Of a stretch of DNA of 47,147 nt, positions 1 through 47,147 are shown piece by piece; the first letter of the stretch is position 1; each line of letters starts with the position of its first letter. This stretch comes from Cytophagales bacterium (lineage in GTDB: Bacteria > Bacteroidota > Bacteroidia > Cytophagales > Thermoflexibacteraceae): positions 1-47,147 of the forward strand of contig JAAFKA010000035.1 of the NCBI GenBank assembly GCA_013299115.1, written 5' to 3'. The position numbers and the translations under genes are program-made. The notes beneath the pieces are model-generated. The model was given only the letters and a program-made list of their open reading frames with translations, searched no databases and was not told where the DNA came from.

Positions 1-2
1 AT

Positions 3-119
3 TCTGTTGAAAATATTGCAGAAATTCAGAGAAAACTCAATAATAGACCAAGAAAAACATTAGAATTTGACAGTCCAATACAAAATTTAACCAAAAATAA
101 AATTGCATTTCAAAGTTGA
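3..119 (+). CDS. IS30-family transposase, C-terminal end (partial)
   Basis: This reading frame is open from the window edge to a TGA at 117-119. It encodes the last 38 residues of a transposase, with the LNNRPRKTL block seen near the end of the IS30 DDE domain and a terminal IAFQS that resembles the natural end of Bacteroidota IS30 transposases. The start lies outside the window. The element's right end should lie within a few dozen bases of the stop, which puts it inside the 3' end of the convergent gene at 87-503. The family call rests on the conserved tail only. Confidence 0.7.
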   Translation, partial: SVENIAEIQRKLNNRPRKTLEFDSPIQNLTKNKIAFQS

Positions 120-503
120 ATCTGCGAACTCATTAAGAGTACTTTCAAGTTGTGGATAACAACTTCGTTTTTTATTTCCCTTTTTCTTACTACCTGATTT
201 TGTGCCTATTTCTATTTCTTTGAGTTCAATAAACACAAATTCTTTTTTTGTAAATACAGCAAAATCACATTTCTTGCCGTCTGTATCAAATAAAATGCAA
301 TCATCTACTTTTAGGAAGTGAACCAAATTACCATTACTCTCTATGCTAAATTCGCCTTGCCCAAAATCTACTTTGTAGCAAGGTCGTGGGTTTCCATCTT
401 GAATTCTGTCATCAAGCACATCAAAGTCAATGGTATAGGTTTCTATACAATGATTAGTAAGACAAGGATTAAATGTTGTTTCGATTTGGTCTTTTATATT
501 CAC
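87..503 (-). CDS. Small PD-(D/E)XK-like protein paired with the ATPase
   Basis: This 138-aa protein is of no family I can name. Residues 80-95 read D-x12-E-x-K (D80, E93, K95) with hydrophobic strands on both sides, the usual core of a PD-(D/E)XK nuclease fold; this is a motif reading, not a homology search. A Lys/Gly-rich stretch (about 103-113) follows. The start overlaps the end of the ATPase gene by 35 bp, so the two are translationally coupled and probably act together. The last 10 or so codons overlap the IS30 transposase end, so the native C-terminus may have been replaced by IS sequence. It could instead be an inactive nuclease-fold partner. Confidence 0.65.
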   Translation of the reverse strand: MNIKDQIETTFNPCLTNHCIETYTIDFDVLDDRIQDGNPRPCYKVDFGQGEFSIESNGNLVHFLKVDDCILFDTDGKKCDFAVFTKKEFVFIELKEIEIGTKSGSKKKGNKKRSCYPQLESTLNEFADSTLKCNFIFG

Positions 504-1605
504 GATAAATTGACATTAAAGATTTGAAATCTTCTACAATATATTCAGAAGCACTATCTAATTCATTGTCAGGTATCAATCCTGTATCTTTATCTAATAA
601 ATCTACAGCAAAAGTTTCATAATCCTCAAATTCTTCTTGGGAAGGCAAGTAATAAATTGCTAATTCGTCAGAAGAAACTATACAATCTTCGTTTATGATT
701 TCTAAAACTTTCTCTTTTGATTCAGGGAACTGTTTTTTAACTTGGTAAGCAAAGAGTAAATTATTTAAACTTGTCAAAATATACGGGCTGTGTGTACAAA
801 TAACTAATTGATGTCCATTATTTAATACTTTTTCAGCTAAAAATTCTACAAGTGCCTTTTGTGCAGTAGGAAATAAATTAAGTTCTGGTTCTTCAAAAGT
901 GAAACTTCTTGGCTTTCCATTCTTAGCTAAATGTTCTAAAACAAGCAAAGCAGGAATTGTGGTTTGCATACCACTTGCCACTTCTGATAATTTAAGAGTT
1001 CTTTCATTTGGCAATACAACGTAATCTTCTGTGCCTTTTCTTTGAAAAGTTACATCAAAAATATTTGTTTTGTATGTTTGCAAAGACTTTGCAGCTCGCA
1101 TATAAGCCTCGCCAAATTCGGCTAAACCCGCACTAATAGTTGTTACTGCTAAATTTTTCTCAAACTGACCTTCTCGTAATTGTGGTATTAAGTTTCTTTC
1201 GGCAGGAATATATAAATTTTCTTTAATAGATGCTTCAACAATTTGTTTTACTAAGTTTTTAATCTCCTTATCTGATATAATTTTTATTCCCAATTTGTTT
1301 GAAATACTATCTTGTAATGACGCTGAAAATGTTTTTTTAGTTTTACCTTTATCATAAGAAAAAATAAAATCTACCGAACTATATGTTATAGTTGTATTTT
1401 CCTGCATATAATTAGCTATGCCATAGCCAGCAAGGTATGTATTAAAATCTTTATCAATCCAAAAATCTACACTTCTAAAAATAGCAATCAGTTTCGCTAA
1501 GGTACTTTTTCCTGTGCCAGATTTACCTATGAATAGGGTAAGATTTTTGAGTTCTATCTCAATATGTTGAATAGCACCAAAATTACTAACAATTAGTTTT
1601 TCCAT
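469..1605 (-). CDS. AAA15/OLD-like ATP-binding protein
   Basis: This 378-aa ABC-type ATPase of the AAA15/OLD/RecF-like group is probably the motor or sensor of the three-gene operon. A Walker A motif (GKSGTGKST) is at 27-35, an ABC-signature-like LSEVASGMQ at 206-214, a Walker B FEEPE at 236-240 and a switch region CTHSPY at 269-274. There is no TOPRIM domain at the C-terminus, unlike true OLD nucleases, so a nuclease activity would have to come from the small partner encoded just downstream. It follows the 125-aa gene by 2 bp. Proteins of this kind occur in many anti-phage systems (Gabija, PARIS, Septu, retron effectors), but this gene set matches none of them exactly. Confidence 0.85.
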   Translation of the reverse strand: MEKLIVSNFGAIQHIEIELKNLTLFIGKSGTGKSTLAKLIAIFRSVDFWIDKDFNTYLAGYGIANYMQENTTITYSSVDFIFSYDKGKTKKTFSASLQDSISNKLGIKIISDKEIKNLVKQIVEASIKENLYIPAERNLIPQLREGQFEKNLAVTTISAGLAEFGEAYMRAAKSLQTYKTNIFDVTFQRKGTEDYVVLPNERTLKLSEVASGMQTTIPALLVLEHLAKNGKPRSFTFEEPELNLFPTAQKALVEFLAEKVLNNGHQLVICTHSPYILTSLNNLLFAYQVKKQFPESKEKVLEIINEDCIVSSDELAIYYLPSQEEFEDYETFAVDLLDKDTGLIPDNELDSASEYIVEDFKSLMSIYREYKRPNRNNI

Positions 1606-1607
1606 AC

Positions 1608-1985
1608 TTACTTTTTAAAAAGTTCAAAACGTCTTTGGTCAAAATAAAAGATAAGAAAATCCCCATCATCTGCTAATAAACCAACAGACAAATTTAATGG
1701 TTCGTGAAAGTAAGGTGTTCCCGACTCTTTTTCCGTATCAAAAATAGGCGTATCTAATACTTCTATGACAATGCAAGGTTCATTTTCGGCAGGTCTTGCT
1801 CTGTTTTTTAGCCCTTTTTTCCATATAACCAAGTCACCAGCCTTAAAAGTATTTGGTTTAGAAATTTCTTTGTGAAGACTTTTTAATTTTTCTGTATATT
1901 CCTCAATATCATCAATTTTTTTAGGATTACGAAATCTATTTTTTAAAAACTCTGCAAGGTCTTGTTCCAATTTTTTTTCTTCCAT
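1608..1985 (-). CDS. Conserved small protein, first gene of ATPase operon
   Basis: This 125-aa protein is of unknown function. The N-terminal 45 residues are charged and helical (EEKKLEQDLAEFLKNRF...). The remainder is a compact, probably beta-rich domain with the motif FKAGDLVIWKKGLKNR at about 48-63 and a closing DGDFLIFYFDQRRFELF. No membrane segment or catalytic motif is visible. Its stop is 2 bp before the ATPase start, so it is the promoter-proximal gene of a tight three-gene operon. An accessory or regulatory subunit is plausible, but this is inference from position. Confidence 0.7.
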   Translation of the reverse strand: MEEKKLEQDLAEFLKNRFRNPKKIDDIEEYTEKLKSLHKEISKPNTFKAGDLVIWKKGLKNRARPAENEPCIVIEVLDTPIFDTEKESGTPYFHEPLNLSVGLLADDGDFLIFYFDQRRFELFKK

Positions 1986-2063
1986 AATAAAAGCTATTTA
2001 TAAAGTTTTAGGTTTTTGCAAATTTAAAAAACTTTGTCTATAAAACAAAAAAGAAATTTTATT

Positions 2064-2114
2064 TCATAAAAGAATAAAACTGTCTTGCTGTATCCATTGA
2101 ATTTCTAACGCCAT
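2064..2114 (-). pseudogene. ParE/RelE toxin remnant, N-terminal stub
   Basis: The frame starts with MALEIQWIQQ, matching the first residues of the intact toxin at 8621-8932 (MALEIKWTQQ), and stops after 16 residues. The rest of the toxin gene is missing. Its start overlaps the antitoxin stop at 2105 by 10 bp, the same overlap as in the intact pair. The upstream antitoxin is therefore an orphan. Confidence 0.7.
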
Positions 2115-2806
2115 TGTTGATAGATTTTTTGTGCTTCCTCGTGTGAATATTCATCGCCATTTTCTAAATCAGCAATACCTCTATCTATTGCCTCCAATTC
2201 CTCTTCGCTAACCGTTGCATAGTTTTCTGTAGTTGTTTGGGTTGCGTATTTTTGAAACAAAAAATCTGCATAATTTTGGAGTTGGGCTGTAAGTTGGGCT
2301 TGCAGCTCCGTTGAAAGATGCACAAAATCGGGGATAATAATTGTGATATTTTCCATAAAAATGAGCTAATTCGTTATTCAAATTTACTATTTTATTTGCC
2401 AAAAAAATAAAATAATCAAACTATTTTTTGCTATCTTTGTAGTAGCAAGTAGCCAAATCGTCTTGGGCGTTGTGTGGTGGGTGGCGTAAGTCATAGGCAA
2501 ATCACGTTGGCGAAACTAATCAAGTTAATTTTATGGACTTAACAACCTCTAATTTATTACATTTTAATTACGAACAAATCATCAACTTTGTTCTAGGCTT
2601 GCCTTCTGAAACAAAGCAAGATTTAGTTGCTAAATTGCAAACAAATTTGCAAGCTACGCAAAGAGCAGAAACAGAATTTTGGAAATTCATTGGCTTATTA
2701 GATTGGACGAAAGAAGATAATAATGCTATCACACAACCTTTGATTAAAGAGTTGAGCAAAAAAAATGTTGTAGAAATTAAAGATTTTGCAGAAATACTAT
2801 ACAAAA
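2084..2806. repeat. Long direct repeat, copy A (antitoxin + DUF4240 5' part)
   Basis: About 720 bp repeated with an offset of 2641 bp at 4725-5447. It is nearly identical over the antitoxin gene, the intergenic region and the start of the DUF4240 gene. The right end of homology lies at about 2806, where this copy switches to unrelated HNH-encoding sequence. The intergenic part carries a -7-like TATCTTTG (2432-2439) ahead of the DUF4240 gene. It is a duplication rather than an IS: no terminal inverted repeats or transposase were seen. Confidence 0.85.
2105..2356 (-). CDS. Antitoxin, copy 1 (toxin lost)
   Basis: This 83-aa protein is identical to copy 2 at 4746-4997. The N-terminal 45 residues (start MENITI; PDFVHLSTELQAQLTAQLQ) are conserved in all four copies. 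The C-terminal part (SEEELEAIDRGIADLENGDEY, about 50-70, then SHEEAQKIYQQW) resembles the toxin-wrapping tail of antitoxins that pair with RelE/ParE toxins. The gene normally lies directly upstream of the toxin; here only a 16-codon stub remains. It may now serve as an anti-addiction antidote or be decaying. The toxin-antitoxin role is established for copies 3 and 4 by their toxin neighbours. Confidence 0.8.
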   Translation of the reverse strand: MENITIIIPDFVHLSTELQAQLTAQLQNYADFLFQKYATQTTTENYATVSEEELEAIDRGIADLENGDEYSHEEAQKIYQQWR

Positions 2807-2817
2807 TCATTTTATGA
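2533..2817 (+). pseudogene. DUF4240 gene fragment, copy 1 (C-terminus replaced)
   Basis: The 94-aa product begins MDLTTSNLLHF and carries the N-terminal part of a DUF4240 domain (FWKFIGLLDWTKED...ITQPLIKELSKK). After ILYK it ends with a foreign IIL because the sequence switches at about 2806 to the HNH locus on the other strand. The second copy (5174-5725) retains the remainder, so at least 90 C-terminal residues are lost here. DUF4240 has no known function. Unlike copy 2, this one keeps the Trp codon in LDW. Confidence 0.75.
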
Positions 2818-3062
2818 ATAGCTGTATGACAATTTGGACATAAAAGTACAACATCTTCTTCTCTTGTAATAGAACTTTCTATGTCTTTTCTTCCTGCCAA
2901 CGGATTAATGTGATGAAGTTCTAAAAAGTTGATAGGTTCAATACCATATTGTTCGGCATTATTTTTTTCACAACCTTGACAATTCTGTTGTTTTCTACCA
3001 ATAATATATTTTTGTTTATAATCTTGTACCAATTTGCTATTTCTTTCAATAAATCTATTCAT
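2568..3062 (-). CDS. HNH endonuclease-domain ORF with chimeric C-terminus
   Basis: Residues 1-86 form a complete-looking HNH module: a first zinc pair CQGC, the LELHHINPL core, and CPNCHTAIH with the second zinc pair and metal-binding histidines. Residues from about 87 onward (YSISAKSLI...) are merely the reverse complement of the DUF4240 repeat at 2568-2806, so the natural protein probably ended near IHKM or was truncated there. HNH proteins of this type are usually longer at the N-terminus, so this may be a C-terminal fragment of a restriction-like endonuclease. Zinc and HNH residues are intact; activity is uncertain. Confidence 0.6.
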   Translation of the reverse strand: MNRFIERNSKLVQDYKQKYIIGRKQQNCQGCEKNNAEQYGIEPINFLELHHINPLAGRKDIESSITREEDVVLLCPNCHTAIHKMILYSISAKSLISTTFFLLNSLIKGCVIALLSSFVQSNKPMNFQNSVSALCVACKFVCNLATKSCFVSEGKPRTKLMICS

Positions 3063-3110
3063 TTTCCATTTTTCTATAATTTTACCCTCAACGGAACTAT
3101 TTTATTATTT

Positions 3111-3275
3111 ATGAAACAGCACACAGATAATTATTCTTTGTATCGTGTGTATAATTACAACGAAACCACCCACCAAGCCAACTTATACATTCTACAAGGC
3201 AGCAAGGCTTTTGAAACCTACTTTGCACTCGAAGCCAAGACTTATACAGCCAAATTGAAATACAAAATTGTGTAG
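3111..3275 (+). CDS. 54-aa protein of unknown function, copy 1
   Basis: A small conserved ORF beginning MKQHTDNYSLYRVYNYNET and ending KLKYKIV. Two near-identical homologues lie at 9245-9409 and 10709-10873, with mostly conservative changes, which supports a real gene family. The sequence suggests a single small beta-rich domain with no signal, TM or nuclease motif. This copy lies just upstream of hicBA, as does copy 2, while copies 2 and 3 are divergent from antitoxin genes. I do not recognise the family. Confidence 0.6.
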   Translation: MKQHTDNYSLYRVYNYNETTHQANLYILQGSKAFETYFALEAKTYTAKLKYKIV

Positions 3276-3289
3276 TTTTTTTTGAAATA

Positions 3290-3321
3290 TTTGTTAGTTA
3301 ATTACATAACTTGTAACTTTA
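3290..3321 (+). promoter_or_regulatory. Bacteroidota-type promoter for hicBA, copy 1
   Basis: A TTTG at 3290-3293, a 20-bp spacer and a TAACTTTA at 3314-3321 fit the Bacteroidota -33/-7 consensus. The hicB ATG is only 16 bp further on, giving a very short leader. The same arrangement recurs at 9424-9455. Confidence 0.5.
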
Positions 3322-3336
3322 TGAAAATGAAATTTT

Positions 3337-3678
3337 ATGGCAAAAATTAAAGTTCAATTATCTTTGGTCGAATTTAAAGAAGGAGTTTCTTACATTGTCT
3401 ATTCACCTGCCTTAGACATAAGTGGCTATGCCGAAACTGCAAAAGATGCCCGAAACTCTTTTAAAGAGGCTTTAAATTATTTTTTGGAATATACCATAGA
3501 AAATAACACACTTTATCAAGAATTAAAAAGGTTGGGTTGGAATATTGCCAACGAAAAAATTACGCCACCAAACTTGGTAAACCTTGTAAAATTTAATCCA
3601 AATTTTGTGAATATTTTTGATAATCATAGCCTCAAAAAAAGTTCTAAGCAAATAGAAATTCCTCTAATTCCCGCATAA
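3337..3678 (+). CDS. hicB: HicB-family antitoxin, copy 1
   Basis: This 113-aa protein has the degenerate RNase H-like HicB fold: an N-terminal strand series (KIKVQLSLVEFKEG, YIVYSPALDISGYAET), then AKDARNSFKEALNYFLEY. The C-terminal region lacks an obvious ribbon-helix-helix, so its operator-binding part is not clear. It directly precedes hicA (1 bp gap), in the order antitoxin-toxin. The protein is identical to copy 2 at 9471-9812, showing a very recent duplication. It should neutralise the adjacent HicA mRNA interferase and repress the operon. Confidence 0.85.
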   Translation: MAKIKVQLSLVEFKEGVSYIVYSPALDISGYAETAKDARNSFKEALNYFLEYTIENNTLYQELKRLGWNIANEKITPPNLVNLVKFNPNFVNIFDNHSLKKSSKQIEIPLIPA

Positions 3679-3679
3679 A

Positions 3680-3928
3680 ATGGCAAAGAAAATATCAAAT
3701 ATTAGTCTTAGCGAATTGCGTAAATTTTTGGTTAATTTCGGCTGCGAACTAAAACGTATCAAAGGTGGACACGAACATTGGGCAAAAACAGGTTTGGCAC
3801 GTCCTATCACTTTTCAAACTCATATTGAGCCTATTCCTGAATTTATTATGAAAAATATTTTGAGAAATTTGGGTATTAGTAACGAAGAATTTTGGGATAT
3901 TTTAGAAAAAAGTAATAAGAAGAAGTAG
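3680..3928 (+). CDS. hicA: HicA-family mRNA interferase toxin, copy 1
   Basis: This 82-aa double-stranded-RNA-binding-fold toxin cleaves mRNA when free of HicB. The hallmark KRIKGGHEHW at about 25-34 contains the catalytic His region, and the C-terminal helix (EFIMKNILRNLGIS) is typical. The protein differs from copy 2 only near the C-terminus (NEEFWDILEKSNKKK versus SKEFWDILDKK). It is coupled to hicB with a 1-bp gap. Confidence 0.85.
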   Translation: MAKKISNISLSELRKFLVNFGCELKRIKGGHEHWAKTGLARPITFQTHIEPIPEFIMKNILRNLGISNEEFWDILEKSNKKK

Positions 3929-3941
3929 GGAGTTCAAATAT

Positions 3942-3971
3942 CTTTCCAAAAGTTTTATAACTTTTGGAAAG
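3942..3971 (+). terminator. Hairpin after hicBA copy 1
   Basis: Perfect 13-bp arms (3942-3954 and 3959-3971) around a TTAT loop, 14 bp after the hicA stop. There is no T-run, so it is either a weak terminator or an RNA-stability hairpin. It is absent after hicBA copy 2. Confidence 0.45.
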
Positions 3972-4012
3972 GTCTAAATAGTTGTATAAATTTGTAAAAA
4001 CCAATTTGCAGT

Positions 4013-4559
4013 ATGGAAAATATAGATTTTAAAATCAATGAAGAAAAATCAAACAATGTTTAGCTTTGGATTATTTCAAAGCTAAATGCAAAGGTTGATT
4101 TTCATAAATTATTCAAAATTTTGTATTTTGCAGAACAAAAGCATTTAGCAAAATATGGCAGGTTTAAAATATGGCAGGTTTATTATTGGTGATAAATTTA
4201 TTGCAATGAAAGATGGTCCCGTACCTTCTGAAATCTACTATTTTTTAAAAAGGTTAAGACAAAATAATGTAAATGCTAATTTTAAAATTGTTGATAAATA
4301 TTATGTAATTGCACAACAACAAGTAGATTTAGATGAACTTTCGGAGAGTGAAATTTTATGTTTGCAAGAAGCAATTAACGAAAATAAAGACCTAAGTTAC
4401 AATGCTTTAAGTGAAAAATCACATAAAATGGCTTGGAAAAATGCAAATCCCGAAGATGACGAAATGTCGTTTTTAGAAATAGCAAAAGAAGGTGGTGCAA
4501 ATGCAGAAATGTTAAAATATATTGCCCTTACTATTGAAAACCAAACTCTTGCCTTTTAA
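4013..4559 (+). pseudogene. Panacea-domain (SocA-like) antitoxin gene, broken
   Basis: The reading starts at the ATG at 4013 (MENIDFKINEEKS), meets an in-frame TAG at 4061, then continues LNAKVDFHKLFKILYFAEQK and KHLAKYGRF. At 4150-4165 a 16-bp unit (AAAATATGGCAGGTTT) is duplicated exactly at 4166-4181, shifting the frame. The remaining frame (4155-4559) reads IIGDKFIAMKDGPVPSEIYY, the hallmark block of Panacea/DUF4065 antitoxins, through to the end. Removing one 16-bp copy restores a continuous protein apart from the TAG. Panacea antitoxins neutralise varied toxins encoded next door; the ORF at 4560-4697 is the candidate neighbour. An internal start at 4155 could give a 134-aa product lacking the first helices. 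Confidence 0.75.
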
Positions 4560-4697
4560 ATGAATTTTGATGAATTCCGTAATCTCTTTAAAAATACAGG
4601 TTTTGCAGAAAGAGAAATAAAAATTGGTGCAGTATTAAAATATTGGGCTACCGAAACTAATCCACCAAAACAAAAAAAGAAGTTTGGATTTCTCTAA
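4560..4697 (+). CDS. 45-aa ORF abutting the Panacea gene
   Basis: The frame begins at the ATG that immediately follows the Panacea TAA and runs 45 residues (MNFDEFRNLFKNTGFAEREI...KKKFGFL). It is basic at the C-terminus with a short N-terminal helix and no motif I recognise. The zero-gap position suggests co-translation with the Panacea gene. It may be the remains of, or a minimal, partner protein; a complete toxin would usually be longer. Confidence 0.4.
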   Translation: MNFDEFRNLFKNTGFAEREIKIGAVLKYWATETNPPKQKKKFGFL

Positions 4698-4701
4698 GTT
4701 T

Positions 4702-4755
4702 TTATGAAAATAAATCTGCTAATGCTTGCTGTGTCCATTTGATTTCTAACGCCAT
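4702..4755 (-). pseudogene. ParE/RelE toxin remnant, N-terminal stub 2
   Basis: Seventeen codons beginning MALEIKWTQQALADLF match the intact toxin at 8621-8932 (MALEIKWTQQALTDLF) and then hit a stop. The first codons overlap the stop of antitoxin copy 2. The toxin body has been deleted, with the break falling next to the Panacea locus. Confidence 0.75.
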
Positions 4756-5447
4756 TGTTGATAGATTTTTTGTGCTTCCTCGTGTGAATATTCATCGCCA
4801 TTTTCTAAATCAGCAATACCTCTATCTATTGCCTCCAATTCCTCTTCGCTAACCGTTGCATAGTTTTCTGTAGTTGTTTGGGTTGCGTATTTTTGAAACA
4901 AAAAATCTGCATAATTTTGGAGTTGGGCTGTAAGTTGGGCTTGCAGCTCCGTTGAAAGATGCACAAAATCGGGGATAATAATTGTGATATTTTCCATAAA
5001 AATGAGCTAATTCGTTATTCAAATTTACTATTTTATTTGCCAAAAAAATAAAATAATCAAACTATTTTTTGCTATCTTTGTAGTAGCAAGTAGCCAAATC
5101 GTCTTGGGCGTTGTGTGGTGGGTGGCGTAAGTCATAGGCAAATCACGTTGGCGAAACTAATCAAGTTAATTTTATGGACTTAACAACCTCTAATTTATTA
5201 CATTTTAATTACGAACAAATCATCAACTTTGTTTTAGGCTTGCCTTCTGAAACAAAGCAAGATTTAGTTGCCAAATTGCAAACAAATTTGCAAGCTACGC
5301 AAAGAGTAGAAATGGAGTTTTGGAAATTTATTGGCTTATTAGATTAGACAAAAGAAAGTAGTGATGAAATTACACAGCCTTTGATTAAGGAGTTGAGCAA
5401 AAAAAATGTTGTAGAAATTAAAGATTTTGCAGAAATACTATACAAAA
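4725..5447. repeat. Long direct repeat, copy B (antitoxin + DUF4240)
   Basis: The partner of 2084-2806 at an offset of 2641 bp. Differences are few single-base changes, concentrated in the DUF4240 part, including the TGG to TAG change at 5345-5347. The repeat continues here into the rest of the DUF4240 gene, so copy B shows the ancestral right flank. Confidence 0.85.
4746..4997 (-). CDS. Antitoxin, copy 2 (toxin lost)
   Basis: This 83-aa protein is identical in sequence to copy 1 at 2105-2356 and sits in the same long repeat. Only a 17-codon toxin stub follows. Preservation of an identical open frame in two toxin-less loci reflects either recent duplication or selection to keep the antidote; the sequence cannot separate these. 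Confidence 0.8.
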   Translation of the reverse strand: MENITIIIPDFVHLSTELQAQLTAQLQNYADFLFQKYATQTTTENYATVSEEELEAIDRGIADLENGDEYSHEEAQKIYQQWR

Positions 5448-5725
5448 AATTAGCAGCTTTATCTACACAAGAACACTTGGCAGCAAGTTATAATAAGCTA
5501 ACTACTGAATTTTCGGCAGACGAATTTTTGTATATCCGTTGTTGTGTGGTAGCCAATGGACAAGATTTTTACAAGTCTGTTTTGCAAAATCCTGATTTAA
5601 TGCCCCAAGATATAGATTTTGAGCCTTTGCTTTACGTAGCCGAAAAAGCCTATTTTCTAAAAACAGGAAAAACAGATTTTAGTTTTAATCCCAAAAACTT
5701 GCCCCAACTCTTGAATAATCTGTAA
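5174..5725 (+). pseudogene. DUF4240 protein gene, copy 2 (internal amber)
   Basis: From the ATG at 5174 the frame encodes MDLTTSNLLHF... and is interrupted once, by TAG at 5345-5347 where copy 1 has the Trp codon of LDWTKE. Downstream the frame is intact and shows the DUF4240 core (EFLYIRCCVVANGQDFYKSV, then FEPLLYVAEKAYF). The full product would be 183 aa. An in-frame ATG at 5381 could give a 114-aa C-terminal protein. The function of DUF4240 is unknown. Either a nonsense pseudogene or a sequencing error. Confidence 0.75.
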
Positions 5726-5741
5726 GTAGTTTTATGAAAGT

Positions 5742-6116
5742 TTAATTTTTAATTAGCTGCACATCATATAATTTAAAATTATCGTCATCAGTCATTAAAA
5801 ACATATTTTCACTTTTGGCTTGGGCAATAATTAACCTATCAAAAGGGTCTTTATGGTGAAGTGGAAAAGCCAAACCCGCAAAAATATGCTTGGGTAAAAT
5901 AGGAAGCAAAGGCAAATTGTCAGGTACAATGTCCTCTAAATTTCTGTCTAATTTTAGTTTCCCTAAGTTAATTTTTATAGCCATTTCCCAAACACTTGCC
6001 ACACTCAAAAACTTTTCGTGAGCAGGATTTGCTATTAAAGCCTTGTTTGCAACTGATAATTGACTATCTGCGTGCATATACCAGATAAAAATGTGTGTAT
6101 CTAACAATATTTTCAT
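5742..6116 (-). CDS. vapC: VapC-type PIN-domain ribonuclease toxin
   Basis: This 124-aa PIN domain carries the acidic metal-binding set in the expected places: D6 in MKILLDTHIF, E44 in SVWEMAIK, D90 and D93 in HHKDPFDRLI, and an aspartate cluster at 110-112 (TDDDNF). VapC toxins cleave tRNA or rRNA. The ATG overlaps the antitoxin stop in TAATG, so the pair is translationally coupled. Length and motif order are normal for the family, so the toxin is predicted to be active. Confidence 0.9.
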   Translation of the reverse strand: MKILLDTHIFIWYMHADSQLSVANKALIANPAHEKFLSVASVWEMAIKINLGKLKLDRNLEDIVPDNLPLLPILPKHIFAGLAFPLHHKDPFDRLIIAQAKSENMFLMTDDDNFKLYDVQLIKN

Positions 6117-6346
6117 TACATATATTCGTTAAAATCTTCTAAGGGTGCATTAAAATCTGGTGCAACATACAAAATAGCCGACTTTGCAGCCCCATATTCA
6201 AAAGAAAGTTTTTGAGTAGCCACAGTTTCTTGTTGTGGCTTATTCAATAACATTTGCAGAATTGCGTTTTGATAGTCATTAGGTAGGCTTTGCACAAAAT
6301 ATAAAGCCATATCTAATGGAAATGAGATATTTAAGCTATTTTCCAT
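6116..6346 (-). CDS. Antitoxin of the VapC toxin (DUF2281-like tail)
   Basis: This protein of about 76 aa starts at MENSLNISF; an upstream in-frame ATG at 6379 is possible, but the MEN start matches the other antitoxins of the island. The C-terminus (YGAAKSAILYVAPDFNAPLE, then DFNEYM) resembles the conserved end of DUF2281 antitoxins found before PIN toxins, which inserts into the toxin active site. No clear DNA-binding domain is visible at the N-terminus. Confidence 0.8.
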   Translation of the reverse strand: MENSLNISFPLDMALYFVQSLPNDYQNAILQMLLNKPQQETVATQKLSFEYGAAKSAILYVAPDFNAPLEDFNEYM

Positions 6347-6417
6347 AATTTTTTGTGGTTTATTAGCAAAGATAAGCATTTTTTAGCTACCGAAAATATT
6401 TTGAGAAGTTATTTTTA

Positions 6418-6831
6418 TTACTGTTTTCCCTTCAATAAACTAATAATTTCGGCTTGATATTGTACTTCTTTTTGTAAAGCCTCATTCGTATTTTTTAGGT
6501 GCAAAATGTCTTTTTCTAAATCTTTTACTTTTTCTACTAATTGCAAATAATCATTTGGAAGATTATTATGTATCACAAAACCATTACCACCTTTTTGTTC
6601 ATTGTTTGTATTATTGATGTAATAAATATCTCTGTCCCCATAACTTAATAGTTCCACTAAATTTATATCCAGTTTTTCGGCTATTTGTTGCAATCTTTCT
6701 ATATCTACTTTGGTTTTGTTAGTTTCTATTTTATTGTAGGCTTGCAAAGAAATACCCAATAGTTCGGCAAAAACCTCTTGCGACAAACCTTTTTTGGTGC
6801 GAAAGTGCCTAATTTTTTCTCCTGTGGTCAT
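6418..6831 (-). CDS. XRE-family HTH regulator with C-terminal coiled coil
   Basis: A Cro/CI helix-turn-helix spans about residues 1-58 (GEKIRHFRTKKGLSQEVFAE, LLGISLQAYNKIE). A linker and a coiled coil follow (DYLQLVEKVKDLEKDILHLK to the end), probably for oligomerisation. I chose MTTGEKIRH as the start because a TATCTTTG element at 6872-6879 on this strand leaves almost no leader for the upstream ATG at 6861. It is divergent from the envelope pair at 6951-8569 and may control it or the VapC pair downstream. Confidence 0.85.
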   Translation of the reverse strand: MTTGEKIRHFRTKKGLSQEVFAELLGISLQAYNKIETNKTKVDIERLQQIAEKLDINLVELLSYGDRDIYYINNTNNEQKGGNGFVIHNNLPNDYLQLVEKVKDLEKDILHLKNTNEALQKEVQYQAEIISLLKGKQ

Positions 6832-6871
6832 AAAATGTGGTTTGAGTTTAAATTTTTGCAACTCAAATATG

Positions 6872-6879
6872 CAAAGATA
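6872..6879 (-). promoter_or_regulatory. -7 element (TATCTTTG) upstream of the XRE gene
   Basis: Matches the Bacteroidota TAnnTTTG consensus on the minus strand in the 119-bp gap between divergent genes. No good TTTG is seen at the usual spacing. Confidence 0.35.
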
Positions 6880-6950
6880 ATAATAATTTACAAGCTATTT
6901 TTAAGGAAATTTTTAAGTAGCTATTTTAAAAGACAAACCACAATAAAATT

Positions 6951-7559
6951 ATGGCAAAGAAAATTGTAAAACCAGAAGAACCAAAAGTTATAATAGAACA
7001 ACCCAAAGATGTAAAATCATTCGCAACGGCGATGCTAATTTTCTGTATCGTTGTAATAGGTATTATTTTAGGTTATTATCTCTTAAATCCAGATAAAAGA
7101 GATAGAAGTGATATTATCAGAACTATTTTATCACTGGCTGTGGGTGGAATAGTTATGTTTATTACAGGTAAAGTTGAGATAAAAGGCACTATAAAATTAA
7201 TCACATTTAGAAGTACTGGTTCTATTGCTGCATTTTTTGTGGTTTTCTATTTTCTTGTTGTGGATAAAGAACCTAAAAATTGTGGTGTTTTGGCAAGCCT
7301 TGATAAAGATGTAGCAGTGTTTCAAGCAGATTTACGTAGTAAAATAACTATAATGGAAAAAAATAGGGACGAAGAGAGAGATTTAGATAAAAAAGAGAAA
7401 ATGGGAATAACAATTAACGCAAAAAAGAAGTCATTAGAAAATATTGACTTGCTTTTAATTCCTCATATTAGAGAAGCTATTAAAAATTGTAATACTAATG
7501 GTTTTGATGAGCAAACTCACGATAACCTTAAAACAGAATTTAACAGCTATAAAAACTAA
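6951..7559 (+). CDS. Three-TM membrane protein with cytoplasmic coiled tail
   Basis: This 202-aa protein has a charged N-terminus (KKIVKPEEPKVIIEQPKD), three hydrophobic segments at about 22-45, 58-72 and 82-104, then a 95-residue helical, charged domain (VFQADLRSKITIMEKNRDEE...). I do not recognise a family. It is followed after 8 bp by a gene for a secreted coiled-coil OmpA-like protein, suggesting an inner-membrane/periplasm pair. It lacks MotA/ZorA features. Divergence from an XRE gene and its place in a toxin-antitoxin island hint at an accessory role. Confidence 0.7.
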   Translation: MAKKIVKPEEPKVIIEQPKDVKSFATAMLIFCIVVIGIILGYYLLNPDKRDRSDIIRTILSLAVGGIVMFITGKVEIKGTIKLITFRSTGSIAAFFVVFYFLVVDKEPKNCGVLASLDKDVAVFQADLRSKITIMEKNRDEERDLDKKEKMGITINAKKKSLENIDLLLIPHIREAIKNCNTNGFDEQTHDNLKTEFNSYKN

Positions 7560-7567
7560 TTCACACA

Positions 7568-8569
7568 ATGAAAAAAATATTTGCCTATTTTCTGTTTATT
7601 GTTTTGGCTATTGTTAGCAGTAGTCAATTTCTCTTTGCACAAGATTGTGATAAAAAAATAAGGGATTGTGAGGACAGAATTCGCAAAAGTATTGCCTCCA
7701 ATGACAGTTTAAGAAATCAAATAAATGCAAATAAAATAGCTTATGAAAAACGACTTGCAGAAGAAGAAGTAGCCTATGATACCTTAGATAAAAGGTATAT
7801 GAGAGAGCAAAAACGAAGAATTAGCCTTGAGAAAAAGTTAGCAGAAGCCACTATAACCATAGGAAACTTACAAGTACAATTAACAACAAAAACAGCCAAA
7901 ATTAATGAATTAACGACAGAGCAAAACCAATTGAGGGAAAAAATAAAACAAATGGAGGGGGAAAATGAAATAAAAAGCAAGGCTTACAATGATGTATTAG
8001 AAAAATTAAATGCTAAAAATTTGGAAATATCTAAGTTAGATAGTGAAAAAACATTTTATAAAACAGCCTTTGAAGATAGTCAAAAATTAGTGAAATCACT
8101 TACCAATAGAAAAAACATATTGGAAGACGAGGAAAACGACAAAATAAGTATGCAAGACCCTGATAGCAAGGGTAAAAGAAAAGGAAGAATATATTTTAAA
8201 GGTCAGAAATATGATTTTGAACAAGAAATATTTTTGATTAAAGCAAAGCACAAAACTTCTTATGAGTTAATTATTGATGATGAAGTTAAGGCAACTTTAA
8301 GAAGGTTTGCCAAACTAATTCACAGATATGATGTTAAAGTGAAAATAAGTCTAAAAGGTCAAAGTTTAGATGAAGGTAGAAAAGATAGGAATGATTTTGC
8401 GGAAGGTAGGGCAAAAAAGTTGATTGATTACTTACTCAATCAATTTGAAAATGAGGATAACCCTGAACACAAATTTAACAAGGAACAATTTTGGGATAAC
8501 AAATTGATACTGAAAGAAACTGTGCCTGAAAGTCAAATTGGTGTTTCTGTGCGTATTATCAAAAAATAA
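7568..8569 (+). CDS. Secreted coiled-coil protein with OmpA-like C-terminal region
   Basis: This 333-aa protein has a signal peptide (hydrophobic 5-23, ending LFAQ before DCDKK), a long coiled coil over roughly 26-180 and a C-terminal domain of about 120 residues. In that domain, YELIIDDEVKATLRRFAKLI and FAEGRAKKLIDYLLNQ recall the helices of OmpA-type peptidoglycan-binding domains; the match is weak. It likely spans the periplasm and contacts peptidoglycan while pairing with the upstream three-TM protein. A strong terminator follows. Confidence 0.7.
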   Translation: MKKIFAYFLFIVLAIVSSSQFLFAQDCDKKIRDCEDRIRKSIASNDSLRNQINANKIAYEKRLAEEEVAYDTLDKRYMREQKRRISLEKKLAEATITIGNLQVQLTTKTAKINELTTEQNQLREKIKQMEGENEIKSKAYNDVLEKLNAKNLEISKLDSEKTFYKTAFEDSQKLVKSLTNRKNILEDEENDKISMQDPDSKGKRKGRIYFKGQKYDFEQEIFLIKAKHKTSYELIIDDEVKATLRRFAKLIHRYDVKVKISLKGQSLDEGRKDRNDFAEGRAKKLIDYLLNQFENEDNPEHKFNKEQFWDNKLILKETVPESQIGVSVRIIKK

Positions 8570-8586
8570 AACCGCAGATTCAACCT

Positions 8587-8619
8587 CGCAAGGGCTTTAA
8601 GCCCTTGCGGGTTTTTTTC
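8587..8619 (+). terminator. Intrinsic terminator of the envelope pair
   Basis: GC-rich 11-bp arms (8587-8597 and 8599-8609) around a single central T, followed by GGTTTTTTT. It lies 18 bp after the stop at 8569 and just before the end of the convergent toxin gene. Confidence 0.8.
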
Positions 8620-8620
8620 G

Positions 8621-8932
8621 TTACAATTTCAACTTTTTAGGATTTTGTCTATTATCAAAAATACGTAACATTTGTAGTTCGTCTATTTCTATTTGGTTTT
8701 CAAAAACCCTATAATACAAACTATTTTGCGGGGAAAGCACACATTTGCGTACACCTTTACGTTTTGATATTTCTACACAACTTTCAGGCATTGTAGCAAT
8801 CAAGTTTAGTTTCTGTTCCAAAATATCCAAAAAGTTACGTAATGTTGTTTCTCCCCAAGTTTCCAAAATATAAGCCTTTGTAGCAAATAAATCTGTTAAG
8901 GCTTGCTGTGTCCATTTGATTTCTAACGCCAT
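8621..8932 (-). CDS. ParE/RelE-family toxin, intact copy
   Basis: This 103-aa protein has the usual ParE/RelE layout: N-terminal IKWTQQALTDLFATKAYILE, a helical pair (TTLRNFLDILEQKLNLI), the MPESC turn, then the core RKGVRKCVLSPQNSLYYRV and the C-terminal strand LRIFDNRQNPKKLKL. Its gene overlaps the antitoxin stop by 10 bp. Whether it acts as a gyrase poison (ParE) or a ribosome-dependent mRNase (RelE) cannot be told. It is the only full toxin of the four related loci and serves as the reference for the stubs. Confidence 0.85.
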   Translation of the reverse strand: MALEIKWTQQALTDLFATKAYILETWGETTLRNFLDILEQKLNLIATMPESCVEISKRKGVRKCVLSPQNSLYYRVFENQIEIDELQMLRIFDNRQNPKKLKL

Positions 8933-9174
8933 TGCTGTATCAAGTTTTGAACTTCTGTGTGAGCAATCAAAGGTTCAGTTTCAGCACTCTGCAAACCTCT
9001 ATCTATTGCCTCCAATTCCTCTTCGCTAACAGTTGCATAGTTTTCGGTATTGGTTTGGGATGCATATTTTTGAAACAGAAAATCTGCATAATTTTGGAGT
9101 TGGGCTGTGAGCTGGGCTTGCAACTCCGTTGAAAGATGAACAAAGTCGGGAATGGTAATTGTGATGTTTTCCAT
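8923..9174 (-). CDS. Antitoxin, copy 3 (with intact ParE/RelE toxin)
   Basis: This 83-aa protein has an N-terminal half almost identical to copies 1, 2 and 4 but a different C-terminal 25 residues (GLQSAETEPLIAHTEVQNLI then QQWR). Since the C-terminal region of such antitoxins binds the toxin, the swap suggests matching to this toxin. It overlaps the toxin start by 10 bp and is divergent from the 54-aa gene at 9245. Confidence 0.85.
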   Translation of the reverse strand: MENITITIPDFVHLSTELQAQLTAQLQNYADFLFQKYASQTNTENYATVSEEELEAIDRGLQSAETEPLIAHTEVQNLIQQWR

Positions 9175-9193
9175 ATTTTTTTATGAAGTTTAG

Positions 9194-9214
9194 CCAAAAA
9201 TAACGATATTTTGG
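9194..9214. promoter_or_regulatory. Imperfect palindrome, possible antitoxin operator (copy 3)
   Basis: CCAAAAATA and ATATTTTGG face each other around ACG in the gap between the divergent antitoxin and 54-aa genes. The element recurs unchanged at 10658-10678 before copy 4. Position and symmetry fit an autoregulatory operator; no binding data. Confidence 0.35.
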
Positions 9215-9244
9215 TTAAAATGGAAATTTGTAAAATAGTTTTTT

Positions 9245-9409
9245 ATGAAATTAGACCCAAATAGCTATTCTTTGTATCGTGTGTATAATTACAACGAAAC
9301 CACCAACCAAGCCGAATTATACGTTTTGCAAGGCAGCAAGGCTTTTGAAACCTACTTTGAACTCGAAACCAAGACTTATACAGCTAAATTGAAACACAAA
9401 ATTGTGTAG
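9245..9409 (+). CDS. 54-aa protein of unknown function, copy 2
   Basis: Begins MKLDPNSYSLYRVYNYNET and ends KLKHKIV; about 85% identical to copy 1 at 3111 and nearly identical to copy 3 at 10709. It is divergent from antitoxin copy 3 on the left and followed by hicBA copy 2 on the right, so it physically links the two toxin-antitoxin types. No recognised motif. Confidence 0.6.
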   Translation: MKLDPNSYSLYRVYNYNETTNQAELYVLQGSKAFETYFELETKTYTAKLKHKIV

Positions 9410-9423
9410 ATTTTTTTGAAATA

Positions 9424-9455
9424 TTTGTTAGTTAATTACATAACTTGTAACTTTA
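9424..9455 (+). promoter_or_regulatory. Bacteroidota-type promoter for hicBA, copy 2
   Basis: Identical to the element at 3290-3321: TTTG, 20-bp spacer, TAACTTTA, very short leader to the hicB ATG at 9471. Confidence 0.5.
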
Positions 9456-9470
9456 TGAAAATGAAATTTT

Positions 9471-9812
9471 ATGGCAAAAATTAAAGTTCAATTATCTTTG
9501 GTCGAATTTAAAGAAGGAGTTTCTTACATTGTCTATTCACCTGCCTTAGACATAAGTGGCTATGCCGAAACTGCAAAAGATGCCCGAAACTCTTTTAAAG
9601 AGGCTTTAAATTATTTTTTGGAATATACCATAGAAAATAACACACTTTATCAAGAATTAAAAAGGTTGGGTTGGAATATTGCCAACGAAAAAATTACGCC
9701 ACCAAACTTGGTAAACCTTGTAAAATTTAATCCAAATTTTGTGAATATTTTTGATAATCATAGCCTCAAAAAAAGTTCTAAGCAAATAGAAATTCCTCTA
9801 ATTCCCGCATAA
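9471..9812 (+). CDS. hicB: HicB-family antitoxin, copy 2
   Basis: This 113-aa antitoxin is identical in protein sequence to copy 1 at 3337-3678 and has the same domain layout. Two identical antitoxins in one chromosome would cross-neutralise both HicA toxins. It is followed by hicA with a 1-bp gap. Confidence 0.85.
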   Translation: MAKIKVQLSLVEFKEGVSYIVYSPALDISGYAETAKDARNSFKEALNYFLEYTIENNTLYQELKRLGWNIANEKITPPNLVNLVKFNPNFVNIFDNHSLKKSSKQIEIPLIPA

Positions 9813-9813
9813 A

Positions 9814-10050
9814 ATGGCAAAGAAAATATCAAATATTAGTCTTAGCGAATTGCGTAAATTTTTGGTTAATTTCGGCTGCGAACTAAAACGTATCAAAGGT
9901 GGACACGAACATTGGGCAAAAACAGGTTTGGCACGTCCTATTACTTTCCAAACACATATTGAGCCTATTCCTGAATTTATTATGAAAAATATTTTAAGAA
10001 ATTTAGGTATCAGTAGTAAGGAGTTTTGGGATATTCTGGATAAAAAATAA
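9814..10050 (+). CDS. hicA: HicA-family mRNA interferase toxin, copy 2
   Basis: A 78-aa HicA with the same KRIKGGHEHW active-site block as copy 1. The last 11 residues differ (SKEFWDILDKK) and the protein is 4 residues shorter. It is coupled to hicB. No terminator hairpin like that at 3942 is present. Confidence 0.85.
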   Translation: MAKKISNISLSELRKFLVNFGCELKRIKGGHEHWAKTGLARPITFQTHIEPIPEFIMKNILRNLGISSKEFWDILDKK

Positions 10051-10084
10051 TAAGAAAAAGTAATGGTTCAATAATTCAAATTTT

Positions 10085-10396
10085 CTAAATATTTATGAAA
10101 ATGAAAAGTACCATTACTGCCAACGTGGCAGGTGTGGTGGAGGAAATTGTGTTGCAAAAAGGAAAAGGGAGTTTATAATACAAGGTGTTATGTTTGGTTA
10201 GTACGCATTTGCGAACATTTTTTCTAAACCAAACTTGTTCGCCACTTTCAGGCATTCTTTTGAGTATTGCCAATTTATTTTCCAATGTTGTAGAAAACTC
10301 TTTTGCAGCAGCATCGCCCCAATTTTTTTGCAAATAATCCATAAGCTTTTGCAAATCTTGCAACGCTGTTTTTGACCAAGTAATGATTATAGCCAT
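10085..10396 (-). pseudogene. ParE/RelE-family toxin, C-terminally truncated
   Basis: Residues 1-76 follow the ParE/RelE pattern (IIITWSKTALQDLQKLMDYL, MPESGEQVWF, RKCVLTKHNTLYYKL). After LYYKL the frame runs into unrelated sequence (PFPFCNTISSTTPATLA...) instead of the final strand and the conserved FDNRQNP tail. The break is at about 10168. The missing tail removes residues needed by the fold in this family, so the product is probably inactive or altered; the frame itself is open to 103 codons. Confidence 0.7.
10095..10178 (+). pseudogene. Possible fragment of a biotin/lipoyl-carrier domain
   Basis: On the plus strand, opposite the foreign tail of the truncated toxin, a 27-codon frame reads MKMKSTITANVAGVVEEIVL then QKGKG. 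This resembles the first strands of a biotinyl carrier domain (ITA..AG.V..I.V..G). An 18-bp stretch of it (TTGCAAAAAGGAAAAGGG) recurs at about 10893-10910. It looks like debris inserted into the toxin gene. Weak, based on a short pattern only. Confidence 0.25.
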
Positions 10397-10638
10397 TGTT
10401 GATAGATTTTTTTTGCCTCCTCGTGTGAATATTCATCGCCATTTTTTAAATCAGCAATACCTTTATCTATTGCCTCCAGCTCTTCTTCACTAACCATTGT
10501 GTAGTTTTCCGTATCCGTTTGGGCTGCATATTTTTGAAACAGAAAATCTGCATAATTTTGTAATTGGGCTGTAAGTTGGGCTTGCAACTCCGTTGAAAGA
10601 TGAACAAAGTCGGGAATGGTAATTGTGATGTTTTCCAT
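10387..10638 (-). CDS. Antitoxin, copy 4 (with truncated toxin)
   Basis: This 83-aa protein shares the N-terminal half of copy 3 and the C-terminal half of copies 1 and 2 (IDKGIADLKNGDEYSHEEAK, KKIYQQWL). It overlaps the truncated toxin start by 10 bp. Its promoter region (10639-10708) is the same as that of copy 3, with the CCAAAAATA palindrome at 10658-10678. Confidence 0.8.
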   Translation of the reverse strand: MENITITIPDFVHLSTELQAQLTAQLQNYADFLFQKYAAQTDTENYTMVSEEELEAIDKGIADLKNGDEYSHEEAKKIYQQWL

Positions 10639-10657
10639 ATTTTTTTATGAAGTTTAG

Positions 10658-10678
10658 CCAAAAATAACGATATTTTGG
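10658..10678. promoter_or_regulatory. Imperfect palindrome, possible antitoxin operator (copy 4)
   Basis: Same sequence and position as 9194-9214, between the divergent antitoxin copy 4 and the 54-aa gene copy 3. Confidence 0.35.
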
Positions 10679-10708
10679 TTAAAATGGAAATTTGTAAAAT
10701 AGTTTTTT

Positions 10709-10873
10709 ATGAAATTAGACCCAAATAGCTATTCTTTGTATCGTGTTTATAATTACAACGAAACCACCAACCAAGCCGAATTATACGTTTTGCAAGGCAG
10801 CCAAGCTTTTGAAAACTACTTTGAACTTGCAGCCAAGACTTATACCACCAAATTGAAACATAAAATTGTGTAG
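10709..10873 (+). CDS. 54-aa protein of unknown function, copy 3
   Basis: Starts MKLDPNSYSLYRVYNYNET, as in copy 2, with a few changes in the second half (QAFENYFELAAKTYTTKLK). No hicBA follows here. Conservation of the open frame in three copies favours a real small protein. Function unknown. Confidence 0.6.
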   Translation: MKLDPNSYSLYRVYNYNETTNQAELYVLQGSQAFENYFELAAKTYTTKLKHKIV

Positions 10874-10952
10874 TTTTTTAGAGAAGTTTGTCTTGCAAAA
10901 AGGAAAAGGGTAGAGCAGGAGGATTTGGTGGTGGTGGTGAGGTAGGAAGTTC

Positions 10953-10990
10953 AAACCTTACAAGGTTTTCAAAACCTTGTAAGGTTTTTT
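10953..10990 (+). terminator. Palindromic terminator-like hairpin
   Basis: Perfect 17-bp arms (10953-10969 and 10971-10987) around a single C, then a T-run. It lies between the third 54-aa gene and the toxin remnant. It could terminate transcripts from the left. Confidence 0.55.
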
Positions 10991-10992
10991 AT

Positions 10993-11034
10993 TTACAATT
11001 TCAGCTTTTTAGGGTTTTGCCTATTATCAAAAAT
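10993..11034 (-). pseudogene. ParE/RelE toxin remnant, C-terminal end
   Basis: Reading leftward, the 13 codons IFDNRQNPKKLKL plus TAA match the last residues of the intact toxin at 8621. No toxin body lies upstream. It is a leftover of a further deleted toxin gene, or the displaced tail of the truncated one at 10085. Confidence 0.65.
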
Positions 11035-11118
11035 GGGGTAGTGTGCTTTTATTAGGGTCTGCTGTATTTTGTGAATTTAGTCAGGATATTAAAAAAATAA
11101 TCTTTTCTCATGATTAGG

Positions 11119-12420
11119 TCATTCCGTTTTGTTTTGGGCTACGTTTTGTTGGGAAAGTTGCAAGTTTTTGTTGCGGGCAAAGAGAATAATCAAGCCACAA
11201 ATAATGAGCAAAAAGACAATAAAACTCAACAAAACGTATTGCCCTGCACGCATTTTTTCTATTTCTAAGTCTTTTATTTTCTTGTCTTTGTTCAGGAGCA
11301 TAACCTCTTTGTCGTTTCTTTCAGATTCTATGAGGTCGTGCATTTCGGCAATTTTCCTGAAATTGCTTTCGTCATAAATCTTTTTTTGATAGTCTGTATA
11401 TAATTTATAATTTTTCAATGCCTCTTGGTAGTTGCCCGATTTTTCAAAAACATCAGACAAATAGCCATAACAATACTCTGTTTGCTCTTTGGCGTTGATT
11501 TCTCTTGCCATTTCTAAGGCACGTTGCAAATATTGTTTTGCCAACGAATAATTTTTGAGTTCGGTGTAGTTTTTTCCCAAACTCATTAGGCTATTGATTG
11601 CCCCTTTTTTGTTGCCTTGCTCCTCCTCCAAACTCAACGATTGTTCGTAGTAGCTGCTTGCTTCGGCAGGTTTGCCTTGTTTGGTATAGACATCGCCAAT
11701 ATTGCTCAATAAACCACCCAAATTGTAAATATTATTCAGTTCTCTGTTTAGTTGCAAGGCTTTTTTCATATAATTCAGTGCCTCCAAATAATGGCGAGAT
11801 TTAGAATGTACCAATCCCAATACGGCATAACTATCTGCTAAGGCTGTTTTATCTTTCAGGCTTTCTCTCAGGTGCAACGACATTTCGCAATACCTCAACG
11901 CAAGGTCATAATTGCCTAAATCTGCATACAAAGCCCCCATTTGGTTGTAACTTTGGGCTAAGGTTTCTTGGTTGCCCGCCTTGTCCTCTATTTTTATGGC
12001 TTTGAGTTTGTAATTCATAGCTTGCTCATACTCTTTCATATTAGTCAAAACAGCAGCCATATCATTCAGTATCAAGGCTTTAGCTTGTTGGTTTTTGTTT
12101 CTTTCATAAACCTCTAAGGCTTGCTGTTGGTAGTCCAAAGCCAATTCGTATTGACCCATGTGTTGGCAAATTTTGCCCAAAATCCTCCAACTTTCTGTTA
12201 CACCGCCTTCATATTCCATAAGCCTTGCCATTTCTAAGGCTTTAATGCCAAAATGCAACGCCATATCAGGTTTCTCTACGCTGTATGCCGTAGCCACCCG
12301 CACTAATTGATTGACCTGCGTGGTGTCTTTCAATTTGCTGTTTTTTTGAGCAAAAGTAGGTAGGCAAAAAGTAAAAAATGCCCAAAATAAAGTGCCAGAA
12401 AAAAGTTGATAGGTTTTCAT
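11119..12420 (-). CDS. TPR-repeat membrane protein, signalling-type but without output domain
   Basis: This 433-aa protein has a signal peptide ending PTFAQ (about 25), about seven to eight tandem TPR motifs from 50 to 340 (for example YELALDYQQQALEVYERNKN and YLEALNYMKKALQLNRELNN), a coiled coil, and one TM helix at about 393-413 (LLSFIVFLLIICGLIILFA). It stops 20 residues later. The layout is that of Bacteroidota TPR sensors, in which a kinase, cyclase, PP2C or LuxR output domain follows the TM helix; here none is present. It may be a truncated sensor or a short form. It borders the decayed toxin-antitoxin island. Confidence 0.8.
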   Translation of the reverse strand: MKTYQLFSGTLFWAFFTFCLPTFAQKNSKLKDTTQVNQLVRVATAYSVEKPDMALHFGIKALEMARLMEYEGGVTESWRILGKICQHMGQYELALDYQQQALEVYERNKNQQAKALILNDMAAVLTNMKEYEQAMNYKLKAIKIEDKAGNQETLAQSYNQMGALYADLGNYDLALRYCEMSLHLRESLKDKTALADSYAVLGLVHSKSRHYLEALNYMKKALQLNRELNNIYNLGGLLSNIGDVYTKQGKPAEASSYYEQSLSLEEEQGNKKGAINSLMSLGKNYTELKNYSLAKQYLQRALEMAREINAKEQTEYCYGYLSDVFEKSGNYQEALKNYKLYTDYQKKIYDESNFRKIAEMHDLIESERNDKEVMLLNKDKKIKDLEIEKMRAGQYVLLSFIVFLLIICGLIILFARNKNLQLSQQNVAQNKTE

Positions 12421-12527
12421 ATAGAACGAGGTATTAACTGAACGAAAAGGTAGAAAAATAAAAGTAAAAAAGCAAATAATTTAGGGAATAGAAACAAATA
12501 AAATAGCTTTTTATCTATCTCTCAATA

Positions 12528-13886
12528 TTATTTTTTACTTTCCAATTCTCTTACAATTTGCTCAAAATCAAGCTGTTCCCAATTTTCTGTTAGGTTGGGT
12601 TGTTGCATAATTCGGGTCATGATTTGGTCTTGCAATTTGCCTATTCGCAAGGCTTCGCTGTATGGTGTTTCTGCCGAAAACGTAACCATAGTGTAGAGAG
12701 GAATCCACTGTTGAGGAAAAAGATTGTGTAGTTTTGCCTCTATTTTTTTACGCAACAAAAATTCAGGTTTGCCCACTAAATCACGCATTTCTACAAAGTT
12801 TAGCAAAGCTAATTCGGCTATGGCATCTGCATTGGGCTGGCGAGCAGTTTGGTATTGGGGCAAAATAGTAGCCCAGTTGCCTTGTTCTTGCTCTATAATT
12901 TGGTTGAGAATACGGCAATCCTCAAAACCTGCATTCATACCTTGTCCATAAAACGGTACAATGGCGTGAGCAGCATCGCCAATCAAAGCTACGTTTGACC
13001 CAAAGACCCAAGGCTGGGTGCGAATGGTAACTAAGGAGGAAGTCGGATTGGTAAAAAACTCCTCTACAAAATTTGGCAACAAAGGAATAACATCAGCAAA
13101 ATAGGTTTCAAAAAAATGAATTACATCTTGTTCAGTTTGCAAAGAGGCAAAAGAAGGGTTGCCTTCGAAGGGAAAAAACAAGGTGCAAGTGAAACTTCCG
13201 TCTAAATTTGGCAAAGCAATGAGCATAAAACCTCCGCGAGGCCAGATGTGTAAGGTATGTTTTTCTAATTGGTGTTGTCCGTTTTTGGCAGGAATGGTGA
13301 GTTCTTTGTAGCCATGTGCCAAATATTGTTGCGAATAATTGCAACGGTCTGTTTTCTGAATGGCAGAACGAAGACCCGAAAAAGCCCCATCAGACCCAAA
13401 CAATACCTCAGCTTTCAGGTGTTGCTGCTGTTGAGTTTGCGTGTGTTGCAAGGTAAAAGTAGCCGTTGGCAAATCTACCTCCGTACAGCGTTGGTCGAAG
13501 TGTAGCTTTACATTTGGATATTTTTCTACTTCGTCTAACAAAAATTCGTTCAATTTGCCACGCGAAACAGCATAAATACATTGTTCTCCCACGCCATAAG
13601 GCTGATAAGCAAGGTTGCCTTTGGTATCGTGCATTGTCCTGCCGTACATGGCAATTCCAATTTGGCGTACTTTTTCTGCCAAGCCTACACCAGCCAAACC
13701 CGCCAAACCTCTGTCGCTAAGGGCAAGGTTGATAGACCTTCCACCTGCGTAGCCTGCTTTGCGGAAGTCGGGTCTTCTTTCGTAGATAGAAACAGGGTAA
13801 TTTTTTTTGGCTAAATAAATACCCAACAAAGAGCCGACCAAGCCTGCCCCTAAGAGGTGTATGTGTTCATGTCTATTAGTTGGCAT
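12528..13886 (-). CDS. kmo: Kynurenine 3-monooxygenase
   Basis: This 452-aa FAD-dependent aromatic hydroxylase converts L-kynurenine to 3-hydroxykynurenine with NADPH and O2 in tryptophan catabolism and de novo NAD synthesis. The Rossmann GAGLVGS is at 13-19, the KMO-typical YAGGRSINLALSDRG at about 46-60, a GSDGAFSGLR block near 165, and the FAD-binding IGDAAHAIVPFYGQGMNAGF near 305. Length is normal. A C-terminal helical region (RKKIEAKLHNLFPQQW, YTMVTF) is present but no strongly hydrophobic anchor. No other kynurenine gene is adjacent; a formamidase-like gene lies at 35670. Confidence 0.95.
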   Translation of the reverse strand: MPTNRHEHIHLLGAGLVGSLLGIYLAKKNYPVSIYERRPDFRKAGYAGGRSINLALSDRGLAGLAGVGLAEKVRQIGIAMYGRTMHDTKGNLAYQPYGVGEQCIYAVSRGKLNEFLLDEVEKYPNVKLHFDQRCTEVDLPTATFTLQHTQTQQQQHLKAEVLFGSDGAFSGLRSAIQKTDRCNYSQQYLAHGYKELTIPAKNGQHQLEKHTLHIWPRGGFMLIALPNLDGSFTCTLFFPFEGNPSFASLQTEQDVIHFFETYFADVIPLLPNFVEEFFTNPTSSLVTIRTQPWVFGSNVALIGDAAHAIVPFYGQGMNAGFEDCRILNQIIEQEQGNWATILPQYQTARQPNADAIAELALLNFVEMRDLVGKPEFLLRKKIEAKLHNLFPQQWIPLYTMVTFSAETPYSEALRIGKLQDQIMTRIMQQPNLTENWEQLDFEQIVRELESKK

Positions 13887-13902
13887 GGTAAATGATTATT
13901 GG

Positions 13903-14066
13903 TTGTCCGACAATTTTTGTGGAATGAGAATTAACTTTTAGCACAATAGTAGGCAAATTGTCTTTATCAAACAAAAATTCAGTAAAATTAAAACATAAGA
14001 TTAGTAAAGAGTACACAAAAGACATAGAAGGAAAGATAGTGCCATTCCACAAAAATTGTCGGACAA
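13903..14066. mobile_element. MITE-like element with 24-bp terminal inverted repeats
   Basis: TTGTCCGACAATTTTTGTGG at 13903 continues to 13926 and is repeated perfectly inverted at 14043-14066, enclosing about 116 bp of AT-rich sequence without a supported gene. The 164-bp size and perfect termini fit a non-autonomous element or IS remnant. I see no clear target-site duplication. The segment lies between the divergent kmo and plsC genes. Confidence 0.55.
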
Positions 14067-14100
14067 TCGTAATTATTTTAACTCTCAGTCTAAAAATTTG

Positions 14101-14197
14101 ATTAGAGTTTATGAATAATTTTCGAAAGATGTCATTTTTTTGAAAAATGACATCTTTTTTCAAACCTCATAACAAAAATTTATTCATAAACTCTATT
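14101..14197. repeat. Nested inverted repeats between kmo and plsC
   Basis: Outer arms ATTAGAGTTTATGAATAA (14101-14118) and its near-complement (14180-14197) enclose an inner hairpin whose arms carry AAAGATGTCATTTTT and AAAAATGACATCTTT (about 14125-14158). The AGATGT(C/T)AT core also occurs in the palindromes at 41072 and 41823. The whole 13887-14291 gap holds only this and the MITE-like element. Confidence 0.6.
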
Positions 14198-14291
14198 ATA
14201 GACTCGGAATTTTAATTTTTTGGTTTATTTTTGTGAGGCTATCACTCATCTATTTGCCCAAAGCAAATATGTATTTTTATCCATTTTGACA

Positions 14292-15035
14292 ATGAAACGT
14301 CTGATATTACCTTTCCAATGGCTATATAACTTTTGGACTTTGTTCAATTTCTCGTGGCTCATGTTAATTTGTGTGCCTTTGGTTTGTTTTTGTATTATGG
14401 TAAACGAAAAAATAGGAGGGCGTATAGGTTTTTTGTTCATTAAGTTTTGGGCTGCTACTTTTAGTGCATTGAGTCTTATTTTTTATAAAACCAAAGGTAG
14501 AGAACATTTAGAAAAAGGCAAAGCCTATATTTTTGTAGCTAATCATAGGTCGTATTTAGACTCACCTGCCTTGGTGCTTACCATTCCGCAGCAGTGCAGG
14601 GCTTTGGGCAAAGTAGAGATTTTGAAATACCCTGTTTTTGGTATTATGTTCAGGTATGTAGGTGTAACTGTGGATAGGTCAAACCCTGAAAGTCGCCGAA
14701 AAAGTTTAGAATTGGTAAAAGAAAAACTGATGATGGGCATCAACATTATGATTTTTCCCGAAGGGACAATGAATAAAAGTCAAGATACGTTGTTGCCTTT
14801 TAAAGATGGGGCATTTCGTTTAGCAGTCGAAACAGGGGCTTCCATAGTGCCAGTGGCTATTCACAATGCAGGGCATATCTTGCCCAGAGATTCGGCTGAC
14901 CTCAAAGCAGGAACTATTACCGTAGAGTTTGGCAAACCTATTACAGCCAATAGTAGTGATTTTCAGGAAATAGACCAGCTCAAAAACCAAACAGCCGAAT
15001 TGCTTAAAAATATGTTGGAGAAAAAAGGAGGTTAA
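14292..15035 (+). CDS. plsC: 1-acyl-sn-glycerol-3-phosphate acyltransferase (PlsC family)
   Basis: This 247-aa membrane acyltransferase adds the second acyl chain to lysophosphatidate. The catalytic NHRSYLD (NHx4D) is at residues 84-90 and the phosphate-binding FPEGTMNKS near 155. Two hydrophobic segments lie at about 17-36 and 47-64. I chose MKRLILPFQ at 14292 because the upstream in-frame start (14220) adds a poorly conserved leader. A terminator follows at 15047. Confidence 0.9.
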   Translation: MKRLILPFQWLYNFWTLFNFSWLMLICVPLVCFCIMVNEKIGGRIGFLFIKFWAATFSALSLIFYKTKGREHLEKGKAYIFVANHRSYLDSPALVLTIPQQCRALGKVEILKYPVFGIMFRYVGVTVDRSNPESRRKSLELVKEKLMMGINIMIFPEGTMNKSQDTLLPFKDGAFRLAVETGASIVPVAIHNAGHILPRDSADLKAGTITVEFGKPITANSSDFQEIDQLKNQTAELLKNMLEKKGG

Positions 15036-15046
15036 TAAACTGTAGA

Positions 15047-15066
15047 ACGGACTTTAGTCCGTTTTT
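15047..15066 (+). terminator. Intrinsic terminator of plsC
   Basis: ACGGACT / AGTCCGT arms (15047-15053, 15056-15062) followed by a T-run, 11 bp after the plsC stop. Confidence 0.75.
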
Positions 15067-15156
15067 GCATAAAGTTCATTGTACAGGTAGAATCTATACG
15101 AACTAAATTTTACTACAACTTTCTATTTTGAGAAACCGCAAGCACCTACGTTATCC

Positions 15157-16206
15157 TTAAATTTTCTTACTTGCCAGCACTTTGTTTCCTTCGCCTATTA
15201 TTTTGATATAAACTTCCAAAGGTTTTTTCTCCCACTTAATTTCTATAGTTGCATAGTGAAGTTGGTTGATACTTTCGCCCAGACGATATTCATTAGTTTC
15301 GTTTTTTATCGTACCAATATGCGTAATGCCACTCGATGTAACTTCGTATAAAGTGCGGTATTGAGGCAAGGAGATTCTATCAATTTCGCCCACGTGCCTG
15401 TCGCCACTGATGAGAATGGTGTTAGGGTTTTTGTATTTTGTTATCAAATCAAACAATTTTTTTCTCGAAGTCGGCAAATTCGCCCATTTTTCGTAGGAGT
15501 GTGCAGCCGAAAGCACCTGAATACCCGATGCAATGAGGGTAACTTGGGCATTGTCGTTTTTCAGTTCATTTTCCAACCACTGCCATTGTTCTCTGCCCAG
15601 CATATCTCCTGCCTCGTTGGGCAAATATTTTTTGTTAGTGGTGTCCCTTATCAAATTGTCGCGAAAATATCGGGTGTCGAGCAAAATCACCTTCACTTTT
15701 TGTTTGGCTTTGCCGTAGAGGTAGGAAGTATAAATTCCTTCTCTTTTGCGTTGCGGGGCATCGGGTGGCGTATCCAAAAAGTCCAGAAATAACTGTTGCG
15801 ACTCTTTTTTGAACACAAGATTTTTGCCTCCATCAGAAAGTCCGTAGTCGTTGTCGTCCCAAATGCCAATGATAGGCACACCTGTTTTTTTGAAATATTG
15901 GTAGTCTTTGTTTTCTCTTTGAAGTTGGTACTGTGTTTTTAGTTTCTCTACTGTGGCGTTGGGTGTACCGTAGATATTGTCGCCGAGCCAAATCCAAAGG
16001 TCGGGCTTGGCAGCCGCCACATCACGCCAAAGGTGCTGGGGCAGGTCTTGTTTGGCACAAGAGCCAAACGCAATTTTTCGCAAAATTACATCAGGATTGG
16101 CTACGGCTTCTCTTGGCACAAGGGCAACAGATGACGTAGGGGTTTTGCAGGTGATGAAACCAAGCAAAAAAATGAATAACAAAAAGTATTTGGAAAAATG
16201 CAACAC
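15157..16206 (-). CDS. PhoD-like alkaline phosphatase lipoprotein
   Basis: A metallophosphoesterase of the PhoD type. After a lipoprotein signal (FLLFIFLLGFITC, lipobox GFITC) come IAFGSCAKQ, WLGDNIYG, IWDDNDYGLSDGG, LLDTRYFRD and ISGDRHVGEI, the expected metal-ligand blocks in order. I place the start at a GTG (16206) directly before LHFSKYFLL; a longer frame reaches an ATG at 16287, but that extension translates a low-complexity TTGAATTTT repeat and a hairpin. The protein is about 349 aa and probably a surface or periplasmic phosphodiesterase/phosphatase. Confidence 0.85.
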   Translation of the reverse strand: MLHFSKYFLLFIFLLGFITCKTPTSSVALVPREAVANPDVILRKIAFGSCAKQDLPQHLWRDVAAAKPDLWIWLGDNIYGTPNATVEKLKTQYQLQRENKDYQYFKKTGVPIIGIWDDNDYGLSDGGKNLVFKKESQQLFLDFLDTPPDAPQRKREGIYTSYLYGKAKQKVKVILLDTRYFRDNLIRDTTNKKYLPNEAGDMLGREQWQWLENELKNDNAQVTLIASGIQVLSAAHSYEKWANLPTSRKKLFDLITKYKNPNTILISGDRHVGEIDRISLPQYRTLYEVTSSGITHIGTIKNETNEYRLGESINQLHYATIEIKWEKKPLEVYIKIIGEGNKVLASKKI

Positions 16207-16266
16207 AGGCAGATAATTTTGAATTTTTAGTTTTGAATTTTGAATCGGGGTGCGTAACCTTTGAAT

Positions 16267-16295
16267 TTTGAATTTTGCCTTCGGCAAAATTCAAA
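16267..16295. terminator. Hairpin downstream of the Uma2 gene
   Basis: Perfect 13-bp arms TTTGAATTTTGCC / GGCAAAATTCAAA around TTC, within a low-complexity TTGAATTTT region (16213-16296). It follows the Uma2 stop at 16307 on the minus strand. No T-run follows, so termination strength is doubtful. Confidence 0.4.
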
Positions 16296-16306
16296 GGCAT
16301 TAAGCA

Positions 16307-17083
16307 TTAAGCATTAAAAATGTTTCTTGGGTTTAATTCAAAATTTGGCAATACATCTTCTCCTGTTAGTTTCTCATCAAAAGTTTGGGTCGTATGATTG
16401 CCATTGAGTCTATAAATATAAATATTTTCGTCTTTGGGATTAATTAACCAACCTAATCTTACACCATTGGCTATATAGTCAAGCATTTTGTCTATCAATT
16501 CTTGCAATACATCAGAATCTGAACGAAGTTCTATTACAAAATCAGGAGCTAAACAAGGAAAACCTTTTTTGGTGTCTATAGTCTCCAATTTTGAATGTAA
16601 TACAAATGCCACATCAGGAGCTACTACTGCATTGGTAACAGGCAAATGAAAACCGCCATTGGAGTCGGTAACTTTTCCTAAACGATATTGTCTATTCCAA
16701 AAAATTAAGTCTGCTGAAATTTCAGCATTGTAGTTGGCTGTATCAAATTTAGTAGGCATTTTAATTGCTAATTGTTGTTTGGAGTTTAGTTCTATTTGTA
16801 AGTGTGGATTTTGGGCAGAGAGTAGCAATAGTTGGTCGTCTGTCCATACAACCAAATCTCCAAAATCAAGGTACAACGTAGGAATTAATTGAGTAGTTTC
16901 ATTTTCAATAATTAGTTGACTATCAGAAATTTGTACGTTTTCCTTGTTTGCTGTTTTATTTTCTATCTTGTTTTCTTTGTTATTTTCTTTCTCTTGTTTT
17001 TTATCGGCAATAGGCAAATCAGTAGCAAGAGAAATTTCTTGCTCTGTTTTGGTTTCGTACAAAAGAGTAGGTTTGAGTTCCAT
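16307..17083 (-). CDS. Uma2-family (DUF820) PD-(D/E)XK protein
   Basis: This 258-aa protein is a putative endonuclease of the Uma2 group, whose role is unknown. The fold motifs are visible in the C-terminal half: ADLIFWNRQYRLGKVTDSNG, APDVAFVLHS, APDFVIELRSDSD with the catalytic D-x-E region, and KMLDYIANGVRLGWLINP. The N-terminal 60 residues are a Lys/Asn/Glu-rich low-complexity extension (KKQEKENNKENKIENK) not normal for the family. It is a single gene between the phosphatase and a divergent DUF349 gene. Confidence 0.85.
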   Translation of the reverse strand: MELKPTLLYETKTEQEISLATDLPIADKKQEKENNKENKIENKTANKENVQISDSQLIIENETTQLIPTLYLDFGDLVVWTDDQLLLLSAQNPHLQIELNSKQQLAIKMPTKFDTANYNAEISADLIFWNRQYRLGKVTDSNGGFHLPVTNAVVAPDVAFVLHSKLETIDTKKGFPCLAPDFVIELRSDSDVLQELIDKMLDYIANGVRLGWLINPKDENIYIYRLNGNHTTQTFDEKLTGEDVLPNFELNPRNIFNA

Positions 17084-17131
17084 GTTTTTGTTGAATAAGA
17101 TACAAATTTAAAAAAATATTAGCATTTCCTA

Positions 17132-17163
17132 TTTGAAGTAGTTTAATATTTTTTATAACTTTG
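17132..17163 (+). promoter_or_regulatory. Consensus Bacteroidota promoter before the DUF349 gene
   Basis: TTTG at 17132-17135, a 20-bp spacer and TAACTTTG at 17156-17163 match the -33/-7 consensus exactly. The start codon is about 177 bp downstream, leaving a long leader (17170-17339) in which I see no recognised riboswitch. Confidence 0.55.
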
Positions 17164-17339
17164 CGAATCTAATATCAACCTTACATTTATTATTGTGTAT
17201 GGTTTAATTATTGCCAATTCAATACATCATAACTTTTACCCAAAAACAAAACTTTTAAAACCTGCAAAAAAATCAAAATTTTGGTGTACCCGTTGTTACA
17301 CTACAATAAGATGATGGCTATGCAAAACCTCAAACTCAC

Positions 17340-18596
17340 ATGAGCAACACACAAAATCAATACGGCTACGCAAAAGATGGCAAAATCTATTTGTATGCCT
17401 ACATGGATTTCCCAGAAAGGGAACTTGGAGTTGTCAAAGACGACAACGTAGAAAAAAGTATAGAATATTTTGTCAAAAGATTTGACATGGCTACCACCAA
17501 AGTCAATGAATTGGTAACAGCCATAGAAGAATCGCAAAACAAAGGTTCTTACTTAATGAAACTCCTGCATCTTCGCGAATATTTGTCGACTTTCAATGGC
17601 TTGGGAGATTTCCCTTCGCTATTTGCGGTCTTAGACACACACGAAGCCACTATCAGAGATTATATTCTGCACAACAGAGGCAAAAATCTCGAAATCAAAA
17701 CTGCCTTGCTCAAAGAAGCCGAAGCCATGAGAGAAAGCACCAACTGGAGCCAAACTGCTTTCGACTTCAAAGAGTTGAAAATGAAGTGGATAAAAACAGG
17801 TAGTTCTCCTTCTGAAAACGAGGAAAAACTAAATGCTGCCTTTACTGTTGCTATCGACTATTTCTTTGCCAACCGCAATGCGTTTGTGGAGGAGAAAAAC
17901 AGAGTCATAGAAGAACGGAAACAAGCCTACCAAACTCTCATCAACAAGTTGCGTCAGGTGATTGCCGAGCCACCTTCGGAGGAGAAAGTGCCGAAAATCA
18001 AGGTGTTGCAAAAAGAGTGGAGAGAAGTTGGTATTTTGCCCAAAAAACATTTTACTTTCTACACCAAAATTTTCAAAAATGAACTAAGCAATTATTTCAA
18101 CAAGAAAAAGAAGAAAGAAGATGCTCCCAAATACGCTACACCTCTCGAACACAAAGAGGCTTTGTGTGCAAGAGTAGAAAAATTGGTGGATATGCCCGAA
18201 GCAGTGAAGTTAGACGAAATCAAAAAAATTCAAGACGAGTGGAAAAAATTGGGCAAATTGCCTGATTTGAAAGACAAAGAACTCAATACTCGTTTTAAAA
18301 TTGCGTGTAACGAAATCTTCGAACATAGTTTCTTGCTCAAAACCAGCAAAGTCAAATTTGAAGGTTTTGCTACCAAAACCAAATTCGAGCAGTTGAAACT
18401 CAAAATTAGGTTGTTGAAAGAAACCTTGAAAGAGGACGAAACCATACTCAACAACTACAATACGGAAAGAAACCGTTATCGTTTTGCTACCGAACAGCCA
18501 CCAATGAGTGCAGACCATATTAATTTGATTAACAAAATCAAAACCAAACAAAGGATTTTGAAAAAATTGCAAGACCAGTTGTTGAGCAATTATTAA
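17340..18596 (+). CDS. DUF349-domain protein
   Basis: This 418-aa soluble, highly charged helical protein is made of repeated DUF349 units (about 75 residues each; for example ELKMKWIKTGSSPSENEEKL, LQKEWREVGILPKKH, IQDEWKKLGKLPDLKDKEL), each with the W-K/R-x2-G signature. DUF349 proteins are widespread in Bacteroidota; their biochemical role is unclear. Start at the ATG opening MSNTQNQYGYAKDGK. A consensus promoter lies upstream and a terminator downstream. Confidence 0.9.
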   Translation: MSNTQNQYGYAKDGKIYLYAYMDFPERELGVVKDDNVEKSIEYFVKRFDMATTKVNELVTAIEESQNKGSYLMKLLHLREYLSTFNGLGDFPSLFAVLDTHEATIRDYILHNRGKNLEIKTALLKEAEAMRESTNWSQTAFDFKELKMKWIKTGSSPSENEEKLNAAFTVAIDYFFANRNAFVEEKNRVIEERKQAYQTLINKLRQVIAEPPSEEKVPKIKVLQKEWREVGILPKKHFTFYTKIFKNELSNYFNKKKKKEDAPKYATPLEHKEALCARVEKLVDMPEAVKLDEIKKIQDEWKKLGKLPDLKDKELNTRFKIACNEIFEHSFLLKTSKVKFEGFATKTKFEQLKLKIRLLKETLKEDETILNNYNTERNRYRFATEQPPMSADHINLINKIKTKQRILKKLQDQLLSNY

Positions 18597-18615
18597 TAGG
18601 TAGCAACTATTGAGG

Positions 18616-18654
18616 TACGTTGGCAATGGTGCTTTTCGCACCTTGACAATCGTA
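18616..18654. repeat. Dispersed palindromic repeat, single copy
   Basis: The 39-bp unit opens TACGTTGGCAATGGTGC and closes CACCTTGACAATCGTA. Its exact reverse complement recurs at 35622-35660, and close relatives lie at 35575, 38814 and 38865. It can fold as a hairpin (GGTGC-TTTTC-GCACC core). It lies just after the DUF349 gene. Confidence 0.7.
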
Positions 18655-18668
18655 GTTTTGTCTATTAG

Positions 18669-18697
18669 CCCCGCAAAGACCGCAAAGTTTTGCGGGG
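18669..18697 (+). terminator. Terminator of the DUF349 gene
   Basis: CCCCGCAAA and TTTTGCGGGG arms followed by TTAGTTTTTT, about 75 bp after the stop. The rest of the 310-bp gap up to rpe (18700-18906) is AT-rich with an AACATTCAAAA-type low-complexity stretch near 18850-18902; no gene seen. Confidence 0.6.
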
Positions 18698-18906
18698 TTA
18701 GTTTTTTAGTTTGCTTACCTTACTTGGTAGTGTTACAGATTGTATGCTGCAATTATGCAGCTACCTATTTGAAAAGCTAAAACTTTACCCGATTTAGCAT
18801 ATTGTGCTATGGGGACTCCTAGTCCAAATCCATCGTTTTCCTTATTAGATAGCAAACATTCAACATTCAAAACTAAAAACTAAACATTCAAAATTAAAAA
18901 TTAGAG

Positions 18907-19557
18907 ATGATTATTGCTCCTTCTATTTTGGCAGCAGATTTTGCCAACCTCCAACAAGCTACCGAAATGCTAAACCGCAGCCAAGCCGACTGGATTCACG
19001 TGGACATCATGGACGGTGTTTTTGTACCCAACATTTCTTTTGGTTTGCCTGTGTGTACTGCCATTCATCGCCACGCCCAAAAGCCCTTAGACGTGCATCT
19101 GATGATAGTGAAACCCGAAAATTATGTGCAGGCTTTCAAAGATGCAGGGGCTGCCCTTATTTCGGTGCATTACGAGGCTTGTCCGCACCTGCACCGCACT
19201 TTGCAGCAAATCAAACAAGCAGGTTGCCAATCAGGAATTGCCCTTAATCCGCATACGCCTGTCCATTTGTTAGAAGATAGTTTGGCGGAGGGTCATGTGG
19301 ACTTAGTTTGCCTGATGTCTGTCAATCCGGGTTTTGGAGGGCAAAAGTTCATAGAAAGGACATACCAAAAAGTACGCCAACTAAAAGCCTTGATAACAAA
19401 ACACCAAGTAAAGACGTTAATAGAAATAGACGGCGGCGTAAGCACCCAAAATGCAGCCAAACTAAAAGAAGCAGGAGCAGATGTATTGGTAGCTGGTAGC
19501 TTTGTTTTTGGTGCAAAAGACCCTGAAAACGTAATTCAGCAGTTAAAAAACCTTTAA
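18907..19557 (+). CDS. rpe: Ribulose-phosphate 3-epimerase
   Basis: This 216-aa TIM-barrel enzyme interconverts ribulose 5-phosphate and xylulose 5-phosphate in the pentose phosphate pathway. Diagnostic blocks are IIAPSILAADFANL at the N-terminus, WIHVDIMDGVFVPNISFG (metal and catalytic Asp), LDVHLMIVKPE, VNPGFGGQKFIE and IDGGVSTQNA, then GADVLVAGS. Length is normal. The next gene starts 13 bp downstream, suggesting co-transcription. Confidence 0.95.
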   Translation: MIIAPSILAADFANLQQATEMLNRSQADWIHVDIMDGVFVPNISFGLPVCTAIHRHAQKPLDVHLMIVKPENYVQAFKDAGAALISVHYEACPHLHRTLQQIKQAGCQSGIALNPHTPVHLLEDSLAEGHVDLVCLMSVNPGFGGQKFIERTYQKVRQLKALITKHQVKTLIEIDGGVSTQNAAKLKEAGADVLVAGSFVFGAKDPENVIQQLKNL

Positions 19558-19570
19558 AATTGGAAAAAAA

Positions 19571-20545
19571 ATGATTATTGCCAACCCTATTTATGATGTA
19601 GTTTTCAAACGGCTGATGGAAAATGAGAAAATTGCCAAATTTTTTATTGGTACTTTGTTAGACCAAACCATCGAGACTGTCGAAGTAAAACCACAAGAAT
19701 ATACCTATCAAGGCGAATTGGATACGCCCGAAGGTTTGCAAGCAGTGGAAGAACGAATGAGAAAAAGGTTTTCTATTTGGGTCTATCGTTTAGACTTCAT
19801 TGCAACTATCAAAACCGAAACAGGCGAATACAAAAAGGTTTTGATAGAAATTCAGAAGGCAAAAAACTCGATTGATTTGATGCGTTTTCGCAATTATTTG
19901 GCAGAACAATACAAAAAAGAGGACAAAATAGACAATGAAGATGTGGTATTGCCTATTACAACTATTTACATTTTGGGTTTCAAATTGCCTGAAATAGAAA
20001 CACCTTGCATTAAGGTAGAAAGAAATTACAAAGACATGATAAATAAGGTAGTTTTGACCCAAAAAAGTGAATTTGTGGAGAAGCTCACGCATGATAGTTA
20101 TGTGGTGCAAGTAGAAAGAATAACAGGTCGTTACCAAACTCGTTTGGACAAATTGTTGAGTGTTTTTGAGCAAAAACATTTTACAGATGACAAGGAAATC
20201 ACCAAAATATTTTCTCACGATTTAGACATAGAAGAGTTGAAAATGATAACAGACCTCTTACACTACATAGGCACAGACCCCAAAGAACGTAAGAAAATAG
20301 AGGTGGAACAGGAGGCTCACCGAACTGTTGATGCCTTGTTAGCCGACTATCGGAAAAAAATTGCTGAAAGGGACAAGGCGTTGAAAGAAAAGGACAAGAC
20401 TTTGCAAGAAAAGGACAAAACTTTGAAAGAAAAAGACAAGGCTTTGACTGAAAAAGACCAAGCCTTGACCGAGCAACAGCAAGAACTACTTGCATTGAAG
20501 GCACAAATGGAGGAACTTAAAAAGCAACTCAACAAAGAAAAGTAA
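19571..20545 (+). CDS. PDDEXK-family (transposase-associated, Rpn-like) protein
   Basis: This 324-aa protein starts IIANPIYDVVFKRLM, typical of the PD-(D/E)XK nuclease family annotated with Rpn-type transposase-like proteins. The active-site residues D75 (YRLDFIATI), E93 and Q95 (VLIEIQKAK) are in place. A helical region follows, then a charged coiled coil made of five near-exact 7-residue repeats (K-D-K-x-L-x-E type, about 268-302) ending in KKQLNKEK. Such proteins are common in many copies in Bacteroidota and Cyanobacteria; a role in recombination or defence is inferred at family level only. Confidence 0.8.
   Translation: MIIANPIYDVVFKRLMENEKIAKFFIGTLLDQTIETVEVKPQEYTYQGELDTPEGLQAVEERMRKRFSIWVYRLDFIATIKTETGEYKKVLIEIQKAKNSIDLMRFRNYLAEQYKKEDKIDNEDVVLPITTIYILGFKLPEIETPCIKVERNYKDMINKVVLTQKSEFVEKLTHDSYVVQVERITGRYQTRLDKLLSVFEQKHFTDDKEITKIFSHDLDIEELKMITDLLHYIGTDPKERKKIEVEQEAHRTVDALLADYRKKIAERDKALKEKDKTLQEKDKTLKEKDKALTEKDQALTEQQQELLALKAQMEELKKQLNKEK
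20372..20476 (+). repeat. Five 21-bp tandem repeats inside the PDDEXK gene
   Basis: Units of 21 bp starting GACAAGGCGTTGAAAGAAAAG encode KDKALKE-type heptads. The units are at 20372, 20393, 20414, 20435 and 20456; the last is the most diverged. In-frame copy-number change would lengthen or shorten a coiled coil. Confidence 0.8.
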
Positions 20546-20576
20546 GCATACTATACTTGTCTAACAACAATTTCTA

Positions 20577-21623
20577 ATGAATTTAGCCACTTATTTGCAA
20601 CAAGCTACCCAACGAATCAATGCAGCCTTAGCACAGTTGGCAATCGAACAGTGTGCAGAAATTAATACGGTATCACCACAACTTTTGCCACTGATTCAAC
20701 GGCTGAATGAAGCCTCCGAAGGTGGCAAAAGGCTGCGGGCTGTATTGGTTTTGCTCGGCTACGAATTGCTGGGGCAAGAGCCACCCGATGCTTTGTTGCA
20801 ACCTGCCCTTGCTTTTGAGTTGTTTCAAACCGCCATTTTAGCCCATGACGACGTGATAGACAAAAGCCCTACACGCAGGGGAAAACCTACGCTATACAAA
20901 CAGTTGGAAGCTACCAAACAAGATGCTCATTATGGTATTTCGCAGGCTATTTGTTTGGGAGATATTGGTATGTTTTTGGCTGTTCGATTGGTGGGGACAA
21001 GCAATTTTGCACCCGATAACAGGTTGCGTGCTGTCAATTCTTTTGTCAATACTTTGCTTTACACAGGCATAGGCGAAATGTTGGATATAGAATTGCCTTA
21101 TTTGCCCACAGAAAAAGAGGAGAAAGATGTATTGGCAATTTATTTGCACAAAACAGCCCATTACACCATTACGGGGGCTATGCAGTTGGGGGCAATTTTG
21201 GCAGGTGCAGACGACCATTATTTGAAATTATTGGCTGATTTTGGCAATCATTTGGGCATTGCTTTTCAGATACAAGACGATATTTTGGGTGTATTTGGCA
21301 ATGAGGCAGATACAGGCAAGTCGGCAACTTCGGATATAGAGGAAGGCAAAATTACAATCTTATACACCTACGCCAAACCTCGATTGACTGCTGAACAAAC
21401 CCAAGTGATGAAAAATTATTACGGAAAAGGGAATTTGACTCCCTTGCAAGCAGATGAAGTAAGGCAGGTTTTTGTGGCTACCAAAGCCCTTGATTATGCC
21501 CAAAAACAAAAGGAATATTACAGTCAAAAAGCCTTGCAAACAATCCCTGAATTGACGCAAAATGCTGATTTACAAGGCTTGTTGAAAGAGTTTGCAGCGT
21601 TGATGATTCATAGGAAAAATTAA
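20577..21623 (+). CDS. Trans-polyprenyl diphosphate synthase (GGPP/octaprenyl type)
   Basis: This 348-aa enzyme condenses IPP onto allylic diphosphates. It has GGKRLRAVLVLL at 49-60, the first Asp-rich motif DDVID at 91-95 followed by SPTRRGKPTLY, and the second Asp-rich block FQIQDDILGVFG with the GKSATSDIEEGKITILY region. Product length cannot be read from sequence; the nearby GGGP synthase (22998) makes a geranylgeranyl product attractive (inference). It begins 31 bp after the preceding gene. Confidence 0.9.
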   Translation: MNLATYLQQATQRINAALAQLAIEQCAEINTVSPQLLPLIQRLNEASEGGKRLRAVLVLLGYELLGQEPPDALLQPALAFELFQTAILAHDDVIDKSPTRRGKPTLYKQLEATKQDAHYGISQAICLGDIGMFLAVRLVGTSNFAPDNRLRAVNSFVNTLLYTGIGEMLDIELPYLPTEKEEKDVLAIYLHKTAHYTITGAMQLGAILAGADDHYLKLLADFGNHLGIAFQIQDDILGVFGNEADTGKSATSDIEEGKITILYTYAKPRLTAEQTQVMKNYYGKGNLTPLQADEVRQVFVATKALDYAQKQKEYYSQKALQTIPELTQNADLQGLLKEFAALMIHRKN

Positions 21624-21654
21624 ATTGGAGAAAAAATATAAGTTTACATCATAG

Positions 21655-21729
21655 ATGTAACATACGCTTTGGCGTGTGGGATTTGTGTGATAGTTGCCAG
21701 AAAATCACACGCTAAAGCGTATGTTACAT
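21655..21729. repeat. Inverted repeat upstream of the hydrolase gene
   Basis: 24-bp arms (21655-21678 and 21706-21729; ATGTAACATACGCTTTGGCG and complement, one mismatch) around a 27-bp loop. A small GTGGACT-GAAGTCCAC hairpin follows at about 21752-21767. Positioned between the end of the prenyl synthase and the hydrolase start. Confidence 0.65.
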
Positions 21730-21778
21730 TATTTTGACAACCATTAATTTGCGTGGACTGAAGTCCACACTACAAGCA

Positions 21779-22576
21779 ATGAAAAAAACATGGTATCTTT
21801 TGCCCGCCGCAGGGCTATTGGCTTACGGAGCTATTTGTGTTGGCTATTATTTTTTGCAGGAAAAAATTATTTTTCACCCTGTGGTGCTGCCAAACGACCA
21901 TAATTTTAGTTTTGTTACGCCTTTTACAGAGCATAATCTCCAAACCTCCGACAACCAAACAATCAATGCGGTTTGGTTTCACTGCCCTGCACCCAAGGGC
22001 TTGGTGGTATATTGTCATGGCAACGCCGATAATTTGGCACGTTGGGGACAAATAGCCGAAGGTTTGGTTAAATATGGCTATGAAGTATTGGTCTTCGATT
22101 ACAGAGGCTACGGCAAAAGCACAGGCAAAGTTACAGCCGATAATTTATTTGCAGATGCTCAACTGGTTTATGAATTGGCTAAAACTAAATTCACAGAGCA
22201 ACAAATCATAGTCTATGGCAGGTCGTTAGGTACAGGCATTGCCACTTTTTTGGCAGCCACTCACCAACCCAAACATTTGGTTCTGGAAACTCCTTATTAC
22301 AGCATCTTGGAAATGAGCCAACGCTATGCTCGTTGGTTGCCTACTTCCCTAATTCTGAAATATCATTTACGGACAGACCTCCGCATCACAGATGTTGCAG
22401 CCCCAATAACCATTTTTCATGGCACAGCAGATGAGGTAATTCCTTATGAGTCGGGCAGCAAATTGAAAACCTTGCTCAAACCCCAAGACGAATTTATTAC
22501 CATTCCGAATGGTTTGCATGGCAATCTAAACGAATATGAAGAGTATAAAGAGGGAATAACAAAGGTTTTGAGGTAA
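21779..22576 (+). CDS. Alpha/beta hydrolase, membrane-anchored (BEM46/ABHD13-like)
   Basis: This 265-aa protein has an N-terminal TM anchor (about 4-24), then the oxyanion block VVYCHGNADNLARWG, FDYRGYGKSTGK, the nucleophile elbow YGRSLGTG, the acid in FHGTADEVIPY and the final His in NGLHGNL. The substrate is unknown. I start at MKKTWYLLPA (21779); an upstream ATG at 21734 would translate hairpin sequence. Confidence 0.85.
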   Translation: MKKTWYLLPAAGLLAYGAICVGYYFLQEKIIFHPVVLPNDHNFSFVTPFTEHNLQTSDNQTINAVWFHCPAPKGLVVYCHGNADNLARWGQIAEGLVKYGYEVLVFDYRGYGKSTGKVTADNLFADAQLVYELAKTKFTEQQIIVYGRSLGTGIATFLAATHQPKHLVLETPYYSILEMSQRYARWLPTSLILKYHLRTDLRITDVAAPITIFHGTADEVIPYESGSKLKTLLKPQDEFITIPNGLHGNLNEYEEYKEGITKVLR

Positions 22577-22711
22577 AAAATAGATTGATTACGCTGAAAA
22601 ATGGCTGTAAGACCTTGACAAGTGTAATCTCAATATTCGATTAAAAGCTACTAAGTATTTTTGGTTTATTTAGAAATTACTATATTCGCAGCAAATACAA
22701 AGATTTTTACC

Positions 22712-22912
22712 ATGAAAACTAAAAAAGACAAGCCAAAAACTATCACCGAAAAATTGCACGTGCACCCTGAATTAGAGGGTTTTGAAATTCATATCAACCA
22801 TTTGGGCGAAATTGTGTCGACTCATAGCATAGACCAACTCAATACGTTTTTGAACAAAAATGTGGCAGATAAGAAATTGAAAGACAGAGATTTAGATTTG
22901 CCTGCCACCTAA
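22712..22912 (+). CDS. Small conserved hypothetical protein
   Basis: This 66-aa polar protein (MKTKKDKPKTITEKLHVHPE, then LEGFEIHINHLGEIVSTHS) has no TM segment or motif I can assign. The composition and codon use are like those of neighbouring genes and the start fits MKTKK; an upstream in-frame ATG at 22661 is less likely. It stands alone between the hydrolase and GGGP synthase. Confidence 0.65.
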   Translation: MKTKKDKPKTITEKLHVHPELEGFEIHINHLGEIVSTHSIDQLNTFLNKNVADKKLKDRDLDLPAT

Positions 22913-22980
22913 GTATATAAATAGTTAGGATAGTTAGCTGCCTTCAGGCAACTCATCTTTTTTTAATCCTATTCATCTTG

Positions 22981-22988
22981 TAACTTTG
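22981..22988 (+). promoter_or_regulatory. -7 element TAACTTTG directly before the GGGP synthase
   Basis: A perfect TAACTTTG ends 9 bp before the TTG start, implying a leader of only a few bases. There is no good TTTG at -33. A small GCTGCCTTCAGGCAAC hairpin lies upstream (about 22936-22951). Confidence 0.4.
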
Positions 22989-22997
22989 TTCTAAATT

Positions 22998-23771
22998 TTG
23001 ACTCCACCTCACACTTCCACGTCCTTACTTTTTACGCTGCAACAATATAAGGCACAAAGACGTAAAACATGGGCAATTTTGATAGATACAGACAAAACCA
23101 ATGCTTTGGGTTGTTTGCAACTCATTAATTATATAGAAAAGAGTGCTGCAAAGCCTGATTTTTTTTTAGTAGGCAGCAGTTTATTAGTTTCTTATGACCA
23201 ACTCCATGAAATTGTGTTGCTACTAAAAAATCACACTAAAATTCCTGTTTTGCTGTTCCCTGGTAGTTATTTGCACCTTAGTTCTGCTGCTGATGCTGTT
23301 TTGTTTTTATCCCTAATTTCAGGTAGAAATCCCGATTTTTTAATTGGCAATCAAGTATTAGCTGCTCCTTTACTCAAAAAATCTAAATTGGAAGTGATAC
23401 CAACAGGCTATTTGTTGATAGATGGCGGAAAACCTACTTCTGTTGCTTATATCAGCAATACGCAACCCATTCCTGCTGACAAAATTGATATTGCAGTTTG
23501 TACTGCCTTAGCAGGGCAATATTTGGGTTTGCAAGTCTTATATTTAGAAGCTGGAAGTGGAGCAACTTTTCCTGTTTCACCTGCCTTAATTCATGCTGTG
23601 CAACAAACTGTTACAGTTCCTCTTATTGTAGGTGGTGGTATCAAAACAGCCGAACAGTTTGCAGCAGCTTTTATGGCAGGAGCAGATTTGGTAATAACAG
23701 GCAATATTGTAGAAAAACAACCGCAAATTGTACAGCAATTTGCAGAAGTATTGAACAAATTGTATAAATAG
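22998..23771 (+). CDS. Geranylgeranylglyceryl phosphate synthase (PcrB/GGGPS family)
   Basis: This 257-aa TIM-barrel prenyltransferase joins a polyprenyl diphosphate to sn-glycerol-1-phosphate. Seen are TWAILIDTDK at 24-33, LLFPGSYLHL at 85-94, GYLLIDGGKPTSVAYIS at 137-153, YLEAGSGA at 182-189 and VGGGIKTAEQF. The EAGSGA phosphate-binding loop is that of the GGGP synthase group rather than bacterial PcrB. The start is a TTG; no ATG precedes the conserved core. GGGPS homologues are known in Bacteroidetes; the physiological product there is not settled. Confidence 0.9.
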   Translation: MTPPHTSTSLLFTLQQYKAQRRKTWAILIDTDKTNALGCLQLINYIEKSAAKPDFFLVGSSLLVSYDQLHEIVLLLKNHTKIPVLLFPGSYLHLSSAADAVLFLSLISGRNPDFLIGNQVLAAPLLKKSKLEVIPTGYLLIDGGKPTSVAYISNTQPIPADKIDIAVCTALAGQYLGLQVLYLEAGSGATFPVSPALIHAVQQTVTVPLIVGGGIKTAEQFAAAFMAGADLVITGNIVEKQPQIVQQFAEVLNKLYK

Positions 23772-23774
23772 GTC

Positions 23775-26048
23775 TTAATCCACCACCGCCACCTTGCCCA
23801 CCAAAGTTTGTTCTCCGTTTTGGTTGGTGCAAAATACCAAATAAACCCCACCATTAGCACGTCTGCCGTTGTAGTCTGTACCTCGCCAGGTGGCTGTACC
23901 GCCGTTTGAAGTGGTTTCAAAAATCAACCTGCCTGAAATATCTGTAATTTTCACGTTGCTATTTTCTGCCAAACCTTCCAAAGTGATGAAACCCGAAAAA
24001 TTTGGAGGAACAGGGTTGGGAAATATTTTGATACCTGCAAAGTTTGAGGTGGCTGCTGTTGCATCTGCTCGATAGGAAATGATGCCTTCGGTAGTGGCAA
24101 AAAATACTTCGCCTGTTTGGTCGTGAATAGCAATATCATTTAAAAGATTGGAAGTAAAAGGCGAATTGTCCACGTTAAAAAATTGCAATTGGTCTGACCC
24201 ATCTGCCGAAAAAAGCCAAGCCCCCTTGCCTGTGCCTATCCATTTGCGGTTGCCTCCATCGGATTTGATTACGCTAATTGGCTCATCTCTAAACAGTTGT
24301 CTTCGTTCAAAAATAACCATATTCAGTTGCACTGCATTGCGGGTGAGAGCAGTGGCAGCAAAGGGCAAAGTCCGCAAACCTTTGTCTGTGCCAATCCACA
24401 ACGTGCCTTCGATGTCGAGGTGCATACAAGTTAATACGCCACTTGGTAGTTGCACGCCGCCATCGAAGGCATTGAATATTTTTTGTTGCCCTTTGTCATT
24501 GAGTACAGCCAATAGATGAGAAATAGCCGTTGAGTTGCTACCCAAACGTACCCAAATATTATTGGCATCATCTGCCAAAAGTTGCAAAGGTATGAGATTG
24601 GTAGCAGTGAGGTTGAGGTTAAAGCCCTGCCAAGTGCCGTTGGTTAGTTTATAGATTTTGGTGGTTTGGTTGTTTTGCACACCAATCCAAATACTTCCGT
24701 TTCTATCAGTAGTAATAGCCGTAATTTGGTTGGAGGGCAAAGTAGGTGCAGTTAATTGGGTTACGGCATTGGTAGCCAAATCCAAAACCAACAAACCTTC
24801 TGTAAAAGTGGCAAAATACACCTTGTTTTCTCTGGGGCTGTGAGCAGCTTGCCACACATTTTTGACAGGTGGAATTTTGATAATTCCTTGCAATATTCTA
24901 TCCGTATTGAAATTTGTCCATTCGCCATTTTCGAAAACATAAAAGCCTAAACTTTGGTCGGCAGGTTGCAAAGCTGCATTGACTCCACCCGAAGAAGCCA
25001 CAATTTTGTTTGCCACATACAACAAGTTGGAAGTAGCAGCATTGTAAGTGCTTTTGGGATAAGCAGGGGCAAAAGTGCCAGAGGCATTATTCAGCAGTCC
25101 GTTAGAGTAGTCGGCAACCCAAATTGTATTGCCTGCAAGGGCAGCATCTTGTGGGGCTATGAGGTTGCTCTGTTGCAGCCGTTGCGTACCATTTTGGGCA
25201 TCTATGACTATCAATAATTGAGCAGCACAAGCAATTAGTTTTTGTCCATCGGCAGTGCTTACCAAATTTTGGAAGTTTCTTGCCCCCGCATCAGGAATAT
25301 TGAGCAGTGTAACTTTGCCTTTGTCATACTCCAAAATTCCCAAGGCATCGCTGGAGTAGTAAATTTTGTTGGCTTTGGAGGCAATGCTGCGGATACGAGT
25401 AAAAAACGGCAAGGCAAGCAGTCGCCAATTACGAAAATCTAAACGGTTGGTGGTAGCAGCCAATGATGCAGCGATGATGCCTCTGTCGGTAGCCAAAAAA
25501 AGGCTGTCCGTAGCCACCGCACTGCCGTAAACTTCCAAACTGCTGGCATTAGTGCCTAATTGGAGGTAACTTTCTTGTATTTTTTCTTTTTCCAAATCAA
25601 CCACCACCACACCAAAAGCAGTGGAGAGGTAGGCAAAATTTTGGTGCAGCAAGACGTGGTTAATTTGTCTGTTAGTCAATCTGTTGTTTCGAGTAATGTC
25701 ATCGAGATTGGTAACTTCCCACCTGCCATTGTTGTCTTTCAAAATATCTATGTTGCCGTTTTTGTAGGTAATGAGCAACTTTTTTAGTGCCGTATGGTAG
25801 GCAATTTTGCTAAATTGATTGCCCGCCAAGCCGTCTAACTTAGACAAAGCCACGACTTGATTGGTGGTTTGGTCTAAATAAAACAGTCCGTTATCAGACG
25901 AAGCATAGACTCTGCCATCGGCTAAGGCAAGGCTACGTGCATTGTGATAGGTGAAGTGTGTACGCCACGTGCCTGTGGGTATAAGGCTTTGCTGGGCAAA
26001 AGCAAGGCAAGCCAAGCAGGAGAGGAGAAAAGAGAAAAAAACTTTCAT
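23775..26048 (-). CDS. porZ: PorZ-like beta-propeller protein of the type IX secretion system
   Basis: This 757-aa secreted protein has a signal peptide (ends AFAQ at 19), two-component-regulator-type propeller repeats throughout (GTWRTHFTYHNARSLALADG, VYASSDNGLFYLD, LDIEGTLWIGTDKGLRTLPF), and a C-terminal T9SS sorting-type domain (IKIFPNPVPPNFSG, ISGRLIFETTSNGG, GGVYLVFC). The opening SLIPTGTWRTHFTYHNA and overall layout are those of PorZ, a component of the cell-surface attachment complex. It converges with the GGGPS gene with a 3-bp gap. Confidence 0.85.
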   Translation of the reverse strand: MKVFFSFLLSCLACLAFAQQSLIPTGTWRTHFTYHNARSLALADGRVYASSDNGLFYLDQTTNQVVALSKLDGLAGNQFSKIAYHTALKKLLITYKNGNIDILKDNNGRWEVTNLDDITRNNRLTNRQINHVLLHQNFAYLSTAFGVVVVDLEKEKIQESYLQLGTNASSLEVYGSAVATDSLFLATDRGIIAASLAATTNRLDFRNWRLLALPFFTRIRSIASKANKIYYSSDALGILEYDKGKVTLLNIPDAGARNFQNLVSTADGQKLIACAAQLLIVIDAQNGTQRLQQSNLIAPQDAALAGNTIWVADYSNGLLNNASGTFAPAYPKSTYNAATSNLLYVANKIVASSGGVNAALQPADQSLGFYVFENGEWTNFNTDRILQGIIKIPPVKNVWQAAHSPRENKVYFATFTEGLLVLDLATNAVTQLTAPTLPSNQITAITTDRNGSIWIGVQNNQTTKIYKLTNGTWQGFNLNLTATNLIPLQLLADDANNIWVRLGSNSTAISHLLAVLNDKGQQKIFNAFDGGVQLPSGVLTCMHLDIEGTLWIGTDKGLRTLPFAATALTRNAVQLNMVIFERRQLFRDEPISVIKSDGGNRKWIGTGKGAWLFSADGSDQLQFFNVDNSPFTSNLLNDIAIHDQTGEVFFATTEGIISYRADATAATSNFAGIKIFPNPVPPNFSGFITLEGLAENSNVKITDISGRLIFETTSNGGTATWRGTDYNGRRANGGVYLVFCTNQNGEQTLVGKVAVVD

Positions 26049-26242
26049 GGTGTAAATTTAGTAAAAAAATAGATATTAAAAAACACTACCAAAACCAATG
26101 AGTGAAACACCTATTTTTAATCCCAAAATTAAATATAAAAACCCATAATGCAAAATATTTAGAAGTGCGATACCACTTAGTTCAATCATTTTTTTATATT
26201 TACCACACAATAAAATCTCTACCAAAATATTCACAAAACTCT

Positions 26243-27460
26243 ATGCAATCCTCTCGTTTAGTAAACTCGGCAGTCGTGGTGGCTGCTTTGGGTTATTTCG
26301 TAGATATTTACGACCTCATTTTGTTCAGCATTGTGCGTATTCCCAGCCTAAAATCTTTGGGTGTGCAGGGTGATGACCTTACCTCGATTGGCATTTTTTT
26401 GATAGATATGCAAATGTTGGGTATGCTCATTGGAGGTATTTTGTGGGGCATAATGGGCGACAAAAGAGGGAGGTTGTCGGTTTTGTTTGGGTCTATTTTC
26501 CTGTATTCGGCAGCCAATATTGCCAATGGTTTTGTGAATAGCATAGAAAGTTATGCAGTTTGGCGTTTCATTGCGGGCATAGGCTTGGCGGGCGAATTGG
26601 GGGCTGGCATTACCTTAGTGGCGGAGGTCTTGCCCAAAGAAAAACGAGGCATAGGCACCATGATAGTAGCCGTAATAGGCTTAATGGGTGCAGTGGTGGC
26701 AGGGCTGTTGGCAGATATTTTTGATTGGCGAACTTGCTATTTTATTGGCGGTGGGCTGGGCATGGCGTTGTTGCTCTTGCGGATAGGCGTACATGAGTCG
26801 GGTATGTTTAAGCACGTGCAAGGCAAACAAGCATCGAGAGGGGAGTTTTTAGCCTTGTTTACCAACCGCAAACGGCTGGTAAAATATTTGCGTTGCATTT
26901 TCATTGGCTTGACTACTTGGTATGTCATTGGTATTTTGGTAACTTTTTCACCCGAATTTGCTAAGGCTTTGGGCGTAAAAGAACCAATCAAGGCAGGTTG
27001 GGCTATTTTGTGTGCTTACACAGGCTTAGTGGTCGGCGATTTGGTGAGTGGTTTATTGAGTCAATTACTCAAAAGTCGCACAAAAGTTATGTTCATTTTC
27101 TTGTTGTTAGATTTGGTTGCGGTGAGTATTTATTTGACAGCCAAAGGCGTAAGTGCCAATACTTTGTACTTTTTATGTGGCGTATTAGGTTTTTCAGTAG
27201 GTTTTTGGGTCATTTTTGTTACCATTGCTGCCGAGCAATTTGGTACAAACATCAGGGCTACTGTTACCACCACAGTCCCCAACTTTGTGCGAGGGGCATT
27301 AGTGCCTTTAACTGCTGCCTTCCAATACCTCAAAGGACAAACCGACATCATTACGGCTGCTATTTTGATAGGTATTTTTTCGCTGGCTGTAGCCCTTTTT
27401 TCTCTCTACGGCTTGAAAGATACGTTTCACGAGGAGTTGAATTATACGGAGGAGTTGTAA
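26243..27460 (+). CDS. MFS transporter
   Basis: This 405-aa permease of the major facilitator superfamily has about 12 TM helices. The loop 2-3 motif GGILWGIMGDKRGRLSVLFG (G-x3-D-K/R-x-G-R) is clear, as is the helix 4-5 region AGIGLAGELGAGITLVAEVL, which resembles the sugar/acid symporter branch. The substrate is unknown. I start at MQSSRLVNSA; the 47 upstream in-frame codons translate non-coding sequence. Confidence 0.9.
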   Translation: MQSSRLVNSAVVVAALGYFVDIYDLILFSIVRIPSLKSLGVQGDDLTSIGIFLIDMQMLGMLIGGILWGIMGDKRGRLSVLFGSIFLYSAANIANGFVNSIESYAVWRFIAGIGLAGELGAGITLVAEVLPKEKRGIGTMIVAVIGLMGAVVAGLLADIFDWRTCYFIGGGLGMALLLLRIGVHESGMFKHVQGKQASRGEFLALFTNRKRLVKYLRCIFIGLTTWYVIGILVTFSPEFAKALGVKEPIKAGWAILCAYTGLVVGDLVSGLLSQLLKSRTKVMFIFLLLDLVAVSIYLTAKGVSANTLYFLCGVLGFSVGFWVIFVTIAAEQFGTNIRATVTTTVPNFVRGALVPLTAAFQYLKGQTDIITAAILIGIFSLAVALFSLYGLKDTFHEELNYTEEL

Positions 27461-27558
27461 AAATGTACAAGAAATTGTTAGTTTAGTCAAAAAGTTATGT
27501 GGATTTTTGCAATACTTCGACCCAAACATAATATAACTAGGACACAAATTAATAACTA

Positions 27559-27705
27559 ATGAAAAAGGTAGAAAAATACACAACATTTGAGCAGTTAAAA
27601 ACTGTGGAAATCAAGCAAGAAAAAGCCTTGACTTCTCTGAGTAAACACCTTGAATTTGAAAAAATTATGAAGGAGTTGGTAGCTGCGAAAGCAAATAAAA
27701 AATAG
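27559..27705 (+). CDS. 48-aa ORF upstream of a nucleotidyltransferase fragment
   Basis: Encodes MKKVEKYTTFEQLKTVEIKQ and a helical, lysine-rich remainder ending KANKK. The position directly before a nucleotidyltransferase gene, together with its polar helical nature, fits a small partner or antitoxin, but I recognise no family. Confidence 0.5.
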   Translation: MKKVEKYTTFEQLKTVEIKQEKALTSLSKHLEFEKIMKELVAAKANKK

Positions 27706-27710
27706 TCTAA

Positions 27711-28064
27711 AATCTCAATAGTCTATGGAAAACAAATTTTAGAAACAGTTTATTAACTGTTTGCAAATTACTTGAAAAGTATAATGTGAAGTATATGCTA
27801 ATAGGTGGGACAGCAGTAGCCCTTAATGGCTATTACAGACATTCACTCAACTCTGCTGAAGAATTAACAAGCAAACCAGATGTTGATATTTGGTATCAGC
27901 CAACTTATGAAAATTACTTTAATGTGCTGAAGGTTATAGGAGAATTGGGGCAAGATATAACAGAGTTTCAGGAGGAACAAAGCCCTAATCCCAAAAATAT
28001 TTTCTATCTATATACACTTTTTTGGGCAAAATATCAAAAAGTCTTGTACTTTGAAATAGTATAA
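27711..28064 (+). pseudogene. MNT-type nucleotidyltransferase, broken at both ends
   Basis: The frame contains LLEKYNVKYMLIGGTAVALN, the GG-T nucleotidyltransferase turn, and KPDVDIWYQPTYENYF with the D-x-D catalytic pair. Upstream the same frame lacks a start codon: the nearest ATG (27725) is in another frame and ends after five codons, consistent with an indel near 27740. The C-terminus departs from the expected pattern after NPKN (IFYLYTLFWAKYQ) and stops at 92 codons from the internal ATG at 27786. Likely remnant. Confidence 0.6.
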
Positions 28065-28072
28065 AAATTACA

Positions 28073-29767
28073 CTATTTATTAGAAGTCAGCCCTTTTCCT
28101 TTTGCCAAGTCCTCTGCTTTTTCAAAATGTTGCAAACAACCCTGAATATCAGTATCTTCCTTAGCCAATACCCTGTAAGAAACAGTTTCTTTGTGCCAAA
28201 TGCTGCGGGCTATCATGGCTTTGAGTTGATTTTTGAGGAAGTTTTTGGAAATAGCAAACTCCTTTTCAACAAATTTTATCTTTTCTTCTTTGGCAAAAGC
28301 AACAAATTGCTGCCAATCTGTTTCAGAGATTTCAAACTGCGTAAGGTACTCATTTTCAGCTAATTTGCTCAATTTTGCTTTGTTGTTTTGGGCATATTCT
28401 ATTGCAAATTCTCTTACCAAATTTTCTCTATACAAGGCGTGCAAGGCAGGGCTATAATAGCTGGTGTCTTGTGGAATAAAGACATCGGGCATAATACCGC
28501 CGCCGCCATAAACAGTTCTGCCCCCTGCGGTTTTATAGGCTTGGGTTTTGTCCAATTTTACGCTGTCCTCATGGTAGAGTTCACCATGCAAATATCGGTT
28601 CGTAACGTCATGGCTGTATTCGTCTGCCTTGCCATGCTCATATTTTTTCTGGATAGACCTCCCACTTGGTGTGTAATAACGTGAAATAGTGAGTCGCAAC
28701 TCCGACCCGTCGGTCAAACTGATAGGTTTTTGCACCAAACCTTTGCCAAAAGACCTCCTGCCCACAATTAAAGCCCTGTCGTTGTCTTGCAAAGCCCCCG
28801 CCACTATCTCTGATGCCGAAGCACTACCATCGTCTATCAACACAATGACTGCCCCAGTTTCAAACATTCCTTTGTGTGAGGCTTTTTCGCTATTTTCATA
28901 ACGGCTTTGGTTGCCTTTGGTATAGACAATTAACTTTTCGCCCGCCACCAATTCATCTACTATTTTCACTGCCTTGTCCATATAGCCCCCAGGATTATCT
29001 CTCAAGTCCAGCACCAACCTTTTCATACCTTGACTGATGAGTTGCTCCATTCCTTTTTTAAACTCCTCATACGTTTTTGCCCCAAACCTCGATATTTTTA
29101 AGTAGCCTGTTTGCTGGTCGAGCATATAGGCTGCATCTACGGTGTAAGTTGGAATTTTGCCCCTCGTAACAGTAAACTCCAAAGGTTTGGCACTGCTTCT
29201 CCTAACCACTTTGAGCAAAACTTTTGTGCCTTTTTTGCCTCTCAACTTATCAAAAACTATTTTACTGGTTAGCTTGATTCCTGCAATATTTTCGTTATCT
29301 ACTGCCACTATTCTATCTCCTGTCTGAATACCAACTTCTTCGGAGGGTCCACCGGGCATAGGCACAACCACCTGCAAAGTGTCCTTAAAAATATTGAACT
29401 CTACGCCAATTCCCTCAAAATCACCTTCTAAGGGTGCATTAGATTCCTCCACTTCTGCGGCGGGAATATAATAGGTGTGTGGGTCAAGTTCCTCCAACAT
29501 TTTTTTGATACCTGCCTCACCCACCTGATTGAGATTGACCGAATCTACATAGTCATTGTTGATATAATGAAAAATCTCCCGAAATTTTAGCGTAACACTT
29601 TGCAAATCTTGTTGATTTTGGTTGCCAAACATCTTAGCACCAATAAAAATACCTGCACACAGCGTAAGCGCCACCACCAAAGGCAGACGAATTTGGTTGA
29701 GGGTATTGCTATATATTTTCACCTTTTCGGTAGGTTGGTCGGTTTGATTTATTTTTGTTGGATTCAT
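28073..29767 (-). CDS. ctpA: S41-family C-terminal processing peptidase
   Basis: This 564-aa periplasmic serine protease has an N-terminal TM anchor (about 28-45), an N-terminal helical domain, a PDZ domain at about 115-195 (GDFEGIGVEFNIFKD...IQTGDRIVAVDNENI), and a Ser/Lys catalytic site with S317 in DDGSASASEIVAG and K342 in RSFGKGLVQ. The C-terminal 100 residues are helical. It trims or degrades envelope proteins. Start as MNPTKINQTDQ. Confidence 0.93.
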   Translation of the reverse strand: MNPTKINQTDQPTEKVKIYSNTLNQIRLPLVVALTLCAGIFIGAKMFGNQNQQDLQSVTLKFREIFHYINNDYVDSVNLNQVGEAGIKKMLEELDPHTYYIPAAEVEESNAPLEGDFEGIGVEFNIFKDTLQVVVPMPGGPSEEVGIQTGDRIVAVDNENIAGIKLTSKIVFDKLRGKKGTKVLLKVVRRSSAKPLEFTVTRGKIPTYTVDAAYMLDQQTGYLKISRFGAKTYEEFKKGMEQLISQGMKRLVLDLRDNPGGYMDKAVKIVDELVAGEKLIVYTKGNQSRYENSEKASHKGMFETGAVIVLIDDGSASASEIVAGALQDNDRALIVGRRSFGKGLVQKPISLTDGSELRLTISRYYTPSGRSIQKKYEHGKADEYSHDVTNRYLHGELYHEDSVKLDKTQAYKTAGGRTVYGGGGIMPDVFIPQDTSYYSPALHALYRENLVREFAIEYAQNNKAKLSKLAENEYLTQFEISETDWQQFVAFAKEEKIKFVEKEFAISKNFLKNQLKAMIARSIWHKETVSYRVLAKEDTDIQGCLQHFEKAEDLAKGKGLTSNK

Positions 29768-29977
29768 GGCACAATATTGTCTATTCGATTGGTAACTTAC
29801 AATAAAACGAAAAAGTTTTTGATAAAAATTTTATTTTTTTAGCAAAGTCCGTTTGGTAACAAAAAAACATTTAATTTTGTGGAAACAAAGTGCTTTGGTT
29901 TCTCAAAGTGCTTTCGGTTTCTCAAAACCGAAAGTCAAGAGTTTAGGGCAATAAGAACAATTAGCTAACAATCAAAA

Positions 29978-31714
29978 TTGACACAAAACCAGTTGGGCTG
30001 CAATCAGCTTTTTTATGGAGATAATTTAGAGGTCTTGCGCAAGCACGTGCAAGATGAAAGTGTGGCTTTGTGTTACATAGACCCACCTTTTAATTCTAAA
30101 CGAAATTATAATCAGATTTACAATAACATAGGCAAAGAAGACACCGCCCAAGCACAGGCTTTTGTAGATACGTGGACTTGGAACAGCATGGCAAATGAAG
30201 GATTGGAAGAAATAGTAAGTAACAAAAATGGACTTTTTACAGCCCAAAGTATCAATTTAATTGTGGGACTTGAAAAAGTGCTGGGCAGAGGCAGTTTATT
30301 TGCCTATTTGGTGAGTATGACCCAACGGATTGCAGAAATTTATAGGGTGTTGAAACCAACAGGCTCATTTTATTTGCATTGCGACCCTACGGCAAGTCAT
30401 TATTTGAAATTGGTGTTAGATTGTATTTTTTGCCCAAGAGGAGGACAATATTTGAATGAAATTACGTGGAAAAGAAAAACAGGCAAGGGAGAAACTAACC
30501 ATAAATCAAATAAATTTGGTGTTTGTACGGATATTATATTCTTCTATTCAAAATCTAAAACTAATACTTTTCATTCTCAATTTAATTTTGACGCAGACGG
30601 TTATCAGGATTATGTGGATAAGTTTTTCAAATTTGAAGACGAGCAAGGGCGTATTTATAGATTAGCAGACCTTTCCAGCCCTTCGCCACGCACAAACTTG
30701 ATGTATGAATACAAAGGCTATCTGCCCCCAAAAAATGGTTGGGCTGTTTCTTTAGAAACTATGCAAGAAATGGAAAAAGAAGGCAGACTTTTTTTTCCAA
30801 AAAATAAGAATGGGCGGATACAACGAAAAAGATTTTTGAATGAACTCAAAGGAAAACCTGTACAAAATCTATGGGACGATATAGAAATGATTAGCTCCCA
30901 AGCCGCAGAAAGATTGGGCTACCCAACTCAAAAACCTGAAAGTTTGTTAGAGAGAATTATTAGGGCAAGTTCCAATGAAGGGGATACAATTTTAGATGCT
31001 TATTGCGGTTGCGGAACTACGATTGCCGTTGCCGAAAGGTTGAAAAGAAATTGGATAGGAATAGACATTACTTATCAATCTATTTCCTTGATTTTGAAAA
31101 GATTAGAAGATACTTTTGGTGGAGATTTTACCAAAGAAATAGTAGATAAAACAACCAAAGAAATTGTTAGACCTGCTCGATTGGTGCTTGACGGCGTGCC
31201 ACAAGATTTTGAAAGTGCAGTAGCTTTGGCAAACAAGCAAGACGATAGACTTCGCAAAGAATTTGAAAAATGGATGGTGCTAACGTACTCGAACAACAGG
31301 GCAATTATCAATGAAAAAAAAGGTGGTGATAGTGGCATCGATGGAATTGCTTTTGTCTTAGATAGTAACGACAAGCAAGAACAGGTTTTCAGACAAGCTA
31401 TTTTTTCTGTCAAATCCAACAAAACTCTTTCGCCAAGTGTGGTGCGTGATTTGTTTGGAACAGTAGAAAGAGAAAAAGCAGTCATGGGATTTTTGCTAAC
31501 TTTATACCCCATGCCAAATTTGGTAAAAGAAGCCGAAAAATATGGAAATTATCAAAACAAATTATTGGGGCAAAGCTACCCCAAAATAACAGTAATCAAT
31601 GTATTGGAAGTTTTAGAAGGCAAAAGATTGCATCTGCCAACCAGCGTAGAAGTGCTGAAAAAAGCAGAACGAAAAACGCAAGACAATATAACCAATGATA
31701 TTTTTGGAAGTTAA
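29978..31714 (+). CDS. Beta-class DNA methyltransferase fused to an Mrr-like endonuclease domain
   Basis: This 578-aa protein begins with TTG (no earlier start after a stop at 29966). The catalytic motif IV DPPF is in CYIDPPFNSKRNYN near residue 34; the SAM-binding motif I DAYCGCGTT is near 340, in the beta-class order, with TQKPESLLERII before it. From about 410, a separate domain carries GGDSGIDGIAFV...FSVKSNK, a D-x(n)-V-K pattern typical of Mrr-type PD-(D/E)XK nucleases. It may be a single-chain restriction-modification enzyme or a methylation-dependent nuclease fusion. No specificity subunit is adjacent. Confidence 0.9.
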   Translation: MTQNQLGCNQLFYGDNLEVLRKHVQDESVALCYIDPPFNSKRNYNQIYNNIGKEDTAQAQAFVDTWTWNSMANEGLEEIVSNKNGLFTAQSINLIVGLEKVLGRGSLFAYLVSMTQRIAEIYRVLKPTGSFYLHCDPTASHYLKLVLDCIFCPRGGQYLNEITWKRKTGKGETNHKSNKFGVCTDIIFFYSKSKTNTFHSQFNFDADGYQDYVDKFFKFEDEQGRIYRLADLSSPSPRTNLMYEYKGYLPPKNGWAVSLETMQEMEKEGRLFFPKNKNGRIQRKRFLNELKGKPVQNLWDDIEMISSQAAERLGYPTQKPESLLERIIRASSNEGDTILDAYCGCGTTIAVAERLKRNWIGIDITYQSISLILKRLEDTFGGDFTKEIVDKTTKEIVRPARLVLDGVPQDFESAVALANKQDDRLRKEFEKWMVLTYSNNRAIINEKKGGDSGIDGIAFVLDSNDKQEQVFRQAIFSVKSNKTLSPSVVRDLFGTVEREKAVMGFLLTLYPMPNLVKEAEKYGNYQNKLLGQSYPKITVINVLEVLEGKRLHLPTSVEVLKKAERKTQDNITNDIFGS

Positions 31715-31773
31715 AGTTTTGAAAATAAATGCTAACTACTAACTGCTAAATTTTATTTAAACCTTAAAAAAAC

Positions 31774-32835
31774 ATGAAATTCATCTTTACTTTTTTCAGC
31801 CTTTGGGTCGTTATGTTGGTGTGTTGCTGGGAGGCAAAAGCCCAAGACCCTCAATTTTCGCAAATGAGTTTTGCCACTCCACTCTACCTGAATCCTGCTT
31901 TTACGGGCAGCACTTCGCAGTGGCGAGGGTCTGTGCTGTACCGCACCCAGTGGGTAGGCGTAAACAACGACAGCTACAAAAGTTTCATTGCCTCAGTCGA
32001 CCACAACATTTCCAGCCACCACAACGGCTTGGGCTTGCGAGTGGTGCATAACAACTCCGCAGGTTTCACGACCAATATGATTACAGGTTTGTATGCTCAC
32101 CACTTAGCCTTTAAAGGTTCTACTTTGTCTATGGGGCTGGGTGCAACTTATGTTACAAGTTCTCTAAACACCTCCGATTTGACCTTCCGCGACCAGTACC
32201 GAATAGACCAAACCAGTTTACAAAAAACGCAAGAAACTTTTGGCAGTTTCAATATCAATGTGCCGAGTTTTTCGGGTGGCATCTTGTTCAAAGGAGGCAA
32301 CAAATATTGGTTGGGAGCAGCAGTCGACCATATCAATTCACCGGGTAGAGATATAGTGAATGATATACCCATGTTGCCAATGAAAATAACCGTACATGGG
32401 GGCTTAAACTTGCTTTCTCTCAATAAACATGGCGATGTAGCCCCTGTAAGTGGCTACCCTGGTTTTGTGTTCAGAAAACAGGGACCTTTCACGCAATTAG
32501 ACATTGGTATTAACTTCTCGAAAGATGCCCACAAAGACGGCTGGGGTTATGTAGTTGGTGGTTGGTATAGAGGTATGTTTATCTCCAATTCTGTAAGCGA
32601 AGGCACACGCAAACAAGATGCGTTAGTAGCTTTGGCGGGCTTGACTATGGGAGATTTGACTTTTACCTACTCTTACGACATCATTCTTTCGCCTCTTGCA
32701 CCCTACGCAGGAGCTACGCATGAGTTGTCTATCATTTTTGAAAACAACCTCAATAAATCAGACTCTCGCAAAGGGGGCATAGCCAATCCTATTTATTTGG
32801 AAAGATTTCCAAAGAAAACGAATAGGAAAAAATAG
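31774..32835 (+). CDS. PorP/SprF-family type IX secretion membrane protein
   Basis: This 353-aa outer-membrane beta-barrel has a signal peptide ending AKAQ, then the family opening DPQFSQMSFATPLYLNPAFTGS. It continues with repeated amphipathic strands (GLGLRVVHNNSAGF, FSGGILFKGGNKYWLGAAVD) and the family end (LAPYAGATHELSIIF). PorP/SprF proteins work with T9SS substrates, often large adhesins encoded nearby; no such adhesin is in this window. Confidence 0.93.
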   Translation: MKFIFTFFSLWVVMLVCCWEAKAQDPQFSQMSFATPLYLNPAFTGSTSQWRGSVLYRTQWVGVNNDSYKSFIASVDHNISSHHNGLGLRVVHNNSAGFTTNMITGLYAHHLAFKGSTLSMGLGATYVTSSLNTSDLTFRDQYRIDQTSLQKTQETFGSFNINVPSFSGGILFKGGNKYWLGAAVDHINSPGRDIVNDIPMLPMKITVHGGLNLLSLNKHGDVAPVSGYPGFVFRKQGPFTQLDIGINFSKDAHKDGWGYVVGGWYRGMFISNSVSEGTRKQDALVALAGLTMGDLTFTYSYDIILSPLAPYAGATHELSIIFENNLNKSDSRKGGIANPIYLERFPKKTNRKK

Positions 32836-32838
32836 AAG

Positions 32839-33252
32839 TTATCTCTTTTGCTCCATAAAACTCTGCAAAAGCAAAACAGCACTTACTTTATCTATATTTC
32901 CTTTTTGCCGACGGTCTTTTTTTTTCATACCTCCCGCCACCATACTTTGAACAGCAATTTTAGAGGTAAATCTTTCATCTATCAGATGTACTAATTTATC
33001 TGGAAATAACTTTTCAAGTTGAATTTTAAACCGCAACACAGCCGCCGTACTATCAGTGGCTGTGTTGTCTAAGTTTTTAGGGAAACCCAATACAAAAGCT
33101 TCTACCCCTTCTTTTTGCACATAGTTTTTCAAAAATTCAATAAGTTTAGATGTTTCCACAGTCGTTAATGCGTTAGCTATTAACTGCAAAGGGTCGGTTA
33201 CGGCAATACCTACTCGTTTAGTGCCATAATCTATAGATAAAATTCTGCCCAT
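32839..33252 (-). CDS. ruvX: Putative Holliday-junction resolvase RuvX/YqgF
   Basis: This 137-aa RNase H-fold protein is involved in pre-16S rRNA processing and proposed as a resolvase. It has MGRILSIDYGTKRVGIAVTD at the N-terminus with the catalytic Asp, VLGFPKNLDNT, HLIDERFTS and IDKVSAVLLLQSF. I start at MGRILSID; the 11 upstream in-frame codons are not conserved-looking. It converges with porP/sprF with a 3-bp gap. Confidence 0.92.
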   Translation of the reverse strand: MGRILSIDYGTKRVGIAVTDPLQLIANALTTVETSKLIEFLKNYVQKEGVEAFVLGFPKNLDNTATDSTAAVLRFKIQLEKLFPDKLVHLIDERFTSKIAVQSMVAGGMKKKDRRQKGNIDKVSAVLLLQSFMEQKR

Positions 33253-33325
33253 GATATTTTTGAGGATAATTAAGTTTAAGTACAAACATAGTTAAAAAAG
33301 AACAACAATTAATGATAGAAAACGG

Positions 33326-35149
33326 TTATGGAAGTAATTTTATCTTTTGCAATTTATGAACTTCCAGAATAGCCGTTTTACGTGCTTGATTAGGTGTACG
33401 ATAGGTTCTAGCGTATGAATTTTGGTTTTCATAAATTTTTTCCCCTTTTTCATATTGCTGTGCTTGAATAGTATGGTGTTGAGGTTGTTTTTGCAAACTA
33501 CTTGTGATAATATACAACAGGCTATCTTGGTGAATGTCTTTGGTGTAAACGTATAGCTTTCTGGGTGCATACACTATGTTTACATTGCCCTCAGGAAAAA
33601 AAAGTACAGCATTTTTTGGCAAAACTTTATTTAATGCCTGATAATCAGCATAATAAGGAACAAATTTTGAAAAAAAAGTTTTCTTTGCTTCTTCATTAAA
33701 AAAAGGTATAGGATTTAGATTTGTTATATAGTAATACATGGTGGATAAATAAGGTAGTACACCTAAGGCAATAATAGCTAACTGAGTTTTAGGTCTTTGA
33801 AGTTGTAATTTCCAAGAAGTAGGAATATAAAGAAGAGTTAAAATAAAAAAAGCATTGTCTATAGACCCCCAATAGCGTAGTTCAACAGCATTGCCTAAAT
33901 ATTGGAAACAGACTGCTGTAGATAAACAGGCTACGAGTAAGTCTATTTTTATTTTTTTGCTTATTGTACTAAAAAATAGGAATATAATAGCTAATAATTT
34001 GATTAAAGAAAAGTTAATTAAGTTATACTTCATGATGTTAATTGTAACTTCATTCATATTTTTTAGAGGCATTGTTTTTGCTATTCTTATCTCCTCTGGG
34101 CTAAATTTATGATAGGGGAAAATATCAGCCATAATAGGTCCCCAAAATGTTCCTACATGGGCATAAGTCCAAACTAATGTAGGTAAATAGAATATCATTG
34201 TGGGCAATAAAAATGCAAATAATATATGCCAACTTGCTTTTCTATGCCTCATAATGTCATACAAAACAACCAAAGATAAAAATACAGTTAAAATAACCAA
34301 TGATATCTTACCTATTGCAGCTGCATTTGCTGCAATAGCCCACGCCCAACAGAAATTATTTAATGAACTGTGTTTGATAATCAAATCCCTCTCAGCAAAT
34401 AGAACAACAAGCAATACTACAGATAGAGATGAAAATACGGTTGAGGAAGGGGTAGCTTGTACGATTGAATATAAACCTACAATTAAAATAGCACCAGCAA
34501 GGAGGCGGATAGTCAAATCAAATTTTCTTAAAATCTGATGACTAAAATATACAATCACAAGCCAAAATAGCAGGCTAATTACACTCGCAGAATCAGGAAA
34601 GCCAAAATAAACAATAGGAATTTGTGCCATAGAATATATCATAAAGGCAGGGTTTCTCAGGTATTGATGTGGGTAAGTATAACCACCTTCCATTGAAATA
34701 TATTGTACAGGCGGCATATGATAGTGAAGGTCATCTATTTTAGTTGTCGGTAGTAACACATAGTATAAGATGGGCAAAATAGTTAAGACAAATACCAAAC
34801 CACTCAATAGTGTTGGTTTAGCATAATTAAATTTCAATTTTTTGAGATAGCTATAGCAGGAAGGAATTTTTTGATAGCCTGTTAATAAAAATAGGAAAAA
34901 AACAATGCCATTAGTAGTATATATTGTTACACGATTAATCCAAAAGCAAATACTAAGGAAGTTCATGGTGGCACTCATAACTAAGAAGCCCAAAAGTACA
35001 GCCAAGACATTGCGAAATGGATCAGGTAAATTAGGTAAAAACAATTTTAATAGCAATCTACCTAATTGGGTAACACCTATGAAATAAATAATGCCAATCA
35101 ATAAATTGAGGAAAGGATTATAAGACTGTAAAGCCCAGAAAGAAACCAT
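33326..35149 (-). CDS. Polytopic membrane protein, glycosyltransferase-like
   Basis: This 607-aa protein has roughly 12 hydrophobic helices and a C-terminal soluble part of about 90 residues. An extracytoplasmic loop with DDLHYHMPPVQYISMEGGY near 147-165 resembles the acidic loop of GT-C (PMT/ArnT-like) glycosyltransferases. I cannot assign a family with confidence. It stands alone on the minus strand next to tRNA genes. Confidence 0.65.
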   Translation of the reverse strand: MVSFWALQSYNPFLNLLIGIIYFIGVTQLGRLLLKLFLPNLPDPFRNVLAVLLGFLVMSATMNFLSICFWINRVTIYTTNGIVFFLFLLTGYQKIPSCYSYLKKLKFNYAKPTLLSGLVFVLTILPILYYVLLPTTKIDDLHYHMPPVQYISMEGGYTYPHQYLRNPAFMIYSMAQIPIVYFGFPDSASVISLLFWLVIVYFSHQILRKFDLTIRLLAGAILIVGLYSIVQATPSSTVFSSLSVVLLVVLFAERDLIIKHSSLNNFCWAWAIAANAAAIGKISLVILTVFLSLVVLYDIMRHRKASWHILFAFLLPTMIFYLPTLVWTYAHVGTFWGPIMADIFPYHKFSPEEIRIAKTMPLKNMNEVTINIMKYNLINFSLIKLLAIIFLFFSTISKKIKIDLLVACLSTAVCFQYLGNAVELRYWGSIDNAFFILTLLYIPTSWKLQLQRPKTQLAIIALGVLPYLSTMYYYITNLNPIPFFNEEAKKTFFSKFVPYYADYQALNKVLPKNAVLFFPEGNVNIVYAPRKLYVYTKDIHQDSLLYIITSSLQKQPQHHTIQAQQYEKGEKIYENQNSYARTYRTPNQARKTAILEVHKLQKIKLLP

Positions 35150-35186
35150 TGCAGATTAAATAAATCGTTATTAAATTATGAATAAA

Positions 35187-35218
35187 AAAGCCACCACAAA
35201 TTTTTTTGTGGTGGCTTT
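35187..35218 (-). terminator. Terminator downstream of tRNA-Val
   Basis: Perfect 14-bp arms AAAGCCACCACAAA / TTTGTGGTGGCTTT with a T4 loop and T-runs on both strands; serves the leftward tRNA-Val transcript. Confidence 0.75.
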
Positions 35219-35228
35219 CAATTTTTAG

Positions 35229-35303
35229 TGGGACGTAATGGGTTCGAACCATTGACCCTCTGCTTGTAAGGCAGATGCTCTGAACCAGCTGAGCTAACAT
35301 CCC
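35229..35303 (-). tRNA. tRNA-Val (TAC), copy 1
   Basis: The acceptor stem GGGATGT/ACGTCCC is complete with discriminator A, a D-loop with AGCTCAGCTGGTTC, and anticodon loop CTTACAA giving TAC for valine. The T-arm GGTTCGAACC is intact. 75 nt, no encoded CCA. Confidence 0.95.
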
Positions 35304-35402
35304 TTTTGATACTTGCGAGTTGTTAATGCTAAATTGTTATTATTTTGCCTTACAACCCAAAATAGACTAAAGCCTACTTTACATTCTACTTTTAAAATTT
35401 AG

Positions 35403-35477
35403 TGGGACGTAATGGGTTCGAACCATTGACCCTCTGCTTGTAAGGCAGATGCTCTGAACCAGCTGAGCTAACATCCC
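35403..35477 (-). tRNA. tRNA-Val (TAC), copy 2
   Basis: Identical in sequence to the gene at 35229-35303 and separated from it by 99 bp of unrelated DNA, so both are probably in one leftward transcript. Anticodon TAC. Confidence 0.95.
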
Positions 35478-35548
35478 TTATTTGATTTTCGGTGTGCAAA
35501 GTTGGTGGCTTTTTTTCTAAGTTCCAAATAATTTGCAATTTTTTTTTG

Positions 35549-35673
35549 TAACTGTTTAGGTACTCCACTTTTTATACGTTGGCAATGGTCGCAGACCTTG
35601 ACAATCGTATAAAAAACGTGGTACGATTGTCAAGGTGCGAAAAGCACCATTGCCAACGTACCTAAATAGTTAC
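35549..35673. repeat. Nested inverted pair of dispersed palindromic repeats
   Basis: Outer arms GTAACTGTTTAGGTA (35549-35563) and TACCTAAATAGTTAC (35659-35673) enclose two palindromic units facing each other: a 35-bp unit at 35575-35609 and a 39-bp unit at 35622-35660, the latter the exact complement of 18616-18654. The right outer arm reaches into the stop codon of the cyclase gene, so it may form its 3' end. Confidence 0.75.
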
Positions 35674-36482
35674 AAAAAGGCATACAAAATAGGTTTGCTT
35701 GGGCTGGCATCACTCTCAAAACTTGCAATTTGGAGGTTGAGCAAATACAAACCGTCTTTTATTGTAGGTGGCACATAAATTAACTCCGTAATGGTGCAGT
35801 CTTTTCTTATCTGTTCTGTTGGAGTAGTTTGGTGGCGTGGGAGCAAATTCCAAAAATTTCGGTGAGCAGACAAAGCCCCGTTGTCCCATTCTTTGTCCAC
35901 CGAAGGCAAGTCGAGCAAGAGGTGTTTGATTTGGTGGTCTTTCAAAAAATTGCCAATTTCAGGCTCCAAGTAAGGTGGATTAGTACCCGAATAGTGGCGT
36001 TGGCGTTTGCTTTCGTCATGGGGCAAGGTGCGAATAAGCAAAGCCTCTACGCCCTGCAAAGAATTGAGAAAGGTTGGCAAAGTGCTTTGAATTTGCTGTT
36101 GGAGGGCAGCAAGAGCAACATAGTCGTCTTGTAATTCGTTTTTTTGGGTGGGCAAAGACACCAAAAGTGCCACAAACACAAATTGTTTGAGGCATTGGTT
36201 GATAGTGGCACCGTCTGTGGAGAGATGTCCGTAACATTCGGTATGTGTGCCGTTGCCATGCGGCGTAAGGCTTACTCGTTGGTAATTGCAAGAGCCACCT
36301 TGCAAGGTGCTACCTACAAAATCTCCTACGCTGATGGTTTCGTACTGTACGGGGGCTGCATAGTAGCAATTTACGGCTTCCTCACCACTTAGCAAGGGCA
36401 GAGAAATGTCTATGGGTTTGGTAAAGTCTATTTGCAAAGGTTTAGAATCTGGCAATAGATTGAGAGCTTGGAAGGATAGCAT
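35670..36482 (-). CDS. Cyclase-family metal hydrolase (kynurenine formamidase-like)
   Basis: This 270-aa protein has the cyclase/KynB signature TPHGNGTHTECYGHL (H-x3-GTH-x-E/D) at about 73-87, with DISLPLLSG before it and LLIRTLPHDES, HLLLDLPSVDKEWDNG and ITELIYVPPTIKDGLY later. Family members hydrolyse N-formylkynurenine or other amides with Zn or Mn. The presence of kmo in the same window favours a kynurenine pathway role, but other substrates are possible. No signal peptide. Confidence 0.8.
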   Translation of the reverse strand: MLSFQALNLLPDSKPLQIDFTKPIDISLPLLSGEEAVNCYYAAPVQYETISVGDFVGSTLQGGSCNYQRVSLTPHGNGTHTECYGHLSTDGATINQCLKQFVFVALLVSLPTQKNELQDDYVALAALQQQIQSTLPTFLNSLQGVEALLIRTLPHDESKRQRHYSGTNPPYLEPEIGNFLKDHQIKHLLLDLPSVDKEWDNGALSAHRNFWNLLPRHQTTPTEQIRKDCTITELIYVPPTIKDGLYLLNLQIASFESDASPSKPILYAFL

Positions 36483-36536
36483 AAATGCAGTGGTTAGTTG
36501 TGAATTGTTGGTGGTTAATTTTAGAGGTAGTAAGGA

Positions 36537-36579
36537 AAATTAGCTATCAGGTGGCTTTAAGCCACCTGATAGCTAATTT
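36537..36579. repeat. Perfect 21-bp-arm palindrome with one central base
   Basis: AAATTAGCTATCAGGTGGCTT, a single T, and its exact reverse complement. It lies between the cyclase and BI-1 genes, next to a second palindrome at 36601. It could be a terminator or a mobile palindromic unit. Confidence 0.7.
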
Positions 36580-36600
36580 CACAAGAATTTGACAAAAAAC

Positions 36601-36629
36601 ACCCGAAGGGTTTTTAAAACCCTTCGGGT
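36601..36629 (-). terminator. Terminator of the BI-1 family gene
   Basis: Perfect 14-bp arms ACCCGAAGGGTTTT / AAAACCCTTCGGGT around one T, followed on the minus strand by GTTTTTT. It lies 10 bp after the BI-1 gene stop. Confidence 0.75.
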
Positions 36630-36638
36630 AGGCAAAAT

Positions 36639-37385
36639 TTAATCTCTTAATTTAGCCAATAATCTCAAAACTTCTAAGTAAAGCCAAATCAAGGTAACAA
36701 TTATACCGAAAGCTGCATACCACTCCAAGAATTTAGGGGCTTGTTGTTCTGCACCACCTTCTATGAAGTCAAAATCCATTACCAAGTTGAGGGAAGCAAT
36801 GACTACTACAAAGGCACTGAAACCAATGCCAATAATTCCGTTTTCGTGAATATAAGGAATTTGGATATTGAACATTCCCAAAAGCAAAGTCAAAAGATAA
36901 ACTAAGGCAATACCACCAGTAGCTGATGCGACCATCAATTTAAAGTTTTCGGTAGCTTTGATAAGTCCTGTTTTATAGACTACCAACAAAGCCAACAAAA
37001 TACACAAGGTAATGGCTACGGCTTGCAAAACCAAGCCTGCATAAGCTGCTTCGTAAATGGCAGAAACTGCACCCAAAGCAAAACCTTTGAGGATAGCATA
37101 AATTGGTGCGGTAATATAAGCCCACTCTTTTTTGAATACGGTTACAATGGCTACTATCAAGCCGCCAATGCTGCCCACCATCATCCAAGGATAGACTACG
37201 GAGGCATCTAAGGCATTGAAATACAAGTTCCAAGTCCAAACAGCAGAGCAAAGAACTAAGAGCAACAAAATACCAATTTTGTTTACTGTACCGCCAATGG
37301 TCATTACACCTGTTTCTTTGGTGGCTGTACCATATTGAGAGAATGTTTCATCTCCTAAAGCTGGATTAGATGATTTGAATAACAT
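36639..37385 (-). CDS. Bax inhibitor-1/YccA-family membrane protein
   Basis: This 248-aa protein has seven hydrophobic helices; it opens MLFKSSNPALGDETF, typical of the bacterial BI-1 group, and carries GFALGAVSAIYEA near the middle and the C-terminal AFGIIVTLIWLYLEVLRLL. BI-1/TMBIM relatives are calcium-leak or stress-related membrane proteins; the bacterial role is unclear. A -7 element TAACTTTG lies at 37432-37439 on this strand. Confidence 0.88.
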   Translation of the reverse strand: MLFKSSNPALGDETFSQYGTATKETGVMTIGGTVNKIGILLLLVLCSAVWTWNLYFNALDASVVYPWMMVGSIGGLIVAIVTVFKKEWAYITAPIYAILKGFALGAVSAIYEAAYAGLVLQAVAITLCILLALLVVYKTGLIKATENFKLMVASATGGIALVYLLTLLLGMFNIQIPYIHENGIIGIGFSAFVVVIASLNLVMDFDFIEGGAEQQAPKFLEWYAAFGIIVTLIWLYLEVLRLLAKLRD

Positions 37386-37431
37386 AGTTTTTTGTTTTGA
37401 AAAGTTATTAGATTTACTATTAGGTTTTTGG

Positions 37432-37439
37432 CAAAGTTA
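37432..37439 (-). promoter_or_regulatory. -7 element (TAACTTTG) of the BI-1 gene
   Basis: Exact TAnnTTTG match on the minus strand, 47 bp before the start at 37385, with an ATTG rather than TTTG near -33. The remaining gap to 37657 shows nothing further. Confidence 0.45.
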
Positions 37440-37657
37440 GGTTATTTTTTTGAGAAAAACAATTAATAGAAAGATATAAACTACACAAAAAAATTCGTTA
37501 TACAACTCAAACATTGGTAATCAACTTAGTTACTTAAAGACAGCTATCCTTATATTTTGTCACATTACTTAGTATAAGTTTTAGCCCGCACCTGAATAAA
37601 ATATAACACTTCAGCCCACACATTATTTTAGGTTTGGACTTGAAGTTCAAGCTGTAT

Positions 37658-38782
37658 TTATTGCTGCGTTACTACCTCCTGAATAAACCGCATAATGGGC
37701 ATCGTAGCCCTGTCGTAATTAGACAACACAACGACTGTATAACCCAAATCGGGGTAAATTTCCATTTGTGCATCTACACCCGGCGCACCGCCTGTGTGTC
37801 CGAACATTCTGTTTTTGTTTTTATACAATTCGCCAAATCCGTAGGCATATTTCACTTCGGGCAGGTTTGCGTGTGGTAGGGCAGGCAACATCACCACTTT
37901 TCCTGTTGTGATGGTTGCCAAAGTTTTGAGGCTCACCAACTTGCCCGCCAACAAAGCCACCGAAAACTTGTGCAAATCAACCGCAGTGGAGTAGCCACCA
38001 CCTGCCGAATTGCCTTTTACTTCCATCATTTTGGTATTTGCCTCTCTGCTGCCTTTTTCTCCTGTTGGGCTGGGCAAATAGCCAATAGCCAAATTGTCGT
38101 GCTTTTTGTCCCTTTCGTAGCTGTCTGTATTGCCCATGCCTGCCACTGCAAAAATATTTTGCTTTACATACTCAAAATAGCTGAGTTTTGAAACTTTTTC
38201 TATCACTGCCCCTAACAAAATATATCCATAATTGCTGTACTTAAACTTTGCCCCAGCCTTAAACAAAAGAGGTTCTTCCAAACCAATATTTACATAAGTG
38301 TTGATAGTTTTGGCAGTATCGGCAATGGTTTCAAACTTTGGGAACATAAAAAAATCTCCTGTACCCGCCGTATGTGTAAGCAGTTGCTCAATGGTAATGT
38401 CGCCAAAAGTTTTTTCGGGCAGTTGAGGCAAATGCTTGATAACTTTATCCGAATAATTGAGTTTATTTTTCTCCGCTAACTGGGCAATGGCAACGCTGGT
38501 AAACATTTTATTCATAGAACCAATATTAAACTTGGTTTCTATGTTGTTCGGCGTGTTTTGCTCTTGATTAGCCAAACCAACAGCCTTTTGGTAAATGATT
38601 TTGTCCCCTTTGGCTATCAAAACGGTGCCAGAAAATTCATCTCTTGTTGTCAAATCTTTCACCAATTTGTTGATGTCTGTTAGTTGTTTTTCGCCAACAG
38701 CATCTTGATTGTTTTGTGCGTGGCAGGCAAAACTAATGGAAATTAAAGCTATGCTTAGGAGTTTTGAAACTTGATTTTTCAT
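37658..38782 (-). CDS. Class C beta-lactamase-like serine hydrolase
   Basis: This 374-aa secreted protein has a signal (KLLSIALISISFACHAQ, possibly a lipobox at FAC). It carries the SxxK motif S89-M-N-K92, the Y-x-N motif in KYSNYGYILLG and a GHTGGAPG third motif, the layout of AmpC/EstB/PBP-type hydrolases. It may be an esterase or peptidase rather than an antibiotic-resistance enzyme. Start at MKNQVSKLL; 18 upstream in-frame codons are non-conserved. Confidence 0.9.
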   Translation of the reverse strand: MKNQVSKLLSIALISISFACHAQNNQDAVGEKQLTDINKLVKDLTTRDEFSGTVLIAKGDKIIYQKAVGLANQEQNTPNNIETKFNIGSMNKMFTSVAIAQLAEKNKLNYSDKVIKHLPQLPEKTFGDITIEQLLTHTAGTGDFFMFPKFETIADTAKTINTYVNIGLEEPLLFKAGAKFKYSNYGYILLGAVIEKVSKLSYFEYVKQNIFAVAGMGNTDSYERDKKHDNLAIGYLPSPTGEKGSREANTKMMEVKGNSAGGGYSTAVDLHKFSVALLAGKLVSLKTLATITTGKVVMLPALPHANLPEVKYAYGFGELYKNKNRMFGHTGGAPGVDAQMEIYPDLGYTVVVLSNYDRATMPIMRFIQEVVTQQ

Positions 38783-38813
38783 GTTGATAATTTTTAGTTT
38801 TGTGATTTTTTTA

Positions 38814-38899
38814 TACGTTGTCAATGGTGCTTGCACCTTGACAATCGTAATTATTACATTTTTATACGATTGTCAAGGTCTGCGACCATTGCCAACGTA
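38814..38899. repeat. Inverted pair of dispersed palindromic repeats
   Basis: Units at 38814-38849 (opens TACGTTGTCAATGGTGC) and 38865-38899 (opens TACGATTGTCAAGGTC) face each other, matching the family at 18616 and 35575/35622. A partial end (CAATCGTATAAAAA) follows at about 38910. They lie upstream of the hydrolase gene. The rest of 38783-39283 holds an imperfect inverted repeat with TTTTGGGTAAT arms (about 39076-39147), a small CATTCGCC-TGAAGGCGAAT hairpin (39240-39258), and a possible -7 TAGCTTTG (39215-39222). Confidence 0.7.
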
Positions 38900-39283
38900 T
38901 AAAAATTGCAATCGTATAAAAACTTTTTTTTGTTATTTTTATGCAAAGCTACCTGCAATTTTTGACCTGCCTAAGCCCAAGTTACCACACACCAAAATCA
39001 AGTGATGAAACCCCAAAAGCAAGTGATTTGGTTTTTACTGCCTTTTTCATCACACAAAAAGGTAGTTTTGTAACATTTTTTGGGTAATAAGAAAATGAAG
39101 TTGTAGATTAGTTTTGCGGTTACAAAATTATCTTCATTACCCAAAACGAAATAGCAACATTCTCCTAATTGTTTCTTTTTTACAAAACTTCTTTTAATTG
39201 CTTAGAAAAATTAGTAGCTTTGGGAGAGAAAGTAAGAACATTCGCCTGAAGGCGAATATATAGTTGTTAAACCCCAAAAGACC

Positions 39284-40471
39284 ATGAAAAATATTTTGTT
39301 TTGTAATCCAGTCCGCCAATTTGTGCAAACAATGGTGGTAGCAAGTTGCTTGTGGGCTTGTAGTCCTGCCAGCACGTCTTCGCAGTTGAGCATAGCCGTA
39401 CTCGATATGGCACAAATCTATGAGGTAGATGCCGTAAAAGATTTTGTTTTTGCTTGCGAAGAAACCAATTTAGACCAGCAAAAAGAAACCGCCAAAAAAG
39501 ATTTTTTGAAGGCAATAGACTATCGCGAAAACCAAAAAAATGGGCAAGAGGCTATTCAATATTTCAAAAAAGCTGCTGCCGTTTTGCCCGATGCCAATAC
39601 CTACTTCGAGTTAGGTAGCACGTTGCTTGCTCTCAATCAAAACGAAGAAGCCCGCAAAGCCTTTGAGGTGGCGGAAGCTCTGCGGTTTACACCTGCTGCC
39701 AATTTGCATTACAAAAAAGCACAAGTTACGGCTTTGCTCAAAGAAAATGAGTATGTAGTGGTGGACTATTTGAAAAAAGCAGTGGAACAAGGTTTTTCAG
39801 ACAAAAGTGCAATAGACAAAGAAATAGCTTTCGATTCTGTACGCAATACAGAGCAGTTTCAGCTTTTTTATGTCAAAAACTTTTCGCAAGGAATCAGCAA
39901 ACCCAGTGCAGAGTTTAAACTGTTTTTGAGAGGTTTCCCTGCTGCTTTGGACAATTTTGAGGTAAAAGCCAATGACGTAGCCGAAGTATCTGACAAATAC
40001 ATCAGCTATGAATTTGCAAGCTATGTGAGGGAAATGGAAACTCGCCAAGACTTTGGTAGAGAAGTAGGCAGTGAATATTTTTATGTAGCCAAAGTTCGCG
40101 AAACTCCTGAATATGCTGCGGTGTTGTATGCAGCCAAAGATGCAGTAGCCGAAAGTGTGCCTCCTGTTTTCACGTATTTGGTAACTTATAACTGGGAAGG
40201 GCAAGAAATTAGCAAAATCAATTTTGCTTGCCAATGCACACCCAAAAGCATAAAAACAGGCAAAATAGAAGGCGACAAAGTAACGGTAGTGGCTTACGAT
40301 AGACAATGGCAGGCTGAATTTACTGACGTGCCGCCTTCTGAAAACAAAATCAAATCTATCAACGAAACCGAAAAACGGACTTACGAAATTGCTGCCAATG
40401 GCAAAATTACAGAAACGACTACCAAAATTAGTGCTGTCAAAGAAAAAAGTAGCTGGTTTTCTATGCGGTAA
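39284..40471 (+). CDS. TPR-containing lipoprotein
   Basis: This 395-aa protein has a lipoprotein signal (VVASCLWAC; cysteine at 26) and two to three TPR units at about 75-160 (GQEAIQYFKKAAAVLPDANT, YFELGSTLLALNQNEEARKA). A longer C-terminal region without recognised motif ends in TETTTKISAVKEKSSWFSMR. It is probably attached to the outer membrane; function unknown. Confidence 0.8.
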   Translation: MKNILFCNPVRQFVQTMVVASCLWACSPASTSSQLSIAVLDMAQIYEVDAVKDFVFACEETNLDQQKETAKKDFLKAIDYRENQKNGQEAIQYFKKAAAVLPDANTYFELGSTLLALNQNEEARKAFEVAEALRFTPAANLHYKKAQVTALLKENEYVVVDYLKKAVEQGFSDKSAIDKEIAFDSVRNTEQFQLFYVKNFSQGISKPSAEFKLFLRGFPAALDNFEVKANDVAEVSDKYISYEFASYVREMETRQDFGREVGSEYFYVAKVRETPEYAAVLYAAKDAVAESVPPVFTYLVTYNWEGQEISKINFACQCTPKSIKTGKIEGDKVTVVAYDRQWQAEFTDVPPSENKIKSINETEKRTYEIAANGKITETTTKISAVKEKSSWFSMR

Positions 40472-40482
40472 TTTACTTGGTG

Positions 40483-40639
40483 TAAGTTGCGTAATTGTAG
40501 TCCGTAGCTCCAGCTACGGACATTTTATTAGTAAAACTGGCTTTTCGCATTAAAAAGTACCCTATTTTTATGTGAAATAGCCATAAAAAAGCTCTAATTG
40601 CCCCTTCGTAGCTGGAGCTACAAAGTGCTGTGCAACTTA
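40483..40639. repeat. Palindrome pair in convergent intergenic region
   Basis: Outer arms TAAGTTGC (40483-40490) and GCAACTTA (40632-40639) enclose two palindromes sharing the core GTAGCT-SS-AGCTAC: 40501-40520 and 40608-40621, in opposite orientation. It is likely the joint 3' region of the TPR lipoprotein and the convergent 66-aa gene. Confidence 0.55.
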
Positions 40640-40646
40640 TGTTTTT

Positions 40647-40847
40647 TTAGTCAATGTTTGCTACTTTCTTTGCAAATCTCATCAGGCTGTAGCCCAAACT
40701 CATGGTAACACAGAGAGGACAAACACCGAAACGAAAGAAAAACAAGACAAATTTCTTGTAAAAAGGCAAATTGACAGGGGTAATAGGGCAGCTTTCGCCA
40801 TCGCCTTCATATTCTTCAATACCCCAAATATTGAGTGTGGTTTTCAT
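40647..40847 (-). CDS. 66-aa hydrophobic protein in the ECF sigma locus
   Basis: A small protein with a polar N-terminus (MKTTLNIWGIEEYEGDGESC) and one hydrophobic stretch (FVLFFFRFGVCPLCVTMSLG, about 33-52) holding a C-P-L-C pair, then a basic end. It follows the 26-aa ORF by 16 bp, and both lie under an ECF-type promoter at 40998-41027. Possibly a membrane effector of the sigma regulon. Family not recognised. Confidence 0.6.
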   Translation of the reverse strand: MKTTLNIWGIEEYEGDGESCPITPVNLPFYKKFVLFFFRFGVCPLCVTMSLGYSLMRFAKKVANID

Positions 40848-40863
40848 AAAATTAGTGTTTAAG

Positions 40864-40944
40864 TTAGCCTAACAAATGATAAGCACACATTGCCATGAGC
40901 CCTAAGGACACAAGGCAGAGAACAATTTTGGTTCTTTTTCCCAT
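40864..40944 (-). CDS. 26-aa hydrophobic peptide ORF
   Basis: Encodes MGKRTKIVLCLVSLGLMAMC then AYHLLG: a positively charged start followed by one TM-length segment. It is the first frame after the ECF-type promoter (leader of about 45 nt) and directly precedes the 66-aa gene. Very short ORFs are hard to prove; promoter position is the main support. Confidence 0.45.
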   Translation of the reverse strand: MGKRTKIVLCLVSLGLMAMCAYHLLG

Positions 40945-40997
40945 GATGATTTTAAAATTTAAAGTGTGAATAAATGTTTAGTTTTTTTACTTTGAAC

Positions 40998-41027
40998 ATT
41001 TATACCGCCACAAGGAAATTAACACCC
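40998..41027 (-). promoter_or_regulatory. ECF-type promoter for the 26-aa/66-aa genes
   Basis: On the minus strand GGGTGTTA (41027-41020), a 13-bp spacer and GGTATAAAT (41006-40998). The same two boxes with exactly the same spacer occur at 41698-41727, before the sigma gene, while the spacers differ in sequence. This indicates one ECF sigma factor recognising both. Confidence 0.65.
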
Positions 41028-41071
41028 AAGTTTTGAAAAAAAATAAAAATATTTTTTTGGGGAGTATGCAA

Positions 41072-41122
41072 AAATCCGATAGAGATAACATCTTTTCAAA
41101 AGATGTCATCTCTATCGGATTT
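41072..41122 (-). terminator. Palindrome forming the sigma gene's last codons and terminator
   Basis: 25-bp arms (41072-41096 and 41098-41122, one mismatch) around one C. One arm encodes the last sigma residues KSDRDDIF and the TGA sits at the centre; on the minus strand the hairpin is followed by GGATTTTTG. It separates the sigma transcript from the downstream promoter at 40998. The core AAGATGT(C/T)ATC is shared with 41823 and 14125. Confidence 0.75.
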
Positions 41123-41677
41123 ACTTTCTTTTTCGTCTTTTTCTTTTTCTCTTTTCACTTGTTGTATGCACTTGTACTGTTGCGTGGCTGCGGTATGTTT
41201 ATTTTTCCAACCCATTTTCTCCATCAGGTTTTCCATAGGCACACGATAGAAGAAAATAGCCTGCAAAATTTGCTTGCAATTATCCGTAATTCGAGTAAAC
41301 CAAGTTTGTACCTTTTCCTCTTTTGTCTTTTCAGGGGTAATTTCGTCTGCAAAACTTTCTCCTGTATTTTGATATTCCTCAAATTCCTCTACGGAAATTT
41401 GCCTGTTATTTCGCAGCCTTTTGAGCCAAGTGTTTTTTGCAATGGCATACAAATAGGTTTTCAACGAGGAGGTCAAAACAAAATTAGGTTGCCTAACTTT
41501 TTGTAGCAATACAATAATTGTTTCTTGAAAAATGTCTTGTGCATCTTCGTCATTGCCTTTATTTTGTGTGATATAAGCACGAACAGAAGGAAAATATAAC
41601 TTATATAAAGACTGAAAAGCAGCATTGCCTTCTGTTTTTAGTTGTTCGAGCAGCACTTGGTCGGGTGTGGTTTGCAT
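41096..41677 (-). CDS. ECF-type RNA polymerase sigma factor
   Basis: This 193-aa sigma-70 family protein shows region 2 at about 20-90 (FQSLYKLYFPSVRAYITQNK, DAQDIFQETIIVLLQKV, TYLYAIAKNTWLKRLR) and a region 4-like segment at about 130-175 (CKQILQAIFFYRVPMENLME, KMGWKN). The C-terminal tail EKDEKESKSDRDDIF is very charged, and its end is encoded by a palindrome, so the native end may have been replaced. No anti-sigma gene is adjacent; the TonB-like protein at 45531 has an anti-sigma-like N-terminus. Its own promoter (41698-41727) matches that of the downstream genes, implying autoregulation. Confidence 0.88.
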   Translation of the reverse strand: MQTTPDQVLLEQLKTEGNAAFQSLYKLYFPSVRAYITQNKGNDEDAQDIFQETIIVLLQKVRQPNFVLTSSLKTYLYAIAKNTWLKRLRNNRQISVEEFEEYQNTGESFADEITPEKTKEEKVQTWFTRITDNCKQILQAIFFYRVPMENLMEKMGWKNKHTAATQQYKCIQQVKREKEKDEKESKSDRDDIF

Positions 41678-41697
41678 AAAGATAAAGTGATGTTAAT

Positions 41698-41727
41698 ATT
41701 TATACCAATTTAAGAAAAATAACACCC
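41698..41727 (-). promoter_or_regulatory. ECF-type autoregulatory promoter of the sigma gene
   Basis: On the minus strand GGGTGTTA (41727-41720), 13-bp spacer, GGTATAAAT (41706-41698), about 21 bp before the sigma ATG. It is paired with the element at 40998-41027, exactly 700 bp away. Confidence 0.65.
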
Positions 41728-41822
41728 AAAGAATTACAAAATATTTAAAATAACTTCTATTCATTCAATATGAGTAACATTAAAAAAAAGAAAACAAGGA
41801 AACATAAATTTTTGTAATTTTG

Positions 41823-41891
41823 TTTTGTAGCTATGCTGTTCAAGATAACATCTTTTAAAAAGATGTTATCTTGAACAGCATAGCTACAAAA
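41823..41891. repeat. Perfect palindrome with 34-bp arms
   Basis: The arms 41823-41856 (TTTTGTAGCTATGCTGTTCA onward) and 41858-41891 are exact reverse complements around a single A. The central part GATAACATCTTTT/AAAAGATGTTATC is shared with the palindrome at 41072. It sits at the 5' edge of a headless reading frame (41849-42127). Confidence 0.85.
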
Positions 41892-42127
41892 CTACCCCAA
41901 ATCAGTTTTTTAAAGAAATTCACAACAAAAAAGTAAAAATTAGGAGTTCAAAGTATCCACCAGCTTTTGACATAGATGTTATAATTGACGACAGCGAAGG
42001 CGTAAAAATAGAGGGTGAAAGACATAATTTTAATGCTATTTGGCTACAACCAAACACCATGAACTGGGTGCAAGATTTAAAAGTGCAACTTTTAGAACTG
42101 TATAAGTTGAAAAATGAAACTACATAA
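41849..42127 (+). pseudogene. 5'-truncated unknown ORF interrupted by a palindrome
   Basis: After the palindrome a frame reads NQFFKEIHNKKVKIRSSKYP and FDIDVIIDDSEGVKIEGE, then HNFNAIWLQPNTMNWVQDLK to a stop at 42125-42127, overlapping the kinase start by 14 bp. There is no start codon before an internal ATG at 42059, and the frame is closed by TAA inside the palindrome. It has coding-like composition but no family I recognise; it looks like the C-terminal part of a gene cut by the palindrome. Confidence 0.4.
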
Positions 42128-43250
42128 AACTTCTTCGGTGAATTTCCTCCCCCTGTGGGCAGCGAGGGGCTTGCATCTCACTTTTTGGGTTGCTACCACT
42201 TGGCTATTTACCAATAGTTTTTCGGTGCAGATGCGACAACTGCTGTTGATAGACGGCGTACAAACAGTCAATATTATTCGCAACAATGGGCTGCTGTTTC
42301 AAGTTTTGGCTTGTGTGGCGGTTGGGGCAGTTGTTTTTTATCTAACAATTTGGTTGCTTTCAAAGCATAATTTATTTACACACTATTTATCTGACACCTC
42401 TGAGGTGTCAGATAAGTTTTTTGCACACCATTTATCGGATACCTCAGAGGTATCAGATAAATTTTCTATTATTTTATGGCTTGTCTTGATTTTTGGAATA
42501 GGTATTTTGTTAGCTTATGTGGCAACAGTGGTTGAGTTTGGCGAACCGCATCCGCCCTTGCCCTTGGCAGTGGCTTGGGGAATGGTTACGTTTTACTTTG
42601 CCATTGCCATTACATACAGCATTGCAAAATTGCTGTATCGCAATAACCAACGCCAGCAACAACTGATTCTCGACAAAAAACAAACCGAATTGACTTTGCT
42701 ACGCAACCAACTGCAACCACATTTTTTGTTCAATGCCCTGAATAACTTGTTGGCAATGGTGCAGCCCAACGAAAATCCTAAATTAGTTCATTCTTTTGAA
42801 AGGCTGTCGCAACTGTTGCGTTATGTGATTGAGGAAACGCAAGCCGAAAAAGTGAGTATTCGCAAAGAAATTGTGTTTTTAGAAAATTATATTGCCCTCC
42901 AAAAATTGCGGTTTACGGAGGAAGAAGTCCTTGTAAATTTGCAAATAGAAGGGCAATTTATAGACCAGCCAATAGAGGCAGGGCTGTATGTTGCCTTTGT
43001 GGAAAATGCTTTTAAATATGGCACAGAACCCGAACAAATCAGCCAGATTGCTATTTATTTTGATTTGACTAAGGAAAATCAAATCAATTTTACTATCAAA
43101 AACAAAATAATGATGCCCAATTTGACAGGCAATAAAACAGGAATTGCAAATACTCGCAAACGGTTGGAGTTGATTTATCCGAATAAATATGAACTGCAAA
43201 TTGAGCAAACAGAGGAGTTTGTTGTTGGTTTGACTATTCAAACGAAATGA
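42114..43250 (+). CDS. LytS/YehU-type sensor histidine kinase
   Basis: This 378-aa kinase has four TM helices (about 20-36, 62-82, 118-140, 153-174) and then the His_kinase domain with QLQPHFLFNALNNLL (phospho-acceptor H203) and a HATPase region (YVAFVENAFKYG, GIANTRKRLELIYPNKYEL). It partners with the LytTR regulator at 43922. The loop between TM2 and TM3 contains two translated palindromes, giving LSDTSEVSDKF twice. The input signal is unknown. Confidence 0.9.
   Translation: MKLHKTSSVNFLPLWAARGLHLTFWVATTWLFTNSFSVQMRQLLLIDGVQTVNIIRNNGLLFQVLACVAVGAVVFYLTIWLLSKHNLFTHYLSDTSEVSDKFFAHHLSDTSEVSDKFSIILWLVLIFGIGILLAYVATVVEFGEPHPPLPLAVAWGMVTFYFAIAITYSIAKLLYRNNQRQQQLILDKKQTELTLLRNQLQPHFLFNALNNLLAMVQPNENPKLVHSFERLSQLLRYVIEETQAEKVSIRKEIVFLENYIALQKLRFTEEEVLVNLQIEGQFIDQPIEAGLYVAFVENAFKYGTEPEQISQIAIYFDLTKENQINFTIKNKIMMPNLTGNKTGIANTRKRLELIYPNKYELQIEQTEEFVVGLTIQTK
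42387..42460 (+). repeat. Two translated palindromes in the kinase gene
   Basis: Palindromes of 29 bp at 42387-42415 (TTATCTGACACCTC arm) and 42432-42460 (TTATCGGATACCTC arm, one mismatch), spaced exactly 45 bp and in frame. Each encodes LSDTSEVSDK, with FFAHH between. They add about 30 residues to a loop between membrane helices. Confidence 0.85.
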
Positions 43251-43434
43251 AAATTTACAAATTCTTATTTCTTCACTGTTTTTTTATCAAATTTGGGTTG
43301 TTTTTTTGAGAGAAACAACCCTGTAAAAAGATATTCGTATTGGTAGTTGCGTTATTATTTTCAAAAGTAAAATAGTTTATTTTAACTATTAGGAATATTT
43401 GCAATCTCTAAATCCAAAACAAGAACCACCTTGT

Positions 43435-43899
43435 ATGCTTTTATTTATTACTTCATGGTATCGTCATCCTTGCTTACAACCCTATTTTGGTTTTAACTCT
43501 GAAAGAGTTGTCATGGCATTTATGGTTATTTTAATTCTTTACATCTTTAAAGACATCATTATCAGCTATTTTACTAAACATAAATATTTATTGCCATTTG
43601 TTTTTATATATGGCATTTTTGTTATCATAAAGCTATTAATGTTTACACAAAGTATGACAGATTGCCCTGCTATGCAGGCTATGTATGAACAAAAAACGTA
43701 TAAAATGGTACGAGGATGTATAAAAAATTATAAAATGGAAAAGCAAGGCAAATATAGTTATAGTAAACATTTTTCTGTAAATGAAATACAATTTGATTTT
43801 GATGCAAGTCTTGACTTCAATCATTTAGACAATGGTGATAGTGTACATATCAAATATTATGAAGGAACTGTTTTTGAGTTAGAATATATTTCAAAATAA
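43435..43899 (+). CDS. Membrane protein of unknown function between kinase and regulator
   Basis: This protein of about 154 aa has two TM helices (about 25-43 and 52-70: MVILILYIFKDIIISYF, FVFIYGIFVIIKLLMF) and a C-terminal soluble domain (SYSKHFSVNEIQFDFDASLD, GDSVHIKYYEGTVFELEYIS). It sits between the sensor kinase and the response regulator in the same direction, an unusual insertion into a two-gene unit. The start could also be the TTG at 43399. Family not recognised; composition is more AT-rich than its neighbours. Confidence 0.65.
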   Translation: MLLFITSWYRHPCLQPYFGFNSERVVMAFMVILILYIFKDIIISYFTKHKYLLPFVFIYGIFVIIKLLMFTQSMTDCPAMQAMYEQKTYKMVRGCIKNYKMEKQGKYSYSKHFSVNEIQFDFDASLDFNHLDNGDSVHIKYYEGTVFELEYISK

Positions 43900-43921
43900 A
43901 CAAATAACTAAGCCGTTGGAT

Positions 43922-44608
43922 ATGAAAGCAATTATTGTAGATGACGAACCCAAAGCCATTGACTTGTTGAAAAGTTATGTAGCCCATTTTGGTACAATAG
44001 AATTGGTGGCTACGTTTCGGAATGGGTTAAAAGCCTTTGAATACTTATCAAAAGAGCCTGTAGATTTGCTGTTTTTGGACATCAATATGCCCCATATTTC
44101 GGGTATTTCTTTGTCAAAAATGCTGCCCAAAACCACAAAAATCATTTTCACGACAGCCTACTCCGAGCATGCAGTAGAGAGTTATGAAGTGGAGGCAGTA
44201 GATTATTTGCTAAAACCAATCAGTTTAGACAGGTTTACGCAGGCAGTAAGTAAGGTACTGAGCAAAAAAGCTGCAAAACAAGAAGTTGTTGCAAATAATT
44301 CCACGACTTGGATTGCGGTAAAAAGTGGCTTTGAAACCTACCGAGTGGCAACCAACAAAATTATGTATTTGGAAAAAGATGGCAATTACATGACCTATTA
44401 CTGCGAAAACGAAAAAATAATTGGCAGAGAAACCATACAACAAGCCTTAGAAAAATTGCCACCAAATTTTGTCCAAACTCACAAATCTTTTATTGTCAAT
44501 TTAGACAAAGTTCGGCGTTATGACAGCAGCCTGATTTTTATTGACAGCCACCAAATTCCCATGAGTGAGTCTTTTTCGGCAGCAGTTTTTAAGGAGTTGG
44601 AGAAGTGA
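43922..44608 (+). CDS. LytTR-family response regulator
   Basis: This 228-aa protein has an N-terminal receiver domain (AIIVDDEPKAIDLL with the acidic pair; phospho-acceptor in LLFLDINMPHISG; TTAYSEHAVESYEVEAVDYL) and a C-terminal LytTR DNA-binding domain (ATNKIMYLEKDGNYMTYYCE, FVQTHKSFIVNLDKVRRYDS). It is the output of the kinase at 42114. Start MKAIIVDD; a TTG two codons earlier is possible. Confidence 0.93.
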   Translation: MKAIIVDDEPKAIDLLKSYVAHFGTIELVATFRNGLKAFEYLSKEPVDLLFLDINMPHISGISLSKMLPKTTKIIFTTAYSEHAVESYEVEAVDYLLKPISLDRFTQAVSKVLSKKAAKQEVVANNSTTWIAVKSGFETYRVATNKIMYLEKDGNYMTYYCENEKIIGRETIQQALEKLPPNFVQTHKSFIVNLDKVRRYDSSLIFIDSHQIPMSESFSAAVFKELEK

Positions 44609-44765
44609 AAGTTTTTAAAATGGAATTAGTTTTTGTGTTTTTGAAAACAGAAAAAAGTTTTGAAAATTTCAAGTTCCTATCGTTATTGTAGGTTAGATTT
44701 CTCGAAAAAATATAAATTTTTCATAACTTTTAAATGTATGTGTCTAAAACTAACATTTTTTATTG

Positions 44766-44838
44766 AGCGAAAGACGAGACTCGAACCCGCGACCCTCACC
44801 TTGGCAAGGTGATGCTCTACCAACTGAGCTACTTTCGC
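44766..44838 (-). tRNA. tRNA-Gly (GCC), copy 1
   Basis: 73 nt; acceptor GCGAAAG/CTTTCGC, D-arm AGCTCAGTTGGTAGAGC, anticodon loop TTGCCAA (GCC, glycine), T-arm GGGTTCGAGTCTC. A TAACTTTG element lies upstream (44872-44879, minus). Confidence 0.95.
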
Positions 44839-44871
44839 ATTAAGAGTAAATATGAAATAATAAATTGTTTG

Positions 44872-44879
44872 CAAAGTTA
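44872..44879 (-). promoter_or_regulatory. -7 element between tRNA-Leu and tRNA-Gly
   Basis: TAACTTTG on the minus strand, 34 bp before tRNA-Gly copy 1; may give it its own promoter. Confidence 0.4.
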
Positions 44880-44913
44880 TTTACAACTAAAAACGTACAA
44901 CTATACAGTTTTG

Positions 44914-44996
44914 TGTCGAAGGTGGGACTCGAACCCACACAGCGTTGCCGCCACAGGATTTTAAGTCCTGCGTGTCTACCATTCCACCACTACGAC
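44914..44996 (-). tRNA. tRNA-Leu (TAA)
   Basis: 83 nt with a long variable arm (TGTGGCGGCAACGCTGTG region), anticodon loop CTTAAAA giving TAA for leucine, and T-arm GGGTTCGAGTCCC. The acceptor GTCGTAG/CTTCGAC has one T-T mismatch at position 5. It lies between two identical tRNA-Gly genes. Confidence 0.93.
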
Positions 44997-45068
44997 TTCT
45001 GTCCTGTTGTCAAAGTTTTTTGAATAAAAATGCTGCTAATACTTCTATTAACAGCATTTCTGTAATTG

Positions 45069-45141
45069 AGCGAAAGACGAGACTCGAACCCGCGACCCTC
45101 ACCTTGGCAAGGTGATGCTCTACCAACTGAGCTACTTTCGC
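45069..45141 (-). tRNA. tRNA-Gly (GCC), copy 2
   Basis: Identical to the gene at 44766-44838, including several flanking bases (ATTG before, CAT after). First gene of the leftward Gly-Leu-Gly cluster, with a consensus promoter at 45182-45212. Confidence 0.95.
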
Positions 45142-45181
45142 ATAGATAATTTGTAATTGCTTTTGGTTTAGAATTACGTTG

Positions 45182-45212
45182 CAAAGGTAGGGTTTATTTA
45201 TGAATATCCAAA
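45182..45212 (-). promoter_or_regulatory. Consensus promoter of the Gly-Leu-Gly tRNA cluster
   Basis: On the minus strand TTTG (45212-45209), a 19-bp spacer and TACCTTTG (45189-45182). Ends 41 bp before the first tRNA. Confidence 0.6.
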
Positions 45213-45316
45213 TTTTTTGTAAAGTTTTTTATATGATTTTTGATAATTTTTTATCAAAATGACAACTAAGAAATTATAATTGGCTACCATATTGCTTTAA
45301 GTTCTTGCATAAAACC

Positions 45317-45342
45317 AAAAAAACCTATGGAAATTCCACAGG
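45317..45342 (-). terminator. Terminator downstream of the TonB-like gene
   Basis: On the minus strand CCTGTGGAA / TTCCATAGG (one G-U pair) followed by seven T. It lies about 190 bp after the stop at 45531. Nothing else is seen in 45343-45530. Confidence 0.55.
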
Positions 45343-45530
45343 CTTTTTTACTTACAACTTAACCCTATCTGATATGAAAAAAACCTTTCAGTAATACAAA
45401 CATACGATTTTTTTTGTTTAGAGTTGCAACTATTCACAAAAAATATTGGGGTTATTAGAAAAGTCCTTTGAGATAATCTCACAAGGGGTCAAAACTCCAG
45501 TGAAGTTGTAATAGTTTGTTCTCAAAAAAA

Positions 45531-46688
45531 TCAAAATTTTACCTCTACCAATAGCTTTGTTGTTACTTGCTCTGTAATAAATTTCCACTTACCACCCTCC
45601 TTTACCAATCTTGCTGCCTCTGAATCTGCTTCTGAGTTAAGACTCTTAATGACTTTGGTAGTTGTAACCTTACCTTTTTTGTTGATTGTAATTTCCAAAA
45701 CGACTGTACCTTTGGCAGTGGTTACATTTTTTTTGTTCGTTTCTAAATATTGTTGATAAACCTCCCAACCCTGTGCAGGTATAGCTGATGTTGTTGAATG
45801 GATAGTTTGTGATTTATCAAGTAAAAGCAATTGGTCTGCTTGTTGCTCTGTTTCTCTTCTTCTTGTCATTTTTGTATCTACACTAGCTTTGTTTGCTGCT
45901 GTATTAGTATCTCTTTTTAGATCATCTTTTGTTGCTCCATAAACTTTCGTGGATTGTAGTGTAGCTTTATTTTTGTCATTTAGACTTGCAGGTTTTTCTT
46001 GTTCTTTATCACTTGTTTTTTTGCTTAACTCCTCATCTCCAGCTTCTGTTGCTTGTTTTTCATTTGCCACTTTATTCGAAGAATTATTATCTATTTCACT
46101 GTCTATTGCTACATTTTTCTCTGTTTTGGGGAGTACGTCATTTGTAAGTGGTAAGGGCGTATTTTGCATCAAAGGTTGATTTTGTTTAGTTATTTTGGTT
46201 GTTTGATTTGTAGATGAAATAGTTGTTTCTGTGGTAGGTTTAGCATCTGGCGCATCATTATCTTCTGTTGGAGTAGGAGCAAGCAATTCTTTTTCCTCTT
46301 TGAGTAGGAATATAGGCTGAGGTTGTTCTGTTGCTTTTTCAGCTTGGGCTATAGCTTTTGTGAAAGCATAGTTTTTTTCTTTGGGTTGAATAAAAAACCA
46401 AATTAAAGAAAGCATGACCAATAACAAAACTACCCCAGCAACCAATCTATAAACAGTTTGACCCTTAAAAAGAGGTTTGGTTGTTTGATAATGAGGAAAT
46501 TGTTTTTGCAAATATTCTAAATGGGTAGCCAATGGCACACTGGTTCCTGGTGGCAAATTTTCGGAAATACCCTCTATTGCCTCTGCCAAAAAAGGGTTAC
46601 TTTGCATGGCTTTTTCTAAGCTGTGCATCTCTTCGGCTGAGAGTTTTCCTTTTACATACTTTTCTATATAGTCAGGCGAAAAATTCAT
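45531..46688 (-). CDS. TonB-family protein with cytoplasmic N-terminal region
   Basis: This 385-aa protein has an N-terminal cytoplasmic part of about 75 residues (SPDYIEKYVKGKLSAEEMHS, LEKAMQSNPFLAEAIEGISE), similar in pattern to Bacteroidota anti-sigma N-termini. One TM helix follows at about 82-102, then a long Thr/Asn/Lys/Glu-rich linker (105-290) and a TonB-like C-terminal domain (GTVVLEITINKKGKVTTTKV, GGKWKFITEQVTTKLLVEVK). It probably spans the periplasm to energise an outer-membrane receptor or sense the envelope. A sigma factor normally lies next to such genes; here none is adjacent. Confidence 0.8.
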   Translation of the reverse strand: MNFSPDYIEKYVKGKLSAEEMHSLEKAMQSNPFLAEAIEGISENLPPGTSVPLATHLEYLQKQFPHYQTTKPLFKGQTVYRLVAGVVLLLVMLSLIWFFIQPKEKNYAFTKAIAQAEKATEQPQPIFLLKEEKELLAPTPTEDNDAPDAKPTTETTISSTNQTTKITKQNQPLMQNTPLPLTNDVLPKTEKNVAIDSEIDNNSSNKVANEKQATEAGDEELSKKTSDKEQEKPASLNDKNKATLQSTKVYGATKDDLKRDTNTAANKASVDTKMTRRRETEQQADQLLLLDKSQTIHSTTSAIPAQGWEVYQQYLETNKKNVTTAKGTVVLEITINKKGKVTTTKVIKSLNSEADSEAARLVKEGGKWKFITEQVTTKLLVEVKF

Positions 46689-46736
46689 GAATTGCGGTTT
46701 GCTTTTACAAAACTACACCATTTTAATAACAGAATA

Positions 46737-46767
46737 AAATATTGTTTAGTTTTGTAAAACAATATTT
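46737..46767. repeat. Hairpin upstream of the TonB-like gene
   Basis: Perfect 11-bp arms AAATATTGTTT / AAACAATATTT around a 9-base loop, 49 bp before the start. The remainder of 46768-47006 is AT-rich; a 77-codon frame there (46742-46975) has no recognisable family and I do not call it. Confidence 0.45.
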
Positions 46768-47006
46768 ATTTCATGCCATTTGTCATACAATTTTGGAGTC
46801 ATTTAAAGAGCAAATAAAATTCAAAAATCATGCAGATACCAAAATAGGGCAAGCAAAAATAATTCTTGCTCTACTTTTTTGGCGGTCAAGAATTGGTTAT
46901 TTACGTACTTTCAAGTCTTTTACAGGTGTAGCAAAATTGAAGACTACATCACAATTACTTTCAAAAACATATTAAACATTCAAAATTAAAAAAAATAGTT
47001 GAAAGT

Positions 47007-47037
47007 TTTGCATTTTCCAAAAACCTCCTTACCTTTG
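47007..47037 (+). promoter_or_regulatory. Consensus promoter of tRNA-Arg
   Basis: TTTG at 47007-47010, a 19-bp spacer and TACCTTTG at 47030-47037; the tRNA begins 33 bp downstream. Same -7 sequence as the tRNA-Gly cluster promoter. Confidence 0.65.
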
Positions 47038-47070
47038 CAACACTTTAATAAAAAGTAATAAAAAATTAAT

Positions 47071-47144
47071 GTTTTCGTAGCTCAATTGGATAGAGCATCT
47101 GACTACGGATCAGAAGGTTTGGGGTTCGAATCCCTACGAGAACA
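47071..47144 (+). tRNA. tRNA-Arg (ACG)
   Basis: 74 nt; acceptor GTTTTCG/CGAGAAC with one G-U pair, D-arm AGCTCAATTGGATAGAGC, anticodon loop CTACGGA (ACG, arginine), T-arm GGGGTTCGAATCCC. Complete, ending 3 bp before the window edge. Confidence 0.95.
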
Positions 47145-47147
47145 CAA

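Follow-up and report, generated by a model that had tools for sequence, protein, structure and literature searches.

REPs are dispersed hairpins, the great majority of them extragenic, which occur as one family per transposase gene and flank that gene (PMC2817692; Quentin et al., 2018, PMC6006769). A genome can hold several such transposases (RAYTs), each tnpA-REP being paired with its own REP family, and enzymes of this type act on single-stranded hairpins (Quentin et al., 2018; Di Nocera et al., 2013, PMC3733652). TnpA-Y1 subclass 2.6 is mostly from Bacteroidetes and is flanked by atypical, weaker structures without GT[AG]G, and in subclass 2.4 the transposase gene itself contains in-frame REPs, as a rule between the HuH and Y motifs (Quentin et al., 2018). 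Intragenic REPs are described from several species, wholly within ORFs and often as dimers or groups (Di Nocera et al., 2013). Those with the GTAG tag, found mostly in O. terrae, are held to be moved by RAYTs; those with the CGTC tag have no known dedicated transposase in that account, and include intragenic repeats of R. conorii that are equated with RPE-4 and RPE-6. Rickettsia-type palindromic elements (RPEs), about 150 bp long, lie in frame in many unrelated genes (PMC10969869). PARCELs are also palindromic coding repeats, described as 25-residue tandem repeats of the DUF285 type in ORFs of unassigned function (PMC2996958).

We describe here two palindromes in the window, the 47,147-nt stretch of DNA that was analysed, from Cytophagales bacterium GCA_013299115.1 (contig JAAFKA010000035.1). 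In our reading, which we give a probability of about 0.86, they are REP elements of a RAYT system, and a RAYT gene on contig C28 of the same genome is their likely source. As REPs they are atypical, since they have no GT[AG]G foot and a large intragenic share. The features concerned are as follows.

42114-43250, + strand: host gene of the palindromes, a histidine kinase (PF06580) of 378 aa (Pfam His_kinase, E 9.3e-22)
42375-42464, + strand: two tandem 45-bp units that hold the palindromes, with 7 differences between the units
42387-42415, no strand assigned: palindrome copy 1, read as a REP; 13-bp stem and 3-nt loop, 13 of 13 pairs; encodes LSDTSEVSDK together with the next base
42432-42460, no strand assigned: palindrome copy 2, read as a REP; 12 of 13 pairs; also encodes LSDTSEVSDK
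43916-44608, + strand: response regulator with a LytTR domain, 3' of the kinase gene

The kinase, which we take to be of the LytS type, has His_kinase as its sole Pfam domain, and its reading frame stays open with the insert present; from its position, the LytTR response regulator is likely its partner. As the earlier note had claimed, the two 29-bp palindromes, 45 bp apart, lie in frame within this gene. The insert sits in a loop between two stretches judged hydrophobic by eye. At up to three mismatches, GAYACCTCWGAGGTRTC matches twice in the window, as against a mean of 0.07 and a maximum of 1 in shuffles, and the palindrome stretch, folded as single-stranded DNA, gives z = -10.1, with copies 1 and 2 pairing with each other. 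Because the 45-bp unit is repeated with 7 differences, the pair looks like a tandem duplication. Four of the differences fall in the palindromes, at positions 6, 9, 15, and 21. Positions 9 and 21 make up a single compensatory pair (C-G to T-A), the change at position 6 breaks a pair and position 15 is in the loop, so the claim that most differences are compensatory was an overstatement (two of four, forming one pair). All four are synonymous, and the window pair alone therefore does not show that pairing is preserved.

Searching 41500-43500 with the Rfam families gives 35 matches up to E 1, all under the gathering score and chiefly of miRNA type, which we read as chance. They fall mostly on a hairpin at 41822-41892, one of six perfect hairpins with stems of 33-38 bp and 3-nt loops (the others are at L123:1585-1655, L125:4991-5059, L134:842-920, L155:591-659, and L159:4349-4423). 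Three of the six have the inner core AGATGACATCT in common and two a near variant of it, and the outer arms differ from site to site yet are perfectly complementary, as if the flanking DNA had been inverted and duplicated.

The kinase palindromes are members of a family scattered over the host genome, which comprises 5.5 Mb in 74 contigs. With up to three mismatches allowed, the 29-bp pattern is found there at 102 sites and the reversed control at none; a shorter palindrome core, at up to two mismatches, has 103 sites as against 2 for its reversed control. From 74 palindromes we set aside 20 (14 of MITE type, the three near-identical repeats L137-L139, and three of other families), which leaves 54 stand-alone copies. 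Twenty-two of these are inside 12 ORFs, four are near the N-termini of four ORFs whose true starts may be further downstream, and 28 are elsewhere, including six around a RAYT gene. The in-gene share (22/54) refers to these 54 only, with MITE-borne copies excluded, and differs from the mostly extragenic location reported for REPs (PMC2817692). The count of in-gene copies is a minimum, because the covariance-model search scored 150 of 3549 candidates and part of the 102 sites was fetched. Three copies are directly 5' of likely start codons (L120:3006, L140:2977, and L147:2942) and are possibly 5'-UTR hairpins. In viral contigs, the exact palindrome pattern is not found.

The RAYT gene in question (L292:1164-1751 on contig C28) encodes 196 aa and matches NF047646 (REP_Tyr_transpos) with E 2.8e-12, below the curated cut-off; by eye, it has an HUH-like motif (PNHFHFL) and a Y-like motif (YIHQNP). 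Six copies of the kinase palindrome flank it, three upstream and three downstream, all within 190 bp of its ends. The same palindrome is absent at eight other RAYT loci scanned in the host genome and at six scanned RAYT or Y1 loci of relatives. A RAYT flanked by the same palindrome indicates that the kinase palindromes are REPs, and the arrangement is the one described for REPs and RAYTs elsewhere, in which each transposase gene is flanked by its own family of dispersed hairpins (PMC6006769; PMC2817692). The earlier interpretation, from which this gene was missing, is partly supported. The nearest PDB entry to the C28 protein is TnpA-REP 4er8 (E 0.004, a weak match), and PHROGs gives one weak, unnamed match for it. 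Both the C28 protein and the C16 RAYT fall under the Pfam cut-off for Y1_Tnp, and in NCBIfam seven RAYTs in one search and one in another are all under the cut-off. The IS200-type TnpA genes of the host genome (C35 and C20) were considered as a source and rejected; the hairpins listed for them do not include the kinase palindrome.

As in other genomes with several RAYTs (PMC6006769; PMC2817692), the other RAYTs have repeats of their own. A search with the C16 RAYT finds ten RAYT places in the host genome, of which one has internal stops and some are incomplete; the tenth is weak, and the palindrome scan covered the other nine. A hairpin scan assigns ACTTTCCAAGT to the C16 RAYT, CTATCGGGTGGCT to that of C11, and AAACCTTATAAGGTCT to that of C74, and reading the flanks of the C24 and C34 RAYTs reveals own repeats there too. 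The 29-bp family ACTTTCCAAGT has 52 sites in the host genome (reversed control 0) and crowds around, and in frame inside, the C16 RAYT (235 aa; RAYT match below the curated cut-off; no PHROGs match). Within that gene (L252:3686-4390), the repeat keeps the reading frame and separates the HUH-like motif from the Y-like one, as described for subclass 2.4 (PMC6006769). A ACTTTCCAAGT-type hairpin is also seen at L318:1708-1740, within a RAYT match from G031, which is of another family; the flanks of this match hold a different hairpin. In the window itself, two hairpins outside long ORFs, at 36537-36579 and 10953-10987, resemble the repeats that surround the C11 RAYT (TATCGGGTGGCT) and that of C74 (AAACCTTATAAGG).

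An alignment of the family uses 51 of the 54 stand-alone copies, three tandem copies identical to others being omitted. In the covariation test, changes on both sides of a pair occupy 29 cells as against 7.7 +/- 2.2 in shuffled alignments, a value reached by none of 500 shuffles, which ignore the relatedness of copies and so inflate such tests. Slid structures give only 1 to 6 such cells. Five measures of covariation were compared, and one of them, the count of further pair types, does not exceed the shuffles (204 of 500). At pair 6/24, A-T or T-A is found in 21 of 47 copies and C-G in 8. Within genes, many of the changes are synonymous as well. The earlier claim that the pairing itself is preserved gains support from the whole family and is not shown by the window pair taken alone. 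The flanks are also conserved: with one copy per locus (34 loci), their information content is 11.2 bits, a value that none of 200 controls at random places reaches (2.96 +/- 0.35; these controls were less optimised, with 3 starts instead of 20). They share an asymmetric consensus, approximately AAAAATAY-[29]-ATGGTRTTT when oriented, from which it follows that the unit is longer than 29 bp. Within 8 nt of the 5' foot, on either strand, neither GTAG nor GTGG occurs in any of the 54 copies, so the element is not a canonical REP; CCAC is found there in five. The CGTC tag is likewise absent from all 54. Tandem copies are common, and since the unit is nearly symmetric, the orientation of copies in pairs (REPIN/BIME) rests on the flanks.

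The 12 ORFs that bear in-gene copies, in which the palindromes lie in frame, answer the earlier call to look for such palindromes in other genes. They encode the window kinase, a PG_1098/THUMP-like protein, three SpoIIE-domain proteins, a propeller-type kinase, a Roc-COR (Roco) protein, an AAA helicase (L133), an NFACT protein (L134), a small methyltransferase, and two proteins of 290 and 620 aa without a Pfam family; Pfam domains are present in the other ten. From its motifs, the methyltransferase is presumably TrmN6-like. In eleven of the 12 genes, the palindrome is translated as LSDTxxVSDK or a close variant. The helicase gene has four perfect copies in the other frame, reading YPIPSRYRI four times, and the third frame of the palindrome contains a stop. 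These two modes of reading mean that the inserted unit is DNA, not peptide. Where an ORF has several copies, their spacings are multiples of three in ten cases out of ten (7 ORFs). Two loci mix REP families: the helicase gene (L133:517-4905) has four copies of one family and four of another, and the NFACT locus likewise combines two.

Comparison with empty sites covers two of the 12 genes, the kinase and the methyltransferase, and in both the palindromes are seen as insertions. They are absent from all 27 aligned kinase homologues (27 of 29 loci passed a length filter), none of which shares the loop sequence; these homologues are distant (those listed show no more than 41% identity), and the empty site is therefore clear for the family, not for the species. 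The methyltransferase matches in 49 of 59 genomes including its own; 29 of the 48 others had loci, and all 29 could be aligned. Its insert, about 20 residues before NPPF, is missing from every one of them, and the two nearest solved relatives among those listed also have a gap at that position.

Beyond the host, a covariance model applied to the 59 genomes finds the palindrome in G000, G001, G002, G003, and G009, all of one family, and weakly in G032; G003 has 79 matches with both strands counted. The exact pattern was sought in 84,980 species genomes, a set that may leave out the window's own record. The 22 stretches in which it occurs come from four MAGs, which are named Cytophagales or Bacteroidetes and are identified by flanking letters as G001, G002, G003, and G009. 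A non-census sample of 33 near-perfect copies at 32 of 34 loci of the relatives, with some places counted twice, has none in the interior of a long ORF; four are located where ORFs of 120 to 414 aa begin. RAYTs of the C28 type (at least 49% identity over most of the length) are found in G002, G003, G011, G014, G030, G032, and G047. None is found in the palindrome-bearing drafts G001 and G009 (96 and 98% complete), and the palindrome has no match in G011, G014, G030, or G047 despite their C28-type RAYT. The kinase palindrome is not at the flanks of those RAYTs of G002 and G003 that were scanned. These distributions do not fit a simple one-to-one pairing. The G030 RAYT, from another family, shares 51% identity with the C28 RAYT; its flanking hairpin, AGGTGTCCTACACCT-TTA-AGGTGTAGGACACCT, has the core ACACCT-NNN-AGGTGT in common with the kinase palindrome.

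Could the palindromes have been spread by another element altogether? A 106-bp element of the host genome looks like a MITE. It has about 40 matches (BLAST with one long copy; 40 of 102 candidates scored), 30 of which (L061-L090), when aligned, share the ends TAAGTAGTT...AACTACTTA, with a TIR and TA at the ends. About 40 further palindrome copies ride inside it. If only this MITE and its transposase spread the palindromes, the stand-alone copies would be decayed MITEs, and it is true that the MITE matches hold the palindrome, that relative G009 has a MITE-type flank, and that two of the 54 stand-alone copies (L136 and L147) have an exact MITE end within 75 bp. However, exact ends are found that close to none of the 22 in-gene copies and none of the four N-terminal ones, the two cases being among the 28 others. 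With one mismatch, ends accompany 7 of the 22 in-gene copies as against 129 of 2000 random places, but the seven come from just three of the 12 genes and four of them are one tandem array; for the window kinase copies, neither an exact MITE end nor one with a single mismatch lies within 75 bp. The stand-alone copies moreover have a flank consensus of their own, and six surround a RAYT. One of the aligned MITE matches (L084) lacks half of the palindrome. We consider it unlikely that the MITE alone is responsible, and more likely that the MITE picked up a REP. The two exact end motifs, at L136:3005 and L147:2942, are perhaps remnants of a second, related MITE.

Two further accounts fare worse. 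Selection of LSDTxxVSDK as a protein module, with the DNA symmetry incidental, would explain why all four changes in the window pair are synonymous and why a single frame serves 11 of the 12 genes. However, frame choice is limited by the stop in the third frame, one gene carries four perfect copies in another frame, and the 28 copies outside convincing genes are about as symmetric as those inside (13 of 28 perfect as against 12 of 22). The host proteins are unrelated, and the aligned relatives of two of them lack the insert; in the kinase and the methyltransferase, no orthologue was seen with a conserved peptide and scrambled codons. This account is very improbable. Gain of RPEs by transfer is hardly credible at all, although the earlier note was right about the likeness to these elements: the behaviour is the same, short palindromes being in frame in unrelated genes, here 12 ORFs, and intragenic R. 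conorii repeats have been equated with two RPEs. The CGTC tag is in none of the 54 copies, the exact pattern is confined to the four MAGs among 84,980 species genomes, and a local RAYT accounts for the palindromes. RPEs also differ in length, which is given as about 150 bp (PMC10969869).

With about 100 copies in the family and six of them placed around a transposase gene, the palindromes look like tiny mobile elements, and we infer that they move; polymorphic insertions were not seen. The C28 RAYT would recognise the hairpin in single-stranded DNA and would copy or move to new sites a unit that somewhat exceeds 29 bp. A gene would tolerate such an insertion only where it preserves the reading frame and places the hydrophilic decapeptide in a loop that can accommodate it, and the inserted copies may then expand in tandem in multiples of three. 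Compared with described REP/RAYT systems, the family differs in its missing GT[AG]G foot, its near-symmetric 13-3-13 hairpin, and its share in genes (PMC2817692). Subclass 2.6 is similar in being untagged and in Bacteroidetes, but its structures are called weaker (PMC6006769), whereas the stems of the kinase family are 13 bp and often perfect. The intragenic REPs of Di Nocera et al. (2013, PMC3733652) are also in ORFs and grouped, but are described with a GTAG or CGTC tag, and the kinase family has neither. Finally, PARCELs differ in repeat type (PMC2996958), the kinase having no DUF285.

Intragenic REPs, tag-less Bacteroidetes REPs, and in-gene GTAG REPs with RAYTs are all in print, so each ingredient is known, and what we describe is a new, unusually gene-dwelling REP family, not a new kind of element. 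As far as our searches went, the new aspects are the family, the host group, the high gene share, the in-frame tandem growth, and an untagged RPE-like element adjoining its likely mobiliser. We recognised no description of in-gene REPs of Cytophagales in the openly accessible literature, which is weak evidence of absence.

The broader proposal, that a RAYT-driven REP family has shifted its habitat from intergenic DNA into genes and that RPE-like palindromes and REPs are one phenomenon, is possible, but we hold it to be the less probable outcome. If true, an untagged symmetric unit that encodes a soluble decapeptide, with two of the three frames of either strand open, would live and expand in tandem in conserved enzymes, and RPE-like coding palindromes and REPs would be unified, with an identified transposase. 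In-gene CGTC palindromes, including some Rickettsia elements, have no known dedicated transposase in the account cited (PMC3733652). Here, one genome has an untagged, RPE-like in-gene family beside a probable transposase, together with parallel RAYT-repeat pairs as controls, which makes the entry of such elements into genes testable in vitro. The in-gene copies also provide a natural set of conserved enzymes that tolerate an insertion of ten residues.
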